Of a stretch of 64,000 nucleotides of DNA, positions 1 to 64,000 are shown piece after piece; the first letter of the stretch is position 1; every line of letters begins with the position of its first letter. The notes under the pieces were generated by a model. That model was given only the letters and a program-made list of their open reading frames with translations. It ran no database searches and was not told where the DNA came from. The DNA is from a virus: the IMG/VR virus record IMGVR_UViG_3300034272_001354, positions 1 through 64,000 of that record. One strand, 5' to 3'. Position numbers and translations under genes: made by a program.

Positions 1-2452
1 CCTGAAGAACCTGAAGTTCCACTAGAACCTGAAGTCCCTGAAGAACCACTTGTTCCATCAATACCACTAGAACCTGATGTCCCTGAAGAACCACTTGTTC
101 CTGATGTTCCACTTGAACCACTTGTTCCATCAATACCACTTGAACCTGATGTTCCCGAAGAACCTGAAGTTCCACTTGTGCCTGATGAACCTGAAGTACC
201 ACTAGAACCTGAAGTCCCTGAAGAACCACTTGTTCCTGAAGTCCCTGAAGAACCACTTGTACCATCTATACCGCTAGAACCTGATGTTCCACTAGAACCA
301 CTTGTCCCACTTGAACCTGATGTTCCTGATGAACCGCTAGTTCCATCAATACCACTTGAACCTGAAGTTCCCGAAGAACCTGAAGTTCCCGAAGAACCTG
401 ATGTACCATCGATACCTGAAGAACCTGAAGTCCCACTTGTTCCTGACGAACCACTCGTACCTGAAGAACCCGAAGTTCCATCTACACCGCTTGAACCAGA
501 AGTTCCTGATGAACCTGAAGTACCATCAATACCACTAGACCCTGAAGTCCCTGATGAACCACTTGTACCATCTATACCGCTAGAACCTGATGTCCCGCTA
601 GAACCTGATGTCCCACTAGAACCACTTGTACCTGAAGAACCTGAAGTTCCACTTGTTCCTGATGAACCTGAAGTTCCACTTGTTCCTGATGAACCTGATG
701 TTCCACTAGAACCTGATGTCCCACTTGTACCTGATGAACCGCTAGTTCCATCAATACCACTTGAACCAGAAGTCCCTGATGAACCACTTGTACCATCTAT
801 ACCGCTAGAACCTGATGTCCCGCTAGAACCTGATGTCCCACTAGAACCACTTGTACCTGAAGAACCTGATGTCCCTGAAGAACCGCTAGTTCCATCAATA
901 CCACTTGAACCTGAAGTTCCCGAAGAACCTGAAGTTCCCGAAGAACCTGATGTACCATCGATACCTGAAGAACCTGAAGTTCCACTTGTACCACTAGAAC
1001 CACTTGTACCTGATGAACCACTTGTTCCTGAAGTCCCTGAAGAACCACTTGTCCCATCTATACCGCTAGACCCTGATGTTCCCGAAGAACCGCTTGTTCC
1101 CGAAGAACCACTTGTTCCTGAAGAACCTGATGTTCCATCTATACCACTAGAACCGGATGTTCCTGAAGAACCTGAAGAACCGCTTGTACCGTCTATACCA
1201 CTAGAACCTGACGTTCCTGACGAACCACTTGAACCTGACGTTCCTGATGTTCCGCTTGAACCTGATGTTCCTGATGAACCACTTGTTCCGTCTATACCTG
1301 AAGAACCGCTAGTTCCTGAAGAACCTGATGTTCCATCTATACCTGAAGAACCTGAAGTCCCTGAAGAACCTGATGTTCCTGAAGAACCTGATGTTCCCGA
1401 AGAACCTGATGTTCCATCTATACCACTAGAACCGGATGTTCCTGAAGAACCTGATGTTCCATCTATACCTGAAGAACCTGAAGTCCCTGAAGAACCACTT
1501 GAACCTGACGTTCCTGATGTTCCACTTGAACCTGATGTTCCTGATGAACCACTTGTTCCGTCTATACCTGAAGAACCGCTAGTTCCTGAAGAACCTGATG
1601 TTCCGTCTATACCTGAAGAACCTGATGTTCCTGAAGAACCACTTGAACCTGATGTGCCTGACGTTCCAGAAGAACCACTAGTACCTGAAGTACCTGAAGA
1701 ACCTGAAGTCCCTGATGAACCGCTTGTTCCATCTATACCTGAAGAACCTGATGTTCCACTAGACCCTGAAGTCCCTGATGTTCCTGATGAACCGCTAGTT
1801 CCATCTACACCTGAAGAACCCGATGTTCCTGATGAGCCACTTGTTCCATCAACACCTGATGAACCTGATGTTCCTGATGAGCCACTTGTTCCACTAGACC
1901 CTGAAGTTCCTGATGTTCCTGATGAACCACTTGTTCCGTCTATACCGCTTGAACCTGATGTTCCTGATGAACCACTAGTTCCATCTATACCACTAGACCC
2001 TGAAGTCCCAGACGAACCACTTGTTCCTGAAGAACCCGAAGTTCCTGACGAACCACTTGTTCCGTCTATACCTGAAGAACCTGATGTTCCTGATGAACCA
2101 CTAGTCCCTGAAGAACCACTTGTTCCTGAAGAACCTGAAGAACCACTTGTTCCTGATGTTCCTGATGAACCACTTGTACCATCTATACCACTAGACCCTG
2201 AAGTTCCTGACGAACCACTTGTTCCTGACGAACCACTTGTCCCTGAAGAACCACTTGTTCCTGAAGAACCTGATGTACCATTTGTTCCACTTGAACCACT
2301 TGAACCTGAAGTACCGTTTATACCTGAAGAGCCACTTGTCCCTGAAGAACCACTTGTCCCTGAAGAACCACTTGTTCCTGACGAACCTGATGTACCACTT
2401 GAACCTGAAGTCCCTGAAGAACCACTTGTTCCGGCAGTTCCTGAAGTTGAAG
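1..2452 (-). repeat. Gly-Ser-Ser / Gly-Thr-Ser coding repeat
   Basis: Degenerate 9-bp units (GGT/GGA + TCA/ACT/AGT + TCT/AGT/TCA on the minus strand) encode GSSGTSG with scattered GIDGTSG. Synonymous codons vary from unit to unit, so the protein repeat is kept while exact DNA identity is reduced. A shorter block of the same repeat lies at 2935-3090. The repeat produces long spurious open frames on both strands (Pro-Glu-Val-Pro on plus, Val-Gln-rich on minus). Confidence 0.9.
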
Positions 2453-3431
2453 TATACGCTACAGCCGCGACACCTACATTTTTTATATCAACAATAATTG
2501 AAGGTGCCGCAGGTATTAATGGTGATGTTTGACCACTAATTGCCGTTAATTGAACACCTGTTTTAGTTGCTGAAAACGCAATTTCAATATAATCTCCTTG
2601 ATTTAATTGAAGTATTGTTTGTATATATGGTAATGCTTTAATATTAGGGCTCGCAAAACCTTCAACACTATTTGTCCTGTCAACATTATTACCATTTATT
2701 TTTAACCAAACATTAACATCTAAATCACCATTAAATAGAGTTTTTTCAACCATTGGTGAAAACCCAATTTCATATATACCATTATATTGGATTGTAATTT
2801 TTGACCCATTAACAATTGAAATACCATTTTCTATTTCAACAGTATCATAAGTTACGATATATTCGGTATTTGCAGAAGTAGCAAATTGAGTTTGAGAACT
2901 ACTATATGTTGCATAATAGTTAGCGACACCTATACCTGATGTCCCTGACGAACCACTTGTCCCTGATGAACCACTAGTTCCATCTATACCACTAGACCCT
3001 GAAGTTCCTGAAGAACCTGACGTTCCTGATGAACCACTTGTTCCGTCTATACCCGAAGAACCTGATGTTCCTGAAGTACCGGCTTGAGCAATTAAACCCC
3101 AATTGAAATTGGTGTCCGGAGCACCTCCACCTGATGGTATTGTTGTTGTTGCAAGATATGAACTACCATTATAATAGACAACATCTCCTTCAATATAATT
3201 AATTGAAGATGACCAAGTCCCTTTCCAAATAAAACTTTTTCCGTCAATACCGGAAGTTCCACTTGTACCTGATGAGCCAGAAGTTCCCGCACTAAATTGT
3301 GCAGTTAAGGCTGAATAATATATGTAATTTGTCTGTCCGGTAGGTACCAGGTCATAGTTTACTATAACTAAAAGAGATTCCGGAAATGCCGAAAACGCTT
3401 GAGGTAACTGTGAAATAGGTATATTTGCCAT
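1..3431 (-). CDS. Giant collagen-like tail fibre / adhesin, C-terminus beyond the left edge
   Basis: This reads on the minus strand from the ATG at 3429-3431 (MANIPISQLPQAFSAF) and stays open to the window edge, at least 1143 residues. Residues about 49-60 are Gly-Thr-Ser collagen-like. Residues 62-100 (WKGTW, YxxGDVVYYNGSSYLA) resemble a small carbohydrate-binding (ChiC-type) domain. After a second collagen-like stretch (about 114-165), residues 167-323 form a beta-rich block (GIYEIGF, VNVWLKINGNNV) resembling a C1q/TNF jelly roll. The rest is Gly-X-Y built from GSSGTSG and GIDGTSG units. Collagen-like rods are common in phage fibres. The repeats have almost no proline, so stability would depend on Ser/Thr, possibly glycosylated. 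TATTTATA lies 24 bp before the start. Adhesion is inferred. Confidence 0.85.
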   Translation of the reverse strand, partial: MANIPISQLPQAFSAFPESLLVIVNYDLVPTGQTNYIYYSALTAQFSAGTSGSSGTSGTSGIDGKSFIWKGTWSSSINYIEGDVVYYNGSSYLATTTIPSGGGAPDTNFNWGLIAQAGTSGTSGSSGIDGTSGSSGTSGSSGTSGSSGIDGTSGSSGTSGSSGTSGIGVANYYATYSSSQTQFATSANTEYIVTYDTVEIENGISIVNGSKITIQYNGIYEIGFSPMVEKTLFNGDLDVNVWLKINGNNVDRTNSVEGFASPNIKALPYIQTILQLNQGDYIEIAFSATKTGVQLTAISGQTSPLIPAAPSIIVDIKNVGVAAVAYTSTSGTAGTSGSSGTSGSSGTSGSSGTSGSSGTSGSSGTSGSSGINGTSGSSGSSGTNGTSGSSGTSGSSGTSGSSGTSGSSGTSGSSGIDGTSGSSGTSGTSGSSGSSGTSGSSGTSGSSGTSGSSGIDGTSGSSGTSGSSGTSGSSGTSGSSGIDGTSGSSGTSGSSGIDGTSGSSGTSGTSGSSGTSGSSGTSGSSGVDGTSGSSGTSGSSGVDGTSGSSGTSGTSGSSGTSGSSGIDGTSGSSGTSGSSGTSGTSGSSGTSGTSGSSGSSGTSGSSGIDGTSGSSGTSGSSGIDGTSGSSGTSGSSGTSGTSGSSGSSGTSGSSGIDGTSGSSGTSGSSGIDGTSGSSGTSGSSGTSGSSGTSGSSGIDGTSGSSGTSGSSGIDGTSGSSGTSGSSGTSGTSGSSGSSGTSGSSGIDGTSGSSGSSGTSGSSGIDGTSGSSGTSGSSGTSGSSGTSGSSGIDGTSGSSGTSGTSGSSGTSGSSGTSGTSGSSGIDGTSGSSGTSGSSGTSGSSGIDGTSGSSGTSGSSGTSGSSGTSGSSGTSGSSGIDGTSGSSGTSGSSGIDGTSGSSGTSGTSGSSGTSGSSGTSGTSGSSGTSGTSGSSGTSGSSGTSGSSGTSGSSGIDGTSGSSGTSGSSGIDGTSGSSGTSGSSGVDGTSGSSGTSGSSGTSGTSGSSGIDGTSGSSGTSGSSGTSGSSGIDGTSGSSGTSGSSGTSGSSGTSGSSGIDGTSGSSGTSGTSGSSGTSGSSGTSGSSGTSGTSGSSGTSGSSGIDGTSGSSGTSGTSGSSGTSGSSGIDGTSGSSGTSGSSGTSGSS

Positions 3432-3455
3432 CTATATGTCTAAAGTTATTTATCC

Positions 3456-3463
3456 TATAAATA
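3456..3463 (-). promoter_or_regulatory. TATTTATA motif before the collagen-like fibre
   Basis: In the coding direction TATTTATA lies 24 bp before the ATG of the fibre gene. It is one of about eighteen such motifs placed just before gene starts in this window. A phage-specific (late) promoter element is inferred. Confidence 0.5.
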
Positions 3464-3493
3464 CTTGTGAAATCAGTATTTACTCAACAAACT

Positions 3494-3528
3494 AAAAAAA
3501 TAAATCCCCCAATTAATTTGGAGGATTT
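3494..3528 (-). terminator. Rho-independent terminator after the 2OG oxygenase gene
   Basis: An 11-bp stem (AAATCCTCCAA with TTGGGGGATTT, one G-U pair) is followed on the minus strand by a run of seven T. It lies just after the stop of the gene at 3544-4176 and isolates that unit from the fibre promoter. Confidence 0.8.
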
Positions 3529-3543
3529 AATATTTGTTAATTA

Positions 3544-4176
3544 TTATTTTTTATTTTGAAAATAATTTTCAATTCTACGGCTTAATCTTATTCTTGGGTC
3601 ATTTTCATTTCTACCTAAAACATTATATGGTACTAAAAACCCAAAACTTAAAAAAACTCTTCTTGAGTTAAACTCCTCTGTCCAATGTTTATATAGTGAC
3701 GCTTCAAAACAATACAAATCTTTTTGTTCTATAGTTGGGGATGATTTATCTATAAAAATTTTATAATCTTCAGATAAAACACTTATATTACATTTGTAAT
3801 TAATGTATCCATCAACAGATGCGTCGTAATGTGGTTGTATTCTACCACCCTTATTCATATCAACAGCTTGAAGAAATATATTATCAAGGGGTATATTATT
3901 TTCCTTTGAGATTCTTTCAAAGATGTTCATTATAATTTGTGGGACTTCTTGGTTTGAAACTTTAGAAACCGATTGAAAATTTGTAATGTAGTTTGTAAGT
4001 TTAGTCTTTGAAATATCTATAATACAAGATTTACCCTTCAGTGCTTTTGAAATTTCACTTAAGTGGTAATTGGGGTCGCCGTCTTCCGGATGTAACGAAT
4101 CAACCCAACTAACGAGTTGTAAAACCTCGTCATCGTTAATAAACCCTTTTACTATTTTATAATCTTCACTCCCCAT
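3544..4176 (-). CDS. 2OG-Fe(II) oxygenase (prolyl-hydroxylase-like)
   Basis: 210 aa. The jelly-roll signature of 2-oxoglutarate/iron dioxygenases is visible: an HxD pair in PHYDAS near residue 114, a distal His in YKHWTEE near residue 161, and SRRVFLSFGF about ten residues later with the likely 2OG-binding Arg. Such enzymes hydroxylate proteins or small molecules using O2 and 2-oxoglutarate. It lies directly beside the collagen-like fibre and close to proteins with long (Pro-Thr)n tracts, so virion-protein hydroxylation is possible. The adjacent collagen repeats lack proline, so if it is a prolyl hydroxylase the PT proteins are better candidates. The substrate is unknown. It overlaps the upstream gene by 25 bp. 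Confidence 0.75.
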   Translation of the reverse strand: MGSEDYKIVKGFINDDEVLQLVSWVDSLHPEDGDPNYHLSEISKALKGKSCIIDISKTKLTNYITNFQSVSKVSNQEVPQIIMNIFERISKENNIPLDNIFLQAVDMNKGGRIQPHYDASVDGYINYKCNISVLSEDYKIFIDKSSPTIEQKDLYCFEASLYKHWTEEFNSRRVFLSFGFLVPYNVLGRNENDPRIRLSRRIENYFQNKK

Positions 4177-4400
4177 TTATTAAGAAATTCTTTTGGACCG
4201 ATTTCTAACTCCATTATAGATAAGTTTTTTTTATTGTAAATCAGCATCATTTTTTCTTCAGAACCGGCCATTGTACAAAACCAATGAGTTGCAGGTTCTT
4301 CTCCTGTTGGGGAACAAGGTATTTTCATTACATTTTTATTTACCCAAGCTTCTCTAACTTGTTCTACCTTATCGTTTTCTGTTAAAATATTTATTCTCAT
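4152..4400 (-). CDS. Small hypothetical protein
   Basis: 82 aa, not recognised. It has no signal peptide or membrane segment. A central CSPTGEEPATHWFCTM stretch with two cysteines stands out, followed by an alternating hydrophobic stretch that looks like a beta strand. It overlaps the oxygenase start by 25 bp, so the two are probably translated together. Confidence 0.6.
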   Translation of the reverse strand: MRINILTENDKVEQVREAWVNKNVMKIPCSPTGEEPATHWFCTMAGSEEKMMLIYNKKNLSIMELEIGPKEFLNKWGVKIIK

Positions 4401-4401
4401 A

Positions 4402-4644
4402 TTATTTATTTTTTAATAAATTAAGTAGTTCTTTTTTTTCTTCTCTTGATTTCGGTTTACTCTTGAACAAATTAAAAACTTCAGTAATTTCTTCAGAAGT
4501 ATATGTATTAAGTAATGTAGTTTTAGTATCCTCACACTCTCTGTGTGTCATTTCATAAGCCTCCTTTGAGTTATCAACCCAAATATCGTTTTCTAAAGAT
4601 TGTAGAAACTTATTATCACTTTTTCTTTTAATATATTTTATCAT
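4402..4644 (-). CDS. Small hypothetical protein (MIKYIKRK family)
   Basis: 80 aa from the internal ATG at 4642-4644. The longer frame would run into the end of the upstream gene, whereas this start leaves it clear. The N-terminus MIKYIKRK is shared with the protein at 35698-36141, suggesting a common basic N-terminal segment. The rest is charged and helical. Function unknown. Confidence 0.6.
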   Translation of the reverse strand: MIKYIKRKSDNKFLQSLENDIWVDNSKEAYEMTHRECEDTKTTLLNTYTSEEITEVFNLFKSKPKSREEKKELLNLLKNK

Positions 4645-4663
4645 TTTTTTAATTTTTATAAAG

Positions 4664-5626
4664 TTAGTCGTTGAAGACCTCAAAAGTTAATGTGCTATTA
4701 GCACAGAATTGATTTACTAAATTGGTTGGCATTTCTAAATTCACAAATCCATCTCCAGCATCAGAATATGTCCCTAAATAACTCATATCTGGTTCAGAGT
4801 TTAAGTAAGTTATAAGTTCTGACATATCATTTACTGTACCATCTCCGTAAAGTGATTGAATGTAATTTCCATTACAAAACAAAGCAATACTAGTAAGAGT
4901 AATAGGAAACGATGATTCCACAGTTCCACTTAAAGTAATTGGTGTTGTATCAGTATCTTGTATAATTTGAATCTCAATAGGGAAATAATACAAACTATTA
5001 GAAACTGGTTCAGGAACACTAACATCAAAAACCGCAAGAAGAATACTATCGTCTTTTTCAATAACAGTATAGGGTAATACGAAAGTATCTATTGTGGTAG
5101 GACCAAAAAATGGTATTGCAACATTTCCACTTAAAACAAATGTTGTGTTTCTATTAAAAGTATTATACAATGGACCTGTGGTTGAATTAAACCCTACATA
5201 AACCCCTGTAAAATCCTCAATCCACTCAATATCGAATCCCAAGTTATTTTCTAATACTGTTACCGCTAAATTACCACTAGACACTAAAGTAGAACCGTTA
5301 TCCCAATTTGTTGGTGTTTCTCCTGTTGCAATGAATACACATCCCGTTGTGTCTATAACTCCACTTGTTACATTAGCGATATTACTAAAACTATCACCAC
5401 TAACATAAGTGGCTATGGTGTAAGTTTCACCTATAATAAAACCATCATTAAAACCACCAAAATCATTTAAGGTAGTACCAGTCTGAGAACCTATCTGAGT
5501 TAGTAGTGCTTTGTAAGTTGCTAAACTTCCTGTTGTAACTCCGGTAACACTTAAATTCCCATTAATTGTTATATTACCATTTATGGTTTGTCCCGATAAG
5601 TTATTTACTATGTATTTTGTTTCCAT
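4664..5626 (-). CDS. Tail-fibre-like structural protein
   Basis: 320 aa. The N-terminus SGQTINGNITINGNLSVTG is a short beta-solenoid typical of phage fibre attachment regions. The rest is Ser/Thr/Gly-rich, predicted mostly beta, with no catalytic motif. It starts 2 bp after the stop of the upstream beta-helix fibre gene, so the two are translationally linked. A tail-fibre or baseplate appendage role is inferred from composition and neighbours. Confidence 0.65.
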   Translation of the reverse strand: METKYIVNNLSGQTINGNITINGNLSVTGVTTGSLATYKALLTQIGSQTGTTLNDFGGFNDGFIIGETYTIATYVSGDSFSNIANVTSGVIDTTGCVFIATGETPTNWDNGSTLVSSGNLAVTVLENNLGFDIEWIEDFTGVYVGFNSTTGPLYNTFNRNTTFVLSGNVAIPFFGPTTIDTFVLPYTVIEKDDSILLAVFDVSVPEPVSNSLYYFPIEIQIIQDTDTTPITLSGTVESSFPITLTSIALFCNGNYIQSLYGDGTVNDMSELITYLNSEPDMSYLGTYSDAGDGFVNLEMPTNLVNQFCANSTLTFEVFND

Positions 5627-5628
5627 TT

Positions 5629-8229
5629 TTATTCGTTAATATTTTTTATTGTTAAGACATCACTTGCGTCGTAGTAAGATAATCTATTTGTTAGATTCGA
5701 GTTTTTGAAAATATTACAAGTATATAACTCATAAACTGAAGGGTTTTGACTAATACTTGTAACCGTAATGATTACATCATCAGAATAAACGGATTCAACA
5801 ATTATGGTTATGTCTTCCGTACTACCAAACACATCTCCAGATATTGTTAATAGCTCTCCAACTAAATAACCTGTGCCTCCCTGATTTAACACTACGCTAC
5901 TAACTACTCCGCTAGTGACTGTAACATCAAAAGATGCGTTTTCGCCACTACCCGTACCTTGAGCAAATATATTAGGATATGAACCTGTAACCCCTGTTAT
6001 TCCAATCCCATTCCCTGAAAATGTAGTAATAATACCTGTGTCACCTCCAATAGATGTACCTAATATTGTTATTGTATCACCAATAACATATAGTTTACCT
6101 GAATTATTTACACTAACATTAATAACACTTCCACTAACCACATCAATTTGAAATAATGCGTTAACACCATTACCATTAGTTGTACCACCAACATTACCAT
6201 AACTAGAATCTGTAGCGGTGTTTCCTGTTGCAAAATAAGTAATACCACTTATGTTTCCATAATTTGTGGTGAAATCGATATTATCTACATAGGTATCAAC
6301 AATATTCCATTGGAAGTATTCCCCAATTGTGTTATTGTAAAAGTTATCAGGAATTGTATTGTTGTAAAAGTATTCACCAATAGTATTATCATTAAAATAA
6401 TTTCCAATTCTATTTCCCTGATTATATGAACCACCAAAACCAAATCCATCTTGTATTTCATTACTTCGAAAATCTGTACCCAGTGTATTGTATAAAAATG
6501 AACCATAACAAGTATTAAATGAAAAATAATCCCCAATATTGTTATGTGATGTATTACCACTAAAAGTATTTGGTGAACACCCAAACCCTATATTATTAAA
6601 TCCAAACTCCTCAAATATATCATTACCCTTAAAATCTGTTTTAATTTGGTTACTCCAAAAATTACCTTGAATGTCGTTACCCTTAAAATTATTCATAATT
6701 TGGTTGTTTTCAAAAGTAAGTAAGTTGTCAACTCCACCAATTGTGTTTAGATTGAAACCATTTAATATTGAATTTTTTCTAAACATAAAATATATTGTAT
6801 TAGTATTAAAATCATCTCCTATACTATTTGAGTAGAAAGAGTTTGGTATGATATTGTCATAAAAATTATCACCTATAAAATTGTCATTGAAGGACTGATT
6901 AATAATAAGATTGCTATAAAAGTCACCAACAATAGTATTGTTTCGGAATCCACTATCTATGAGGTTATTATTAAAGCTGTCCCCAATATTATTGTTAATG
7001 AAATCACCATTTATATTCGTTAAGAAATTATTTGTGAAATATGAACCTATTCGGTTAAAATCAAAATCTTGTCCATCAGCATTTCCTAACATATTATTTT
7101 GAAAATAGTTACCAATCTGATTTGAGTCCATATCACAATCAATAATATTATATTGAAAATATGAACCTATAATATTTCCGTCAAAATTATTTGTTATTAT
7201 ATTATATTGACAATACGGTCCGACTATATTTGAGTTCATAACATCATTGAAGGTATTACTCACCACATTTCCACCAAATGTGTTATTTTCATATGGTCCG
7301 CTTAAAAATACGTTATTTGATAATATGAAAATATTATAATCAATATTATTCCCCAAGTATGTGTTATAATTATTCCCATCATTAAATGTATAATACTCCG
7401 CAAATTCATCATTAGTTGTTCCTGTGATATTACATTGGAATGGATTCATATAATCAGGTAATCTTATCCCCGCAGAATAATAGACATTACTCACATTTGC
7501 TAATGTTCTACCTGTGACATACATTTCAACATTACTAACTATCGATGAAATTTCATAATATTGGAAACTAGCTATCCCATTAATACCCGGTGAGTAAACT
7601 CCAAAAATATCACCAACAGTAAAATCAGTTGTGAATGATGTTCCTGATTGTGCTGTAGTAACTTGTCCGGTTGTACCATCCAAATTAATTTTACCATTAT
7701 AGAATTGTTCTGAAAAATAACCAACATATCTTATAAATTGAACCGCTCTGAAATCATAGTCGGCTCTGTTATTAAATTGGTCAATTCTTTCAGTAATTCT
7801 ACCTTTAGCCGGTCCACCTGTTACTTCAGTTATATTCCAAGTTATATCATAAGATATTTTATCTTGTGGGTGTAATGTTGAATATACCGTAGGAGAGAAT
7901 CCTGTTGTTGATATTGCTAACAATAATATAGGTTCTGTTGACCCTGTCTTATAATTACCGGTAGCTATTGGGGTACCATTAACATCATAGTTTGGTTGGT
8001 CGTAACACGTTTGGAAGTCAGTCATTAAATAATAACTTCCTGCGGTTAGTGTTTCACCTGTGGCGAATGAATATAACTCATCGTAAGTTCCTTCGTTATA
8101 GTTTGAATTAGTGAATGCCGAATATGCTATATGGTATGTGTCACCGCTCAATTCTACGGGAAATAATGTATCGTTTGTTGGAAATTGTAAAAGAGATAAT
8201 TCTCCGATTGTTTTACCTGTTAATGCCAT
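5629..8229 (-). CDS. Beta-helix tail fibre with N-x-I-G-x-x-F repeats
   Basis: 866 aa. Residues 1 to about 250 form a fibre-type head (MALTGKTIGELSLLQFP, then YYLMTDFQTCYD). Residues about 280-650 consist of over 25 short repeats around NxIGxxFxxNxI, with stacked Asn and aromatic positions as expected for a right-handed beta-helix related to pentapeptide-repeat folds. The C-terminal quarter contains two GGTGY/GxxG beta modules (INVSVNNSGKLYVIGD and VVLNQGGTGYLVGE). Such solenoids form phage host-recognition fibres, sometimes with glycan hydrolase activity, but no catalytic acid pair can be assigned by eye. TATTTATA lies 16 bp before the ATG. Confidence 0.75.
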   Translation of the reverse strand: MALTGKTIGELSLLQFPTNDTLFPVELSGDTYHIAYSAFTNSNYNEGTYDELYSFATGETLTAGSYYLMTDFQTCYDQPNYDVNGTPIATGNYKTGSTEPILLLAISTTGFSPTVYSTLHPQDKISYDITWNITEVTGGPAKGRITERIDQFNNRADYDFRAVQFIRYVGYFSEQFYNGKINLDGTTGQVTTAQSGTSFTTDFTVGDIFGVYSPGINGIASFQYYEISSIVSNVEMYVTGRTLANVSNVYYSAGIRLPDYMNPFQCNITGTTNDEFAEYYTFNDGNNYNTYLGNNIDYNIFILSNNVFLSGPYENNTFGGNVVSNTFNDVMNSNIVGPYCQYNIITNNFDGNIIGSYFQYNIIDCDMDSNQIGNYFQNNMLGNADGQDFDFNRIGSYFTNNFLTNINGDFINNNIGDSFNNNLIDSGFRNNTIVGDFYSNLIINQSFNDNFIGDNFYDNIIPNSFYSNSIGDDFNTNTIYFMFRKNSILNGFNLNTIGGVDNLLTFENNQIMNNFKGNDIQGNFWSNQIKTDFKGNDIFEEFGFNNIGFGCSPNTFSGNTSHNNIGDYFSFNTCYGSFLYNTLGTDFRSNEIQDGFGFGGSYNQGNRIGNYFNDNTIGEYFYNNTIPDNFYNNTIGEYFQWNIVDTYVDNIDFTTNYGNISGITYFATGNTATDSSYGNVGGTTNGNGVNALFQIDVVSGSVINVSVNNSGKLYVIGDTITILGTSIGGDTGIITTFSGNGIGITGVTGSYPNIFAQGTGSGENASFDVTVTSGVVSSVVLNQGGTGYLVGELLTISGDVFGSTEDITIIVESVYSDDVIITVTSISQNPSVYELYTCNIFKNSNLTNRLSYYDASDVLTIKNINE

Positions 8230-8245
8230 AATTTGTTTTTTATTT

Positions 8246-8253
8246 TATAAATA
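8246..8253 (-). promoter_or_regulatory. TATTTATA motif before the beta-helix fibre
   Basis: Coding-direction TATTTATA lies 16 bp before the start codon at 8227-8229, followed by an A-rich leader. Same class as the other candidate late promoters. Confidence 0.5.
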
Positions 8254-8267
8254 TTTTTAATTTTATT

Positions 8268-9254
8268 TTAATACATTAAATAAAAATTATCACCAACAAT
8301 AATATATTCATCATTTTCAGTTATAATTGGATTAATTAAAATGTCAATTGGTGTTGAAGGTGTAGGAGTTGGTGTAGGAGTACTTGTCAATGTAGGTGTA
8401 GGGGTACTTGTAAATGTAGGTGTTGGCGTTGGCGTAGGAATAAAAGGAATAACAATAATTTCATATGTACTTCCAACCGGAGTTCCTGATAATTGACTAA
8501 AAAATGGCTCTCCTGTGTAGTTGTTATAATCTTCATCTATTGTAACAATAGTTTGTCCTGATAAACTTCCCAAATTAACCGTAACACCTGTAAATATTGT
8601 AATTGGAGAACCACTATAAACATTTAGAACATTTTCAAAAGTAACATTTATTTCTTCACTATATGGACGATTTAATACTAATGTATAATATGCAATTATA
8701 GACCCCGGTTCATATTCGACAAAAAGAGTTAAATTTAATGGTTCTAATGTTGGCGTTGGAGTTGATGTCTGCGTAGGGGTATTTGTTTGTGTTGGTGTTA
8801 AAGTTGGTGTTGATGTTGAAGTTGGTGTTACTAAACAAGGATTAAGTGTAACAGTAGGTGTTGGAGTAGACGTTAACGTTGGAGTTACGGTTGATGTGTT
8901 TGTTGGTGTTGGTGTTGGAGTTAATAAACAAGGGTTTACCGTTACTGTTGGTGTTGGAGTACTTGTTTGAGTTGGAGTTAATGTAGGTGTACTTGTCGGG
9001 GTTAATGTCGGAGTTGGTGTTGGGGTAGGTCTTGGAACATTTAATAAGTTTGGACATTGAACCCCATTTACTGTAACAACAATAGTATAAGTACCGTAAA
9101 CATCTCTAGGTGGAGATAATAAATAAGGTCTAAACAAAAACGGTAATGTTTGTTGTCCCAAATTAATTACTACATTATCAACGTCAGGGGTAAAGATTAT
9201 ATTAGCAATCTCCCCATCGTAATTTATACTATTAATTATTATTGACTGTGACAT
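8268..9254 (-). CDS. Pro-Thr-rich structural protein
   Basis: 328 aa. A short N-terminal beta domain ending VTVNGVQCPNLL is followed by (P-T)n linkers broken twice by VNPCLLTP / LNPCLVTP. A central beta domain (TLFVEYEPGSIIAYYTLVLNRP) resembles Calx-beta or Ig-like modules; a second PT linker and a short tail follow. PT linkers are extended and often O-glycosylated or hydroxylated. Because it sits between fibre genes, a virion decoration role is inferred; no enzyme motif is seen. Confidence 0.65.
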   Translation of the reverse strand: MSQSIIINSINYDGEIANIIFTPDVDNVVINLGQQTLPFLFRPYLLSPPRDVYGTYTIVVTVNGVQCPNLLNVPRPTPTPTPTLTPTSTPTLTPTQTSTPTPTVTVNPCLLTPTPTPTNTSTVTPTLTSTPTPTVTLNPCLVTPTSTSTPTLTPTQTNTPTQTSTPTPTLEPLNLTLFVEYEPGSIIAYYTLVLNRPYSEEINVTFENVLNVYSGSPITIFTGVTVNLGSLSGQTIVTIDEDYNNYTGEPFFSQLSGTPVGSTYEIIVIPFIPTPTPTPTFTSTPTPTLTSTPTPTPTPSTPIDILINPIITENDEYIIVGDNFYLMY

Positions 9255-9264
9255 ATTAATTTAC

Positions 9265-11529
9265 TTATTGTATTATTGTTGTTGTCGTTGTTGTTACAGG
9301 TATTGTTGTTGTCGTGGTTGTTACCGGAATAGTTGTCGTTGTTGTAGTTGAGATATCACCTATTGTGTATGTAAAATCATCAGGAGGACAAATTTCTGTA
9401 CTACAATCAGGACAATCAGGATTAAACATTCTAAATGTATTTTTCAATATATTAAAATTGTGTTTAACTTCCGGAGCTGATAATGGTGTTACATACATTC
9501 TAAATTGAGAAATTCCCCCTTCAAATGTTCCTGCAAAATTTTGTTCAATAACTATATTTGTGTTCATCCCATTAAATGTTGTTCCTGTCAAATCATTAAC
9601 AGGGAAACATTCAGGGTCTTGTTGATATGGACCATAAGGTAATGTACAAGATGAAAATGTTAAATTTTCTCTTAAACCTTGAGTTCCACCACCCCATGAT
9701 ATATTAAAAGGAACACCAACTTGTTTTTCCTTATCAGTACTTAACGCTCTTGGTATTATTTCTTGAAAATCTTCTATGGTATAAAATATTTTACCATTAA
9801 TATAAATTTTTAATCTTCCTCTTCTGTATTTTTCCTCCTCTAACCATCTTGCATTTAAATTAACCAATTCAATTTTTGCTGGGTCGATGTTTAATTGTGA
9901 AGTATAAGGTACATTAATTAATGATACCGAGTTATGTGCTAATGATTCTAAATATTTTTCTTGAGTAATAATACCTAAACCACCTCTATACCATAAATCA
10001 CAATCATCAAGCCAAGTGTATCTTTCCCACACAGCGTCTAATTGAAACCAATGTTCCTCATCTAACCACGCAGGGTTTTCTGTGTAACAAGTTGGATAAA
10101 TTCCTCCCGGTGAACAATATTCTGTAACAGTATATCCTGTTGTATAAGTTAATCCACTAGTTGAACATGTTCCGCTAGTTTCACAACCACCGGTAAATCT
10201 TAAAACCTTAACACCTATTTGAGGATTTTTAGGGTCACCACATAATTTAAATGATAATGCGTTAGACATCGCATCAAACAATGGATTTGTTTCACACGTA
10301 TATTCTATTGATGAGTATCCCGTAGGTACACAAGTGTTACAATTATTAAAATCATAACATGGATTACAATCACTACAAGTTTCTGTACACGTCGGTGTAG
10401 ATGGTAAACAATTTGTTGGTGTTGATGTCGGTGTTGGTGTTGGAGTAGGCGTTGGTTCAATAATTGACGCACAAGTATGTGTCTGACATTCCCATCCACA
10501 AGATTCACACGGGTCTAAATTACAATTACAACCACAAGTTATTTTTTGTTCAGGAATACCACGACATTCATGACATCCATAATTAACGTGTGGGTCGTGA
10601 ATACCATATAATGACCTTGGAGGATAAACATAGATACATCTACTATCCGTCACCGTTCTATTACAACAAGCACAAGTTTGAATACAATTATATAAATCTG
10701 ATGTTACACGAGTATATCCTGTAAAACAATTTGGTGTTCCGTTAGCGTGATGATAAAATTTATTTTCGGCTCTCGCACCTAAATAAAAGAATATGTTTTT
10801 ATTTTGTGGATAAATTTTGTTTAATGTTGTTTCACCTGATGTTGGAATATATTCATTAAACAATCTTGGTTTTAACAACATTTCAACAGACCACCCTCTA
10901 TTCATTCTTTCAGGAAATATTTCGTAATCATAACCAAATAATTTATAAAACCCTTGATAGAATCCACCGTATAATTCGTGGTATCTTCCTTCATAAGGAC
11001 TATATTTACTTACAACTTCATATAAAACAGTTTTATTAAATCCGGAAAATCTAACATTAGGTGATTGAGTGTTTCCGGTTACTTGGAACAATTTCAATCT
11101 TCTATCAAAATACATTCTATTAAACTTTAAGTCATCAGAAAATAACCCTTCGGTAAATGTAATAGTTTCTCCGGTCATTTTAGTAACCAAACCATTATCA
11201 ATACCGGTCAATCCAATATCACAAGAAGTATGTGATTTAAAACATGTTATATCTAATTCTTTAGGATTGTAAAAATTTTGAGAAACAAAAATATTATTTC
11301 TATTGTAGTCCTTATATGTTAATGTTAAATCTTGAACACTTAATGGATTATTAATGTCAAAATAAAATGGTAATCTATTACCATAGGTCTGAGCAATCAA
11401 ATATGGGGAGAAAACAACCTCTTGATTGTATCCTCTCTCATCTGATGTTAAAGACATATCGTAGGATTCTAAAGCAAAATTTAGACCCCAATTTGGATAG
11501 ACGTATTGATTTATATTTTGTTGTGCCAT
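9265..11529 (-). CDS. Cys-rich, LamG/lectin-like structural protein
   Basis: 754 aa. After an N-terminal region with no recognised domain, residues about 290-420 are extremely Cys-rich (CACCNRT, CGCNCNLDPCESCGWEC) and include a PT linker. Residues about 420-690 have concanavalin-like/LamG features (WFQLDAVWERYTW, GRLKIYINGKIFYTIEDF, ISQFRMYVTPLS). The C-terminus is a run of Thr tracts (ITTTTTTIPV). LamG-like folds bind glycans, so this is probably a receptor-binding or decorative protein. The many cysteines may form disulfides or bind metal. The start is 9 bp after TATTTATC and divergent from 11580. Confidence 0.7.
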   Translation of the reverse strand: MAQQNINQYVYPNWGLNFALESYDMSLTSDERGYNQEVVFSPYLIAQTYGNRLPFYFDINNPLSVQDLTLTYKDYNRNNIFVSQNFYNPKELDITCFKSHTSCDIGLTGIDNGLVTKMTGETITFTEGLFSDDLKFNRMYFDRRLKLFQVTGNTQSPNVRFSGFNKTVLYEVVSKYSPYEGRYHELYGGFYQGFYKLFGYDYEIFPERMNRGWSVEMLLKPRLFNEYIPTSGETTLNKIYPQNKNIFFYLGARAENKFYHHANGTPNCFTGYTRVTSDLYNCIQTCACCNRTVTDSRCIYVYPPRSLYGIHDPHVNYGCHECRGIPEQKITCGCNCNLDPCESCGWECQTHTCASIIEPTPTPTPTPTSTPTNCLPSTPTCTETCSDCNPCYDFNNCNTCVPTGYSSIEYTCETNPLFDAMSNALSFKLCGDPKNPQIGVKVLRFTGGCETSGTCSTSGLTYTTGYTVTEYCSPGGIYPTCYTENPAWLDEEHWFQLDAVWERYTWLDDCDLWYRGGLGIITQEKYLESLAHNSVSLINVPYTSQLNIDPAKIELVNLNARWLEEEKYRRGRLKIYINGKIFYTIEDFQEIIPRALSTDKEKQVGVPFNISWGGGTQGLRENLTFSSCTLPYGPYQQDPECFPVNDLTGTTFNGMNTNIVIEQNFAGTFEGGISQFRMYVTPLSAPEVKHNFNILKNTFRMFNPDCPDCSTEICPPDDFTYTIGDISTTTTTTIPVTTTTTTIPVTTTTTTIIQ

Positions 11530-11538
11530 CTTTTTTAT

Positions 11539-11567
11539 GATAAATACATTAAAACGAAGTATTTATA
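11539..11567. promoter_or_regulatory. Divergent pair of TATTTAT motifs
   Basis: The 50-bp gap between divergent genes holds one motif for each: TATTTATC on the minus strand (11539-11546) for the gene starting at 11529, and TATTTATA on the plus strand (11560-11567) for the gene starting at 11580. Having one copy per orientation supports a directional promoter element rather than random AT-richness. Confidence 0.55.
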
Positions 11568-11579
11568 TGAAAAAGTTAT

Positions 11580-12410
11580 ATGATAAATTTTAATACAGAG
11601 TACTATAGTAATAATTATTACTTCTTTTTGAAAGAGAGAGCGGACAAAATCTCCTTATATTATTCTATTGCGGATACTTTAACTGAATCTCGAAAGAATG
11701 ATGAGAGAATTGACTTCGATAAAAAAGATTCTAAAAAAGTTAAAAATATTGTTGGAAATGTTTTAAAATCTAAAACAAAAGTTTCCAAAGACGCATTAAC
11801 CAAAAAGTTAAAAAGTATTAAACCTAAAAAAGAAATTGATGAATTAGTTGATTCTGATGGAACAATGTTAAGTTCAAAAATACCATTTCTTAATCAAACT
11901 TTAACACCACACAAAACTACTGACCAAACTGTTGCTATGGCAAGAATTACGAATGACCCGGTAACAAGAGGTTATAGAGTTTATTATGGTGAAAGTGAAG
12001 AAGGTTCTGATGAAGTTATTAATGAGGTTGATTATTCTGAAGCATTTGGGTATGAAGAAACCAAAGATATGGATTTTAAAGATACGGTTAAAACACTTAA
12101 AGAAATGGGTGTTGAGAATGCGATTGAAAGAGCGAAACAATTTGGTAAATTACCAAAACAAAAAAGAGAAGATGGTGAATTAAAACAAAGATTATCTGAA
12201 AAAGATAGTATTGAAGAACAACAAAGAAAAAAAATGATTAAAATGGTTGAGGATATGTTAACCAAAAAATCATCAAATAATTCTGATGTAGTAAAAGATA
12301 AAGGAATAAGTAAAATATTATTAAAAAATATTCAATCAATTAAAAAAATTGCTGATAAAGAAGGTATCAGTATCAATATGTTAATCAAAGCGTTAAAATC
12401 TAATGAATAA
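11580..12410 (+). CDS. Hypothetical, lysine-rich charged protein
   Basis: 276 aa, not recognised. It is highly charged and predicted helical, with a Lys-rich region at residues 45-90 and a C-terminal helical segment (LLKNIQSIKKIADKEGISI). There is no membrane segment. It overlaps the next gene by 8 bp and heads a run of five tightly packed plus-strand genes to 14446. A structural or internal virion role is possible from context only. Confidence 0.65.
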   Translation: MINFNTEYYSNNYYFFLKERADKISLYYSIADTLTESRKNDERIDFDKKDSKKVKNIVGNVLKSKTKVSKDALTKKLKSIKPKKEIDELVDSDGTMLSSKIPFLNQTLTPHKTTDQTVAMARITNDPVTRGYRVYYGESEEGSDEVINEVDYSEAFGYEETKDMDFKDTVKTLKEMGVENAIERAKQFGKLPKQKREDGELKQRLSEKDSIEEQQRKKMIKMVEDMLTKKSSNNSDVVKDKGISKILLKNIQSIKKIADKEGISINMLIKALKSNE

Positions 12411-12873
12411 AGATTTATATGGAAATACCGTTCAATTACCTGAAGATGTTGTAGAATATTTACAACAATGCTTTGATTCTGCAAACACAGATGATTCAAC
12501 CATTGAAGGATTTAAAAGAAATCAAGAATTAAGAGATAGTCGTGAAACCACTTATCAACAATTAAAACGAATGAAAAATTGGTTTGATAATTTTAATGGT
12601 CTTGAAAATGATTTACCTTTTATTTTGAATGGTGGACACTATGTAAAAAATTGGGTTAACGACACATTAGGTGGAATGAGAAATAATGTATATATGGGTA
12701 AGAAATCAAAATCTGAAGTTTTACCAAATCAATTTATACAAACTCACACTAAAGATAATTTAAATACAATGAATAGACAAAGTAAAAGTCATAGTTCAAC
12801 CACCGGTAATATTAACAAAGATATCACAGAAAGTTTAAAAAGAATAAACGAATTAATAAAAAAAATAATTTAA
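12403..12873 (+). CDS. Hypothetical protein
   Basis: 156 aa, not recognised. It is soluble and mostly helical with a Trp-rich centre (MKNWFDNFNGLENDLPFIL, HYVKNWVNDTLGG). It overlaps the preceding gene by 8 bp and is separated from the next by 1 bp, so it belongs to the same operon. Confidence 0.65.
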   Translation: MNKDLYGNTVQLPEDVVEYLQQCFDSANTDDSTIEGFKRNQELRDSRETTYQQLKRMKNWFDNFNGLENDLPFILNGGHYVKNWVNDTLGGMRNNVYMGKKSKSEVLPNQFIQTHTKDNLNTMNRQSKSHSSTTGNINKDITESLKRINELIKKII

Positions 12874-12874
12874 T

Positions 12875-13168
12875 ATGGCAAATTTAGAACCTTTAGATTT
12901 CGCACAACCCGAAAATGAATTATCAGCAATTGCGGATATGCAAAGAAAAATGTTATTCCCAAAGAATGACTTTAAAATCACAAATCAATACTCAGCCGTT
13001 AACCCTGACGCTTTAGCCGATGGTGATGAGCAAGGTAAAGGTACTGGTGGATTTTTAGATGTTTATAATCAAGGTGCGGGGGCAATACAAGACATTATGG
13101 AAAGAAAATCTGAAATAGTTGTTAATAAATACAAAGAAGTAAAACCATACACAACACCAAGTGCATAA
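12875..13168 (+). CDS. Small hypothetical protein
   Basis: 97 aa, not recognised. It has a PLDFAQPENELSAIADMQRKM N-terminal segment and a glycine-rich centre. Its stop overlaps the start of the next gene by one base (TAATG arrangement), indicating coupled translation. Confidence 0.6.
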   Translation: MANLEPLDFAQPENELSAIADMQRKMLFPKNDFKITNQYSAVNPDALADGDEQGKGTGGFLDVYNQGAGAIQDIMERKSEIVVNKYKEVKPYTTPSA

Positions 13169-13848
13169 TGAAACTTTACAACACATTTAAATCACTTATT
13201 TTAGAAATAGCGTCTGTTGACTCTATAGTCGACGCTATAAAAAAACGAGATAAGATTATAATTTACTATGATGGGGATGAACCAGGTGGACGTGGATTAC
13301 GTTTAATTGAACCGGTTTGTTTTGGTTATTCAAAAGCTGATAATCCTGTTGTAAGAGCGTGGGACTCTCAAGGAGCTTCTCATACCGCGTATTTAGGAGA
13401 ACAACCTTTACCGGGATGGAGACTTTTTAGAGCTGACAAAATATTCTCTTTTAAACCAACGGGTGAAACATTTAACGAACCAAAACCAAACTACAATCCA
13501 AATGGTGATAAAAGTATGAATCGTGTTATTATTAATGCCGATTTTTCTGAAGTCACACCACAACAAGCACCTGAACCAACTACACCAGAAACTGAAGTTG
13601 AAGTTAATGATGTAATTGATGATGTAATTATCACCACAGTTAATGATATGATTAACAATATCATTGAAAAAGATGGTGCCGATTCATTAGAAGGTGTTGA
13701 TTTATCTAAAGCCGCAGAATCATATAAAAGAATATATTCCGGTATTGAAGATAAGATTCGTAGAAATTTATCCAATCAAGAGAAAAATGATTTAAGACCA
13801 AAAGTTTCAGAACTAATACAACAATCTCAAAGTTTAATTAAAAAATAA
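13168..13848 (+). CDS. WYL-domain-like protein
   Basis: 226 aa. Residues about 25-95 (IIIYYDGDEPGGRGLRLIEP, VVRAWDSQGASH, GWRLFRADKIFSF) have the strand order and R.IEP / W / FR.DKI signature of WYL ligand-binding domains, which usually sit in transcription factors and defence regulators. Here there is no DNA-binding helix-turn-helix. A Pro/Thr-rich linker and a helical C-terminus follow. The location among probable structural genes suggests a virion or assembly role, but WYL proteins can sense nucleic acids. Function uncertain. Confidence 0.55.
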   Translation: MKLYNTFKSLILEIASVDSIVDAIKKRDKIIIYYDGDEPGGRGLRLIEPVCFGYSKADNPVVRAWDSQGASHTAYLGEQPLPGWRLFRADKIFSFKPTGETFNEPKPNYNPNGDKSMNRVIINADFSEVTPQQAPEPTTPETEVEVNDVIDDVIITTVNDMINNIIEKDGADSLEGVDLSKAAESYKRIYSGIEDKIRRNLSNQEKNDLRPKVSELIQQSQSLIKK

Positions 13849-13849
13849 T

Positions 13850-14446
13850 ATGACAAACGAAAATGATTTAATTCAAAAACTTATGATTTCCAAACAAATC
13901 ATGGAAAAACATAATCAAACCCCAAGAGGTGGTCTACCATCTATAGATACGTATGGTACACCTGAAGTAGCAACATACAATGCTCCTCCGGCAACTTATA
14001 ACTTACCTCAAGATATGTTACAAGAAGCCTCTGTACCGGTACAAACAGTTAGCCAACCAATGACTCAAGATAGAGTTATGGCTTCAAAATTACCGGATGA
14101 GATTAAACGATTAATGATTGAACACCCAATAGCTCAACCGGCAGGTATGGGTGGACCTACTCTATCCAATGATTTAATTGATAAGGCGGCAAGATTAATG
14201 AATGCAGATGCCAGAGGTAATCAAGTAAGCCAACCAAAACAAAGAGTTCAAGAACAATCTCAACCTCAATCTAACTTTAATAACAAACAATTAAGAGATA
14301 TGTTAAAAGAAGTTGTAGAAGAAGTATTACTAGAAAATGGGATTTTAGCTGAATCAACACAAAAATCAAATAACGAACTATTTTCTTTTAAAGTAGGAAA
14401 GCATATATTTGAGGGTAAGGTTACTAAGATTAAAAAAATATCTTAA
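13850..14446 (+). CDS. Hypothetical Gln/Pro-rich protein with shared C-terminal helix
   Basis: 198 aa. The middle is low-complexity Pro/Gln/Tyr-rich. Near residue 147 a helix (LRDMLKEVVEEVLLENG) resembles the L..LVKKVL.EQ module seen in several head-associated proteins of this window. The end is a small beta segment (FSFKVGKHIFEGKV). A strong terminator follows, so it is the last gene of its operon. A virion protein is likely but unproven. Confidence 0.55.
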   Translation: MTNENDLIQKLMISKQIMEKHNQTPRGGLPSIDTYGTPEVATYNAPPATYNLPQDMLQEASVPVQTVSQPMTQDRVMASKLPDEIKRLMIEHPIAQPAGMGGPTLSNDLIDKAARLMNADARGNQVSQPKQRVQEQSQPQSNFNNKQLRDMLKEVVEEVLLENGILAESTQKSNNELFSFKVGKHIFEGKVTKIKKIS

Positions 14447-14468
14447 ACTTTATTTACTCTAAAAACTA

Positions 14469-14496
14469 AACCCTCAAGGAAACTTGGGGGTTTTTT
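14469..14496 (+). terminator. Rho-independent terminator
   Basis: A 10-bp stem (AACCCTCAAG with CTTGGGGGTT, one T-G pair) with a GAAA loop is followed by six T. It ends the 11580-14446 operon ahead of the glycan cluster. Confidence 0.85.
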
Positions 14497-14557
14497 ATTT
14501 CTTAATAGTTGATATTATAATACTCTTTAATTATACTTTCTGTGATAATATTAAACT

Positions 14558-15778
14558 ATGAAAGAAAAAATTAATGTTTTAGTTCTCCCATCAGACAAAA
14601 CCGGTGTTGGGAAATTCAGGTCTATTGACCCTCACGTATTTTTACAAAATCTATATCCTGACGATTTTCACGTTGAGATTGATTATGAACCAAAAATAAA
14701 CGATATCAAATATTGGGATAAATACCAAATTATCCACGTACACCGAAACATCGGCAGTCATTACGACCAAACACCATCAATCATTAAGTATTTAAAGTCG
14801 ATTGGTAAAGTTGTTATTATTGATATTGATGATTATTGGTTACCTACTGTTGACCACCCAATCCACAGTATTATTGTACAAAACAAAATTCACGAAAAAA
14901 TTGTAGCAAATTTAAAAGAAGCTGATTGGGTAACAACAACAACGGATATATTTGCAAATGAAATTCGTAAACTAAATAAGAATGTGTTGGTGTTACCAAA
15001 TGCAATCGACCCTAAAGAACCTCAATTTAATCAAGTGACACCACCATCAGATAAAATTAGAATTGGTTGGTTAGGAGGTTCATCTCACTTACACGATTTA
15101 GGTTTATTAGACGCGTTTGTTCAAAAGAATCAAGACATCAACGATAAATTACAATATGTAATTTGTGGGTTCGATACAAGAGGTTCTGTAACTGAAATTA
15201 ATCCAACAACCGGAGAACAAAAGAAAAGAGATATTTTACCTCACGAAACAGTGTGGGTTAATTATGAGGGAATTTTCACAAATAATTATAAAACGTTAGA
15301 CGAAAATTATGTTAAATTTTTAAAGGAATTTAAAGACGAAAACTATATTTCAGATAAAGAATTACCTTACGTTAGAGTTTGGACAAAACCTGTTAACTCT
15401 TACGCCATGAATTATTCAAAATTTGATATATCTTTAGCACCAATTAAAAACCACATTTTTAATAGAATGAAATCTCAATTAAAAGTAATTGAAGCAGGAT
15501 TTTATAAAAAAGCATTAATTGCTTCAGAGATTGGACCATACACCATAGATTTGGTTCATTGTTTAAAAAATGGTGAGTTTAACGATAATGGTAATGCAAT
15601 TTTAATACCTGAATCAAGAAACCATAGTGATTGGTCAAAATCAATTAAAAAATTAGTTCAAAACCCTGAAATGATAACCGAATTAGGTGAGAGATTATAT
15701 AACACCGTAAAAGACAAATATGACCTTAATAAGGTTACAGTTACAAGAGCGGAATTTTATAAAAGTTTAATTAAATAA
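14558..15778 (+). CDS. GT-B (GT4-like) glycosyltransferase
   Basis: 406 aa, two Rossmann-like halves. The N-terminal half contains the acceptor-side region (VVIIDIDDYWLP, ADWVTTTTDIFANEIRKLN). The C-terminal half begins IRIGWLGGSSHLHDL and carries a donor-site segment (MKSQLKVIEAGFYKKALIASEIGP) equivalent to the E-x7-E region of GT4 enzymes. It should transfer a sugar from an NDP donor. It is the first gene of a glycan cluster that runs to 28149 and is followed 2 bp later by a cytidylyltransferase. The acceptor is unknown; virion glycosylation is inferred. Confidence 0.8.
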   Translation: MKEKINVLVLPSDKTGVGKFRSIDPHVFLQNLYPDDFHVEIDYEPKINDIKYWDKYQIIHVHRNIGSHYDQTPSIIKYLKSIGKVVIIDIDDYWLPTVDHPIHSIIVQNKIHEKIVANLKEADWVTTTTDIFANEIRKLNKNVLVLPNAIDPKEPQFNQVTPPSDKIRIGWLGGSSHLHDLGLLDAFVQKNQDINDKLQYVICGFDTRGSVTEINPTTGEQKKRDILPHETVWVNYEGIFTNNYKTLDENYVKFLKEFKDENYISDKELPYVRVWTKPVNSYAMNYSKFDISLAPIKNHIFNRMKSQLKVIEAGFYKKALIASEIGPYTIDLVHCLKNGEFNDNGNAILIPESRNHSDWSKSIKKLVQNPEMITELGERLYNTVKDKYDLNKVTVTRAEFYKSLIK

Positions 15779-15780
15779 AA

Positions 15781-16236
15781 ATGAATACAAAAAAAACAAT
15801 CGGTTTTACCGCAGGTAATTTTGACTTACTTCATCCGGGATATATCTATACATTTGAAGAAGCTAAACGTCATTGTGATTATTTTATGGTTTTTTTACAA
15901 AGAGACCCATCTGAAACTAGATTCACAAAATATAAACCTGTCGTTCCTTTATATGAACGATATAAAACATTAATGTCAATTAAATATGTTGATGAAGTGG
16001 TCACATATCAAACTGAAGAAGATTTGATTCAATTAATGGAATTTTACAAACCTGACGTTAGAATTTTAGGCGATGATTATATTGGAAAAAGATTTACCGG
16101 AGACCATTTACCTATTAAAGTAATTTATACAACAAGGTCTCACAATTGGTCAACAACTAAAATTAAAGATTTAATTACAAGACAAACAATCATACAAAAT
16201 CCGGATATTATTAAAAATTTAGAATCAAATGATTAA
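15781..16236 (+). CDS. Cytidylyltransferase-like protein (glycerol-3-P / FAD-synthetase type fold)
   Basis: 151 aa. It has the nucleotidyltransferase motifs FTAGNFDLLHPGYI (HxGH variant HPGY) near residue 12 and WSTTKIK (ISSTxxR-like) near residue 122, plus RYKTLMSIKYVDEV. Family members activate glycerol-3-P, phosphoethanolamine or a sugar-phosphate with CTP. The fourth position of HxGH is Tyr, which may alter activity. Context suggests that it supplies an activated alditol or sugar donor to the adjacent transferases. It overlaps the exonuclease start by 8 bp. Confidence 0.75.
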   Translation: MNTKKTIGFTAGNFDLLHPGYIYTFEEAKRHCDYFMVFLQRDPSETRFTKYKPVVPLYERYKTLMSIKYVDEVVTYQTEEDLIQLMEFYKPDVRILGDDYIGKRFTGDHLPIKVIYTTRSHNWSTTKIKDLITRQTIIQNPDIIKNLESND

Positions 16237-16939
16237 AACACCATTAACTAAAATATTATTTTTAGATATTGAAACAGTTGGAATTGAAAAAGATTACGAC
16301 ACTTGTTTAGAAAAAAGACCTGAATTGGCAAAACAATTTGACAAATATTATGATTGGTTTTTAAAACGTTTCCCTGAAGACAAGGAAATTGAATCAGACC
16401 AAAAGAATAAAGTATTTTCAACAAGAACCGCATTAGTTCCTGAATTTGCAAAAATTGTTTGTATGAGTGTCGCCTTTGTAATGGAAAATGGCGAGATTAA
16501 AAAACAAACGTTTTCAGGGGATGACGAAAAAGTGTTACTAAAAGAATGTCAAAATTTATTAGAACGTTGTGGAAAATTAGATTTTTTCCTATGTGGTCAT
16601 AATTTAAAAAACTTTGATATTCCAATGACCGCCAAAAGAATGATAATCAATGGATTATTACCCCCATCGATTCTACCATCTTATGATACAAAACCGTGGG
16701 AAATAAAAGCAATTGATACCAGAGAAATTTGGCAATACGGAGCATACACCGCAATTGGTTCATTAGATTTAATGTGTACATCAATGGAAGTTCCTTCACC
16801 AAAAGAAGGTGATGTTACCGGAGATAAAGTACACGACGCATATTGGAATAAAAATATGTTAGAAGAGATATCAGCATACTGTGAACGTGATGTACTAGTA
16901 TTGATTGATTTAATAAAAAAATTAAAAAATTTAGAATAA
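16229..16939 (+). CDS. DEDDy 3'-5' exonuclease (PolB-exonuclease-like)
   Basis: 236 aa. Exo I is LFLDIETVG near residue 10, Exo II is GHNLKNFDIPM near residue 125, and Exo III is YCERDVLVLIDL (YxxxD) near residue 220. This matches stand-alone exonucleases related to the proofreading domain of family B polymerases. It may serve replication, repair or recycling of host DNA. It overlaps its neighbours by 8 bp and 1 bp in an operon with dUTPase. Confidence 0.8.
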   Translation: MIKTPLTKILFLDIETVGIEKDYDTCLEKRPELAKQFDKYYDWFLKRFPEDKEIESDQKNKVFSTRTALVPEFAKIVCMSVAFVMENGEIKKQTFSGDDEKVLLKECQNLLERCGKLDFFLCGHNLKNFDIPMTAKRMIINGLLPPSILPSYDTKPWEIKAIDTREIWQYGAYTAIGSLDLMCTSMEVPSPKEGDVTGDKVHDAYWNKNMLEEISAYCERDVLVLIDLIKKLKNLE

Positions 16940-17535
16940 TGTTAAACGAAGATTTAGATTTCTTAAAAAACAAAGCCGAGGAATTAAAAAAATTGGCAAA
17001 TATTGATTTAGATGATTTAAGTTATGAGGACATAATGAGTGAGTTTGGTTTGGATTTAAAGCAACTTGAAGACGATATGATGAATTCAAGAACTAGGCTT
17101 CCATTAGGGTTTGTAAAACTTCATCCTGACGCAGTAACACCAAAATATAATTATGATAGTGATTCAGGGTTTGACCTACACTCTATTGAAGAGGTTACAA
17201 TTGAACCTTTTGGTAGAGCATTAGTCCCAAGTGGATTATCATTTGATATTAAAGACGGATATGAACTTCAAGTAAGAACTAAAAGTGGATTAGCAATCAA
17301 TCAAGGACTTATGGTTTTAAACTCACCGGGGACTGTTGATAATGGTTATACAGGTGAAGTTAAAGGTATTATATTTAACACCAACCATCACCCCGTAACT
17401 ATCCATAAAGGAATGAAATTTGGCCAAGCGGTATTATGTCCCGTTGTAAATGGGGGTTGGGTTCATTTGGACCAAAGAAAAGAAGTAATTGATAAAGAAA
17501 GAGGTAATAACGGATTTGGGTCAACAGGAATTTAA
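16939..17535 (+). CDS. dut: dUTP diphosphatase
   Basis: 198 aa. All five trimeric dUTPase motifs are present in order: DSGFDLHS, RTKSGLA, GTVDNGYTGEVKG, GQAVLCPV and RGNNGFGSTG (the C-terminal arm). It hydrolyses dUTP to dUMP and PPi, limiting uracil incorporation and feeding dTMP synthesis. It carries an unusual acidic helical N-terminal extension of about 55 residues before the core. Its first codon overlaps the exonuclease stop. Confidence 0.95.
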   Translation: MLNEDLDFLKNKAEELKKLANIDLDDLSYEDIMSEFGLDLKQLEDDMMNSRTRLPLGFVKLHPDAVTPKYNYDSDSGFDLHSIEEVTIEPFGRALVPSGLSFDIKDGYELQVRTKSGLAINQGLMVLNSPGTVDNGYTGEVKGIIFNTNHHPVTIHKGMKFGQAVLCPVVNGGWVHLDQRKEVIDKERGNNGFGSTGI

Positions 17536-17536
17536 A

Positions 17537-18259
17537 ATGGAAATAAATAATGTAAATGTAGGTATTTGTTTAATAATTAAAAACGAAACCCAATATTTGG
17601 ATGAATGGTTAGAACATTATCGTAAATTAGGTGTTGATAAATTTTTTATTTATGATAACAATTCTTCAACACCAATTAAAATTGACGATAATGATGTTGA
17701 AGTTATTTTATGGGATAATGAGTTATTTGGTTCTCAAAATAACGCATATTTAGATTGTTGTCAAAAAAATCTATCATTTGATTTTATAGGATTTTTTGAT
17801 ACTGATGAGTTTTATTTTTCAAAAAGTATGAACATTAAGTCAGACATTAATCATTTTAAATCTTTATATGGTGATTTTGATGGATTTGCAATCTATTGGA
17901 GATTATATGGTAAACAATCTCCTTATTTCACAGAAAGACAATCTATTGAAATGTATACCCAATATTATGAAGATGGTCATATAAAAAGTTTATTAACCCC
18001 TAAAAAAGTTGTAAGTTTTGGTCAACCCCATTTTGCTAGTTTACTTAACGGTAAATATATTGATGAATTAGGTAGAATTGTTTTTTCCCCAATAGGAGAA
18101 CATACTAGTGATTATGTGTGGATAAAACATATTTGGGCTAGAAGTGAAGAAGAATTCAAAGAAAAATTAATAAGAGGTGATGTTAATTGGAGAAAACAAA
18201 TAAACACAGATTTTAACGAATTTTACAATTATAATGATAGATGTGTTTTAAATGACTAA
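17537..18259 (+). CDS. GT-A glycosyltransferase (GT92 / GT2_4-like)
   Basis: 240 aa from the ATG at 17537, 1 bp after the dUTPase stop; an upstream in-frame ATG would lie inside dut. GICLIIKNETQYLDEWLEHY and DKFFIYDNNSS are typical of this family, and GFFDTDEFYF supplies the DxD metal site. HIWARSEEEF lies near the end. It transfers a sugar from an NDP donor to an unknown acceptor as part of the glycan cluster. Confidence 0.8.
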   Translation: MEINNVNVGICLIIKNETQYLDEWLEHYRKLGVDKFFIYDNNSSTPIKIDDNDVEVILWDNELFGSQNNAYLDCCQKNLSFDFIGFFDTDEFYFSKSMNIKSDINHFKSLYGDFDGFAIYWRLYGKQSPYFTERQSIEMYTQYYEDGHIKSLLTPKKVVSFGQPHFASLLNGKYIDELGRIVFSPIGEHTSDYVWIKHIWARSEEEFKEKLIRGDVNWRKQINTDFNEFYNYNDRCVLND

Positions 18260-18271
18260 CAGATAAAATTT

Positions 18272-19780
18272 ATGATAACAATAATATATTCAACACATAA
18301 AGATGAACAATTTAATAACAAATTTAAACAACATTTGTTACAAACTGTTGGTCTAAAAGATGTTCAAATTTTGGAATATAAAAACAATAATGAATTTAGT
18401 TTGAGTGAGATTTATAATAAAGGTATATCTCATTCAAATTTTGATATTGTGGTTTGTTGCCATAATGATATAAAATTAGAAAATGGGTGGGGTAAAAAAC
18501 TTTTAAAAGATTACTCTGATAATCCTGAATATAGTATTATTGGAAAAGCAGGTACATCATATTTTCCTGAATCAGGGGTGTTTTGGGAAAAAATGCAACA
18601 AACTATGGTGGGACAAGTTTACCATCAACCTGATAAAGATAAGTGGTTAAGTAAATATTCCCCAAAATTACCAATAATTGTTCCCGTAGTTTCAATAGAC
18701 GGTTTATTTTTATCATTTAATAAGACAAAAATAAAACATACGTTTGATGAAAGTATTGGTAGATTTCACTTTTATGACCATTTATTTTGTTTACCAAATT
18801 ATTTAGACGGAGTTAAGATTGGTGTCACATCATCTTTTGAAATTATTCATCAATCAATCGGAAGACCAAATCAGGAGTTTTACGAAACCAAAGAAAAATT
18901 TGTGGAGAAATGGAAACACGTTTTACCATTAGATTTAAAACCTGAAAAAATTTACATTCCGGAAATAAAAGAAAAACCAATTAAAAATATTGGTAAAGTA
19001 GCCGTTATCATCCCAACCAAAGGAAATATTGAAATGTTGAAAGAATGTGTTGATTCATTTTACATTCATTGTAACTCTGAATTATTTGACATTTTCATTG
19101 CTGATACCGGTTCAACAGATGACGAAAAAGAAACATTAAAAAGTAATATAAAAGATTATAATAACATAAAATTAATTGAATATGATTATTATAATTTTGC
19201 AAAAATTAATAATGATGTTGTTAAAAATCACGTAACTGATGAATACGAATTTTTATTATTCTGTAATAATGATATTAAATTATTGAATAATGTAATTTAT
19301 GGAATGTTAAACATTTTTAAAACAACACCTAAAGTTGGTACGATTGGATGTAGATTACATTTTGAAGACAATACCATCCAACATGACGGTGTCATTTGTT
19401 TATTTGATAGTAAACAAAATTTATTAATATCTCATCACGGATTAAATAGTTATTACAATTTTTCAAATAATAACAGAAAAATATTAGGTTCTACGGCAGC
19501 ATTACTTATCATTAAAAAAGAGGTATTTATTAAATGTGGTTATTTTAATGAAAATTACACCACTTGTTTTGAAGATGTTGAATTGAATTTAAAGTGTTTA
19601 ATGTTGGGTTTAGATAACTATTGTAATAGTAATTTAGTTTCTTATCATTATGAAAGTCAAACAAGAAATAACGATGATGAAAAATCTAAAAAACAATTTA
19701 ATGATTATAACAATATATTAAAACCATTTGTTATTAACAATTATGATAAGTTAAAAACTCATATACAAATAATAAAATAA
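18272..19780 (+). CDS. Two-domain GT2 glycosyltransferase
   Basis: 502 aa with two GT-A-like halves. The first (MITIIYSTHKDEQF, then IVVCCHNDIKLENGWG) resembles a rhamnosyltransferase-type N-terminal domain. The second (VAVIIPTKGNIEMLKECVDSF, ADTGSTDDEK, LLFCNNDIKLL) is a classical GT2 with a C-terminal ED motif (CFEDVELNLKCLMLG). Dual-domain enzymes of this type build polysaccharide or O-glycan chains, sometimes adding two sugars in turn. Confidence 0.85.
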   Translation: MITIIYSTHKDEQFNNKFKQHLLQTVGLKDVQILEYKNNNEFSLSEIYNKGISHSNFDIVVCCHNDIKLENGWGKKLLKDYSDNPEYSIIGKAGTSYFPESGVFWEKMQQTMVGQVYHQPDKDKWLSKYSPKLPIIVPVVSIDGLFLSFNKTKIKHTFDESIGRFHFYDHLFCLPNYLDGVKIGVTSSFEIIHQSIGRPNQEFYETKEKFVEKWKHVLPLDLKPEKIYIPEIKEKPIKNIGKVAVIIPTKGNIEMLKECVDSFYIHCNSELFDIFIADTGSTDDEKETLKSNIKDYNNIKLIEYDYYNFAKINNDVVKNHVTDEYEFLLFCNNDIKLLNNVIYGMLNIFKTTPKVGTIGCRLHFEDNTIQHDGVICLFDSKQNLLISHHGLNSYYNFSNNNRKILGSTAALLIIKKEVFIKCGYFNENYTTCFEDVELNLKCLMLGLDNYCNSNLVSYHYESQTRNNDDEKSKKQFNDYNNILKPFVINNYDKLKTHIQIIK

Positions 19781-19801
19781 ACAAAAAAAAAATAATTAAA
19801 A

Positions 19802-20950
19802 ATGAAAAGAGAAACAATACAACTGTTCAAAGTTTTTATGTCTGAAAACGCAGCACCTGAAGTTGCCAAAGTATTAAACAGTGGATATATTGGTCAAGGT
19901 GAAAAGGTTGAACAATTTGAATCTAAATTACAAGATTTCTTTATGAAAGATTACATTGTAACATTAAACTCCGGTACTAGCGGACTTCATTTAGCTTTAG
20001 ATTTATTAAAAAAATCTTCAGGTAAATGGCCAGGATTAGAAGATGGTGATGAGGTATTAGCAACATCATTAACGTGTACAGCGTCAAATTTTCCAATTTT
20101 AGCAAACAATTTAAATATTAAATGGGTAGATGTTGACCCAACAACATTAAATATGGATTTAGATGACTTGTCAAGAAAAATAAGTCCAAAAACCAAAGCC
20201 ATTATGTTAGTACACTGGGGTGGTTATCCAAATGATTTAGATAGAATTAAAGAAATTCAAAATAAATGTTTTGAGTTATATGGGTTTAAACCGGCGGTTA
20301 TTGAAGATGGTGCTCACTCATTTGGTTCTAAATATAAAGGCAAATATATTGGTAACCATGGTAATATGACTATGTATAGTTTACAAGCTATTAAACATAT
20401 CACATCCATTGATGGTGGTTTATTATTATTACCTCACCAAGAATTATATGATAGAGCGAAATTATTAAGATGGTACGGTATCGACAGAAATTCAAACAGA
20501 AAAGATTTTAGATGTGAGGCGGATATTCAAGAGTGGGGTTTTAAATTTCATATGAATGATGTTTGTGCAACAGTTGGTATGGAAAATTTAAAACACGCAG
20601 AGGAAATTGTTGGTAGACATCAATCTAACGCAAAATTTTATGATGAAAATCTACAAAATATTCCGGGATTAACAACATTAACTAGACATGAGGGTCATGA
20701 ATCAGCATTTTGGATTTATAGTATGTTAGTTGAAAATAGAGACGGTTTTTATAAACACATGAAAGATTGTGGTATTGTAGTTTCTCAAGTTCACGAAAGA
20801 AATGATAAACACACTTGTGTTTCTGATTATAAATCATCATTACCTACTTTAGATAGAATTATTGGGAAAGTTGTTTCAATACCTGTTGGATGGTGGGTTA
20901 CAGATGAAGATAGACAATACATTGTTGATTGTATTAAAAAAGGTTGGTAA
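19802..20950 (+). CDS. DegT/DnrJ/EryC1-family sugar aminotransferase
   Basis: 382 aa, normal length. The fold type I PLP signature is clear: LNSGTSGLHLALDLL (phosphate cup), EDGAHSFGSKYKGK (Asp/His near the pyridine ring) and SLQAIKHITSIDGG with the Schiff-base Lys. It converts NDP-4-keto or 3-keto sugars to amino sugars. With the GNAT acetyltransferase at 22605 it could make an N-acetylated amino-dideoxy sugar. No NDP-sugar dehydratase is visible in the window, so the keto substrate would come from the host or elsewhere in the genome. Confidence 0.9.
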   Translation: MKRETIQLFKVFMSENAAPEVAKVLNSGYIGQGEKVEQFESKLQDFFMKDYIVTLNSGTSGLHLALDLLKKSSGKWPGLEDGDEVLATSLTCTASNFPILANNLNIKWVDVDPTTLNMDLDDLSRKISPKTKAIMLVHWGGYPNDLDRIKEIQNKCFELYGFKPAVIEDGAHSFGSKYKGKYIGNHGNMTMYSLQAIKHITSIDGGLLLLPHQELYDRAKLLRWYGIDRNSNRKDFRCEADIQEWGFKFHMNDVCATVGMENLKHAEEIVGRHQSNAKFYDENLQNIPGLTTLTRHEGHESAFWIYSMLVENRDGFYKHMKDCGIVVSQVHERNDKHTCVSDYKSSLPTLDRIIGKVVSIPVGWWVTDEDRQYIVDCIKKGW

Positions 20951-20951
20951 T

Positions 20952-21899
20952 ATGATTAATTCAGAACAAAGAAATCTTTTGAATGAAATGATTTTGGATT
21001 TAAATAACTCCAAAATTTCAGAATATAAACCTAGTAGTGTGTGTTGGGAAAGTTTATCAAACCAATTTGAGATATTTTTCAATGAAATTGGTATTAATAA
21101 TGTTCAAAACCAAATAAGGTATAATAATTTATTTTCTTTTATACATGATATTCCAGGATTGTCATTTCAGTCTGCTGTATGGAGTTACTATAGTTATTTG
21201 AAATTAAAAGATAAGTACAATATATTAACTCTAACAACCGCTTTACCATCAGGTAATTCTAATTTAGATTATAACCCATCTGAAAAAATAGATGGTAGAC
21301 CTAAAGATAGAGAAAATAAATTAATTAATTGGGATTATTTAATTTCTTTAGATACGATTATGACTATCTTGGAATGTAATCCTGATTTATTAAACAAACC
21401 TGTAACTATTTGTGAAGTAGGTGCTGGATGGGGTCGAGTAGGTTATTATTTAACACAAATTAATAATAAAATATCTTATAACATATTTGATATCCCGCAC
21501 ACTTTATTAATATCGTCTGATTATTTGTATAATAATGTTAAACACATTAAAGTATTTAAGTATTTAGAAACTAAACAAAATAATTTTACAACCAAAAAAT
21601 TACTGTTAAAAAATCCGGGTATAAATTTTTATACACCAAATAAGTTAGAAGATTTTGAAGATAAGTGTTTTGATTTATTTATTAACATAGCGTCATTTCA
21701 AGAAATGAATATTGAACAAGTGACAAATTATTATAAAAAAATTAATCAGTTGTCAGATAATTTTTATAATCAACAAAGATATAAAGATTTAGATATGGAA
21801 TATAATAAATATCCATTGTACGATAACTGGAAAAAGGTGTTTGATAAAGACATAAACTTTCACCCATTATGGTTTGAGCAATATTTTAAAATAAGTTAA
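20952..21899 (+). CDS. Putative sugar O-methyltransferase
   Basis: 315 aa from the ATG at 20952, 1 bp after the aminotransferase stop; a longer frame begins inside the aminotransferase. ICEVGAGWGRVGYYLTQ is the SAM-binding motif I, followed by YNIFDIPHTLLISSDYL. A paired acidic/aromatic segment (LFINIASFQEM) comes later. The pattern matches the putative sugar O-methyltransferase group, which caps glycan residues. Confidence 0.75.
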   Translation: MINSEQRNLLNEMILDLNNSKISEYKPSSVCWESLSNQFEIFFNEIGINNVQNQIRYNNLFSFIHDIPGLSFQSAVWSYYSYLKLKDKYNILTLTTALPSGNSNLDYNPSEKIDGRPKDRENKLINWDYLISLDTIMTILECNPDLLNKPVTICEVGAGWGRVGYYLTQINNKISYNIFDIPHTLLISSDYLYNNVKHIKVFKYLETKQNNFTTKKLLLKNPGINFYTPNKLEDFEDKCFDLFINIASFQEMNIEQVTNYYKKINQLSDNFYNQQRYKDLDMEYNKYPLYDNWKKVFDKDINFHPLWFEQYFKIS

Positions 21900-21903
21900 A
21901 AAA

Positions 21904-22605
21904 ATGTTTGATTACATTGTTTGTTTTTATTTTGGAGAAAGAAGAGTTAGAACAACCAATTCATTATTATTATCTGATAGATATTTTTTTGTTAAAAAAC
22001 ATTTAGATTTTATAAAAAATAATGAAACAGTTTTAAACGACATTAATAACGTAATTTTAGTTATTAATAATTCAAATGATGACGATTTAAAATCCGTTAC
22101 AAATATTAAAAATGAATATCCCTTCTCAGATAAAATTATTATCATAGGAAGGGATAATTCAAATTATTCTTATGGTGGGTGGAATGAATCATTAATTCAT
22201 CAAATAAATTTAAATACCCCATCGTTACACGCATTTCTTTGTGAAGATGATTACATACCTTGTAATGATAATTTTCATAAAAAATTTATAGAATTTTTTA
22301 ATTCCGATGTTATATATGTTTGTCAATTATTTATGAATAATCATGCGGCAATTTCAAATGGTTTCATAACTTATAACATAATAAAAGATTATTATAATAA
22401 TACCAAAGAATTATTTGTGCTCACTAATAGTTATGATTATAGAAGTGCCGAAATTAACCAAGTTAACTTTTTAAATAATTTTAAAAATTTAAAGTGTGTT
22501 GACATCAGTGAAAAATATTGTTCAAAATTTTTAGATTTCAATAATAGTATTGTTGTTTATGGGAATAAAACCGGTGAAGAATTAATAAAACCAATTTTAG
22601 AATAA
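21904..22605 (+). CDS. Probable GT-A-type glycosyltransferase
   Basis: 233 aa. The order IVCFYFGERRV, VILVINNSNDDD, SYGGWNESLIHQ, HAFLCEDDYIPC follows small GT-A transferases, with EDDYIP in the DxD position. Identity is low, so the assignment rests on motif order and on the flanking sugar genes. It overlaps the acetyltransferase start by one base. Confidence 0.6.
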   Translation: MFDYIVCFYFGERRVRTTNSLLLSDRYFFVKKHLDFIKNNETVLNDINNVILVINNSNDDDLKSVTNIKNEYPFSDKIIIIGRDNSNYSYGGWNESLIHQINLNTPSLHAFLCEDDYIPCNDNFHKKFIEFFNSDVIYVCQLFMNNHAAISNGFITYNIIKDYYNNTKELFVLTNSYDYRSAEINQVNFLNNFKNLKCVDISEKYCSKFLDFNNSIVVYGNKTGEELIKPILE

Positions 22606-23087
22606 TGATAAAATTTAAAAAATTAGAAGAAGACGACTTACAATTCTTAAACGATGTAAGAAACGAATATTGCGAAGAATTTTTACATGATAGTAGACAA
22701 TTCACATTAGAAGAAACCAAACAATGGTTCCATAAATATAATCCGGACTTTTACATTATTACGTTAGACGATGAAAGAATTGGGTATTTTAGACTATCCA
22801 ACTATTCTGATGTGAATAAAAATATTTACATTGGTGCCGACATTTCACCAAAATTTAAAGGTAAAGGTTTGGGTAAATTATCTTATGAAAAATTTATACC
22901 TTTTTTGTTTGAAACCTATAATTTGAATAAAATAAGTTTAGAAGTATTGTCTAATAACATAATTGCTTTAAATTTATATAATAAACTTGGGTTTGTAACC
23001 GAAGGTGTTAAACGTCAAGAAGTTTATAAAAATAATCAATGGGTTGATTCCATTATTATGTCAATATTAAAAAATGAATATGAATAA
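22605..23087 (+). CDS. GNAT N-acetyltransferase (PseH-like)
   Basis: 160 aa. A complete GNAT fold is visible: N-terminal LEEDDLQFLNDVRNEY, IGADISPKFKGKGLGKLSYE with the acetyl-CoA pyrophosphate loop (KGKGLGK), and LNLYNKLGFVTEGVKRQEVY. This is the layout of PseH-type enzymes that acetylate a UDP-4-amino sugar. The DegT aminotransferase nearby supports an amino-sugar substrate. It overlaps the next gene by a few codons. Confidence 0.85.
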   Translation: MIKFKKLEEDDLQFLNDVRNEYCEEFLHDSRQFTLEETKQWFHKYNPDFYIITLDDERIGYFRLSNYSDVNKNIYIGADISPKFKGKGLGKLSYEKFIPFLFETYNLNKISLEVLSNNIIALNLYNKLGFVTEGVKRQEVYKNNQWVDSIIMSILKNEYE

Positions 23088-23811
23088 TTTAAAATTTGAA
23101 CTTATTATAGCTTACTATAAAAGACCTAAAATTGTTTTAAATGCTTTAGAATCTATATTAAAATCCACATATGACAATTGGCATCTAACATTTGTTGATG
23201 ATTCCGGTGACGATTCTTTTAAAGAGACCTTTTTAAATTATGGTTTTGATTCTTCTAAAATAACATATTCCCCAATATTAATGTCTGATGACGAAAAAAA
23301 TAATATAGGAGGTTCAATATTTGGTAAGTACGTTAACGACGCTATCCAAAATACCGATGCCGATATTATTATATTAATATGTGATGATGACGCAATATTT
23401 CCTGATTATATGGAAAATCTTAATAAATTTTATACTAAAAATCCTGATAAAATGTGGGGGTATTGTCATGTTGAATTTTATAACCCTGAAATTGAACATT
23501 ATACCCAATCAACCAAAACTAACGGAGACTCATCTTTAGGATTTTCAGATTTAAATGCTTTAACAATCCCAATAATGCCAGTTAATAAAATTGATAGTTC
23601 TCAAATTTCTTTTAGAAAAACCGCATTTACTGATGGTAATGTTTGGTATCCACATCCGTATACCGTAAGTTTAGATGCCCACGTTTTTCGTAATATGTTT
23701 AAGGTTTGGGGATTATGTGAGTTCACAAATTGTTATGGACAATATAAAGGTTGGTTCGCAAATCAATTAGGGGTTAGAGTTAGAAAAAAAATAGGTACAT
23801 TTATAAAATAA
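23080..23811 (+). CDS. GT2 glycosyltransferase, tandem copy 1
   Basis: 243 aa if started at 23080, which gives the same length and N-terminus (MNNLKFELIIAYYKRP) as copy 2; an in-frame ATG 6 bp earlier is less likely. LTFVDDSGDDSF and IILICDDDAIFPDY are the GT2 nucleotide and DxD motifs. A C-terminal CYGQYKGWFANQLGVR is shared with copy 2. The two copies diverge mainly between residues 140 and 200, the likely acceptor-binding region. Confidence 0.85.
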   Translation: MNNLKFELIIAYYKRPKIVLNALESILKSTYDNWHLTFVDDSGDDSFKETFLNYGFDSSKITYSPILMSDDEKNNIGGSIFGKYVNDAIQNTDADIIILICDDDAIFPDYMENLNKFYTKNPDKMWGYCHVEFYNPEIEHYTQSTKTNGDSSLGFSDLNALTIPIMPVNKIDSSQISFRKTAFTDGNVWYPHPYTVSLDAHVFRNMFKVWGLCEFTNCYGQYKGWFANQLGVRVRKKIGTFIK

Positions 23812-23823
23812 TAAAAAATAAAT

Positions 23824-24555
23824 ATGAATAATTTAAAATTTGAACTAATAATCGCTTATTATAAAAGACCCAAAATTGTCTTAAACGCGTTAGAATCTAT
23901 ATTAAAATCTACATATGATAATTGGCATTTAACATTCGTTGATGATTCCGGTGACGATTCTTTTAAAGAAACTTTTATAAACTACGGGTTTACACCTTCT
24001 AAAATAACATACTCACCAATATTAATGTCAGATGATGAGAAAATTAAAATAGGTGGGTCAATATTTGGAAAGTACGTTAACGACGCAATACAAACCACAG
24101 ATGCTGATATCATTATACTAATATGTGATGACGACGCATTGTTTCCGGATTGTATGGAAAACCTTAATAAATTTTATACCGAAAACCCTGATAAAATGTG
24201 GGGGTATTCTCATGTTAAATTCTTCAATCCCGAAAAACAACATTATTCAGAATCAACCGATGTACCAAGCGATAGAACATTTAACACATCAAATTTAAAT
24301 GATTACACATCACCAATTCAACCATCGTGTAGAGTTGATAGTTCTCAAGTATCTTTTAGAAAAAACGCTTTTACACAAACAAATTTATGGTACCCTTATC
24401 CACATACAAAAGATTTAGATAGAAATGTTTTTGAAAAATTATATAAAAAAATAGGACTATGTCATTTTACTAACTGCTACGGACAATATAAAGGTTGGTT
24501 TGCAAATCAATTAGGTGTTAGAGCACGAACAGGTAAAGGAGATTTTATTAACTAA
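23824..24555 (+). CDS. GT2 glycosyltransferase, tandem copy 2
   Basis: 243 aa, a close paralogue of the preceding gene (near-identical first 115 residues). The DxD region is IILICDDDALFPDC. The acceptor-side segment differs (HYSESTDVPSDRTF against HYTQSTKTNGDSSL). This looks like a tandem duplication with specificity drift, probably adding similar sugars to different positions. Confidence 0.85.
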   Translation: MNNLKFELIIAYYKRPKIVLNALESILKSTYDNWHLTFVDDSGDDSFKETFINYGFTPSKITYSPILMSDDEKIKIGGSIFGKYVNDAIQTTDADIIILICDDDALFPDCMENLNKFYTENPDKMWGYSHVKFFNPEKQHYSESTDVPSDRTFNTSNLNDYTSPIQPSCRVDSSQVSFRKNAFTQTNLWYPYPHTKDLDRNVFEKLYKKIGLCHFTNCYGQYKGWFANQLGVRARTGKGDFIN

Positions 24556-24573
24556 ACAACTAAAATAATTTAA

Positions 24574-25320
24574 ATGGCTACATACAGCAAATCAAAGAAC
24601 GCTAAACCTACCCCTACTCCGGAAACTACAAGTAAACCGGTTAATAAGAAAGAATTAATTAACCAAATTATTAAAAGAAAAACTAAAGAAAAGTTTTTAA
24701 CCAACAATCAAAAAAAATATTATGATACTTTAATTGACAGTGAAATCACTGTTTGTTCCGGACCTGCGGGTGTTGGTAAAAGTTATATTACAATGAAAGC
24801 CGCGATTGACTTACTCGCTGACCCTGAAACACCATATGAAAAAATTATTATTGTTAGACCCGCTGTTGAAGCTGAAGAAAAATTAGGTTCACTACCAGGT
24901 AATGTTGAAGAAAAATTAGACCCATACATTTTCCCATCATATTATTTATTAAATAAAATTATTGGGAAAGAATCTAGAGAAAAATTAAAAGAAATCGATG
25001 TTATTGAAGTATTTGCCTTGGCATTTATGAGAGGTATGAACATTGATAATTCTATTTTAATTTTTGAAGAGGGTCAAAATGCCACCCCAAGTCAAATGAA
25101 ATTACTTTTAACTAGAATTGGGTTTAACAGTAAATTCTTTATATCCGGTGATGTAGAACAATCAGACAAATATAAAAATAAAACTCATAGTGGTTTATGG
25201 GACGCAATTGAAAAATTTAGAGATAGTGAATATATATCAATTTTTGAATTTAAAGATAAAAAAGATATCGTTAGAAATCCGTTGATTAGTAGAATATTAG
25301 ACAAGTACGAAGAAAACTAA
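24574..25320 (+). CDS. phoH: PhoH-like ATPase
   Basis: 248 aa. Walker A is GPAGVGKS near residue 67; the PhoH signature IIIVRPAVEAEEKLGSLPG follows; Walker B is ILIFEEGQN near residue 150; and SGDVEQSD is the sensor region. PhoH proteins are RNA/DNA-linked ATPases common in large phages. The usual DEAQN is EEGQN here. A Pro/Thr-Lys N-terminal tail precedes the core. It closes the first block of the glycan cluster and is followed by a strong terminator. Confidence 0.9.
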   Translation: MATYSKSKNAKPTPTPETTSKPVNKKELINQIIKRKTKEKFLTNNQKKYYDTLIDSEITVCSGPAGVGKSYITMKAAIDLLADPETPYEKIIIVRPAVEAEEKLGSLPGNVEEKLDPYIFPSYYLLNKIIGKESREKLKEIDVIEVFALAFMRGMNIDNSILIFEEGQNATPSQMKLLLTRIGFNSKFFISGDVEQSDKYKNKTHSGLWDAIEKFRDSEYISIFEFKDKKDIVRNPLISRILDKYEEN

Positions 25321-25340
25321 TTTTAATATATTTTATTATA

Positions 25341-25382
25341 AAAGATAGGTAAACACAATTTAGTTTACTTATCTTTTTTTTT
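25341..25382 (+). terminator. Rho-independent terminator after phoH
   Basis: A 14-bp stem (AAAGATAGGTAAAC with GTTTACTTATCTTT, one G-T pair), an 8-base loop and a long T run. It separates phoH from the next unit. Confidence 0.9.
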
Positions 25383-25399
25383 ATATAACTTTTGTTGAT

Positions 25400-26002
25400 A
25401 TGAGAATTGGTATAGAAATTAATGGAGTGTTAAGAGATACTTTAGGAAAAATTGAACAAACTTATCAGAAATTTTTAATCGATAAAACTGATGGTATTGA
25501 AGACGACGAGTCATTTGAATATAAAATGACCTACCCGATAAATAGTTTAACATTAAACGACCATTTTTCATTTCCGGATGATGATGAATTATATTCATTT
25601 TTATATGAAGAATTTGCTATGGAAATTTTTGGTCACGCACAATCCTCAGAATATAATACATTTATTGATTTAAACGAAATTTATATATCTTTAAGAGATA
25701 ATCACGATTTATTAATTGTTTCGGATGAAATAGGAAAATCAAAACCCGCATCATTATTCTTTTTATCAAAATTTGGATGTCAATTAGAAAAAGTAAAATT
25801 TTATAGTAATTCAACAATTAATTCAATGTGGGATGAATTAGATATTTTACTTACATCCAATCCAGCCTTATTATTGGATTATCCGTCAGATAAAATATTA
25901 ATAAAATATGAAACGGATTATAATGAGAATATTACCACAATCCATTCTATAAAATCTATAAAAGAATTGGATGATAAATTAAAACAAATTTTAGAATGTT
26001 AA
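25400..26002 (+). CDS. HAD-like protein with altered motif I
   Basis: 200 aa. The order RIGIEINGVLRDTLG, LLIVSDEIGKSKPASLFFL, LLLDYPSDKILIKYE follows HAD nucleotidase-type proteins, with motif II Ser and motif III Lys. Motif I is EINGVL instead of DxDGVL, so the nucleophilic Asp and the general-acid Asp are both missing. It may be inactive as a phosphatase, or a structural or binding derivative. It overlaps the next gene by 7 bp. Confidence 0.6.
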   Translation: MRIGIEINGVLRDTLGKIEQTYQKFLIDKTDGIEDDESFEYKMTYPINSLTLNDHFSFPDDDELYSFLYEEFAMEIFGHAQSSEYNTFIDLNEIYISLRDNHDLLIVSDEIGKSKPASLFFLSKFGCQLEKVKFYSNSTINSMWDELDILLTSNPALLLDYPSDKILIKYETDYNENITTIHSIKSIKELDDKLKQILEC

Positions 26003-26274
26003 AAGTATTAGGAGAAAACTATTATGTAGATTTGGATAAAATTGACGATTATGTTCAAATAAAAGCAAAAAAAACCGTCACGTCAGGTGACACTGAAGGG
26101 ACTACCATAAGTATAATTAAATACGAAACAATTAAATTAATGTTAGAGATAGTTATGGATGAACCTGAAGAAATTGATGAGCAATTAGGGGCTAAAGGTA
26201 CTAACAACTTATCAATCCCATTTAAACTAGCGTTTAATACTCTATTGTATAAAAAATTAATAAATAAAATATAA
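25996..26274 (+). CDS. Small hypothetical protein
   Basis: 92 aa, not recognised. The N-terminal half is beta-rich (ENYYVDLDKIDDYVQIKAKK) and the C-terminal half helical. It lies between the HAD-like gene (7-bp overlap) and a glycosyltransferase, all in one operon. Confidence 0.6.
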   Translation: MLKVLGENYYVDLDKIDDYVQIKAKKTVTSGDTEGTTISIIKYETIKLMLEIVMDEPEEIDEQLGAKGTNNLSIPFKLAFNTLLYKKLINKI

Positions 26275-26279
26275 TAAAC

Positions 26280-27341
26280 ATGACACAAGAACAAATTACA
26301 AAATTAGAACAGTCGATTCAAAACATGAAAGATAAAAAGTCAAGGATTTATCTTTTAGTTCAAGACACTAAAGGTAATGCAAAAGCTTCAGTCGCTTACA
26401 TATACGAGTTAGGTATGGCATTATTAAAAAATGGATACAACCCAATTATCTTACACGAAACACCTGATTATACTGGAGTTGGTGAATGGTTAGGTGAGGA
26501 TTATATGACATTACCACATAAAACAATTGAAGGCCAAAATTTAGAAATTGCACCTGAAGATTTAATTGTTATCCCTGAATTATACGGGTTTGTGATGAGT
26601 CAAATTTCAAAATTACCTTGTGGTAAAATTGTATTGTCTCAAGCCCATGACCATATCTTGGAAACATTACAACCAGGCCAGACATGGTCACAATTAGGGT
26701 TTTATAAATGTATAACAACTTCTGAAGCTCAAAAAGAATATATCGAGAATATTATGAGAGGTATTTCGATAGATGTTTTAAAACCATTTATTTCTGATAA
26801 ATTTAAACCACATACTTTACCATCAAAACCTATTATTGCAATTCATGCTAGAGAACAAAGAGAAGCCCTTAACATGATTAAAAGTTTTTACATTAAATTT
26901 CCTCAATACAGATGGATAACTTTTAGAGACATGAGAGGACTATCTATTGATGAGTTTGCAAGTGCTATGAAAGATTGTTTCTTATCTGTTTGGATTGATG
27001 AAACAAGCTCTTATGGTACATTCCCATTGGAATCTATGAAATGTAAAATACCTGTAGTTGGTTTAGTACCAAATTTAGTTCCTGAATGGATGAATGAAGA
27101 CAATGGTGTTTGGGTTAACAATAAAATCCAAATGGTTGATTTTGTCGCGGACTTTTTACAAAATTGGTTGGAAGACAGTATTAATGAAAATTTAGAAACT
27201 GAAATTATTAAAACTGCAGAAAATTTAAGTACTAAAGAAGATTTTGAAAAAATTTCATTAAACTTATTTGAAGGATATCTAACTAAAAGATTGGAATCAT
27301 TTGAAGAACAATTAAATAAACTACAAACAATAGAAGAATAA
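26280..27341 (+). CDS. GT-B-fold glycosyltransferase
   Basis: 353 aa. RIYLLVQDTKGNAKASVAYI starts the first Rossmann domain; GKIVLSQAHDHI and the linker into KPIIAIHAREQREALNMI start the second. SSYGTFPLESMKCKIPVVGLVP is the donor-site segment, with E in the position of the GT4 E-x7-E motif. A C-terminal coiled-coil tail follows. Probable sugar transfer within the glycan cluster. Confidence 0.75.
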   Translation: MTQEQITKLEQSIQNMKDKKSRIYLLVQDTKGNAKASVAYIYELGMALLKNGYNPIILHETPDYTGVGEWLGEDYMTLPHKTIEGQNLEIAPEDLIVIPELYGFVMSQISKLPCGKIVLSQAHDHILETLQPGQTWSQLGFYKCITTSEAQKEYIENIMRGISIDVLKPFISDKFKPHTLPSKPIIAIHAREQREALNMIKSFYIKFPQYRWITFRDMRGLSIDEFASAMKDCFLSVWIDETSSYGTFPLESMKCKIPVVGLVPNLVPEWMNEDNGVWVNNKIQMVDFVADFLQNWLEDSINENLETEIIKTAENLSTKEDFEKISLNLFEGYLTKRLESFEEQLNKLQTIEE

Positions 27342-27342
27342 T

Positions 27343-28149
27343 ATGGAAAATTACTTTGACGTATCAGTTATATTACCGATTAAATCGGCAACCGCACCAT
27401 TTTTTGAAGATTACTTTAAGAAATGTATTGAATCATTAAATAATCAAAAATTAAAAATTAATGAATTAGTTATTGTTCACACAAATGAAATACCTTTAGT
27501 TGAACTTTTAAAAGATTACGATTTTGGTGACTTAAATGTAGTTAAATTAGAATGGGAAAAAGAACCTAATTACGCGGCACAAGTTAATCACGGTGTTAGA
27601 AATTCAAAATCTGAATGGGTTTCATTATTTGAATTTGATGATGAATATTCTAACATATGGTTTAAGAATGTTGACATCTACTCAAAAGCATACCCTAATA
27701 TGGATGCGTTTTTACCAATCGTTGTTGATACAGACCAACAAGGTAAATTTGCCGGGTTTACTAATGAAGCAACTTTCGCGGCAAACTTTACTCCGGAAAT
27801 GGGTGTATTAACTCACGATACTTTATTAGATTATCAAAACTTCCAATCATCAGGAATGGTAATCAAAAAATCAAAATTTGTTGATTATGGATTAATCAAA
27901 CCTTCGTTTAAATTAACGTTTGGGTATGAATTATTTTTACGATTAACACATAATTCAATTAACATTATGTCTATCCCAAGAATTGGTTATAAACATACTA
28001 ATTTAAGAGATGGGTCAATCTTTTGGAATTACAAAAATGGTAGAGATGTCTTAACTCCGGAAGAAGTTAAATTTTGGATTGAGTCCGCAAAAAAAGAATA
28101 TTTTTTCATTAATGACAGAGCGATAAAATTTGAATCTCAAGAAGTTTAA
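27343..28149 (+). CDS. GT2-like glycosyltransferase
   Basis: 268 aa. VSVILPIKSATAPFFEDYFK, ELVIVHTNEIPLVELL and VSLFEFDDEYSNIW (DxD-like FDDE) follow GT2 enzymes. The C-terminal part (GIPRIGYKH-like segment, FFINDRAIKFESQEV) is less typical. It starts 1 bp after its upstream neighbour and overlaps the sigma factor start by one base, so the glycan cluster and the late sigma factor are transcriptionally joined. Confidence 0.75.
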   Translation: MENYFDVSVILPIKSATAPFFEDYFKKCIESLNNQKLKINELVIVHTNEIPLVELLKDYDFGDLNVVKLEWEKEPNYAAQVNHGVRNSKSEWVSLFEFDDEYSNIWFKNVDIYSKAYPNMDAFLPIVVDTDQQGKFAGFTNEATFAANFTPEMGVLTHDTLLDYQNFQSSGMVIKKSKFVDYGLIKPSFKLTFGYELFLRLTHNSINIMSIPRIGYKHTNLRDGSIFWNYKNGRDVLTPEEVKFWIESAKKEYFFINDRAIKFESQEV

Positions 28150-28898
28150 TGACTGAAAATATTAATTTAACAGGGGATACAAATGTTGAGTTAAAAAAGA
28201 AAGGTAGAAAACCAACCCAATTAAATTATTTTGATGTCCGAGAAGAAATGGCGGTAATAAGATTTTTAGAGTCCACGTCTTACGAAGAAAAAAATAAAAT
28301 ATACAATGAGTTTTTAAAAAAACCTTTAGACAAAATGATATCTTCAATCATACGAAGATACAAATTATATAGAAAAGACATGGATTTCACTGATATACAT
28401 GTAGATACTCACTCGTTTTTAATGACAAAGATAGATAAGTTTAAACCTTCTAGAGAAAAGAAGGCTTATTCTTATTTTGGTACAATATGTAAAAACTATT
28501 TAATGGGTCAAATCATTAAAGACCAAAAAGAAACAAATAGAAAAATATCTTATGAAGATATTTCAACTAATTTGGAGAATAATGAAAATTTTTCCTATTA
28601 CATAGAAAATGACGGACTAGATTCTGAAAAAGTAATTAAACACTTTTTAATTGAATTAGACAGATTCATTAAAGAAGAAAATTTATCAGAAAATGAAATT
28701 AAATTAGGACACGCACTTTACGACATTTTTGAAAATTATGACTCGATATTTATTGGTAACGATAATAACAAGTTTAATAAAAATATTATTTTATTGTCTT
28801 TAAGAGAAATGACCAATCTTTCAACTAAAGAAATTAGGGGTTCAATGAGAAAATACAAAAATATGTATTACTCATTGATTCAACAGATGGTTAATTAA
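28149..28898 (+). CDS. gp55-like late sigma factor
   Basis: 249 aa. Residues about 60-125 (PLDKMISSIIRRYKLY, FLMTKIDKFKPSREKKAYSYFG, ICKNYLMGQIIKDQKE) have the sigma-70 region 2 layout: core-binding helix, then an aromatic Y-Y-F segment of the kind that melts the -10 element. No complete region 4 is seen, as in T4 gp55, which directs RNA polymerase to late promoters that consist of a -10 element only. A C-terminal helical part (LREMTNLSTKEIRGSMRKY) could be a reduced helix-turn-helix. It is the best candidate to read the TATTTATA motifs. Confidence 0.7.
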   Translation: MTENINLTGDTNVELKKKGRKPTQLNYFDVREEMAVIRFLESTSYEEKNKIYNEFLKKPLDKMISSIIRRYKLYRKDMDFTDIHVDTHSFLMTKIDKFKPSREKKAYSYFGTICKNYLMGQIIKDQKETNRKISYEDISTNLENNENFSYYIENDGLDSEKVIKHFLIELDRFIKEENLSENEIKLGHALYDIFENYDSIFIGNDNNKFNKNIILLSLREMTNLSTKEIRGSMRKYKNMYYSLIQQMVN

Positions 28899-28914
28899 AA
28901 AATAATAAATTAAA

Positions 28915-28922
28915 TATTTATA
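28915..28922 (+). promoter_or_regulatory. TATTTATA motif before 28926
   Basis: TATTTATA ends only 3 bp before the ATG at 28926, so a transcript from it would have almost no leader. Same class as the other candidate late promoters. Confidence 0.45.
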
Positions 28923-28925
28923 ATT

Positions 28926-29306
28926 ATGGCAAGACCGACAAAAAAAGAAATTAATTTAAGTAAAGAATCAATGTTATCATTGATGCAGGAAATCTACAAT
29001 GAACTTGTGGAACAAAGAAGTACTGCTATTAGAATTCAAAACAAAATGTTAACAATGATGAAAGGTCCTGAAGATATGACTTTAATTGGTCCGGTGATTG
29101 AAAAACAACAAAAAATTATTAATGATTGTGTTGAAAAAAAATTAACCCTATCTAAACTACAATCAAGTATGTGGGAAAAAACAAACAACAATGATGATGG
29201 TGGAGGATTTTCTATTACTGATTTAGGAGTTGACGACGCAATGCTTAAAACTTTAATTGAGAAAGACGCGTCTAAATCAGAGGGTTCTTATAAAATGAAA
29301 AAATAA
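28926..29306 (+). CDS. Small hypothetical protein
   Basis: 126 aa, mostly helical (SMLSLMQEIYNELVEQRSTA, then IEKQQKIINDCVEKKLTLSK), with a flexible Gly/Asp region and a basic end. Size and position next to the late sigma factor would fit a late-transcription co-activator or a small terminase subunit, but no motif decides this. It starts a virion operon. Confidence 0.55.
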   Translation: MARPTKKEINLSKESMLSLMQEIYNELVEQRSTAIRIQNKMLTMMKGPEDMTLIGPVIEKQQKIINDCVEKKLTLSKLQSSMWEKTNNNDDGGGFSITDLGVDDAMLKTLIEKDASKSEGSYKMKK

Positions 29307-29312
29307 TTTGTT

Positions 29313-31226
29313 ATGGCGTCATTAGATTTAGGTGTTGATTATAAAAAAATACAAGACAAGGTTACTGCTACCAGAAATTATAATGAGTTAAAAACTCAAT
29401 ATGATGATACTAGAAAACAAGCCGGTGAAGCTTTTGAACAGAAAAAAGCCGCTGTTACAGGTCAACTTGGTAAAATCAAGGAACAAACTAAACGTTATCA
29501 AAAAGAAATAAAAAATCAATTTGAACAACTTTTAGATTTAGCAAACACTACCGGAGGAAAAGGGAGCGGTTCTCCAAGTTATATTAAAAGATTATTAATC
29601 ACCGCTCTTAAAAATATTGAACCTAAACTTTCTCAAATAGCTTTAGAAGAATCAATAAACGCGGTTGGTTGTGACCAACAACAAGAATATAATGGTAGTT
29701 CTACATATTATATTAAAGTAAAATCAGTTGATTTATTAAATATTTTAACTTTAGACCCGAAAACTGAAGGTAAACCTTTATATGAAAAAGACCCAATATT
29801 AGTTCAGAATTATCCATTTTCAATGAATAAAGAATTATATCAATTGATTCAAACGGGTCAACCATATTCTGTGGATAATGGTCAAAATTACATAGGTCAA
29901 TCAGGTCAAGATTTATTTGATATCCAATACGTTAATTTAAACGCAAACAATGAAACCGGTCCTTGGTTTAAAGTTACATTATCAGATAGAGTTAATGGTG
30001 TTAATAAAGTTGGGACATTTCTAGTTGATTATTATAAAACAATTAAAATTACCGAACCAACCAATATGATAGCGTCAATAATGGAATCGTTAAGTGGTGC
30101 AGTATCAATGAGTGTTGGTGCCGGTGTAGGTCAAGTTGAAGACCAAAGTAAATTTGATATATTAATTCAACGAATTCTTGGATTATGTTTTGATAATAGA
30201 AGTGAAATTGATGTTAGCGGTATTGCTAAAGTACCTGAACTTGATGGTGTTGACGAAACGTTTTTTGAATTTACTGATATTGATTTAAGAAAAATAGACC
30301 AAAGAGTAACTAATATTAAAAATAAAGTAATAGAATTAGAAGAGTGTGATAATATATTATTACCTGTTGATTATCCGGCAGTTATCGCTCAAATTAATAA
30401 TTTAAATTTAATTGATAATAATAGTGACTTTATAAACGCTGCGGATAATTTAACTCAAGTATTAGCAGATAACCCTCAATGGGGTGCGGGTATTCAAACC
30501 AATGCTCAAGCGGCCCTAAATTTTAATTTTATTAAATTAATCGCTCAAGGTATTGCGGGAGCATTTTTAACACCTAAAATATTACTACCAATATACGTAA
30601 TGTTAAAAGCTATAGGTCAAGAAACAACCGACGCAATAAAAGGATTTGTTGATTTTGTAAAACAATTTAAAAAATTCGCAATAAATTTTATTTCTAAAAT
30701 AGGTGCATTATTTGTTCAAGAATTATTTGAATTAATTAAAAGAGATATTTTATTATTAATTCAAAGAGTTATAAGTGATATTGTTAAAGAAAAAATTGAT
30801 AAAAGAATTTCAATGATTTTAAAACTTATTCAGTTATTGTTAATTGTTGCTTCTTTTATAAGTGATTGGAGGAAGTGTAAAAGTGTCGTTGATGAATTAC
30901 TGGCCCTATTAGATTTAATAACAAGTAGTTTAGGTTTTGGTAGTCAAATCCCTTTACCATTATTATTCGCGTCACAACTATTAGACGGGTATTCCGAATC
31001 AAGAGCTTTTGTTGGGGCTATTGAAGAATTCCAAAAAAGCGGTATCCCAACGGGAGCATTACCTGATGGTAGTCCTAATTTAGATATTTTAGGTAAATTT
31101 GGACAAATGAAGGCTATGGCAAGAGAAGATTCCGATAATAATAAAGTTCAACTTGCTATCGGCCCATTAACTATAACTCCAGCCGGTTTAACAGTACCTT
31201 CGAGTGCTTTTGGTAAAAAATTATAA
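29313..31226 (+). CDS. Large structural protein with hydrophobic C-terminal half
   Basis: 637 aa. The N-terminus is coiled coil (residues 20-75, QAGEAFEQKKAAVTGQLGKI). The middle is mixed alpha/beta. Residues about 400-560 hold several long hydrophobic helices (FIKLIAQGIAGAFLTPKILL, ISMILKLIQLLLIVASFISD). Helical hydrophobic stretches plus a coiled coil recall tape-measure or baseplate-associated proteins, possibly membrane-interacting during DNA injection. Context (baseplate hub next) supports a tail role. Confidence 0.6.
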   Translation: MASLDLGVDYKKIQDKVTATRNYNELKTQYDDTRKQAGEAFEQKKAAVTGQLGKIKEQTKRYQKEIKNQFEQLLDLANTTGGKGSGSPSYIKRLLITALKNIEPKLSQIALEESINAVGCDQQQEYNGSSTYYIKVKSVDLLNILTLDPKTEGKPLYEKDPILVQNYPFSMNKELYQLIQTGQPYSVDNGQNYIGQSGQDLFDIQYVNLNANNETGPWFKVTLSDRVNGVNKVGTFLVDYYKTIKITEPTNMIASIMESLSGAVSMSVGAGVGQVEDQSKFDILIQRILGLCFDNRSEIDVSGIAKVPELDGVDETFFEFTDIDLRKIDQRVTNIKNKVIELEECDNILLPVDYPAVIAQINNLNLIDNNSDFINAADNLTQVLADNPQWGAGIQTNAQAALNFNFIKLIAQGIAGAFLTPKILLPIYVMLKAIGQETTDAIKGFVDFVKQFKKFAINFISKIGALFVQELFELIKRDILLLIQRVISDIVKEKIDKRISMILKLIQLLLIVASFISDWRKCKSVVDELLALLDLITSSLGFGSQIPLPLLFASQLLDGYSESRAFVGAIEEFQKSGIPTGALPDGSPNLDILGKFGQMKAMAREDSDNNKVQLAIGPLTITPAGLTVPSSAFGKKL

Positions 31227-31228
31227 TT

Positions 31229-31450
31229 ATGAATAATATTGAGAAATCCGAAAAAACAAAAAATATAATTAAAGATTATAAAAATTCATCAAACAAAGAT
31301 TTATCGTTTGCTATGGATTTTATTCAAGAAGATTTTAAGTTAACTAAAGAATCATTAATAAATTTAACACATCATTTAGATAAATTAGAATTAACTTATA
31401 ATACAATATTAAAAGAGTATCAGTCAAGAACAAAGAAAAATGGTCAATAA
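31229..31450 (+). CDS. Small coiled-coil protein
   Basis: 73 aa, fully charged helical ([40 protein letters not shown]). It starts 2 bp after the preceding stop and overlaps the baseplate hub gene by 11 bp. Possibly a tail assembly chaperone; not recognised. Confidence 0.55.
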
Positions 31451-33005
31451 TCAAATAATTTTTCCCGGAATAGTACTTAACAATCAAGACCCTATGATGT
31501 TAGGGAGACTTCGTGTTATACCTGAAACTAAAAATTATCAAGATATTATTGCGTCAATTCCAGATTGGAATGAAGAAACTGACCCGTGGACATCAAGAGA
31601 CCCTTTAATTTGTTTATCATTATTACCTTTTTACGTTAGTCAAGTACCTCTTAAAGATGAATATGTTCATATAATTTATTCTAATAAAGATTTCCCATTT
31701 ACTAATCAATTTTATGTTCAAGGGCCTTTTTCATCTCCAATGATAAGTCCATTTGAGAATTATCAAGGGGCTAAAAAATTCTTAGCATCAGGTGATAGAA
31801 TTGCTCAAGGTATCTCAATTAAAAACCAAGTAGGTGCTTATAGAAATCAAGGTAGTGTAGGAGTATTTCCTGAACCAGGTGACAATGCGTTGTTAGGTAG
31901 AGGAACTGCTGATGTGGTTGTTAAAGAAAATGAAGTATTAATAAGAGCCGGTAAAACTAAACGATTAGTAAAAGACCAACTACCTTTAGGTAATGTTAAT
32001 AGAGCGTTTCTTCAATTATCTAATTTTACACAACAAAAAATAACTAAAGACCCTGAAGGTGTAACAAGATTAGTTGAACAGGTAAAAGTTGTTAAAAAAA
32101 TGATTATATGGAACATTGATAATTTAGAAAATCTTCAAGGAGCGTTTAATGGTTCTGTTGGTTTATATAATGTGGTTCCAAGTGTTAGTGTAAATAGTGC
32201 AAATTTTAAATCAGATACTATTACACAGTTGTCCGTTGGAACAAATTATGGGTCACCATTAGAGGAAATTAAATTTAATCAAAAAACATTTGATGAAGCA
32301 TCTAGTATAATTAATAACTTTGTACAAGGTGTGTTTAGTGGTTTTATAAATATATCAGGTTATACTGTTAATAACCCCCAAAATTTTGCGCCAAACGTAA
32401 CATTCCCATTAGTCGTTACCCCTTCAAAATTAACATATACAACCGGTAATAAATTTTCACCTAACGACCTTGTTAGTGAAGTTGCGGAATATGTTAATTA
32501 TGTAAGATTTTCTGATAAAATAACATTAGACCCTGCAAGTAAAAAATACAAAGGATGGTTTTTAGTTTGGGAAAACAAATCAGGTAAACCAATTCTTGGT
32601 CCACAAGCCGATTTAAAAGAAGAAATAGTTATACCAACAGAGTTTATTCCTTCAGATATTACTTATAGTATTATGGGGTCTCAACGTATGTATTTCTTAT
32701 CACAAGATTCCGCAGGGCCTAAAGGAAAAATTAGTTTAAGTCAAACTTTATATGGAATACCTCAAGATAAATTTATTGGAGATGAAAATAGTATTCTTAA
32801 TCAAACATACCCTGTTGTTAGAGGAGATGAATTAATGGCGTTACTTAGAAAAATATTTTCATTTGTTACAGGACACGTTCATCCGGTGGCCACAATGGCA
32901 CCTGTTCCGGTCGCAGCGGGTAACGGACAAACAACCGCAGAAATCAATGCAATCCTTGCAGATGCAGAAAATACCATCTTAAATCAAAATATTAGAATTA
33001 ATTGA
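31440..33005 (+). CDS. Baseplate hub / spike protein (gp5-like OB domain)
   Basis: 521 aa. The N-terminus [20 protein letters not shown] matches the start of the OB-fold of T4 gp5 and other baseplate hub proteins (a G-x-V-x-D-P-x-x-x-G-R-x-R-V pattern). The C-terminal region contains GHVHPVATM, a His-x-His arrangement of the kind used for metal at spike tips. No lysozyme motif is evident. The OB domain usually sits at the centre of the contractile-tail baseplate, which implies a myovirus-type tail. Confidence 0.7.
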
Positions 33006-33013
33006 TATTTATA
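33006..33013 (+). promoter_or_regulatory. TATTTATA motif before 33028
   Basis: GATATTTATATG directly follows the hub stop codon, with the motif ending 14 bp before the ATG at 33028. Candidate late promoter. Confidence 0.5.
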
Positions 33014-33027
33014 TGTAAAACATATTC

Positions 33028-34506
33028 ATGTCAATAATTAATTCATATTTCAGCAAGAACAATACCCTTATATCAAATAGCTTTACCAATACAGGTAGAA
33101 ACCCTGTAATGGAACTATTTTATGGTAATGTTGCCACAACTCAATACCCAAATAACTATAGCCGTTTTATTTTTGATTTAGATTTAACTTTATTAAAACA
33201 ACTAATTTTTAACGGAACTATAACTACAGGGTGTACAGATAATATGACGCATACTTTAAGAATGACAAATACGTCTACTTTTGATGCCGAACTATTAAAC
33301 ACACTCACGTCTCAAATGAGAATGAGAGCCACTTCATTTGATTTAATCTTATTTAGAATCCCTTATTTAAATAATAATCCGTCAACACCTCAACTTTGGG
33401 ATGAAGGTGTTGGGTATGATTTTGCGGATTTAATTTATCAATATAGTGAATCAGATAAAAACTTTTCAAATAGACCATCAAATTGGTATCAAACAACAAC
33501 TATTGGTGTTTGGCAACAACAGGGAATTTATAATAATAAAAATTTAGGTCCTGTTCCTTTTAGTGGAATTACCATTGTGGATACACAACATTTTGAATTT
33601 GGTAACGAAAATATTGCTTTCGATATGACGGCAGAAATTAATGGTGTATTAAATGGTTCAATACCAAATGTATCAGGGTGGGGAATTGCATATAAACCTC
33701 AAGTTGAAAATCTTACAGGTCTTACCGATAACTATGAAGTTCAATTTTTTACTCGTCATACTCAAACATTCTACGAACCATATCTTGAAACAAGTTACAA
33801 TGATTTAATTGAAGACGATAGAAATCAATTTACTTTAGGTAAAGTTAACAAATTATATTTATACCTATTTGATAATGGTAACCCAATAAATTTAGATTAC
33901 CCCCCAAATGTTGATATATTAGATATGATGGGTGATGTTATTCCGGGATTATCCGGATTAACAACGTGTCAAAGAACTAGAGGTGTTTATGAGGTTGTTA
34001 TCCCACCTCTTATGGGATATCAAACTCCTTGTACATTTTCAGATAGATGGTACAACTTAAGTTATAACAACTTTCCACTTCCACAGGTATTAAATGATTT
34101 TACATTACAACCATTTAAAAATGCAATTCAAATTGGTGTTGTATCCGCAAACCCATTATTATACGGATTTGATTTTTACGGATTAAAACAAGATGAACAA
34201 ATTGTAAATACGGATACTCGTAAAGTAGGTGTAATTATTAAACAAGCTTATACAACCCAAAATTTATTATTAAACGTGGATGCGTCATATAGAATTTATG
34301 TTAAAGAGGGGACAACTGAAGTACAAGTTCAAGGGTGGACAAAAATTAATAGAACACCTAACGAATACTATTTTATATTTGATAGTAGAGACAAAATACC
34401 AAATGAATATTTCATTGATATACAAGTAATTAGTAGCGGTGAAATAAACACATATAAACGACAAATTAAATTTCAAGTGGTAAATACAAAATATTTACAA
34501 TTATAA
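33028..34506 (+). CDS. Structural (baseplate or tail) protein
   Basis: 492 aa, beta-rich with many aromatic and Asn residues and no enzymatic motif. The final 80 residues (YRIYVKEGTTEVQVQGWTKI, YFIFDSRDKIPNEYFIDIQV) look like an Ig-like or fibronectin-type module. It has its own TATTTATA motif. A virion role comes from context. Confidence 0.6.
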   Translation: MSIINSYFSKNNTLISNSFTNTGRNPVMELFYGNVATTQYPNNYSRFIFDLDLTLLKQLIFNGTITTGCTDNMTHTLRMTNTSTFDAELLNTLTSQMRMRATSFDLILFRIPYLNNNPSTPQLWDEGVGYDFADLIYQYSESDKNFSNRPSNWYQTTTIGVWQQQGIYNNKNLGPVPFSGITIVDTQHFEFGNENIAFDMTAEINGVLNGSIPNVSGWGIAYKPQVENLTGLTDNYEVQFFTRHTQTFYEPYLETSYNDLIEDDRNQFTLGKVNKLYLYLFDNGNPINLDYPPNVDILDMMGDVIPGLSGLTTCQRTRGVYEVVIPPLMGYQTPCTFSDRWYNLSYNNFPLPQVLNDFTLQPFKNAIQIGVVSANPLLYGFDFYGLKQDEQIVNTDTRKVGVIIKQAYTTQNLLLNVDASYRIYVKEGTTEVQVQGWTKINRTPNEYYFIFDSRDKIPNEYFIDIQVISSGEINTYKRQIKFQVVNTKYLQL

Positions 34507-34508
34507 GA

Positions 34509-34516
34509 TATTTATA
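34509..34516 (+). promoter_or_regulatory. TATTTATA motif before 34530
   Basis: GATATTTATAAATA lies 13 bp before the ATG at 34530. Candidate late promoter. Confidence 0.5.
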
Positions 34517-34529
34517 AATAAAAAAAATT

Positions 34530-34907
34530 ATGGGATATAATGTTAATGTAACCGCAACAACTTGTGAAGGAATATCACAATTAATTATTTTACCGGGTGA
34601 TGTAGAATTTGACGAAAGTAAAATTTATCAATTACCTACCGGACAATGTGTATCGTTAACTTCAGGAGATACTGTTGGATTTTACGCAAATTCAATGATA
34701 ATTGCGGGGCCATTTGACACCTGTGACGAATGTGCTGAACCAACTATAGCTAATGATGGTGGTAATGGTGGATTAGTTTGTCAAGATAATTGTAGTGGAG
34801 GAACATTTACTATTGTCCCACCACACCCTGTTTATACTAATGGACAAAATCAAGCTATCGTACAATTAAACGCAATCACAATTGGTGGTAATGGATTAAA
34901 CTCATAA
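34530..34907 (+). CDS. Small Cys-containing beta protein
   Basis: 125 aa with a CDECAEP and CQDNCSGG cysteine pattern, glycine-rich near the end and predicted beta. No signal peptide. Possibly a small decoration or head-tail protein. Function unknown. Confidence 0.55.
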   Translation: MGYNVNVTATTCEGISQLIILPGDVEFDESKIYQLPTGQCVSLTSGDTVGFYANSMIIAGPFDTCDECAEPTIANDGGNGGLVCQDNCSGGTFTIVPPHPVYTNGQNQAIVQLNAITIGGNGLNS

Positions 34908-34911
34908 TAAT

Positions 34912-35589
34912 ATGAAAAGAGTAGTTAAATTATCAGAATCTAAATTAACTGAATTAGTTAAACGAATTATGTCTGAACAAGATAGTGAAAGATATATGTT
35001 TTTTAGTAATTTAGAACAAATTCATAGACAAACAGGTTTATTATTAGAATTAAATAAAAACACTGTTGAAGGTATTTTAGATGGTGGACACGATTGGGCT
35101 CAAGACCACGTATCAACCGCAAAAGAAAGCCTTGACCAAGTTTTTGATTTTATGATGAATGAAACTAAAAATGAAGACAATATAACTGTTTTAGAACAAG
35201 ATTATTCTTCAGACACTGAAAGACCTACAAGTGACAGAGAACGTCAAGTAAAGTCCTTATTTGGTGATAAATATGGACAGTATATTCCTAACGATGTTAT
35301 TAGATATATAAGAAAGAGTCCTGCTCAATTCATTAAGAAAATCTATCAAATGTACGGAGACAAGGTTTATGATTATCTTGATAAAGCAAAAAGTCAAAGT
35401 AATGATGAGGTAGTTTCTGAAGGTAAAAAGAAACCCGGTACTAAATTATGTGCTCGTGGTAAAGCGGCTGCTAAATCAAAATTTAAAGTTTATCCTTCAG
35501 CTTATTCAAACGGCTTTGCGGTTCAAGTTTGTAAAGGAACTAAAGCAGGGTTAGACGGTCAAAAGAGGTGTTCATCACCATATTGTTAA
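34912..35589 (+). CDS. Virion-associated protein: N-terminal targeting-like helix and Cys/Lys C-terminal domain
   Basis: 225 aa. Residues 1-23 (KLSESKLTELVKRIMSEQ) match the L..LVKKVL.EQ module also found at the start of the protein at 53675-54739; MSE22-Q23 is a possible prohead-protease site. The C-terminal 50 residues (CARGKAAAKSKFKVYPSAYS, then CKGTKAG and CSSPYC) form a compact basic domain often seen in large marine phages (DUF5872-like by memory). It is likely packaged in the head. A strong terminator follows. Confidence 0.6.
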   Translation: MKRVVKLSESKLTELVKRIMSEQDSERYMFFSNLEQIHRQTGLLLELNKNTVEGILDGGHDWAQDHVSTAKESLDQVFDFMMNETKNEDNITVLEQDYSSDTERPTSDRERQVKSLFGDKYGQYIPNDVIRYIRKSPAQFIKKIYQMYGDKVYDYLDKAKSQSNDEVVSEGKKKPGTKLCARGKAAAKSKFKVYPSAYSNGFAVQVCKGTKAGLDGQKRCSSPYC

Positions 35590-35595
35590 AAATAA

Positions 35596-35620
35596 AAAAC
35601 CCCCATTAATTGGGGGTTTT
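35596..35620 (+). terminator. Rho-independent terminator
   Basis: A 10-bp stem AAAACCCCCA / TGGGGGTTTT with loop TTAAT. It ends the 28926-35589 virion run. Confidence 0.9.
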
Positions 35621-35647
35621 ATTTTATAAATAATATTTCTTATTATT

Positions 35648-35678
35648 TTTGGTTATTTAAAAAATTTGTGTATCTTTG
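35648..35678 (+). promoter_or_regulatory. Host-type (Bacteroidetes) promoter
   Basis: TTTG (35648-35651), 19 bp, TATCTTTG (35671-35678): an exact match to the Bacteroidetes housekeeping promoter. The gene begins at 35698. Confidence 0.8.
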
Positions 35679-35697
35679 TCGTGTTAAAATTATTAAG

Positions 35698-36141
35698 ATG
35701 ATAAAATACATAAAACGAAAATTAAAACGTAGAGCAGTTAGAAAAAAATTATTGCAGTTCCAAATAATTTATGATGTTGTTGACGCGGGTAAGTTAGCAG
35801 ACATGAACGATTGTATGTTTATTTTTCGTAATACATTAAAACATCCAAGTTCTATCTATGAAATTGCTCCACTATCTTCACATAGAATTATCGAAAATAA
35901 AAAATTGGGAGTGTTTGTAGTATTAGATGATAAAAAAATAACAATCATTAATCACGTTTGTTATTATAGTAATATTTCCATGACCGATAGAGATTGGAAT
36001 AAAATGGTTAGAATGTTCGATAATAGAGTTCAAGAAAATCGTATGAGAAGAATTGAACAAATGAAATCTCAAGTAGAACATTCATTATCAAAGTTAAAGA
36101 ATAAAATCTTACTTAAATCAAAAACCCCTACTATCGAGTAA
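35698..36141 (+). CDS. Hypothetical basic protein (MIKYIKRK family)
   Basis: 147 aa from the ATG at 35698, which lies just after the promoter; an upstream in-frame ATG overlaps the promoter. It starts MIKYIKRKLKRRAVRKKLLQ, highly basic, followed by a mixed alpha/beta region and a coiled-coil end (ENRMRRIEQMKSQVEHSLSK). The same N-terminus occurs at 4402-4644. A host-type promoter implies expression without phage factors, so an early takeover function is plausible. Confidence 0.6.
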   Translation: MIKYIKRKLKRRAVRKKLLQFQIIYDVVDAGKLADMNDCMFIFRNTLKHPSSIYEIAPLSSHRIIENKKLGVFVVLDDKKITIINHVCYYSNISMTDRDWNKMVRMFDNRVQENRMRRIEQMKSQVEHSLSKLKNKILLKSKTPTIE

Positions 36142-36150
36142 GGGGTTTTT
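36122..36150. terminator. Bidirectional terminator between convergent genes
   Basis: AAAACCCCTAC and GTAAGGGGTTTT form a stem (one bulged A) with T runs on both strands. It includes the last codons of both convergent genes (stops around 36131-36141). Confidence 0.8.
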
Positions 36151-36832
36151 TAAATTCTTCTTTTAATACCTTTTTAATTATATTTCTTAATGATTCATTT
36201 TTTGAAGGGGTTTTTAGTCCATTTGGGACAACATCTTCTATAAGGGTGTCTTTGGTTATCTCAACCCATTCATTAACCGTATTTACATCGTATGTATCAA
36301 TGTGGTATGTACCATCCACACCTTTTTCCCACATACCAACAACGGTGTCTCTATTACCTTTTAATGTTTTACTTTTACTCTTATTATTAAATTCAGATTC
36401 AAGGGTATTTACAAATGGGTCTAATTCAGATTTAATCCATTTTCTCAAACCTAATTCAATAGGACCATTGTATTCTCCGGCACTAACGGTCGTTGTATTT
36501 TCATCAATAGGAACAATTTTCTTACCTTTACCAGGAGTTTGATTTAATACCCCACCTTCTTCATCATTCTGCTCCGGATGTTTTTTTACGTATTTGGCAA
36601 TTTTTCTTGATTCTTTCTCTATTTTAGATATTTTAGATTTTGGAGTACTCATCTCACCATCATAACTATCAAACGCTAATTCAGCACTATCATATTTTGA
36701 TGTAGGTACAGTAAATGGTTGTAGTTGCTCTTTATTGAACAATCTAACTCCCGGGCTCAAAGGAACTCTTACTTGTCCCGAGCCACGATGACCGGTTGCC
36801 TCTTTAATTTGATTTTTGTTATTTTTATTCAT
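36131..36832 (-). CDS. Probable internal head protein with cleavable N-terminus
   Basis: 233 aa from the ATG at 36830-36832, preceded by TATTTATA; a longer frame would extend into the divergent gene. MNKNNKNQIKE-ATG fits an I-x-E cleavage site of T4-type prohead proteases at residue 11. The body is charged and Lys/Gly-rich. The C-terminal helix SLRNIIKKVLKEEF matches the module in other head-associated proteins. Probably packaged inside the capsid; function unknown. Confidence 0.6.
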   Translation of the reverse strand: MNKNNKNQIKEATGHRGSGQVRVPLSPGVRLFNKEQLQPFTVPTSKYDSAELAFDSYDGEMSTPKSKISKIEKESRKIAKYVKKHPEQNDEEGGVLNQTPGKGKKIVPIDENTTTVSAGEYNGPIELGLRKWIKSELDPFVNTLESEFNNKSKSKTLKGNRDTVVGMWEKGVDGTYHIDTYDVNTVNEWVEITKDTLIEDVVPNGLKTPSKNESLRNIIKKVLKEEFKKPLTR

Positions 36833-36837
36833 ATACT

Positions 36838-36845
36838 TATAAATA
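36838..36845 (-). promoter_or_regulatory. TATTTATA motif, overlapping divergent arrangement
   Basis: TATATTTATAAGTATA lies 5 bp before the ATG at 36832. Read on the plus strand the same segment (TATAAATATA) precedes the gene at 36861, so one near-palindromic site may serve both directions. Confidence 0.45.
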
Positions 36846-36860
36846 TACAAAATTTTAATT

Positions 36861-37091
36861 ATGGAACAACAACAAGAACTATTCGGAAAATTATTTAATA
36901 CAATCCCATTGTACAACGAAGACCATTTAGATGTCCTACTATCAACAATGGATAAAGAACAATCAATCTATATCCTAACACAAGCAGTTAGTTTTGCATT
37001 TCATTCAGGGATATTTTCATTGGGGGAATCTGAAATCATCTCAAAATCAATTAGAACTTTAAATAAAGTTGAAAAAAATGTTGTAGAGTAA
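36861..37091 (+). CDS. Small hypothetical protein
   Basis: 76 aa, helical, acidic (EDHLDVLLSTMDKEQSIYIL). Not recognised. It is divergent from the head protein gene; its end overlaps the promoter of the exported protein at 37128. Confidence 0.55.
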   Translation: MEQQQELFGKLFNTIPLYNEDHLDVLLSTMDKEQSIYILTQAVSFAFHSGIFSLGESEIISKSIRTLNKVEKNVVE

Positions 37092-37110
37092 AAAATAATA
37101 ATTACATTTG
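37081..37110 (+). promoter_or_regulatory. Host-type promoter before the exported protein gene
   Basis: TTG (37081-37083), 19 bp, TACATTTG (37103-37110) fits the TTG-N19-TAnnTTTG consensus. A TATTTATA motif (37118-37125) follows directly, so this gene may be read both early and late. Confidence 0.7.
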
Positions 37111-37127
37111 TAAAAAATATTTATATT

Positions 37128-37382
37128 ATGAAAAAATTATTAATTATCTTGTTATTATTAGTTAGTGGTTTGTCGTTTTCTCAAGAAAAGAAAAAAGTTT
37201 CAACCAAAAAAATAGACCAAACCGTTACTCAAAAAATGGACTCCTTATCTAAAGTTTATAAAGTAAAAGTTATTGGCTCATATAAAATAACCCATAACGA
37301 TGTTTATGTTGAAGGAATTGTTTATGAAGACAAATCAGGAAATGTCCACGATAAAGAAACTAAAAGAATTAAAATTAATTAA
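37128..37382 (+). CDS. Small exported protein
   Basis: 84 aa. MKKLLIILLLLVSGLSFSQ is a typical flavobacterial Sec signal peptide, cleaved before the mature EKKKVSTKK. The mature part is about 65 residues, basic then beta (KVKVIGSYKITHNDVYVEGI). No lipobox. A host-type promoter and plus orientation among minus-strand head genes suggest an independently expressed moron, for example an envelope-acting superinfection-exclusion protein; that role is inferred. Confidence 0.7.
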   Translation: MKKLLIILLLLVSGLSFSQEKKKVSTKKIDQTVTQKMDSLSKVYKVKVIGSYKITHNDVYVEGIVYEDKSGNVHDKETKRIKIN

Positions 37383-37392
37383 AAAAGGGTGA

Positions 37393-38523
37393 TTAAATAC
37401 AACCTCCCTCTATTTTAAATCCTGTTGACCCCATTCCAGGACCCCCAATAGGTGCATAAACAAAAAATAAATTATTACCTTTACTAGTATCATATACTAA
37501 TTCATATGGTGTAGTTCTTTTTTCATAAAGTACGAACTCTCTAACACCATTATTATATTGCTCTAATAAATTAACGAATCCTAAAGAAACTTCACCAGTA
37601 CCTGTATTAGCTTGTAATATTGACTTTAATTTTTTCAAATCATTTTTGTTAATTAAATCTAATGAAATATTTTTTAATTTTTCGTTTTTAAAAATCAATG
37701 AAACTAATTCATCTATTGATGAAACATTTTTAGTAATTATTTTACTACCACTAACTGCAGGGGATTTTTGGTTATATATTTTAGTTAAACTATCAACCCA
37801 CGCAGGTATATAATTTATTATATCATCCAAATATAATTCTGTAGATACATATCCGGTGTCTAATGTTATTTGTTTTTGAGTATCAGTAACAATTAATCTA
37901 TCAGGCATTGTTCCCGTATCAAAACTCAATTTACCTTTATCATTTAAGTCATTTTGATATTTTGAAGGTAAAATTGCAATATAATTATTCGATTTAGAAC
38001 CTTGAACTCCTTCATAGTCAATGTTAAAGTTACACTTCTCAGTAGATTTTTCTGCGGATAAATTTAAAGTTACATATTGATATTTTGTATAGTCAGGGTG
38101 TTTAGAACCTTTGGTTTCATCCCACTCAGGACCTTGAGCTCCTAAATTATTAATTTTAATAGATATTTTATCACCTAATTTTGATTTTATATATTTTTCA
38201 ACTTCCGAAGCTCTTAATTTGGATAAATCTCCTGAGTTTAACCCTACACCTTCATTTGGAACTTTCGATTCTGATGAATTAATCACGATAGTGTTAAATG
38301 AACCTTTACCGGATTTTAAATAATCATTAATTTGTTTTATTGCATTATCAATTTCAGTAGTATTATTTAACTCATATTCACCACTAGGAAACGAATTTGA
38401 AATATTAAATTTTATAGGTTCTGTAATATCTTCTTTAATTAAATAAAGTTTTTTAGTAGCACTTTCATGAAGTCCTAAAATTCTATTTTTTTCTTCACTT
38501 GAAATTTCAAATAAATTTTTCAT
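37393..38523 (-). CDS. OmpA-like-domain protein with capsid-targeting-like N-terminus
   Basis: 376 aa from the ATG at 38521-38523, with TATTTATA 14 bp upstream; a longer frame runs into the terminator hairpin. MKNLFEISSEEKNRILGLHE, followed by LIKE31-D, matches the N-terminus of the protein at 58281-58703 and ends in an I-x-E protease site. Residues about 60-150 (INDYLKSGKGSFNTIVINSS, LSKLRASEVEKYIKSKLG) resemble an OmpA C-terminal-type domain. Its C-terminal half is not recognised. An internal or head-associated virion role is inferred. Confidence 0.6.
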   Translation of the reverse strand: MKNLFEISSEEKNRILGLHESATKKLYLIKEDITEPIKFNISNSFPSGEYELNNTTEIDNAIKQINDYLKSGKGSFNTIVINSSESKVPNEGVGLNSGDLSKLRASEVEKYIKSKLGDKISIKINNLGAQGPEWDETKGSKHPDYTKYQYVTLNLSAEKSTEKCNFNIDYEGVQGSKSNNYIAILPSKYQNDLNDKGKLSFDTGTMPDRLIVTDTQKQITLDTGYVSTELYLDDIINYIPAWVDSLTKIYNQKSPAVSGSKIITKNVSSIDELVSLIFKNEKLKNISLDLINKNDLKKLKSILQANTGTGEVSLGFVNLLEQYNNGVREFVLYEKRTTPYELVYDTSKGNNLFFVYAPIGGPGMGSTGFKIEGGCI

Positions 38524-38537
38524 AATTTTTCTTTTAA

Positions 38538-38545
38538 TATAAATA
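38538..38545 (-). promoter_or_regulatory. TATTTATA motif before 38523
   Basis: ATATTTATATTAAAAG lies 14 bp before the ATG. Candidate late promoter, placed just downstream of the capsid terminator. Confidence 0.5.
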
Positions 38546-38555
38546 TAAGATAAAA

Positions 38556-38585
38556 AAAAAGAGGACAAATATTTGTCCTCTTTTT
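38556..38585. terminator. Bidirectional terminator after the capsid gene
   Basis: AAAAAGAGGACAAAT and ATTTGTCCTCTTTTT form a perfect palindrome ending in T runs on both strands, 20 bp beyond the capsid stop. Confidence 0.9.
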
Positions 38586-38605
38586 GGTATATCATAAGAT
38601 ATTGA

Positions 38606-40522
38606 TTATCTCAATTCTCTTAAGTCAAATGTTCTAACACCATCAACGGTAATTCTTCCGTAAAAACGGTTATTTACCATCTTTTTCGCGTAACGAGTCA
38701 TTATACCTTTAATCGGTGTAAAGTTGAATGGGTTGTACATTGTAGGTGTTAATTGTAATGGTACATACGGAGCGTAAATGTATCCTGTGTCTAACAATGA
38801 TGTTCCTTTGTGTCCAATTAACACTTGGTTAGCTGGGAAGTAAGGGTCACGGTAAACTTGGTAACGACCTGCTAATGTACCTACTCTTTCAATACCCATG
38901 TTGTATTGGTCTTGCTCAGGAGACGCATTAGATACGTGGAAGTACTCTAAATCATCAAAGATAGCTGAAACTTCAGAAGAAACAACAATCCAGTTTGCTC
39001 CACCTCTTAATGTAGATTTGTGGATTTGTGCAGACAATTGGTTGATTGCTGTAATTAATGTTTGGTTCCAATCTTTTTGAGTATAAGAAGTTGTTTGAGA
39101 AATTCTTCTCCAACCATTGTAATCCCAACGTAAGTTCCATGCTGCACCTTTACGTAAATCTCTTAAGATTTCACGGTCGATTTCAGCCGCAACTTGTTCA
39201 GATAATAAAGCTGTTAATTCAGCTTCAGCATCGATGTTGTGGAAAGCCGCAACGTCTTGAGCTAACTCAGGAGACCATTGTGCTCTTAATTTTCTTTCTG
39301 TAACAGATACAGTAACTGAATCTAAATCGAAAGAAACCTCACCGATTTTATCTTCAAATTCTAACTCTTCGTAACGTCTGAAAGCCGCTGCGAATGAAGT
39401 TCCTGATACCGCAGTTTCGATAGTAGTACCTGTGTAACCATCTAAAGATGTAGAATCACAATCAGCACATACCGGACAAGATAAATCAACTTCTAACCAA
39501 ATACATCCATCAGCGTCACAAACATTTTTGAATGAACCACCGTTACCTGTATTAGATGCTGTACCCGCTGGGTTACCTGAAGGGAAGTAAGTTTGAGTAG
39601 TATTACCATATTTCACAATACCTCTACCATAGATTTGAGTCACAACTCTAAATAATAAAGAACCTGTACTAACTGTACATGGTGAAGTTGAAGAAACAGT
39701 TAAACCATTTCCTGTGTAAACGATTAAGTCAGATAAGAATGATTCAGTATCCATTTCGTTACCATCAGGTCCGATTAATTTTCCTGCACCTGTATCAGCA
39801 AAACCACACATTTTAATGATAACTTTTCTTGTGTTACCTGAAGCAATAACTGCTGCTCCATCAGTTGTTCCTGAAATGTTAGCATCAACTAAAACTCCAC
39901 CTGTCCATTTTTGGATAGTTGTAGTAGCAGTGATTGCTGACCAACGACCTTTAGAATAATCAAATAATCCTGGAGGGTCTAATTGAGCCTCATTTCCTTC
40001 ATAGAATAAATCATAAAGATTTTTTTCGTATACAGGGTTATAAGTTCCTGAACCTGTAGTGTAACCTGCATTTGGATTACCACCTGTACCGTTAGGTGAA
40101 GGTAATGTACCATCATTGTAGTTACCCGGAGCTCCAACAGGTGCATAGTGCTCACCTGAATATTGTCCTGCAATACCATCTTTATATCCTTGGATTTTTG
40201 GTACAAAGTAGAATAATTTACCGATTGGTAAGTTCATAGCTTGTACAGAAACGATGTCATTCGCTAATAATTTAGAGAATACTCTTCTTACGATAGGAAA
40301 TACAACAGTTTCGAATGAACCTGAAGACCCGTCAGAAGTTGCTTCGTTTATTAAGAAAGACGCTTGGTTCTCATATAACTGAGCTACGTTTTCTCTTAAG
40401 TGACCTTTAAGACCTTCTAGAAATCCTAATTTGTCCCATTTATTAATTGTGTCCTCTTTAATAACTTTAAGGTGTTTTAACCCGATGTTACCAACTAGAC
40501 CTGATTCTAATAATGCTCCCAT
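38606..40522 (-). CDS. Major capsid protein (gp23-like)
   Basis: 638 aa, longer than T4 gp23 (521). Conserved gp23 segments are visible: VSVTERKLRAQWSPELAQDV, IDAEAELTALLSEQVAAEID, GANWIVVSSEVSAIFD, GRYQVYRDPYFPANQVLIGH and APYVPLQLTPT. A maturation site is predicted at FLINE60-A61, matching T4 gp23 cleavage after FLTE65. Residues about 90-380 contain a large Gly/Thr-rich, Cys-containing insertion (CPVCADCD) relative to T4, probably a surface domain. No TATTTATA lies directly upstream; it is likely read with the scaffold gene. Confidence 0.95.
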   Translation of the reverse strand: MGALLESGLVGNIGLKHLKVIKEDTINKWDKLGFLEGLKGHLRENVAQLYENQASFLINEATSDGSSGSFETVVFPIVRRVFSKLLANDIVSVQAMNLPIGKLFYFVPKIQGYKDGIAGQYSGEHYAPVGAPGNYNDGTLPSPNGTGGNPNAGYTTGSGTYNPVYEKNLYDLFYEGNEAQLDPPGLFDYSKGRWSAITATTTIQKWTGGVLVDANISGTTDGAAVIASGNTRKVIIKMCGFADTGAGKLIGPDGNEMDTESFLSDLIVYTGNGLTVSSTSPCTVSTGSLLFRVVTQIYGRGIVKYGNTTQTYFPSGNPAGTASNTGNGGSFKNVCDADGCIWLEVDLSCPVCADCDSTSLDGYTGTTIETAVSGTSFAAAFRRYEELEFEDKIGEVSFDLDSVTVSVTERKLRAQWSPELAQDVAAFHNIDAEAELTALLSEQVAAEIDREILRDLRKGAAWNLRWDYNGWRRISQTTSYTQKDWNQTLITAINQLSAQIHKSTLRGGANWIVVSSEVSAIFDDLEYFHVSNASPEQDQYNMGIERVGTLAGRYQVYRDPYFPANQVLIGHKGTSLLDTGYIYAPYVPLQLTPTMYNPFNFTPIKGIMTRYAKKMVNNRFYGRITVDGVRTFDLRELR

Positions 40523-40555
40523 TTTTTTGGTTTTTATTAATTTTTTAGTTTATTT

Positions 40556-42082
40556 TTATTTTAATTTTGACATTAAATCTTTCATTCTCAAGAACTGTGG
40601 ATTCTCATATGTTTTAGATTCAATTAAGTTAACTGCCGACCCTGTTGAAGGTGCTTTAGCAATTGTTCTTTCTAATGATTCATTCATAGGTTGAGATGCA
40701 GTCCCTGTAAGTTCATCTTTAATGACTTTGTATAAGTTTTTAGATTCTTTAATGTTTTCAACACCGTCAAATCTTCTTAAGATATTTATTTTTTCTTGTT
40801 TTGATGTTGAATGTTCTGTGAACAAACGAGTAGCGTAAGCTAAGTTTGAATTAAACACTGCAACCTCATTCAATTTATTTCTAAATACGTTAAGAGCTTT
40901 TCTGTATTCTTCATTCTTTTCTCTTAAAACTTTTAATTCACTTGTGTTTTGGTTCTCTTTAATTGCGGTATTAAAAGATGAGTGAGCTCTTGGTTTTGGT
41001 AACCCACCTCTTCTGAAATTACTTCCATTACCTAATGTACGAGAAGCCTCTTTAGGTTCAACTTTTTTAGTTGTATTAGCAATTTTAGTTGTTTGCTCTT
41101 TTGTTTCTGTTTTTTTAACAGATTTCATTTTTCCTTCAAGATTTTCACCTTCTTTATATTCAAATTTAGCTTTACCTGTTCCCATTGTTGGATTAACTGA
41201 TTTTTTCACAGTTTTAAATCCACCATTTTGGTTTGGTTTTGCATCATATTTAAATTTACTAGGATTACCCATTCCGGTTCCTTTTGGTTTTACAGACATT
41301 TTAGATTCCATCATTGTGTCATCATCCATATCCATATCGTCTTGTTCTTCTATTTCCATGTCCATGTCGTCTTGCTCTTCTAACTCTGAATCATCTTCGT
41401 CATCAAAAGAAATTTCATAAACGATTTCTTCATCGTCCATATCTTCTTCTTCGTCAAACATCATTTCATCACTTTCTCCAAATTCAGAATCTTCGTCGTC
41501 ATTATCAAATACTCTAGAGATAATATCTTCGATACCTTCAGAATCCATGTCCTCTTCTTCGTCATCGAAGTCCATATCTTCTTCTTCGTCGTCAAATTCT
41601 TCGAACATTTCTAATTCATCTTCACCTTCACCAACAATCATATATTCTTTGTTGTTCTCTTCGTCTTTTAAACTGATGTTACCAGAATCATCTTTAGTAA
41701 CAACAATATTATCTTCAGGTCCCATCAATTGGAATACACGTAAGATTTCTTCATCATCTTCTACGTCAGTAAGGTCTATGGTGTCTTCATCATCCATATC
41801 CATATCCATATTATCGGTATCCATGTCATCTTCCATATCCATATCAACATCTACGTCGTCCATTTCTGTATCGTCCATATCTGTATCCATATCCATGTCA
41901 TCCATGTCAACCTCAGTGTCAATCTCCTCATCATCTTGTTCTGTAAGAGATTCTTTTACTAGTTCTTTGATTTCTTGCGACATTGTCGAAGCAAGTATTC
42001 CTTTTGCATTTTCCGCTACCGCCTCTTCCAAATTTTTCATTTGGATGATAGCTTCTTCAACTAAAGATTTTTCTTTTGCCAT
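40556..42082 (-). CDS. Prohead scaffold / core protein (gp22-like)
   Basis: 508 aa. Residues 1-48 are helical and end ELVKESLTE48-Q, a predicted prohead-protease site. Residues about 49-270 are an extreme Asp/Met/Glu tract (DMDMD and EEDMDDEE units). A basic Lys/Gly linker follows, and the C-terminal third is helical coiled coil (LKVLREKNEEYRKALNVFRN). Position between protease and capsid genes and acidic, degradable composition fit the T4 core protein, which is digested during maturation. A TATTTATA motif precedes it. Confidence 0.85.
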   Translation of the reverse strand: MAKEKSLVEEAIIQMKNLEEAVAENAKGILASTMSQEIKELVKESLTEQDDEEIDTEVDMDDMDMDTDMDDTEMDDVDVDMDMEDDMDTDNMDMDMDDEDTIDLTDVEDDEEILRVFQLMGPEDNIVVTKDDSGNISLKDEENNKEYMIVGEGEDELEMFEEFDDEEEDMDFDDEEEDMDSEGIEDIISRVFDNDDEDSEFGESDEMMFDEEEDMDDEEIVYEISFDDEDDSELEEQDDMDMEIEEQDDMDMDDDTMMESKMSVKPKGTGMGNPSKFKYDAKPNQNGGFKTVKKSVNPTMGTGKAKFEYKEGENLEGKMKSVKKTETKEQTTKIANTTKKVEPKEASRTLGNGSNFRRGGLPKPRAHSSFNTAIKENQNTSELKVLREKNEEYRKALNVFRNKLNEVAVFNSNLAYATRLFTEHSTSKQEKINILRRFDGVENIKESKNLYKVIKDELTGTASQPMNESLERTIAKAPSTGSAVNLIESKTYENPQFLRMKDLMSKLK

Positions 42083-42104
42083 TTGTGTTTAAGTTATTTT
42101 AATA

Positions 42105-42112
42105 TATAAATA
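42105..42112 (-). promoter_or_regulatory. TATTTATA motif of the scaffold-capsid operon
   Basis: GATATTTATATATTAAAAT lies 22 bp before the scaffold start. As the only such motif for scaffold and capsid, it would be the strongest late promoter expected. Confidence 0.55.
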
Positions 42113-42119
42113 TCTCCCA

Positions 42120-42165
42120 TTATCAAAAAAGCATTATTTTTGCTAATTTGATAATGAGTTTTTTA
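42120..42165. other. Imperfect inverted repeat upstream of the capsid-operon promoter
   Basis: CATTATCAAA and TTTGATAATG flank inner arms AAGCA and TGCTA with a TTATT-type loop. On the plus strand it is followed by AGTTTTTTAT, so it could end antisense transcripts; on the minus strand it sits just before the TATTTATA motif and could be an operator or insulator. Confidence 0.5.
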
Positions 42166-42196
42166 TATTAATAAATATTACCAAAAAAATAAAAGC

Positions 42197-42224
42197 ATAA
42201 AAAAAGGAGACATTTCTGTCTCCT
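42197..42224 (-). terminator. Rho-independent terminator after 42249
   Basis: Minus-strand stem AAGGAGACA / TGTCTCCTT with loop GAAA, then a T run. It isolates the protease unit from the scaffold operon. Confidence 0.85.
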
Positions 42225-42248
42225 TAATTAATTATTGAATATAAATTC

Positions 42249-42458
42249 TTATTCTATCACTTCATCAATTTTACTTTCAACAATTGCTGTGATTCTCCAT
42301 TCCATTGTATAATGCTCAAATACTTTTGTTACTTTAGCCTCTACGTCAGTTGGGTTGTAACCACTCACTAATTTTTCTTCTCTTAATTTTTTAATCTTAC
42401 CTGATGCCTCATCAACTGAGTCCAATGTAATTTTTGCAATGAAATACTTTTCGTCCAT
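42249..42458 (-). CDS. Small conserved-looking protein (DUF4494-like)
   Basis: 69 aa. KYFIAKITLDSVDEASGKIK, LVSGYNPTDVEAKV and WRITAIVESKIDEVI follow the layout of small Bacteroidetes proteins annotated DUF4494 (by memory). It lies 17 bp after the protease gene in the same unit. Function unknown. Confidence 0.55.
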   Translation of the reverse strand: MDEKYFIAKITLDSVDEASGKIKKLREEKLVSGYNPTDVEAKVTKVFEHYTMEWRITAIVESKIDEVIE

Positions 42459-42475
42459 AATTTTTTCTATTTAGT

Positions 42476-43201
42476 TTAATATCCTAAATAATCGTTTAAT
42501 TTTTTCATTAAGTCAAGTGATTTATTTCCTGAATCACCAACATGTCTTTCAATACTCATTTTTTTCTCTTCTTCTAAGTTCTCGTCATACAGATGTTTGT
42601 CATCTTTATTTAAGAATAGATACGCTCCCGGAGTTGAAGGTGAGGACACCAAGTCAAAACAAATTAATTCAAAATCGTCTTGTACTTCATTTTGTTCACC
42701 AATCTTTTTAAGAGAACCTACACCTCTTGACGATATACCTAAAGTAACACCTTGTCTTAAGTAATTTGCTGCCAAATCTCCTTTGGTTGAACAAATACCT
42801 CTTTCGTGGTATCCCGGTGATGTCAATAATTTAATCTTTCCCATTAGGACATTACCTTCCCACCATACTTCGGTGATTGCGTGAGAAACTCTATCTAAAT
42901 CAATTAAAGATGATTCCGGGTGATTTAACTCTGAAAGAGCTGTACCCTTTTTAATCATTTTTTTATAATTATCAGCTTCTCTTTTTAATATACGTTCAGG
43001 GTATAATCGACCATTTCTATTTGGTGTATCATATTTTTGTAATACAGCATAAAATTCAAATGGTTTTGAGTGGTCTAACATTTCATTAGATTCTCTTATT
43101 AATGTTTCGTTACGATTATCCTTTGGATTAATATATCCGGCATCGTATTCAACTAATATACCTTTTCCTGATTCGTTCGGTTGTAATATTCTTAAACTCA
43201 T
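42476..43201 (-). CDS. Prohead maturation protease (gp21-like)
   Basis: 241 aa. FYAVLQKYDTPNRNGRLYPE, ALSELNHPESSLIDLDRVSH with the catalytic His, and GVTLGISSRGVGS with the catalytic Ser match the T4 gp21 serine protease family (S80). It would cleave scaffold, capsid and internal proteins at (I/L)-x-E sites, several of which are visible in neighbouring proteins. TATTTATT lies 15 bp before the ATG. Confidence 0.9.
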   Translation of the reverse strand: MSLRILQPNESGKGILVEYDAGYINPKDNRNETLIRESNEMLDHSKPFEFYAVLQKYDTPNRNGRLYPERILKREADNYKKMIKKGTALSELNHPESSLIDLDRVSHAITEVWWEGNVLMGKIKLLTSPGYHERGICSTKGDLAANYLRQGVTLGISSRGVGSLKKIGEQNEVQDDFELICFDLVSSPSTPGAYLFLNKDDKHLYDENLEEEKKMSIERHVGDSGNKSLDLMKKLNDYLGY

Positions 43202-43216
43202 TTTAAATGTTTTAAT

Positions 43217-43224
43217 AATAAATA
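43217..43224 (-). promoter_or_regulatory. TATTTATT motif before the protease gene
   Basis: AATATTTATTATTAAAAC lies 15 bp before the ATG and immediately after the stop of the upstream gene at 43225. Candidate late promoter. Confidence 0.45.
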
Positions 43225-43695
43225 TTAAACATTTTCGGTTTGTAACGTATCTTTAACGGATTTGATTTTTTTAGTTAGATAAAACTTAAAATAATTGTTG
43301 TCATAAAAGTTATCGTTGTAGATTTTATTTGTAATTTTTAATAATGTATCTTTAATTTGTTTTGATTTAAAATCGAGGTTTTCTTCTATAACATAGAAAT
43401 TAACTTCTAAATTCATAAATGATTTTTTACCCAAATTTAATCCACTTGACCTTAAATCTAAATCTACAATAAATTTTGTATCAAAAATTTTATTATTTAA
43501 CGACTCGTAAACCGAGTGTTTAATACCCCTACTTAAATTTAAAACTGTTCTCGACCAATTATCGGATTCATAGATTGGTTCAACCCATGTTTGTACGTTT
43601 AAGTAAAGTGATTTCAAGTTTACAGAATCAACTGTCCCATAAACAACTTTCGCGGTTTTGAAACCTGTTAGTTGAGAGGTTTTCCCCTTTTTCAT
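43225..43695 (-). CDS. Hypothetical head-completion-type protein
   Basis: 156 aa. Mixed alpha/beta with LYLNVQTWVEP, SRTVLNLSRGIKH and FIVDLDLRSSG. No motif recognised. Size and position between portal and protease genes would fit a neck or tail-completion protein; this is inference. Confidence 0.5.
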   Translation of the reverse strand: MKKGKTSQLTGFKTAKVVYGTVDSVNLKSLYLNVQTWVEPIYESDNWSRTVLNLSRGIKHSVYESLNNKIFDTKFIVDLDLRSSGLNLGKKSFMNLEVNFYVIEENLDFKSKQIKDTLLKITNKIYNDNFYDNNYFKFYLTKKIKSVKDTLQTENV

Positions 43696-43787
43696 TAATT
43701 TTCATATTTTTCCTTTTATTTTTAAAAAAGATAGGTAAAATAAGGGGTCAGGTCAAATTTTTTGTTATTTTGATATATATGTTATAT

Positions 43788-43982
43788 ATGTTAATAGTTA
43801 AATTAGATAAAAATACACCAATAGAGAAAGCACTGAAACTCTATAAAAGTAAAGTTATCAAGACACGTCAAAGTTCTGAACTTAATAAGCGAAAAGAATT
43901 TATCAAACCTTCCGTAAAAAAAAGAAACGTGTTAGCTAAGGCTAAACACGTTCAATTAAAATATTATTCGGATAACGATTAA
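43788..43982 (+). CDS. rpsU: Phage-encoded ribosomal protein bS21
   Basis: 64 aa from the ATG at 43788; upstream in-frame ATGs at 43770 and 43779 are unlikely because bS21 starts directly with this strand. LIVKLDKNTPIEKALKLYKS, RQSSELNKRKEFIKPSVKK and a basic end match bS21. Phage bS21 homologues are known and are thought to replace the host copy in the 30S subunit. In Flavobacterium, bS21 helps hide the anti-Shine-Dalgarno sequence, so a phage version could change start-site choice. It lies on the plus strand among minus-strand head genes and overlaps the convergent gene by 4 bp. Confidence 0.8.
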   Translation: MLIVKLDKNTPIEKALKLYKSKVIKTRQSSELNKRKEFIKPSVKKRNVLAKAKHVQLKYYSDND

Positions 43983-44698
43983 AGATTCTCGTTTAAACTT
44001 TTAAGTTTAAAATACGTTAATTTGTCGTACTTCTCTGATAACACTTTTGTAAGTGTTTCATCAATTCTAGTTTTCACTGAATTATCTTCGGACGAATTCT
44101 TCATTGCTTTTAATTTATCAACTACATTTTCTTTAAGGGTGTTATATTTCACGGATAATTCACCATCATCTTCAGATAACAATTTAACTATTTCAGCTTT
44201 GTCAGATTCACTTAAAGTATCAATATAATTCTTAATAGTTTTATTTGCAACACTAACCATAGTTGATAATGGAAGTTCAATACCTTTGGATTCTGTAATT
44301 GGAAGTTTTTTCAAATTCTCAATAATTAAATTTTTACTTTTAATTCTTGATTCAATGGTTAAAACATCTGTTGAAAATAAGTTATCGATATTTTCGTATG
44401 AGTTATTAGATTTAGTATTTCTAACCCACATATTTAATTTTTTCAAATCTGCCGGTAAAATTTTATTCACAGCATTTTCATATAGAGTAATACATTCGTG
44501 GATGTATTCTCTTGAATATGATTCACTCAAACCTTTTTTAGAGTTTAACTCATCATACATATAGAAAATCTTACTAACATTTTTATTCTCTAATACAAGT
44601 TTTTTAAATGTTTTTAATTCGTCTTTAAATGTGTCGTTTTTATACGACTCAAGTAATACGTTTTCTATCTTCGATTTTAATATACCAAACTTTGTCAT
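43979..44698 (-). CDS. Hypothetical helical head-region protein
   Basis: 239 aa, all helical (LKTFKKLVLENKNVSKIFYM, YIHECITLYENAVNKILPA). It lies between the portal and bS21. No motif. Possible core or scaffold-associated protein. TATTTATA lies 13 bp before the ATG. Confidence 0.55.
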   Translation of the reverse strand: MTKFGILKSKIENVLLESYKNDTFKDELKTFKKLVLENKNVSKIFYMYDELNSKKGLSESYSREYIHECITLYENAVNKILPADLKKLNMWVRNTKSNNSYENIDNLFSTDVLTIESRIKSKNLIIENLKKLPITESKGIELPLSTMVSVANKTIKNYIDTLSESDKAEIVKLLSEDDGELSVKYNTLKENVVDKLKAMKNSSEDNSVKTRIDETLTKVLSEKYDKLTYFKLKSLNENL

Positions 44699-44711
44699 TT
44701 TCTTTTTTAAT

Positions 44712-44719
44712 TATAAATA
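44712..44719 (-). promoter_or_regulatory. TATTTATA motif before 44698
   Basis: GATATTTATAATTAAAAAAG lies 13 bp before the ATG, right after the portal stop. Candidate late promoter. Confidence 0.5.
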
Positions 44720-46588
44720 TCAATCATTTAAGATTTTATCCAATTCTTTTTCCATATCACCTAAAGAATTTCTTGCTCGAGATAAATCAATGTAAGAATC
44801 GTCTTCAGTTAGATTACCACTTTCCAATAAGATATTCAAATTATCTCGTTTGACTGATTCAGGAGTTATTTCAGCTTCACCACCCGGTGCCGGTGCTCCA
44901 CCCGGTTCAGGTGCTCCACCCGGTTCAGGTTCTCCACCTAAGTCAAGTCCTCCACCTAAGTCAGATTCAAGACCTCCTCCACCTCCTCCACCAGGTGGTG
45001 GGGCAGGAGCAGCCGCTCCAACGGCCGTAGTTCCGGATTTACTCGCGTATAATTTATCTATAGTATCAAATACACCCGTATGAGTAATTATGGTTGCGGT
45101 ATTAGTTAATTCCGCACCAACCGCTTTTTCAATACGTTGTTGTTGTAAATCTAATTTAATTTCTTCATCAGAGAATCCTAATACGTGTTTCTTAGCCCAT
45201 GTAACAGATACCGGAGCGATACCTTCGATAGCCGCAACAGCATCTTTATACAATAAAATTTTCTCTTTCCAAATATCAATTTTTAATAAATCTGCTTGAG
45301 ATGATGGGTTTGTAAGAGCCAATGTAAAGTTTGACAATTCATCCTCAAATCCTAATAAGAATAAATGAATAATTGCAACTTTATTTAATTCGGCAATCAT
45401 AGATTTTTGAATTCTATTAATTGTTCTTGCGAAACGAATATCCATTAAAGATAAATTTTTACCATCACCCGTTACTTCCTCAAAACCTAAAAACGCTTTA
45501 GGAACACGAAGTGCTGTTAATAATTTCTTTTGGATATATTCAATATCGGCAATCTCCGCCAAATTTTGTGCTCCCGGTAAGGTATCAATTGGACTTGGTG
45601 CCGCAGGGTCACGAACAGGAATAAAGTAATCTTGGTCAACAGCCATTTGATTAAATCTCATATCTACATTCCCTGTTTGAGAATCAACCACTTGACTTCT
45701 TTTAAATTTGTTAGCCACACGTTGTACATATGGTTCAACATCTTTATCGTCCATATTACCAACATAAACTTTAAATACACGTCTTTCAGGAGCTCTTGAA
45801 GTTCTATAAATCAACATCGCATCTTCTGAAAGTAATAATTGTTTCCAAATACGTCTCGCTTTCTCCAACATAGAAGTACCATAAGGAAGTTTTCTATCAT
45901 CACCTAATAATCTAAAATGGGCAATCTCCCATGAATTGAATTCCATGTCTTTAATTTTCCATTTGAAACGTAATCCTTTACTATCCGCAGGTTCTTCAAC
46001 ATTTGCTGATTTCGCAGCCATACCTCTCTCCAAACGTTCTATTTCAATGTTTGGTAATTGCATACACCCAACAATGCCTTTTTCCGCATCCAATTTTAGA
46101 TACACGAAGTTATCTCCATATTTACAAGTATTTCTTGTCCACATAGGTAAATTAGTATTTAAATCTAATACGTTGTTAAATAAGTCAGTTAAGATTCCTT
46201 TAATTCTTTTTGATTCAGAATAAATCTGTAACATATATCCATTTTGGTCAACAGTTGTTGATTCTTCACCATAGATATCCAAAGCGGCAGAAATTTCAGG
46301 AGTATACTCCATCGATTCATAATCATAAAATGAAGCTAAACGAGTTGGTTCATAATATACCGCTTGAGTATATAAATTACTTTCAATTTTAGTCCATTGA
46401 TTGGCTAGATAATAAGTTTGTTGTGCCTGTAATTTTTCTCTCTCGTATTCGGCTTTAGACGTGGTTTTTAATAATTCCTTCTTATCTAACTGATATACGG
46501 GATAATCTTGATTCAATAACGAATTTGGTCCAAATGCTTTGGATAACCTTTGCCAAACTGTTAAATCATTATTTTGATTGTTTTCCAT
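44720..46588 (-). CDS. Portal protein (gp20-like)
   Basis: 622 aa. T4 gp20 hallmarks: YTPEISAALDIYGEES, DAMLIYRTSRAPERRVFKVY, DQDYFIPVRDP and KNLSLMDIRFARTINRIQKS. It forms the dodecameric DNA-entry ring. The C-terminal about 100 residues are a low-complexity Ala/Pro/Gly extension (PPPGGGGGGG, GGEPEPGGAP) not present in T4. TATTTATT lies upstream at 46617-46624. Confidence 0.95.
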   Translation of the reverse strand: MENNQNNDLTVWQRLSKAFGPNSLLNQDYPVYQLDKKELLKTTSKAEYEREKLQAQQTYYLANQWTKIESNLYTQAVYYEPTRLASFYDYESMEYTPEISAALDIYGEESTTVDQNGYMLQIYSESKRIKGILTDLFNNVLDLNTNLPMWTRNTCKYGDNFVYLKLDAEKGIVGCMQLPNIEIERLERGMAAKSANVEEPADSKGLRFKWKIKDMEFNSWEIAHFRLLGDDRKLPYGTSMLEKARRIWKQLLLSEDAMLIYRTSRAPERRVFKVYVGNMDDKDVEPYVQRVANKFKRSQVVDSQTGNVDMRFNQMAVDQDYFIPVRDPAAPSPIDTLPGAQNLAEIADIEYIQKKLLTALRVPKAFLGFEEVTGDGKNLSLMDIRFARTINRIQKSMIAELNKVAIIHLFLLGFEDELSNFTLALTNPSSQADLLKIDIWKEKILLYKDAVAAIEGIAPVSVTWAKKHVLGFSDEEIKLDLQQQRIEKAVGAELTNTATIITHTGVFDTIDKLYASKSGTTAVGAAAPAPPPGGGGGGGLESDLGGGLDLGGEPEPGGAPEPGGAPAPGGEAEITPESVKRDNLNILLESGNLTEDDSYIDLSRARNSLGDMEKELDKILND

Positions 46589-46616
46589 ATGAAAAATTTA
46601 AATATTTTTTTATTTT

Positions 46617-46624
46617 AATAAATA
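46617..46624 (-). promoter_or_regulatory. TATTTATT motif before the portal gene
   Basis: CTATTTATTAAAAT lies 28 bp before the portal ATG. Candidate late promoter. Confidence 0.4.
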
Positions 46625-46645
46625 GTTTAGATTAACCAAATATCA

Positions 46646-47149
46646 TCATGGGATTGTTGGTGTGGGGGTTGGCGTTGGATAATTAACCGGTGGTACAGGT
46701 ATTGGGAACGGGTCACAATCAACAATTAAGTTATCACCATTTTCTGCTATAATACGGATAAAGTCCTCAGTCGCTAAGTAACAAATCTCAACAATTGGTG
46801 AAGGTGTCATTGTAGGTGTTGGCGTAGGTGTTGGCGTACCCGTTGGTGGTGGTGTAGGTGTTGGAGTAGGTGTTGGTTCTGCCGTTGGTGTTGGTGGAAG
46901 AGCTCCACTAAATGTGTCAATAGTTCTAGGTCTATTAAAATCAGGTTCAAATACTTTAACACTTAAAATATCTTGACCAGGAACAACCATTCTAGACCCT
47001 GCGAAAATTTTACCTGATTTTTTTCGATTTACAAAACCACCTGATTTACCGACACCCAAATTAAGAGTTGCATTAGCATACAAATCTGCATTTGCATCAA
47101 ATGTTATACTATTATTTAAAGTAGAAGTTTTTCTATCGGTAATACCCAT
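46646..47149 (-). CDS. Pro-Thr-rich small structural protein
   Basis: 167 aa. The first 85 residues are beta-rich (DRKTSTLNNSITFDANADLY, MVVPGQDILSVKVFEPDF). A (P-T)n linker, a short Cys-containing beta piece and a final PTPTPT tail follow. It shares the PT design with the fibre-region proteins at 8268 and 9265, suggesting surface exposure. TATTTATC lies 12 bp upstream. Confidence 0.6.
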   Translation of the reverse strand: MGITDRKTSTLNNSITFDANADLYANATLNLGVGKSGGFVNRKKSGKIFAGSRMVVPGQDILSVKVFEPDFNRPRTIDTFSGALPPTPTAEPTPTPTPTPPPTGTPTPTPTPTMTPSPIVEICYLATEDFIRIIAENGDNLIVDCDPFPIPVPPVNYPTPTPTPTIP

Positions 47150-47161
47150 TTATGTTTATTT

Positions 47162-47169
47162 GATAAATA
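47162..47169 (-). promoter_or_regulatory. TATTTATC motif before 47149
   Basis: ATATTTATCAAATAAAC lies 12 bp before the ATG and directly after the terminase stop. Candidate late promoter. Confidence 0.4.
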
Positions 47170-48939
47170 TTATCTTGTACCAAATAACCAGCCATATTTC
47201 ATATAATCGTCTCGACTTATATTTCCATTACTAAATTGACCAATTCTTTCTCGAGTATTTGGTATTACGGGGTTAAACGCTAATGATTCACTTACATTGT
47301 CATTATTAGTGACCGCCCAAGAATCAATCATCGCTTTAGTATGTTCAGTAACTTTAGTTAATTTACTAAACGATGATTCAGCAACGTAGGTTGCCATCGC
47401 AATAGACATGATTAAATCGTCGTGATGACCTTTTTGGTGGTCAGGTCTACCATTCATATAAATAAATGTATTCATTTCATTATACAAACGAGAACTATAA
47501 ATTCTAAATCCATGTCTCATTACTTCTTCAAACGAAGCAATAATTTGAACTCTTTTATTATTAAAGTTTATTCCCGGAATTTTCTCCGCAGCTTTTGGGT
47601 CGTATTTCCATTTGTTTGCCGTGTCAACACCATCAACATATAAATCTTTATAATTCATTTCTTGAAGTTTTCTTGATGTTGAAACACCCATACCTCCAGT
47701 GATATCTATTACCACAAAACAAGAATAGTTTGTCGCCCATTTGTGACAAATTTCCGCCATAGTGTCCGGAGGTAATTTACCCACATACTCAGCGACTTGT
47801 TCTTGAGTATCAAAATCGACAATTTGGAATGAACTAAAATCTTCAGAATCCCCACGAGAAACGTCGACACCCATAATGTATTTATGTCCAATCACAGGTT
47901 CTTTCCAAATCCAAAGAGCATTCCCCATTAACTTTGATATAGGTTCAAGAATCATATTTTCACGAATCTTTTGCATCATAAGAGAATCAAATACGTTATC
48001 CCCCGAACCTAAGAAGTTACATTCTAACTCTTGGGATACTTTACGTTTATCGTATTTTAATTTCTTAACCATCGCCTCAAACCAAGATGAACAAGGTTTA
48101 TACCCGGCATCCATAATAATTCTTAACTCTTTATAATTTCTATTTTCATAAGGTATTTTAGACCAATCAAGAAATTCATCTGGTTTATAATCTTCTTTAT
48201 TCAATAGGAAATGAATTATATCATCAGTTTTTACCAAGAATAAATCTTTAGTATAACGTGGGTCACGATACCAAAACATCTCGGTAATTTTGAAGTCATT
48301 CATATTACGTAATGCTTGGTCATATATTTCGTAGTAAATTGGGTCGTATCCGTTTGGAGTTGAAACAACAATTACTTTACCCCCCGTAGATAGGGACGCC
48401 ATACAAGCAGCCCAAAAGTCACTGTCAGCTTCGATAAACGCCGCCTCGTCAAATACAAGTATTGTTGGTGTAAACCCACGCAAGGCATCTTTCGATGTCG
48501 CAACGGCTTTAACCTCACAACCATTTGTTAATTTATAATGTTTTTGGGAATTTTTTGCTTTATCAAAATCTACACCTGTCCAAGACGGCCATTGAGCAAC
48601 GAACGCTTTTATTTTATTAGCCATCTCCAGTGAAGTATCCAACTTATTGGCGATAATCAATATTTTTTCGGGGGTTTCTTTTCTTGCGAATACTAACTTT
48701 CGTGACATCCAAGCCGCGGTAACTGTTGATACCCCGGCCTGTCTGTACTTTAATGCAATGTTTTCATTGTATTCTTCGTAATCTTCTAATAAAGATAATT
48801 GGTCAGGAAAAAGTTCTAATGGAACATATTTTTTAACCGTATTATCATATGTTTCTAAATACGTTCTAAGTGCGTATTCAACATCTCGATTACATTTTAC
48901 GTATTCAATTAATACTTGTTCTTTTGTTAAATTTGACAT
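47170..48939 (-). CDS. Terminase large subunit (gp17-like)
   Basis: 589 aa. ATPase: ALKYRQAGVSTVTAAW (Walker A variant, residues about 61-75), ILVFDEAAF (Walker B, about 160), VVSTPNG (coupling motif). Nuclease: YIMGVDVSRGDSEDFS near 356, FVVIDITGGMG, and HHDDLIMSIAMATY near 505 give the RNase-H-type acidic triad. It powers headful DNA packaging and cuts concatemers. Confidence 0.95.
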   Translation of the reverse strand: MSNLTKEQVLIEYVKCNRDVEYALRTYLETYDNTVKKYVPLELFPDQLSLLEDYEEYNENIALKYRQAGVSTVTAAWMSRKLVFARKETPEKILIIANKLDTSLEMANKIKAFVAQWPSWTGVDFDKAKNSQKHYKLTNGCEVKAVATSKDALRGFTPTILVFDEAAFIEADSDFWAACMASLSTGGKVIVVSTPNGYDPIYYEIYDQALRNMNDFKITEMFWYRDPRYTKDLFLVKTDDIIHFLLNKEDYKPDEFLDWSKIPYENRNYKELRIIMDAGYKPCSSWFEAMVKKLKYDKRKVSQELECNFLGSGDNVFDSLMMQKIRENMILEPISKLMGNALWIWKEPVIGHKYIMGVDVSRGDSEDFSSFQIVDFDTQEQVAEYVGKLPPDTMAEICHKWATNYSCFVVIDITGGMGVSTSRKLQEMNYKDLYVDGVDTANKWKYDPKAAEKIPGINFNNKRVQIIASFEEVMRHGFRIYSSRLYNEMNTFIYMNGRPDHQKGHHDDLIMSIAMATYVAESSFSKLTKVTEHTKAMIDSWAVTNNDNVSESLAFNPVIPNTRERIGQFSNGNISRDDYMKYGWLFGTR

Positions 48940-48954
48940 AAGTCGGTTTGGTTT

Positions 48955-50313
48955 TTAGAACCCAAGTGCCGACAAATCAAAATCATCCAAGTCGTCGTCA
49001 CCGTAGTCGTCATCATCATTATCGTCACCCATTTTTTCATCATACTCATCTTTTTTCAAATCATTAACGATTTCGTCAACCATTCTTTGAATAAATTGAG
49101 CACCTTGTGGGTTTCCTTCTAATATTAGTTTAGCTACTCTTAAAAACTCTTGTGCTGATAGTTTCGAGAATCTCACAAATAAATAATGTTGGATGTGTTT
49201 CATATCATCATCAAACAATTTATCAGGATACGCCTCTAAAAATTTTTCCCAAAATATTGGACCTAATCTAGAATCCCATATTTCGGCAGGTAATGTATCT
49301 TCCGCCCCTAAAACCATTTCGGCTTGTTTTGGGTCATCAGGTAAACCATGTGTTCCAAATACTTCATAAACACCTTTCACTAATTCGTGAACTAATAATG
49401 GAAACGTCATAGCTCTTGCCTTAACTGTTGGTGGGTCTGTTTCATCATCCACTTCACTTTGACCCATTTGTCCACCACCTGAACCTGCCATACCTTCCAT
49501 ATCCGGGTATAACCAATATAAGTGTTCCATAAGGGCTTGTGTAACACCATAATGATTAAGTAAGTTAGGGTCTAATCTACTTAATTCATCACTAACTAAC
49601 ACATACATATGACCACCTTTAAAAGCCGCTCCTTGTATTAACGAGTTAATTAATCTTCTTTTTGATTTTTCTAAATTAAATTTTTCAAATTCATCAGCAA
49701 AATCCTCTAATTCTTCAGAATGGTCTTCCGCCTTTTTAAATGCGTCTTTAACTTCTTCATCACTAGGTTGTTGAGGTTCTGTCTGCATTCCTTGAGCCGC
49801 AGCCATAGGTCCGTGAACTAATTGAGCATCGAATTGTAATGACCCTTCAGGAATACCAAGTTCTTTAACAACTAAATTAACTGCTAATCTTTCAAGATAT
49901 TCTTTATTTTGAGATTCAACCTGTACAATTCTTTGCAAACCATTCATTACTGTCGACATTAGACCCATCATTGGATTGTTTCCTTGAATTGCGGTAGTAT
50001 CCCCCAAATATCTTCTTACTTTGTCTACAGAATCCTTAAAACGTTTAGAGGAGATTACTTCAATATAATCTTTATCACCATCTTTTGGTAAAGCTGGATT
50101 TTGATTAAATGGAGTTTGTTTTGAAGTAATTTTTCTTTCGATACCCGGTTCCATTCTTTCAGGACCTTCATAATCAATTGGTGCTTCAACTAAACTACTT
50201 TTAATTTCTTTAAGTAATGAACGTTCATTTTTAGTAATTGTACCTTCAGATAATTTTCTTTCTAATTTTGTTTTAGCTTTTAAAATCTCTTCTATTTTTA
50301 TATTTAAACTCAT
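48955..50313 (-). CDS. Virion-associated protein with acidic tail
   Basis: 452 aa. N-terminal helices contain SSLVE-A, a possible L-x-E processing site. The centre is helical with a Gly/Met-rich loop (MEGMAGSGGGQMGQ). The C-terminus is a poly-Asp tail ending DDFDLSALGF. The end of such a tail could interact with the terminase or head. It starts 2 bp after the gene upstream. Not recognised beyond this. Confidence 0.55.
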   Translation of the reverse strand: MSLNIKIEEILKAKTKLERKLSEGTITKNERSLLKEIKSSLVEAPIDYEGPERMEPGIERKITSKQTPFNQNPALPKDGDKDYIEVISSKRFKDSVDKVRRYLGDTTAIQGNNPMMGLMSTVMNGLQRIVQVESQNKEYLERLAVNLVVKELGIPEGSLQFDAQLVHGPMAAAQGMQTEPQQPSDEEVKDAFKKAEDHSEELEDFADEFEKFNLEKSKRRLINSLIQGAAFKGGHMYVLVSDELSRLDPNLLNHYGVTQALMEHLYWLYPDMEGMAGSGGGQMGQSEVDDETDPPTVKARAMTFPLLVHELVKGVYEVFGTHGLPDDPKQAEMVLGAEDTLPAEIWDSRLGPIFWEKFLEAYPDKLFDDDMKHIQHYLFVRFSKLSAQEFLRVAKLILEGNPQGAQFIQRMVDEIVNDLKKDEYDEKMGDDNDDDDYGDDDLDDFDLSALGF

Positions 50314-50315
50314 GA

Positions 50316-51329
50316 TTAATCAATTTTAAGACCTATACTATCAAACGATAACCAAGTAGGTAATTCTTTTTTAATAGCTTTAGGTGCCGGTTTAGCACCC
50401 GGTTTAGGTTTGTAAGGAGAATCTGTTCCCGGTCTTGTACCTGGTTTAACTTTTGGTTTTACAGGCGCCGTTTTAGTATCTTCGTCAATTTCTTTTTTAG
50501 CTTTAGGAGCTGGTTTAACACCCGGTTTAGGTTTGTATGGTGAATCTGTTCCCGGTTTTGTCCCCGGTTTAACTTTTGGTTTTGCCGGAGCAGTTTTTGT
50601 GTCCTCACCAATTAAACTTAAAAAATCTTTTTTAGACATTTTAGGTGTTATATGTTTTTCAACTAATCTCATAATTTGTTTTTCTATTTCGTTTTCACCA
50701 ATATTAACACTTGGAGATATTTTAGTCAAATTATTTTTCATTCCACCTGCCAATGCCGCACCTACTTTTTTAGTATAATCGTCAAAACTAAAATTTTCTT
50801 TTGGTTCTTTTTTCTTTTCAGGTAATTTATTAAATTTGGTATCTTTAGCAAACTCATCAGCCATTCTACACCACTTATCTCTAATTTTTTTAGATTGTGT
50901 TTTATCATTACATCTTGCAAAGAAATATTTTTGTTGACTTTTAGATTCAAATTTTTCTTGAAGTTGGTTATCCGAATCATCATCCATTCCATCAGGTCCT
51001 TGTACTTGTACAGGGTCTTGACTTACTTCACCTTTATCTTCGTCATCTTTATCTACTTCAGTATCTTCACCTAAATCTTTTTGTTCATTAGGTATCGCAG
51101 TTATACTACCATCAGTATTTTTATTAATATTATAACCTTTAGGCGCCGCAGGTAAGTTACCACCTTTTTCACCAATTTTATACCCTTTTTTGGCAGGTTC
51201 TGTTACAGCACTAACTTGTTCTTGTAATCTATTGAATAATGCGTTAATTTGTTTATCCGACAAATATTGTAATGTTGAAGCTTTAAATCCTTCTTTAATA
51301 AGTTTCAATTTTTTTTGATTAGTGTTCAT
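50316..51329 (-). CDS. Lys/Pro-rich internal-protein candidate
   Basis: 337 aa from the ATG at 51327-51329, overlapping the upstream stop by 8 bp. MNTNQKKLKLIKE13-G fits a cleavable capsid-targeting sequence. Two copies of a Lys/Pro-rich unit (KPKVKPGTKPGTDSPYKPKP, then KPKVKPGTRPGTDSPYKPKP) fill the C-terminal third. The basic, extended composition suits DNA contact inside the head. Confidence 0.6.
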   Translation of the reverse strand: MNTNQKKLKLIKEGFKASTLQYLSDKQINALFNRLQEQVSAVTEPAKKGYKIGEKGGNLPAAPKGYNINKNTDGSITAIPNEQKDLGEDTEVDKDDEDKGEVSQDPVQVQGPDGMDDDSDNQLQEKFESKSQQKYFFARCNDKTQSKKIRDKWCRMADEFAKDTKFNKLPEKKKEPKENFSFDDYTKKVGAALAGGMKNNLTKISPSVNIGENEIEKQIMRLVEKHITPKMSKKDFLSLIGEDTKTAPAKPKVKPGTKPGTDSPYKPKPGVKPAPKAKKEIDEDTKTAPVKPKVKPGTRPGTDSPYKPKPGAKPAPKAIKKELPTWLSFDSIGLKID

Positions 51330-51729
51330 ATACAACTTTTTTTTCAAATTCTAAAACGATGTCTCGTTCATATAATTTATTTTTTACTGATTCTTCTGTT
51401 TCACCAAACGAAAATACTAATCTAGTTTGTCTATCAAAATCAACGTCATCACTTTCATTTTCATACCCCAAAGCAATTATCCCATCCATAGAATCAATCA
51501 TCGAAAAATAATCAGAGTTTTGAATTACTGACATGGTTATCATATCATTCTTCAAAACTCCTACTTTTTTTATGTGTTCTAAATCAGGTGGGAGTGGGTA
51601 TCTGTTGGATGGTTTAGCATCCCAGTTTTCACCCCAAATGTTTTCCAAACTATCCGAGAAAATAAATTCATATATGTTATCCCCTTTATAATTTGGTCCT
51701 AATTCGTTAACATATATTAAATAACTCAT
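51319..51729 (-). CDS. Conserved-looking hypothetical protein
   Basis: 136 aa, alpha/beta with aromatic-rich IYEFIFSDSLENIWGENWDA and DRQTRLVFSFGETEESVKN. No motif. It overlaps both neighbours by a few bases in the head-protein operon. Confidence 0.55.
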   Translation of the reverse strand: MSYLIYVNELGPNYKGDNIYEFIFSDSLENIWGENWDAKPSNRYPLPPDLEHIKKVGVLKNDMITMSVIQNSDYFSMIDSMDGIIALGYENESDDVDFDRQTRLVFSFGETEESVKNKLYERDIVLEFEKKVVYEH

Positions 51730-53075
51730 AGTATCTCACCTTTAGTGTTTACTCTAAGTTGTTTATTATTCATTTCAAATACCAAGTTATGTTTGTTAGT
51801 TTTACCAACTAATTTCGCTCCCGGATATTTTGTTATTAATTTTGTAGAAGCAACTTCTTGAGAAATACTTTCAGAAATTTGTTTGATTTTAGAAATCTTA
51901 TTTTTTCTATCTTCTTTAATTAAATTAACTTTTTGTTTTTTATTTTCAATTAATTGTTTTTCTTTTTGGTCTATTTTAAAATAACCTCTTAATACTTCAT
52001 CAACTTTTGATTCTGTGAACATACCTTCAAACATACCTTCTAAACGGTCAGCGTGGCTGTCTTTCATTGAATGAGGTCTTAATCTTCTATGTCTTGGGTG
52101 AGAAGGTAATTCGTCTTCTACTTCAAAATCAAATTCAAAATCATCAGGATTATCTTCGTCAACGTCATCATACATAAATCCTTCGGCCATTTCAGGTTCT
52201 ACATCCATATCAGCTTGGATATCTTCAACTTCACTATCATCAGTTAAATCTTCACCATCCATATCGTCACCACCTAAATAATCGTCAGCTTCAATATCTT
52301 CAAATTTATTCATTATTTCTTCTTTATCTTCCTCATCTAAAGATGCTAAATCTAAAGCTGATAAGATTGAGTTAATAACATACTTAATGTCTTTAGAAGT
52401 CATTGGTTCGTCTTCTTGAGCATCTTCAAACGCTCTTAATTTTTGAGCCAATTTACCGGTTAACTTTTGAATAACTTTTAACGTAACAATTTCGTCATCT
52501 TCAGTATCCATTTCGTCATCACCTAAATCAAGTTCTTCTGTATCATCAATATCAAATTCGTCTTCAGGTGCCGGAGCAGGTGCCGGAGCGGGAGCCGGAG
52601 CGGGAGCCGGAGCGGGAGCCGGAGCAGGTGCCGGAGCGGGAGCTGGAGCCGGTGCCGGTGCTTGTTCTTCTGTTTCTCCACCTTTCATTTTTAAAATATA
52701 CTTGGTAGCATCATTTTCATAAAATAAATTAACGTTAGCCTCTTGACCTTCATTAACATTTACTTCTTTTGCAATTAAGTTAAGCCTTTTGAACGCTTGA
52801 GAATAAGATGAATAATACTTTCTATTTTTCATTGGCTCTAAATAATCCACTTCATCAGTAGATTCAGTCAAACTTCTTTTAATGATATAACCATTTTTTT
52901 CTTTAATAATTTGATAATTTCTACCGTCGGCTAATGTTCTATTATAGTCAACTGATGTGTTCTCATTTATCGGTGTAGGTATGTTTTCATTGTATTTTGC
53001 GATTTCCATGATACGTTGAATTTTCTCCATACCTTGTAATTTTTCGCTACCAATCGGTTTTAAATTATTTCCCAT
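51726..53075 (-). CDS. Acidic virion protein with Ala-Pro repeat
   Basis: 449 aa. N-terminal helical/beta region, then about 16 Ala-Pro dipeptides (residues about 139-171; GCC/GGA-type codons at 52566-52660), an acidic helical domain (DEDDEI, EEDKEEIMNKFEDIEADDYL) and a basic coiled-coil C-terminus. AP tracts act as stiff spacers. TATTTATA lies 29 bp upstream of the start. Probably a core or internal head protein; not recognised. Confidence 0.6.
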   Translation of the reverse strand: MGNNLKPIGSEKLQGMEKIQRIMEIAKYNENIPTPINENTSVDYNRTLADGRNYQIIKEKNGYIIKRSLTESTDEVDYLEPMKNRKYYSSYSQAFKRLNLIAKEVNVNEGQEANVNLFYENDATKYILKMKGGETEEQAPAPAPAPAPAPAPAPAPAPAPAPAPAPAPAPEDEFDIDDTEELDLGDDEMDTEDDEIVTLKVIQKLTGKLAQKLRAFEDAQEDEPMTSKDIKYVINSILSALDLASLDEEDKEEIMNKFEDIEADDYLGGDDMDGEDLTDDSEVEDIQADMDVEPEMAEGFMYDDVDEDNPDDFEFDFEVEDELPSHPRHRRLRPHSMKDSHADRLEGMFEGMFTESKVDEVLRGYFKIDQKEKQLIENKKQKVNLIKEDRKNKISKIKQISESISQEVASTKLITKYPGAKLVGKTNKHNLVFEMNNKQLRVNTKGEIL

Positions 53076-53104
53076 TTGTTAATTTTTTATAAAATTATTT
53101 TATA

Positions 53105-53112
53105 TATAAATA
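53105..53112 (-). promoter_or_regulatory. TATTTATA motif before 53075
   Basis: ATATATTTATATATAAAAT lies 29 bp before the ATG. It shares the 194-bp intergenic region with the divergent host-type promoter at 53215-53244. Confidence 0.5.
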
Positions 53113-53214
53113 TATTCGGAATCAAAAATGTTGTAATCCCGACAGGTTTATTATTGATAATACCTATTTTTTATTTAAAAAAGATTTATATCAACGAATT
53201 TTATTTATAAATAG

Positions 53215-53244
53215 TTGTGAATTAAAAAAAAAATATTATCTTTG
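53215..53244 (+). promoter_or_regulatory. Host-type promoter before the exported protein gene
   Basis: TTG (53215-53217), 19 bp, TATCTTTG (53237-53244): an exact fit. The gene starts 25 bp later at 53270. Confidence 0.8.
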
Positions 53245-53269
53245 TATAAATATTAAAACATCAACAGAT

Positions 53270-53659
53270 ATGAAAAAATTAATCACCATTATTCTTTTTA
53301 TTTTTATTTCAAGTTTATCTTTTGGTCAACATGCAATAAAAGCCGGTAAATATTATGAATTAGATAAAGTGTTTACACGAGATTCCATATCAGTTAAATT
53401 ATTAATGGATACCTACAAATTAGATATCACTAAATTATCCGCTGTTAAATTTTTTGGGGAATTTGAGTTATCTGACAATTTACATCATAATTACTCTCAT
53501 TCAGAATACACATATATTTTAGAGAAAAAAACTGGAGTAGTTACATTAAAATCACTTAATTATAATGAAAATCTATTAAAACTTAATAAATACGTTATGG
53601 TTTTTTGTTTTGACGATAATACTACAGAGAAAAAAACTATCACCATTAAAATATTTTAA
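53270..53659 (+). CDS. Exported protein with flavobacterial signal peptide
   Basis: 129 aa. MKKLITIILFIFISSLSFGQ is a Sec signal peptide with a SFGQ end. The mature 109 residues are beta-rich (YTYILEKKTGVVTLKSLNYN, YVMVFCFDDNTTEKKTITIK), with one Cys. A host-type promoter and opposite orientation to the flanking head genes parallel the exported protein at 37128. Likely periplasmic; superinfection exclusion or envelope modification is a guess. Confidence 0.7.
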   Translation: MKKLITIILFIFISSLSFGQHAIKAGKYYELDKVFTRDSISVKLLMDTYKLDITKLSAVKFFGEFELSDNLHHNYSHSEYTYILEKKTGVVTLKSLNYNENLLKLNKYVMVFCFDDNTTEKKTITIKIF

Positions 53660-53662
53660 TAA

Positions 53663-53689
53663 AAAAAAGGGTCTTTAAGACCCTTTTTT
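53663..53689. terminator. Bidirectional terminator
   Basis: AAAAAAGGGTC / GACCCTTTTTT with loop TTTAA lies between convergent genes. The stop of the minus gene (53675-53677) lies inside the hairpin. Confidence 0.9.
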
Positions 53690-54739
53690 AGTTATTTGTG
53701 GAAGTTTAATAATTAATCTTCTATTAGGTGCCGTTTGATTTTCATCTGTTACGTCAGGCCATTTTTTACCCTTAGCAAATTGGTCAGTTTCTCCAATACC
53801 TTTAGGTATAAAATTTAATTTAATTCCCGGTAAACTATTTTTAAGAAGTGAAGCAATTGTTTCTGCTCTTTTTTTAGATAAATCCATATTATAATCTTTT
53901 CTTTTTTGACCTGTTTTAAGTTTACCTTCAGGGTCTTCATCGATAGATGCTGATGATATTACTTCTACATCTCCTGTAGCATCAGAATAATTAGTTTTAA
54001 TTGATTTGATAAAATCTTTAAATTCTTGTTTAGCCTCATCTGTTAAATTAGTCTCATTAAATCTAAATGGACTTTCAATATTTAATTCAAATGGTGTATC
54101 TTCTGGTGTGTCTTCAGGTGTTTCAGGTGTAGGTTTATTTGAAAAATATTTAGCACTAGCACCAGGAAACAATTGTATTAAAATTCCATATCCTCCTTTT
54201 TTAACATACATTACCGGAGATATTGTATCATCTTTAGATTCTTCATATCTACCCTTTAATAAACTTAAGTCTTGTTTTATTATCTTTGCAGTGTAAAGTG
54301 TTGGTGAACCAACCTTTGATTTGTCGGTTGGAGATGGGAGTCTTCGGTCATTTGGTGCCATTGCAACAAATTTATAATCCATATTAGCATTTTGTAATGG
54401 TACTAAAGGCTCACCACCTACCGAAGATGAATAAAGGTCAGGCCAATATTTGTCAGTAAGTTCAAAATTTAAACCCCAACCATAATCTGAAACTAATTCT
54501 TTTGTTTTATAATTAACTTTAAAATTATATAAATCACCATTTACATATTTCCACTGTTGTCCATCAGCAACATCAACAATTGAATATAAGTAATTTTGAT
54601 TAATTTTAAAATAAAATTCACTTCCTAATTTATAAAAAGATTCATCAATTTCTTCTTCTTTTTCTTCTTGTTCTTGAAGAACTTTTTTAACTAAATTGTA
54701 TAATTCTGATTCTGTTAGTTTTATAATTTTTTTTCCCAT
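53675..54739 (-). CDS. OmpA-like-domain virion protein with capsid-targeting-like N-terminus
   Basis: 354 aa. KLTESELYNLVKKVLQE23-Q parallels the start of the protein at 34912 and gives an L-x-E site. The final 130 residues (NLTDEAKQEFKDFIKSIKTN, VEVISSASID, MDLSKKRAETIASLLKNSLP, NRRLIIKLP) are a clear OmpA C-terminal domain. That domain normally binds peptidoglycan, so a virion copy could contact the cell wall during ejection; a head location is inferred from the N-terminus only. Confidence 0.7.
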   Translation of the reverse strand: MGKKIIKLTESELYNLVKKVLQEQEEKEEEIDESFYKLGSEFYFKINQNYLYSIVDVADGQQWKYVNGDLYNFKVNYKTKELVSDYGWGLNFELTDKYWPDLYSSSVGGEPLVPLQNANMDYKFVAMAPNDRRLPSPTDKSKVGSPTLYTAKIIKQDLSLLKGRYEESKDDTISPVMYVKKGGYGILIQLFPGASAKYFSNKPTPETPEDTPEDTPFELNIESPFRFNETNLTDEAKQEFKDFIKSIKTNYSDATGDVEVISSASIDEDPEGKLKTGQKRKDYNMDLSKKRAETIASLLKNSLPGIKLNFIPKGIGETDQFAKGKKWPDVTDENQTAPNRRLIIKLPQITKKGS

Positions 54740-54751
54740 AATTTTTATTTA

Positions 54752-55531
54752 TTAATATATATACCTTTCTTTCAAAGAAAGATTTTTATCTGAGTGTTTT
54801 GTTTGAAAATCAAATAGTTTTTGAATATAACCATTTCGTCTTAAAACTTTAAAAACCAAGTTTTCATTTGAGAATTCCCCCCCATCTTCTAAACCTCGTG
54901 TTCTGTATTTTTTAAGTTTATCTTTAAATTTATTTATAATTTCTTTAGAAGTTTCTAACGAATCCTCATCTTCAGCATCATTGATTACATCATCAATCAT
55001 TTTCATCCATTCTTCAGATTTAGTTTTAATTAACGTTGTGTCAATCTCAACATCTTCTTTTTTTGGTTTAGTTATCCACTCATCCATCAATACAGAATAC
55101 TCTCCACTACTAGTGTGAGGTTCACTTGTATCCTGAACATACAATTCAACATCATAACCAAAAATGGTAATATTATGTTTATCGTTATATAATGTTTTCT
55201 TTAATCGGAATAGTTCTTCGTATAAAGGTAATTCTTTTTCCGAGAATTGTTTGAAGTCAACAAGAATGTGTAGGTCAATATCAGAATATTTTGACCAATT
55301 GTAGTTTGCTAATGAACCGGTCATAACAACATCGTCCACAACCATATCCACACCAATAAAGTCAATAAATTCGTAAGCAATTTGAAGTAGACGTTCTCTA
55401 ACCTTTGGCACCATGATTTCATCCTGACCTTTTGGGTCGGACATATACCTTTCATTAGGTAGTTCCCAAATTTTAGGATTTAACTCATCTTGTAGATGAA
55501 AGCTAGATAATATACTTTTTAAATTACTCAT
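54752..55531 (-). CDS. Polymerase-beta-like nucleotidyltransferase
   Basis: 259 aa from the ATG at 55529-55531 (an upstream TTG is possible). VVMTGSLANYNWSKYSDIDLHILVDF is the GS-x10-DxD nucleotidyltransferase motif, and DVELYVQD supplies the third acidic residue. Family members add NMP to proteins, RNA ends or antibiotics. A C-terminal helical part (VINDAEDEDSLETSKEIINK) follows. Substrate unknown; tRNA-like RNAs and SmpB lie in the same region, but no link is shown. Confidence 0.75.
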   Translation of the reverse strand: MSNLKSILSSFHLQDELNPKIWELPNERYMSDPKGQDEIMVPKVRERLLQIAYEFIDFIGVDMVVDDVVMTGSLANYNWSKYSDIDLHILVDFKQFSEKELPLYEELFRLKKTLYNDKHNITIFGYDVELYVQDTSEPHTSSGEYSVLMDEWITKPKKEDVEIDTTLIKTKSEEWMKMIDDVINDAEDEDSLETSKEIINKFKDKLKKYRTRGLEDGGEFSNENLVFKVLRRNGYIQKLFDFQTKHSDKNLSLKERYIY

Positions 55532-55535
55532 TAAC

Positions 55536-55543
55536 AATAAATA
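55536..55543 (-). promoter_or_regulatory. TATTTATT motif before 55531
   Basis: AAGTATTTATTGTTAATG lies 4 bp before the ATG, leaving almost no leader. Candidate late promoter. Confidence 0.4.
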
Positions 55544-55561
55544 CTTAAATAAGTATAATTG

Positions 55562-55804
55562 TTATACTTTTTTGTATTTGAATTTTTTAGATATATCTGT
55601 GGTGAAGTATTTTCCTTGAGATTCCGCCAATCTAAATTTGGTATAAACATTATGAGGTACATCTTCATATTCATATTTAGCCCCATTTTTAAATTCAGCA
55701 ATCATTTTTTTTGTAGTAGTATCGTATTCAGTTCTTACGATGTTTGTTGACTCAATCTCATTGATGATTTTAGTCCCGTCTATTATTTCTTTTTTTATCG
55801 CCAT
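55562..55804 (-). CDS. KTSC-domain small protein
   Basis: 80 aa. The second half (YEYEDVPHNVYTKFRLAESQ, GKYF) matches the KTSC domain, a short beta-alpha fold seen alone or fused to RNA- and DNA-related proteins. It overlaps the upstream gene by 35 bp. Function unknown. Confidence 0.7.
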   Translation of the reverse strand: MAIKKEIIDGTKIINEIESTNIVRTEYDTTTKKMIAEFKNGAKYEYEDVPHNVYTKFRLAESQGKYFTTDISKKFKYKKV

Positions 55805-56102
55805 TATCTAAAGGTGTTTTTAAGTCGATTATTTTTAGTTTATCCATAAGATAATCACTAAACTCATTATGGTCAACATCACCGAAAAAACTTTTTATTT
55901 CAAAAAACACTTCATTTCTTAAATCTGAAAATTTTTGAAAATTTCTCATTATATCAGTCGGATAATATGGGGGACTTTTCAAATCTTCTTCGGTCCACCC
56001 CTCACGTTTAAACGCCTTACGTAAATTGTAATAAGTTTGAGACAACTCATTATCAACACCTAACGTGTCAATATATTTCATCCAATGTTTTTTATGTTCC
56101 AT
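55770..56102 (-). CDS. Small hypothetical protein
   Basis: 110 aa, helical (MKYIDTLGVDNELSQTYYNL, FFEIKSFFGDVDHNEFSDYL). Not recognised. TATTTATT (56106-56113) lies 3 bp before the ATG. It is divergent from the clpC-like gene. Confidence 0.55.
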   Translation of the reverse strand: MEHKKHWMKYIDTLGVDNELSQTYYNLRKAFKREGWTEEDLKSPPYYPTDIMRNFQKFSDLRNEVFFEIKSFFGDVDHNEFSDYLMDKLKIIDLKTPLDNGDKKRNNRRD

Positions 56103-56126
56103 TTCAATAAATATAATTTAAATTTG

Positions 56127-56158
56127 TTTTGTCCATTCAAATATTTGCATTACTTTTG
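56127..56158 (+). promoter_or_regulatory. Host-type promoter of the clpC-like gene
   Basis: TTTTG ending at 56131, 19 bp, TACTTTTG (56151-56158) fits TTTG-N19-TAnnTTTG. The leader is about 50 bp. Confidence 0.75.
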
Positions 56159-56214
56159 TTCCAATCATTTGAAAAAGTGAAAATAACCCTTATACTTAAA
56201 TAAAACAATTAATT

Positions 56215-58260
56215 ATGACAGAATCTATGGATGGTGGAAGTAACGGTGGAAATAAAGCAGTTAAAACTGATTCATCAACTCCCGTATTAGACAATTTTAG
56301 TAGAGATTTAATAAAACTTGCCGAAGAGGGTAAACTTGACCCGGTGGTTGGTAGAGAAAGAGAAATCACTCGAATTGCACAAATCCTTTCACGTAGAAAG
56401 AAAAATAACCCAATTATTATTGGTGAACCTGGTTGTGGTAAAACCGCAATTGTTGAAGGTCTTGCCATTATGATTTATAATGGGGATTGTCCAAGAAACT
56501 TAATGGACAAAAGAATTGTGTCATTAGATATGACATCAATTGTTGCGGGAACAAAATATCGTGGACAATTTGAAGAAAGAATGAAAGTCATTATCGAAGA
56601 ACTTCAAAACGAACCAAACATCATTGTATTCATTGACGAAATCCACACAATCGTTGGAGCAGGTAATTCATCAGGTTCAATGGACGCGTCGAATATCTTC
56701 AAACCAGCACTTGCTCGTGGAGAGATTCAATGTGTTGGGGCAACCACTTTGGATGAATACAGAAAAAACTTTGAGAAAGACGGAGCGTTAGAAAGACGTT
56801 TCCAAAAAGTTGTTGTGGATGCTGCAACCAAAGAAGAGACATTAATCATCCTTAAAAATGTAAAAGACAAATACGAGAACTACCACAAGGTAACTTATAC
56901 TGATGAAGTATTGTCTGTATGTGTTGATTTAGCAGACCGTTATATCACAGATAGAGAATTCCCGGACAAAGGATTCGACATTATTGATGAGGTTGGAGCG
57001 AGAAGTCAGGTAGATGTGAAAATGCCAGATTCAATTGAAAAATTGAAACTTCAAGCGTCAAACATTAAACAAGAAAAAATTGATGTAGTAAAACAACAAC
57101 GATACGAGGAGGCGGCAAACCTACGTGATAAAGAAAAACGTATCTTAACCAAACTTGAAGCTGAAAAGAAAAAGTTTGAAGAAGAACTTCTTACACACAA
57201 AAAAGAAATCACTTTGGATTTAGTTTATGAAGTGGTTTCCAATATGACAAAAATTCCAGTTACCAAATTAAATGCTGATGAAACCAAACTATTGTCAGAG
57301 ATGGAAACAAATCTATCTGATAAAGTTATTGGACAATCTGAAGCAGTTTCAAAGATTGCAAAATCAATCCGTAGAAACAGAATTGGTATTAAAGACCCGA
57401 ACAAACCAATCGGTTCATTCATCTTTTTAGGTTCAACAGGTGTTGGTAAAACATACTTGGCAAAACAACTAGCGAAACAAATGTTCGGTAGCGAAGATAA
57501 TATGATTCGTGTGGATATGTCCGAGTACCAAGAAAAACACACCATTTCAAGATTAATTGGAGCACCTCCGGGATACGTTGGATACGATGAAGGTGGACAA
57601 TTAACCGAACAAGTGAAAAACAAACCTTATTCTGTAATTCTATTTGATGAAATTGAGAAAGCAAACAAAGATATCTTTTCAACACTTCTTCAAGTATTAG
57701 ACGATGGTCACCTTACCGATGGTATGGGGAGAAAGATTAACTTCAAAAATTGTGTCATCATTATGACATCAAATGTTGGAGCTAAAAAATTACAAGATTT
57801 TGGTTCAGGGGTTGGTTTTAAAACAGGAGCTAGTTCTTATGTAGAAGAAGAATACAAACGTGAGACACTTAAAAAAGAACTTAAGAAATTCTTTACTCCG
57901 GAATTCTTAAACAGAATTGATGAGGTTGTTATCTTTAACTCTTTGGTTAAAGAAGACGTTAAGAAAATCGTTAAATTGGAATTGGACAAACTATCTAAAA
58001 GATTGGTTGGATTGAAATATAACATAACATTTGATGAAAGTATTTTAGAACTAATCTCTGAAGTTGGATTTGATGAAACCTACGGGGCAAGACCAATCAA
58101 AAGAGCTATCCAAGATAAGATTGAGGATTTTGTATCTGAAGAGATTATCAAAGGAAATATGGTGGAGGGTGTTCCATACACCCTTGTATCCGTAGAGAAA
58201 GAAGTGGTGGTCAAAACAGAACCTACCAAAAAGACAAGAAAGAAAAAAGAGGACAATTAG
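56215..58260 (+). CDS. clpC: ClpC-like AAA+ unfoldase lacking the N domain
   Basis: 681 aa. D1 has Walker A GEPGCGKT (about 70-77), Walker [11 protein letters not shown] and [10 protein letters not shown] with its Arg finger. A UVR-type segment ([17 protein letters not shown], about 295-312) separates it from D2: Walker A GSTGVGKT (about 405-412), [21 protein letters not shown], and GARPIKRAI (sensor 2). GSGVGFKTG near residue 532 is the VGF-type loop that docks ClpP; ClpB lacks it. The usual 140-residue N domain (adaptor and substrate binding) is replaced by a 25-residue flexible tail. It should unfold substrates for host ClpP. Confidence 0.9.
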
Positions 58261-58271
58261 TCCTCTTTTTT
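58243..58271. terminator. Terminator at the clpC-like gene end
   Basis: AAAAAAGAGGAC / GTCCTCTTTTTT with loop AATTA; the TAG stop is inside the hairpin. It also reads as a terminator for the convergent gene at 58281. Confidence 0.9.
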
Positions 58272-58280
58272 TATATTAAA

Positions 58281-58703
58281 TTATTTTTCAAAACTCATAA
58301 GAAACCTTTCAAATTCTTGTAAAATATTAGGTTTTGACAATAAAGGAAACTTTTTAGGTTCAATTGCTAATCCCATTCCGTGAATTTTATCTTTAGTTCC
58401 TACCTGACTAGGTTCTTTAACTTTTTTGGTTTTAACAATAGCATAATCAGGATTAAAAGTAACAAATAACGTTAATTTTTTTTCAGGTATATTTTTCATA
58501 AATTTTAATTCAGAACCCCCTGTTTCTATCGAATAATTAAGTTTTCTCAAAACTGAGTCTAACATTTGAGGTGTTACCTTTTTTTCTTTTTTAGGAGTAG
58601 GAGTTGGTACTCCCTGTTCAGAAATTACATTTTTTTTACCTGAGTGCATCTCAAGGATTCTATTTTTCTCATCTTGAGAAATGTCATTAAATAAATTTTT
58701 CAT
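58281..58703 (-). CDS. Small virion-type protein with shared N-terminal signal
   Basis: 140 aa. MKNLFNDISQDEKNRILEMH, then NVISE29-Q, parallels the start of the protein at 37393-38523 and ends at an I-x-E site. A PTPTP linker and a compact alpha/beta domain of about 90 residues follow. Likely a packaged internal protein. TATTTATA lies 16 bp upstream. Confidence 0.55.
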   Translation of the reverse strand: MKNLFNDISQDEKNRILEMHSGKKNVISEQGVPTPTPKKEKKVTPQMLDSVLRKLNYSIETGGSELKFMKNIPEKKLTLFVTFNPDYAIVKTKKVKEPSQVGTKDKIHGMGLAIEPKKFPLLSKPNILQEFERFLMSFEK

Positions 58704-58719
58704 ATCGTTATCTTTTTAT

Positions 58720-58727
58720 TATAAATA
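58720..58727 (-). promoter_or_regulatory. TATTTATA motif before 58703
   Basis: ATATTTATAATAAAAAG lies 16 bp before the ATG. Candidate late promoter. Confidence 0.5.
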
Positions 58728-58732
58728 TATCG

Positions 58733-58766
58733 AAAAAAAAAGAGAACATTAAGTCCTCTTTTTTTA
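58733..58766. terminator. Terminator after the peptidase gene
   Basis: AGAGGAC / GTTCTCT stem (minus strand, one G-T pair) with A and T runs on both sides; it ends the 58767-59588 transcript. Confidence 0.8.
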
Positions 58767-59588
58767 TTAAAACAATTTAAAATATTTACTATCAACTTTA
58801 AACGGATACTTCTTATATCCTAACCCCTCAATCATCTTTTTACCGGTCTCTATTCCACTATAAACATCTTCGACAACAACATACTCATTTGGGGTGTGAT
58901 AGTTGTAATAACCTATCGCAAAATTGATACAGGAGAAATCAAAGATATTCTTTAATGCGTAAACATCTGTATATGGGTGAGATTGATAGTCATGTCTACC
59001 GTTAAACCCTTCGTTTAATGCTACATCACAAATTTTAAAAAATTCACTATCTCTTTCAAACAATTGTGTTCCCATACAATATTCACTAACCATAACATTT
59101 CCCGGAGCATCAAACTGAATACCATAACCAACATTTAAAAAGAAATTTGGGTCGGCCTTTTTAGAACCATGACATCCGGTTTCTTCTGATACAAAGAATG
59201 CCGCTTTTAAATTTGGTAATTCTTTTAATAATTCCAAACAAGCAAAAACCCCACATTTATCGTCACCACCAATACCTGTTGGGTGTCCAAAATGATTATA
59301 CGCTTTTAGGGATGGTTTTAAAACTTTTTGTTCGTTAGGTAATGTTTCCTCACGAATAATAATGTTATCCAAAGAGTGGACCGTGTCGGTATGAGCAATC
59401 ACACAAGGGAAATATTCAATAAATTCATCGGTTTGTTTAACCGCATAAATATTATTATGCTCATCCATATTAAATGGAATCCCATTGTCTTCTAACCATT
59501 TGATTAGAAACTCAACCATAAGGTCTTCTTGATATGTTTTTGTCGGAACTGACAAAACTTCTTTTAATAATTCATAATCTCTATCCAT
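58767..59588 (-). CDS. M20-family metallopeptidase (PepT-like)
   Basis: 273 aa. Zinc-site motifs in order: VIAHTDTVH (His/Asp), GIGGDDKCG (bridging Asp), FVSEETGCHG (catalytic and metal Glu), IQFDAPGN (Asp), and a late His in YNYHTPNEYV. This matches peptidase T and related di/tripeptidases, but it is shorter than PepT (about 400), so the dimerisation domain appears reduced. It could finish degradation of Clp-derived peptides to amino acids. The host-type -7 element ends 4 bp before the ATG. Confidence 0.85.
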   Translation of the reverse strand: MDRDYELLKEVLSVPTKTYQEDLMVEFLIKWLEDNGIPFNMDEHNNIYAVKQTDEFIEYFPCVIAHTDTVHSLDNIIIREETLPNEQKVLKPSLKAYNHFGHPTGIGGDDKCGVFACLELLKELPNLKAAFFVSEETGCHGSKKADPNFFLNVGYGIQFDAPGNVMVSEYCMGTQLFERDSEFFKICDVALNEGFNGRHDYQSHPYTDVYALKNIFDFSCINFAIGYYNYHTPNEYVVVEDVYSGIETGKKMIEGLGYKKYPFKVDSKYFKLF

Positions 59589-59592
59589 TCAA

Positions 59593-59600
59593 CAAAGATA
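59593..59600 (-). promoter_or_regulatory. Host-type -7 element of the peptidase gene
   Basis: TATCTTTG on the minus strand ends 4 bp before the ATG. The expected -33 position (19 bp away) holds CTTTA, a weak match. The transcript would be leaderless or nearly so. Confidence 0.6.
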
Positions 59601-59630
59601 ATATAAAATATGACAATATTAAAGATTTTA

Positions 59631-60998
59631 TTAGTTTATTCTAATAAACCCTTCAAATAACTCGGGAGAAACTAAAAAGTTATTAAATTCTTCTTCGGTG
59701 TAACTTCTATCTTCCAATCCACCACCATCTTTTTTAAACACTTGAACAACAATTTTATTTGTTGCCGGGTCGATTTTTCTAATAAAAAACTCTCTACCTG
59801 ATTTAGTTTCATATCTGTTGTTAAGATGATAATTTTTAGTAATTCTATTGAATATATTAGAGTATTCATAAACATCAATAAATTCATCAGAATCTTCTAT
59901 TTTTTCAAAGATTTTATCAAGTTGTCTTTCCACAGATTCATTGAATGATTTTTCATCAAAGCTGACACTATCAATTTCCCACCTATTCTCATCCCATCCG
60001 CCAATATTACTATCTCTATGACCAATATTTTTTAACACTTCTCGTAAAGATAATGTTTTATCTCCAACGTTGTTATATAAAGATAATAATATACTCACAG
60101 TGGTGTAATACTGTCTAAAACAATCTTGTCTAATTAAACCATAATTAGAAAAATAATCACACACGTCACCCTCAATCCATTCTTTGGCACCATTATTTCT
60201 ACTAGCATTTTCTTCGTCAGTCCAATCAGTAATAATGTAATCAACCTCATTTGGAAACATTTTCTCTAATAATTTACTAGATTGTTCTTTGTCTTCATCA
60301 GTATCTAATTTAGCGGTAGATGGACTAATAAGTCGAAGTATTTGTTTTAATTTAGTTAAATTGTCATCTGAAAATTGATATAAAAGATATCCTTCATTCC
60401 ATTCATTATATCCGTGGTCATAATCAATAAAATTGGCTCCATCATAATAAGAATAAACCGATTCCGCAAAAGGAATATCGTATTCGTCAATATCAAATAA
60501 TTTTAAATAATCCTCCATATCATCAAACTGAAGTTTAACCATACTTTTAGTTGGATTTTTCTCATTATATATGAACTTCCAAACAAGGTCGTCAGCTCTT
60601 TGCATTTGATTAGACGTTACTTTTTCTCCGTTTTTAACATCCAATAGTAATTTGTAAACATCTGATTGACCCACAATATTATCAACAACGGATTTAACCT
60701 CATCCGGTAAATCGGATTCAAATTCACTTCTATTTAATTCTCTGTGTCTGGTTGCTTCACCACCATAATATTCTATTTTATTATCTTGTGTTTTATGAAT
60801 AACTGATGTTTGAATTGGTTCCTTATTTTTATCTATAATAAAATAAGTGTCCCCCTCTTTAAATTGATTCCATCTGTCTTTATAGTTTTCCGGTGCGTAA
60901 TAAACAAAGGAATCGTAGTCCAATGGGTCTACAACCATCCAATCTTCATTATCTAATAATATATTTTTCATCCCGTGAAAATCCTTTGTGTCAGGCAT
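59631..60998 (-). CDS. Large hypothetical acidic protein
   Basis: 455 aa, not recognised. It is acidic and aromatic-rich (VYSYYDGANFIDYDHGYNEW, YIITDWTDEENASRNNGAKE). There is no signal peptide and no catalytic motif. TATTTATT (61015-61022) lies 16 bp before the ATG, next to the divergent tmRNA promoter. Confidence 0.6.
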   Translation of the reverse strand: MPDTKDFHGMKNILLDNEDWMVVDPLDYDSFVYYAPENYKDRWNQFKEGDTYFIIDKNKEPIQTSVIHKTQDNKIEYYGGEATRHRELNRSEFESDLPDEVKSVVDNIVGQSDVYKLLLDVKNGEKVTSNQMQRADDLVWKFIYNEKNPTKSMVKLQFDDMEDYLKLFDIDEYDIPFAESVYSYYDGANFIDYDHGYNEWNEGYLLYQFSDDNLTKLKQILRLISPSTAKLDTDEDKEQSSKLLEKMFPNEVDYIITDWTDEENASRNNGAKEWIEGDVCDYFSNYGLIRQDCFRQYYTTVSILLSLYNNVGDKTLSLREVLKNIGHRDSNIGGWDENRWEIDSVSFDEKSFNESVERQLDKIFEKIEDSDEFIDVYEYSNIFNRITKNYHLNNRYETKSGREFFIRKIDPATNKIVVQVFKKDGGGLEDRSYTEEEFNNFLVSPELFEGFIRIN

Positions 60999-61030
60999 TG
61001 ATATTTATTTTAATAATAAATATAATTTTA

Positions 61031-61061
61031 TTTGGATTTATCCAAAAATGTATTATCTTTG
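61031..61061 (+). promoter_or_regulatory. Host-type promoter of the tmRNA
   Basis: TTTG (61031-61034), 19 bp, TATCTTTG (61054-61061): an exact consensus. The mature 5' end (61076) is 15 bp past the element, leaving a short leader for RNase P to remove. Confidence 0.85.
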
Positions 61062-61075
61062 TGGTATCAAAATAT

Positions 61076-61471
61076 GGGGGTAAAATGGTATTGACTGGCA
61101 TATCTACTTATTTGGGGCACGTAGTGAGAAGTTTCCTATCACTTAAATCTATGGATGACAAAATTATAAATGGCAACATTTTAAACAAAATGGCTCTAGT
61201 AGGTCTTGTACGTCAAGACGAGCTTGTGAACGTAGCGTAAGCAAACACACATTCGGGCCGGTGAGCATTACGCCTAGGAACAGAAGCTTTTACAAAGGTG
61301 TGGTACCTATCCGAAAAGGTACAAGTGGAGGATTAGTTCTCAATAAACCGAACCACTCAAAAATAAGGGAATTGTGAAATTTCGGATTGTTAGCTTAAAC
61401 AATGTCCTAAACGTGTAGTCCTGAACACTTAGGGTGAGCAACACGAGGCTTCGAAGCCTCTACCTCCACCA
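61076..61471 (+). ncRNA. ssrA: tmRNA (transfer-messenger RNA), one-piece
   Basis: About 396 nt. GGGGGTA (61076-61082) pairs with TACCTCC (61461-61467) as the acceptor stem; the third pair is G-U, the AlaRS identity element. CCA is encoded (61469-61471). GGTATTGACTGGC matches the conserved GGnnTnGACnGG after the acceptor. AAACGTGTAGT matches the conserved tRNA-like 3' part, and TTCGAA lies in the T-loop region. The tag frame is 61202-61240. tmRNA with SmpB rescues stalled ribosomes and tags the nascent chain. A terminator follows directly. Confidence 0.93.
61202..61240 (+). other. tmRNA tag reading frame: GLVRQDELVNVA-stop
   Basis: Resume codon GGT is preceded by CTAGTA, which keeps the U(-5) and A(-4) needed for resumption in E. 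coli tmRNA. Twelve codons end in TAA. A glycine start is usual in Bacteroidetes tags, but those end ALAA (or AMAA); this ends VNVA. The start codon is inferred; an upstream in-frame alternative would give a longer tag with the same C-terminus. Confidence 0.75.
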
Positions 61472-61477
61472 AAAGAA

Positions 61478-61504
61478 AAACCCATCATTACGATGGGTTT
61501 TTTT
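61478..61504 (+). terminator. Terminator of the tmRNA gene
   Basis: AAACCCATC / GATGGGTTT with loop ATTAC, then TTTT. It also reads in the other direction for the convergent gene at 61528. Confidence 0.9.
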
Positions 61505-61527
61505 ATTATCAGTTCAATGTTTATTTT

Positions 61528-61860
61528 TTAATCTTGTAATAAATCCTTTTTACTCGGATTCAATTTATTCGTTAATTTATCTAATCTTGAATCAACAAAT
61601 CTATATATTTCGTCAATATGAGTCGTAATATGTCTATTCGTTGTTTCATTTAATTTATTTGTTCTATCAATCTCACCATCAATACGACGGTTAATCATTT
61701 GGTCTACCTCATCTATTCTTAAATAAATATTATTTATTATTTCTTGTTGAGTTCTAACCAATCCTTTTAATTTTTTGATGTTTGAATACATCCTAACCAC
61801 AACTATAACCCCCAGTATCCCGAGAACCATAACCATACCTAAAAACATTCCTATAATCAT
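61528..61860 (-). CDS. Membrane-anchored coiled-coil protein
   Basis: 110 aa. Residues 1-22 (MIIGMFLGMVMVLGILGVIV) form one transmembrane helix, followed by a basic KKLK and a coiled coil (IINNIYLRIDEVDQMINRRI). The topology resembles small inner-membrane spanins or phage membrane anchors. No holin or endolysin is visible near it. Function open. Confidence 0.6.
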   Translation of the reverse strand: MIIGMFLGMVMVLGILGVIVVVRMYSNIKKLKGLVRTQQEIINNIYLRIDEVDQMINRRIDGEIDRTNKLNETTNRHITTHIDEIYRFVDSRLDKLTNKLNPSKKDLLQD

Positions 61861-61905
61861 AATTTCTGTGTTTTATTTATTTGTTTATTTGAACTGATAA
61901 TTTTA

Positions 61906-62298
61906 TTACATTTTAACTTCTTGGTGACCCCCACCCCATAAATAACCATCACCATAATTTGTACAAATTTCTTCACCGGGTTGGATTGTTTGTAAAGCAT
62001 AAAATTGGAATGCTCTTTTTGTTGGATGATTTCTCCACATAGCATTATTTGTATCTGAATGATTATATATACACCCATAACCTAATGGAATCACATATTC
62101 TTCCCAATTTGGTCCTTGAGGATAACAAAATCTATAATCATCAAGTAGTTTTGATTTTTCCCATTTTTTTGTGGGTAATTTTACTAAATGACATTCTTCA
62201 ATTACCTCATCTTTTTGAATAACGTCAATAGCAAAGACCCCCATTCCTTTTCCTGGTGAGGGTTTAATTTCTATTTTAGTAGGTATTAATAAATTCAT
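61906..62298 (-). CDS. SET-domain protein methyltransferase
   Basis: 130 aa, a minimal SET domain. GKGMGVFAIDVIQKDEVIEE (SAM loop and strand), GYGCIYNHSDTNNA (the NHS-type pseudoknot core), FQFYALQTIQPGEEICTNYG (the GEEL..NYG motif with catalytic Tyr). SET enzymes methylate lysines. Bacterial and phage homologues exist, but substrates are rarely known. Its place beside smpB and the RNA genes makes ribosomal or RNA-binding proteins candidate targets; that is inference. Confidence 0.85.
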   Translation of the reverse strand: MNLLIPTKIEIKPSPGKGMGVFAIDVIQKDEVIEECHLVKLPTKKWEKSKLLDDYRFCYPQGPNWEEYVIPLGYGCIYNHSDTNNAMWRNHPTKRAFQFYALQTIQPGEEICTNYGDGYLWGGGHQEVKM

Positions 62299-62311
62299 AA
62301 TTTAATTATAA

Positions 62312-62341
62312 TAAAAAAAGGAACTATTTCAAGTCCCTTTT
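62312..62341 (-). terminator. Terminator at the smpB end
   Basis: AAAAGGGACT / AGTTCCTTTT (minus strand, one G-T pair) with loop TGAAAT and a T run. The smpB TAG stop lies inside the stem. Confidence 0.85.
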
Positions 62342-62761
62342 CATATCTCTTTCAATATCCCGAGATTTAATACTATCTCGTTTATCGTGGAGTTTTTTTC
62401 CTTTGGCGAGAGCAATCTCCATCTTAACCAATCCGGTGTCATTTATGAAGACACGATAAGGAATGATGGTTGTCCCGTTTATTAACTCACGTTCCAACTT
62501 ATTTAGTTCTTTTTTCTTGGCCAATAGTTTTCTATCTTTAACTGTTTCATGGAATGACCCATAACCATAATCGGAGATGTTCATTCCCTTTATAAACAAT
62601 TCCCCATCATTAAAATAACAATACCCTTCAGATATGGAGACCTTTCCTTGACGGATGGACTTCACCTCTGAACCAACTAATTTGATTCCCACAATTAGGG
62701 TTTCTAAGAATGAATACTCAAACTTGGCTTTCTTATTGACTATGTTAATTGATTTTTTCAT
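62324..62761 (-). CDS. smpB: SmpB, tmRNA-binding protein
   Basis: 145 aa from the ATG at 62759-62761; a longer frame starts upstream of the promoter and is rejected. NKKAKFEYSFLETLIVGIKL, GSEVKSIRQGKVSISEGYCY and ALAKGKKLHDKRDSIKSRDI are standard SmpB signatures, including the basic C-terminal tail that enters the mRNA channel. It binds the tRNA-like part of tmRNA and delivers it to stalled ribosomes. The host-type promoter ends 4 bp before the ATG, so the mRNA is likely leaderless. Confidence 0.95.
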   Translation of the reverse strand: MKKSINIVNKKAKFEYSFLETLIVGIKLVGSEVKSIRQGKVSISEGYCYFNDGELFIKGMNISDYGYGSFHETVKDRKLLAKKKELNKLERELINGTTIIPYRVFINDTGLVKMEIALAKGKKLHDKRDSIKSRDIERDMKRDLK

Positions 62762-62765
62762 AGGA

Positions 62766-62796
62766 CAAAGATAATATAAAAATTGGTATAAACAAA
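62766..62796 (-). promoter_or_regulatory. Host-type promoter of smpB
   Basis: Minus strand TTTG (62793-62796), 19 bp, TATCTTTG (62766-62773): an exact consensus. The -33 element overlaps the T run of the upstream RNA terminator, so the two units are packed with no spare bases. Confidence 0.85.
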
Positions 62797-62827
62797 AAAA
62801 GGTGTCACATTTCTGTAACACCTTTTT
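62794..62827 (-). terminator. Terminator of the large non-coding RNA
   Basis: AAAAAGGTGT / ACACCTTTTT with an inner partly paired loop (TACAGAAATGTG on the minus strand), followed by T7. Confidence 0.85.
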
Positions 62828-63715
62828 GGCTAATACGATGAGAATACTCGTGTTATTAAGAATCTTCGGAAGGATTATTGTTTCCCTTCTTTTCCACCAT
62901 CTTTTGAATGGTAATCCTCAGTGACAATTGGTTAGACCAATTACTCCTTGAGATATCATCTACTCTCTTATTATTCAACTCTCTTCAACCTTGCGGGCTG
63001 ACTCCGGATTCGACTCCGTAGAGGTTTTTCGTAAGAATACATTCTGACTTGCGGTCATCCTGTGCAACGAACGGCTCGTTACTATGTAGTCACCTTGTCG
63101 ATGATACCTGACAGACACTTTTGCTTATGTATCTTTTTAGTTTTACTTAAAATGTCCTATAAGTTAATTGTGTTGTGGATGTGTCCAAGTAGAGGTCTGT
63201 CGTAAGCTTCGTTATCTTTTGAACAACAAAATACTAATCTACTCGGTAGAGTGTCCCCACTCTCATATTTTAAGATTACTTCAAACTGACATCTTGGTAG
63301 ATGTTTCGTAAGGTTAGTAGCGACACCACTCGTTCTCTAACTTACCTTTCGGTTTTAAGTCCCCTTTGATATTGGAATCCGTAATTATAAGGTTGGATGA
63401 CCCTATTTCTCACATAATCCCTATCGGTTATTCTTGTTGGTGTTCCCACCTCAACCTGACGACCCACATCGCCCGGTCACCCAACCACTTTCTCTAAAGC
63501 GTTGCCCTCAATACTGAAGGTCAGGTGATATCCGACTTGTATACTCGAGCTCCCTTTCAGAAGCCGCAGAACCAATAACACTAATGATTCCACTTTATCC
63601 CGGTTTCCCGGTTTATTTAAGGATGATATACCACCCATTATCGTTTCTTACATCACCGAAGTGTGTAATGGATAATCTAAAATTTCTAAGAACGTTTAAG
63701 GTTTCCCTCAATTGT
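62797..63715 (-). ncRNA. Large structured non-coding RNA, about 0.92 kb (GOLLD/ROOL-like candidate)
   Basis: The region has no plausible gene on either strand, yet has its own consensus promoter and terminator. It is less AT-rich than its surroundings and full of stable hairpins. On the minus strand these include CCGG-GAAA-CCGG (63600-63611), GGTG-GGAA-CACC (63439-63450), ACC-GAAA-GGT (63344-63353) and AGAGTG-GGGA-CACTCT (63248-63263), all GNRA tetraloops, and ATTGGT-CTA-ACCAAT (within 62926-62942). Known giant phage RNAs of about 0.6-0.9 kb next to tRNA genes are ROOL and GOLLD. Class membership is a guess; no rRNA or RNase P signatures are seen. Confidence 0.75.
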
Positions 63716-63719
63716 TTTA

Positions 63720-63750
63720 CAAAGATAAGTGATTTTTTTCATTTGTCAAG
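63720..63750 (-). promoter_or_regulatory. Host-type promoter of the large RNA
   Basis: Minus strand TTGACAAATG... with TTG followed by 19 bp and TATCTTTG (63720-63727): both elements match the Bacteroidetes consensus. Transcription should start near 63715. Confidence 0.85.
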
Positions 63751-63787
63751 CACTTTATAAAACTTTTTTTTAATTTTTTTTTATTTG

Positions 63788-63878
63788 TGGTATCGGCGGG
63801 GTTCGAACCTGCGGCACAGAGTCTTTCGTTACTCTTGCTCTACCAAGGAAGATAAATCTTCCACTGAGCTACAATACC
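63788..63878 (-). tRNA. tRNA-like element with a hairpin inserted in the D-loop
   Basis: 91 nt. Acceptor GGTATTG / CGATACC pairs over 7 bp (one U-G) with discriminator A; CCA is not encoded. The D-stem is GCTC / GAGC. The D-loop, normally AGTTGGTA, carries an extra GGAAGATTTATCTTCC that folds on itself. The T-arm is GCAGG-TTCGAAC-CCCGC with one A-C mismatch. The anticodon stem AGAGT / ACTCT encloses eight bases (AACGAAAG) without U33, so the anticodon cannot be assigned (CGA or GAA by position). It may be a modified tRNA, a decoy or a decayed gene. Confidence 0.6.
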
Positions 63879-63890
63879 ATGTAAAAAAAA

Positions 63891-63963
63891 TGTGGGTGTA
63901 TGCTCTACCATCTGAGCTACGGATAAATCCGGAGGGATTTGAAACCTCGACACGACACCCACA
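63891..63963 (-). other. Circularly permuted tRNA-like element
   Basis: 73 nt, exactly tRNA size. Read 5'-3' on the minus strand: TGTGGGTGT, variable-like CGTGTC, T-arm GAGGT-TTCAAAT-CCCTC, CGGAT-TT-ATCCG (both acceptor strands joined), TA, D-arm GCTC-AGATGGTA-GAGC, A, T, ACACCCACA. The T-arm therefore precedes the D-arm, and the ends, perfectly complementary over 9 bp, lie where the anticodon arm should be. A T8 run follows, as in a terminator. No anticodon and no 3' CCA. The T-arm has one T-C mismatch. Confidence 0.7.
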
Positions 63964-64000
63964 CTAATCTTTCAATATTTTTATGAACTTTATTTCTTGT

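Follow-up and report, generated by a model that had tools for sequence, protein, structure and literature searches.

Introduction

Parts of the trans-translation pathway have been reported from several groups of phages. Phage-encoded ssrA genes are known from mycobacteriophages, Bacillus phage G and phage Melnitz, the tmRNA of the latter being a two-piece molecule, and no adjoining ClpC or peptidase block is mentioned in the available texts of these reports (PMC4131195, PMC9004378). Al-Shayeb et al. (2020, PMC7162821) note in one sentence that tmRNA as well as SmpB occur in phages with very large genomes; in the accessible text of this huge-phage study, the term Clp appears 0 times and neither a tag nor a gene order was found. 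Moraphages, aquatic jumbo phages with mostly Bacteroidota hosts, have core genes for a ClpA-type subunit and, putatively, a peptidase (Perez-Hernandez et al., 2025, PMC12619734); the accessible text mentions tmRNA, SmpB and GOLLD 0 times.

Here, a jumbo-phage fragment of 76,982 bases (IMGVR_UViG_3300034272_001354) was analyzed, with the window, i.e., the whole stretch of DNA under analysis, comprising its first 64,000 nucleotides. It carries an island that we interpret as a kit for ribosome rescue, tagging and, probably, protein degradation encoded by a giant virus of Bacteroidota-type bacteria. The island shares with bacterial trans-translation the G3-U70 acceptor stem, a GGC resume codon at the host position, the SmpB tail and the ClpP loop, but differs from it in being phage-encoded, in its phage-type tag of 21-22 residues, in the location of ssrA beside the genes of an M20 peptidase and a ClpC lacking the N domain, and in that SmpB is optional. 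The reading that we favor, and regard as somewhat probable, is that the phage performs trans-translation with a tag of its own and passes the tagged products on to ClpC, ClpP and the peptidase.

Composition of the island

The following features were assigned:

56215-58260, plus strand: ClpC/ClpA-type Hsp100 unfoldase without N domain, 681 aa, two AAA modules, VGF ClpP loop
58281-58703, minus strand: 140-aa protein without assigned function, separating clpC from the M20 gene; position varies in relatives
58767-59588, minus strand: PepT-like M20 peptidase, 273 aa (PF01546, PHROG 4191)
59631-60998, minus strand: unknown, fast-evolving protein p455, present with tmRNA in 68 of 68 tmRNA-bearing Clp loci
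61076-61471, plus strand: tmRNA (ssrA), acceptor stem with G3-U70, CCA encoded
61528-61860, minus strand: 110-aa protein with hydrophobic N-terminal stretch; many close relatives also have it between ssrA and smpB
61906-62298, minus strand: SET-domain protein, found in some relatives only
62324-62761, minus strand: SmpB, 145 aa, C-terminal tail present
62835 to ~63735, minus strand: GOLLD RNA (Rfam part 62835-63246; homology over ~901 nt)

The four parts named in an earlier sequence-only reading, namely tmRNA, SmpB, a ClpC-like unfoldase and an M20 peptidase, were all recovered by profile or structure matches where that reading had placed them. The GOLLD RNA directly upstream of smpB is a further element, absent from it. 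For p455, profile searches yielded no family match and a fold search against the PDB gave 0 matches at E <= 0.001. Additionally, tRNAs are located near the island.

That single phage tmRNA or Clp genes are known, as had been remarked before, agrees with the accessible reports of tmRNA and SmpB in huge phages and of Clp and peptidase as moraphage core genes. The accompanying statement that a complete set would be unusual holds in part: tmRNA with SmpB and a ClpA-type subunit with a peptidase have already been printed, whereas the conserved gene block, the tag family and the link to GOLLD were not found in the literature searched.

The tmRNA and its tag

The tmRNA matched the full Rfam model RF00023 (positions 1-374) with 50.3 bits (gathering cut-off 47, E 7e-17); those of two relatives scored 45.6 bits and thus fell slightly under this cut-off. 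ARAGORN made no call for ssrA at 61076-61471 in the window, possibly because the T-loop comprises 6 nt. Seven of seven acceptor stem positions are paired, with G3-U70 and compensatory changes, in 29 of 30 distinct tmRNAs; the 3′ end of the one failing the stem test (L228) had been misplaced and it was left out of the stem count, while two tmRNAs with a different tag type (L092 and L097) were left out of both the tag and the stem counts. Two further features belong to the gene:

61172-61240, plus strand: tag reading frame, GNILNKMALVGLVRQDELVNVA followed by a stop, resume codon GGC
61472-61510, plus strand: terminator-like hairpin with T-run after ssrA, identified by eye

The tag GNILNKMALVGLVRQDELVNVA has 22 residues, those of relatives 21-22, and its frame was open in 43 of 43 tmRNAs examined, with the resume position being the same as in host tmRNAs. 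A first reading as the 12-residue tag GLVRQDELVNVA was rejected because ARAGORN calls for three relatives as well as the host resume position put the start ten codons further upstream in the open frame. The phage tag family comprises 21 coding strings with a conserved GL[IVL]R core. For the codons of the first G and the inner G, L and R, 98, 108, 98, and 56 synonymous pairs, respectively, were counted versus 0 nonsynonymous ones, and the last A codon gave 108 versus 0. The tag is therefore under purifying selection and conserved as a peptide, not as RNA alone.

Tags of Bacteroidota hosts have 9-10 residues and end in [YF]A[LM]AA, an ending present in 0 of 43 phage tags, so that recognition by any Clp is putative. 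The greater length, the conserved core and the missing host ending would be in line with a signal other than a degron, which might direct or protect tagged polypeptides or hide them from host ClpX. Such a role appears very unlikely to us, as the C-terminal Ala is kept in 43 of 43 tmRNAs, mostly preceded by Val, and genes for an unfoldase and a peptidase are coupled to ssrA. On the favored reading, in which the tag serves degradation, the phage tmRNA would be charged with alanine via its G3-U70 acceptor stem, and SmpB, from the phage or, in relatives lacking the gene, from the host, would carry it to ribosomes stalled on broken mRNAs during infection. Translation would then switch to the tmRNA frame, adding A-GNILNKMALVGLVRQDELVNVA to the stalled polypeptide. 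As the phage has a tag of its own, host and phage tagging would then be distinguishable in one cell.

SmpB itself was identified with PF01668 (E 4e-47) and exceeds the NCBIfam equivalog cut-offs (NF003843, 156 vs 130 bits; TIGR00086, 155 vs 119 bits); its C-terminal tail aligns with that of solved SmpB and is kept.

Unfoldase, ClpP and peptidase

The unfoldase matched PHROG 4871 (E 2e-241) and, as best PDB match, ClpC of S. aureus (E 1e-223). Since this alignment begins only at ClpC residue 151, the N domain is absent, and in the absence of this adaptor domain the protein is labeled ClpC-type rather than ClpC; it also remains below the equivalog cut-offs of ClpA (721 vs 993 bits) and ClpB (825 vs 1232 bits) in NCBIfam. 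Walker A/B and pore-loop motifs of both AAA modules were each found in 79 to 87 of 87 Clp proteins, and the [VIM]GF ClpP loop in all 87 (61 distinct; 85 by pattern, two read directly). The retention of this loop across relatives bears out the earlier description of the unfoldase as predicted to dock to ClpP.

An alternative is that the ClpC-type protein serves virion assembly or disaggregation and M20 acts elsewhere, with neither working together with the tmRNA. A role of this kind has been suggested for phage ClpA and ClpX (Iyer et al., 2021, PMC7824862), and according to the accessible text on moraphages these carry DnaK and DnaJ but also list a separate prohead protease (PMC12619734). The missing N domain would fit this alternative as well, whereas the ClpP loop in 87 of 87 proteins and the separate prohead protease argue against it. 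ClpB-type disaggregases are not known to have a ClpP loop. Overall, we give this explanation little credence. Under the favored degradation route, the ClpC-type protein would unfold tagged proteins, which it probably takes up directly at the pore because it has no adaptor-binding N domain. In line with this, ClpC1 without its N domain is described in the accessible text of one study as still unfolding an SsrA-tagged protein (PMC6274998). The substrate would be handed over via the VGF loop to ClpP, either the phage's own, if present, or that of the host.

No ClpP was found in the window's own record, a fragment which ends before the expected place of clpP. ClpP proteins of relatives have a Ser-His-Asp triad (positions assigned by eye) and a ClpP-type sequence. 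One of them (L124) reached 218 bits against an NCBIfam cut-off of 361, and its head-maturation scores were far lower (58-62 bits); by these model scores, a prohead protease is unlikely. The location of clpP differs between relatives: in one, smpB and clpP lie within one three-gene run (G013), and in another ClpP is encoded ~75 kb from clpC (G016).

The M20 peptidase narrowly exceeded the cut-off of PF01546 (25.4 vs 24.6 bits), and the best PDB match of its predicted AlphaFold structure was PepT (3gb0, E 2e-12, TMq 0.73). It falls short of the curated PepT cut-off (29 vs 274 bits) and is shorter than full two-domain PepT (273 aa vs at least 373 aa in the PepT entries matched). H66, D68, D109, E135, E136, D160, and H231 are invariant in 19 aligned M20 proteins, L165 having been left out of the alignment; their metal-binding and catalytic roles are presumed from the M20 family. 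The PepT-like enzyme might trim the peptides towards amino acids, and both ribosomes and amino acids would go back to virion production. If this is true, the virus brings its own pathway from the stalled ribosome to recycled amino acids, including its own tag.

Co-inheritance in relatives and hosts

Relatives were compared at Clp loci representing the best 80 of 252, near copies included. The order ssrA-p455-M20-clpC is nearly invariant: where the downstream sequence reached 5.9 kb or more, M20 was present in 49 of 49 loci and tmRNA in 48 of 49, the remaining locus (L006) being cut, with a tmRNA in another locus of the same contig. Many relatives are near copies, so the linkage partly reflects descent; still, each of the 14 Clp clusters formed at 90% identity (without L073) holds M20 and tmRNA. 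smpB, on the other hand, occurs in only 12 of the above 49 loci and in 3 of 38 further records, and is the variable part, outside the invariant block. In relatives, the co-occurrence proposed earlier is supported for ssrA and clpC, together with M20. With SmpB absent from most block-bearing relatives, the set is often incomplete.

All six SmpB-bearing records larger than 280 kb contain tmRNA, ClpC and ClpP. A search for Clp in 18 SmpB-bearing records found none in 11, all of which are smaller than 160 kb and possibly fragments. The searches for tmRNA and ClpP took in 38 of 64 SmpB loci. In a relative of 304 kb (G047), tmRNA and ClpC are present, and no SmpB or ClpP was found. LR756502 and LR745206 (635-642 kb), which we take to be genomes of the huge-phage study, contain SmpB, ClpC, ClpP and GOLLD; no tmRNA was detected in these two.

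The many relatives with tmRNA but without SmpB or ClpP could indicate that rescue is the only function: tmRNA with phage or host SmpB would free ribosomes on mRNAs cut by defense RNases or phage-induced decay, host proteases would clear the tagged proteins, and clpC and M20 would be mere neighbors in an accessory island. The tRNAs nearby and the small, hydrophobic tag end fit this explanation, such ends being in principle acceptable to host ClpXP. The presence of ssrA, M20 and clpC together in each of the 14 clusters and the conservation of the tag as a peptide speak against it, and it appears doubtful to us.

The 1.5 kb around 26 ssrA genes of hosts contained neither Clp nor M20, and no Clp, M20 or tmRNA was found in the 3 kb around 80 smpB genes of hosts; one host-locus comparison covered 32 of the 80 host loci. 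As such clustering is absent around the host genes, an origin as a captured host operon is not supported.

Promoter-like sites

The motif TTTG-N-TAnnTTTG, which we take to be a Bacteroidota-type promoter, and its second box were located as follows:

56128-56158, plus strand: TTTG-N19-TACTTTTG, clpC; ends 56 nt before the ATG
59593-59600: TATCTTTG box directly ahead of the M20 ATG
61031-61061, plus strand: TTTG-N19-TATCTTTG, ssrA; from the motif search
62766-62796, minus strand: TTTG-N19-TATCTTTG, smpB; ends 4 nt before the ATG
63720-63727: TATCTTTG box of GOLLD

A general enrichment of promoters was not supported, as TTTG-N17-21-TAnnTTTG was found 6 times in the window versus 4.8 expected by chance and the -7 box 113 times versus 109. 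Each of the genes clpC, ssrA and smpB has one of the six matches immediately ahead of it in the correct orientation; the positions alone are telling, not the window-wide number. The earlier assignment of host-type promoters to these three genes is accordingly upheld by position and strand but not by count, and the -7 element ascribed to the peptidase does precede its ATG. As proposed in the earlier reading, the pathway may act from the start of infection, and virion genes may have a different motif.

GOLLD RNA

The GOLLD RNA (306.5 bits against a gathering cut-off of 150, E 9e-87) is followed downstream by one further feature:

62797-62832, minus strand: terminator-like hairpin, identified by eye

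Records with GOLLD homology numbered 34, besides four matching the 17-base motif only, which were left out of this count. Both tmRNA and Clp were found in 20 of them, tmRNA alone in 2 (at contig ends in both), Clp alone in 2, and neither in 10, which rules out a constant linkage of GOLLD and tmRNA. The tmRNA was on the 3′ side in 19 of 32 GOLLD loci having 5 kb there. These numbers derive from 80 of 82 motif stretches. Of the 80, 13 were on contigs already found via SmpB, and among the 67 others the 38 on contigs above 25 kb were searched; one search of the motif records ran at E <= 1e-60.

The strong Rfam match, the vicinity of tRNAs and the phage-borne location correspond to what is described for GOLLD (RF02032; Kretsch et al., 2025, PMC12286853). 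In the present phage, it adjoins smpB, ssrA and clpC, whereas SmpB and tmRNA are mentioned 0 times in the accessible text of that study. It is conceivable, though quite unlikely, that during infection this 14-mer RNA cage keeps ribosomes or tmRNA-SmpB in store, sorts them or protects them, while a tag readable by phage ClpC alone would create a disposal channel separate from that of the host. The solved RNA cage hereby gains a testable genetic context, that of ribosome rescue and Clp proteolysis.

Layout of the Island

The window covers the first 64,000 of the 76,982 bases of a virus record in which PHROG profiles for the major head protein, portal and large terminase found matches; a tRNA island lies to the right. 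A tmRNA, an SmpB, a ClpC-like unfoldase and an M20 peptidase had been proposed for this window by the sequence-only reading, and all four were borne out by RNA, profile and PHROG matches. The GOLLD RNA, which adjoins smpB directly upstream on the same strand, is an addition to these parts. From left to right, the order is as follows:

56215-58260, plus strand: clpC, ClpC-type unfoldase
minus strand: p140, uncharacterised protein of 140 aa
58767-59588, minus strand: M20, PepT-like peptidase
59631-60998, minus strand: p455, uncharacterised protein of 455 aa
61076-61471, plus strand: ssrA, tmRNA
minus strand: p110, uncharacterised protein of 110 aa
61906-62298, minus strand: SET-domain protein between smpB and ssrA, present in some relatives
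62324-62761, minus strand: smpB
62835 to about 63735, minus strand: GOLLD RNA
minus strand: tRNA-Pro

A -7-type box, TATCTTTG, is located at 59588-59600 and 62761-62773. Since it ends 4 nt 5′ of the ATG of M20 and smpB, respectively, leaderless or near-leaderless mRNAs are suggested for both genes.

Conservation of the Block

In the Clp-based set, comprising the best 80 of 252 relatives, M20 adjoins Clp in 78 loci (the other two being cut loci), tmRNA is present in 68, GOLLD in 51 and SmpB in 15, with constant gene strands throughout. The protein p455 is fast-evolving, yet accompanies every tmRNA block examined, including all 68 Clp loci with tmRNA. Ten of the 12 loci without tmRNA have less than 4.5 kb downstream; in loci L334 and L336, which also lack it, M20 is pushed near the locus end by extra genes. 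When at least 5.9 kb lie downstream, M20 is found in 49/49 loci, tmRNA in 48, GOLLD in 40 and SmpB in 12, the tmRNA exception (L336) being on the same contig as L006, which has a tmRNA. Near copies are numerous among the relatives, and fragments make up most of the records; at the level of Clp clusters at 90% (n = 14), M20 and tmRNA occur in all 14, GOLLD in 13 and smpB in two. In related phages, the co-occurrence of tmRNA and Clp is nearly constant (48/49), with smpB as the variable part (12/49 Clp loci).

The SmpB-based set contained 64 viral loci, 38 with an SmpB identity of at least 69% and 26 below. Among the former, tmRNA, p455, M20 and Clp occur together in 32, 29 of them with GOLLD, and the remaining six have GOLLD and smpB only. 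Below 69%, BLAST revealed any nearby tmRNA, Clp or GOLLD in just one of 26 loci. Exceptions in arrangement within this set are L038, with M20 inverted, and the reordered L032, which keeps GOLLD and smpB together, with the ssrA block placed upstream on their other side. No such cluster was found around the host genes examined, namely 26 of ssrA (within 1.5 kb) and 80 of smpB (within 3 kb). Past the sequence level, we infer the mechanism of the block.

A GOLLD-based set of 82 stretches with a 17-base motif led to 38 further records above 25 kb, which contained tmRNA (22), Clp (22), SmpB (3) and ClpP (2). After four motif-only records had been dropped, tmRNA and Clp co-occurred in 20 of 34, with tmRNA alone in two, Clp alone in two and neither in ten (Fisher p 3e-5, kinship ignored); GOLLD is hence also found without tmRNA and without ClpC. 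In viral record G002, GOLLD is beside smpB (near 24 kb), whereas ssrA and clpC are near 215 kb. GOLLD lies 5.5 and 2.1 kb from a ClpC in phages of 642 and 635 kb, respectively; in G073 and G052, a Clp of 50% identity is found at distances of about 7 and 9 kb. As no tmRNA was found in these four (in LR745206, one of the phages of 642 and 635 kb, the tmRNA model matched with only 22.8 bits, far under the cut-off), the proximity of GOLLD to ClpC may predate that of GOLLD to tmRNA.

tmRNA and Its Tag

The window's tmRNA fully covers the Rfam model, with a low score, and its tRNA-like part is intact. All seven acceptor pairs and G3-U70 are present in 29 of 30 distinct phage tmRNAs, the lone exception (L228) having a misplaced 3′ end. 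Two-sided changes occur at acceptor pairs 4-7 and at all five T-stem pairs, and a single T-stem cell in the alignment is unpaired. A 6-nt T-loop (TTCGAA) was seen in 5/29 distinct tmRNAs, including that of the window (61445-61460).

The resume point TAAAY-GGC, or a near form, is common to host and many phage tmRNAs, and the frame behind it is open in all 43 phage tmRNAs (42 loci plus the window, near copies included; 21 distinct tag coding strings). The tag has 21-22 residues and follows GN[VI][LI]xK[ML]xx[IVL]GL[IVL]R...A with minor departures. Pairwise codon differences at the first G, inner G, L and R are synonymous in 98, 108, 98 and 56 cases and nonsynonymous in none, and the last Ala codon shows 108 synonymous vs 0 nonsynonymous pairs; the other positions are variable. 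ARAGORN called a tmRNA in 23 of 26 host loci; 22 of these have tags of 9-10 residues, all ending in [YF]A[LM]AA, and the remaining one is an odd frame. This end occurs in 0/43 phage tags, and in a second clade of phages (G011, G013) the tag differs and ends in AYAA. Judged from its coding sequence, the tag is phage-specific.

Unfoldase, Peptidase and p455

The adaptor-binding N domain is missing from the window's Clp, because its alignment to ClpC starts only at residue 151. Of 87 Clp proteins (61 distinct), 82 begin their first AAA module after 20-48 residues; the other five, one being L073 (809 aa), gave no match to the marker. Walker and pore motifs are each present in 79 to 87 of the 87, and all of them have a VGF, IGF or MGF loop (85 via pattern, two by direct reading). 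M. tuberculosis ClpC1 lacking the N domain still unfolds an SsrA-tagged protein (PMC6274998). At G018:C1:213159-213662 stands a second Clp copy, which is partial and contains an in-frame stop.

The M20 metal and catalytic residues do not vary across 19 aligned proteins. PepT was the best match of the predicted structure (mean pLDDT 87.8); the protein is shorter than PepT and scores under the PepT cut-offs. The confident p455 model (mean pLDDT 88.8) had no PDB match at E ≤ 0.001.

ClpP and Origin of SmpB

No ClpP was found in the window's 76,982-base record, which ends about 19 kb right of clpC; the ClpP of G016 is located some 75 kb right of clpC. A PF00574 match was obtained in 14/38 records of the SmpB set, and all six of its records above 280 kb (G002, G013, G015-G018) contain ClpP, ClpC and tmRNA, the G015 tmRNA scoring 45.6 bits, slightly under the cut-off. 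In G011, clpP adjoins smpB, and G013 has one run of smpB, another gene and clpP. Among other huge phages, LR756504 (636 kb) has SmpB, a Clp of 44% identity 3.7 kb away from it, tmRNA and ClpP, and Lak-B1 has SmpB, ClpP and tmRNA (47.3 bits).

Among the 80 best bacterial SmpB matches listed, all are Bacteroidota per record title except one MAG labelled Roseburia. A tree of 47 rows places the window's SmpB with other phage SmpBs (89/86). Since those of Lak and LR756504 fall among bacterial SmpBs with weak support, more than one acquisition of SmpB by phages is possible. Titles and abstract beginnings in open-licence PMC yielded no literature joining phage tmRNA, M20, ClpC and GOLLD; excerpts of PMC7162821, PMC7824862, PMC12619734, PMC12286853, PMC9004378, PMC4131195, PMC11242549, PMC10013915, PMC12363816, PMC6582537, PMC13157829, PMC13282480 and PMC6274998 were consulted, and PMC6784885 contained none of the terms sought.

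Outside the block, an OmpA-domain protein (53675-54739) begins with a KLTESELYNLVKKVLQEQ-type stretch. At 63890-63965 (minus strand), a tRNA-like stretch has its T-arm and 3′ acceptor before the 5′ acceptor and D-arm; called by ARAGORN only after rotation, with several anticodons possible, it is a candidate circularly permuted tRNA gene.
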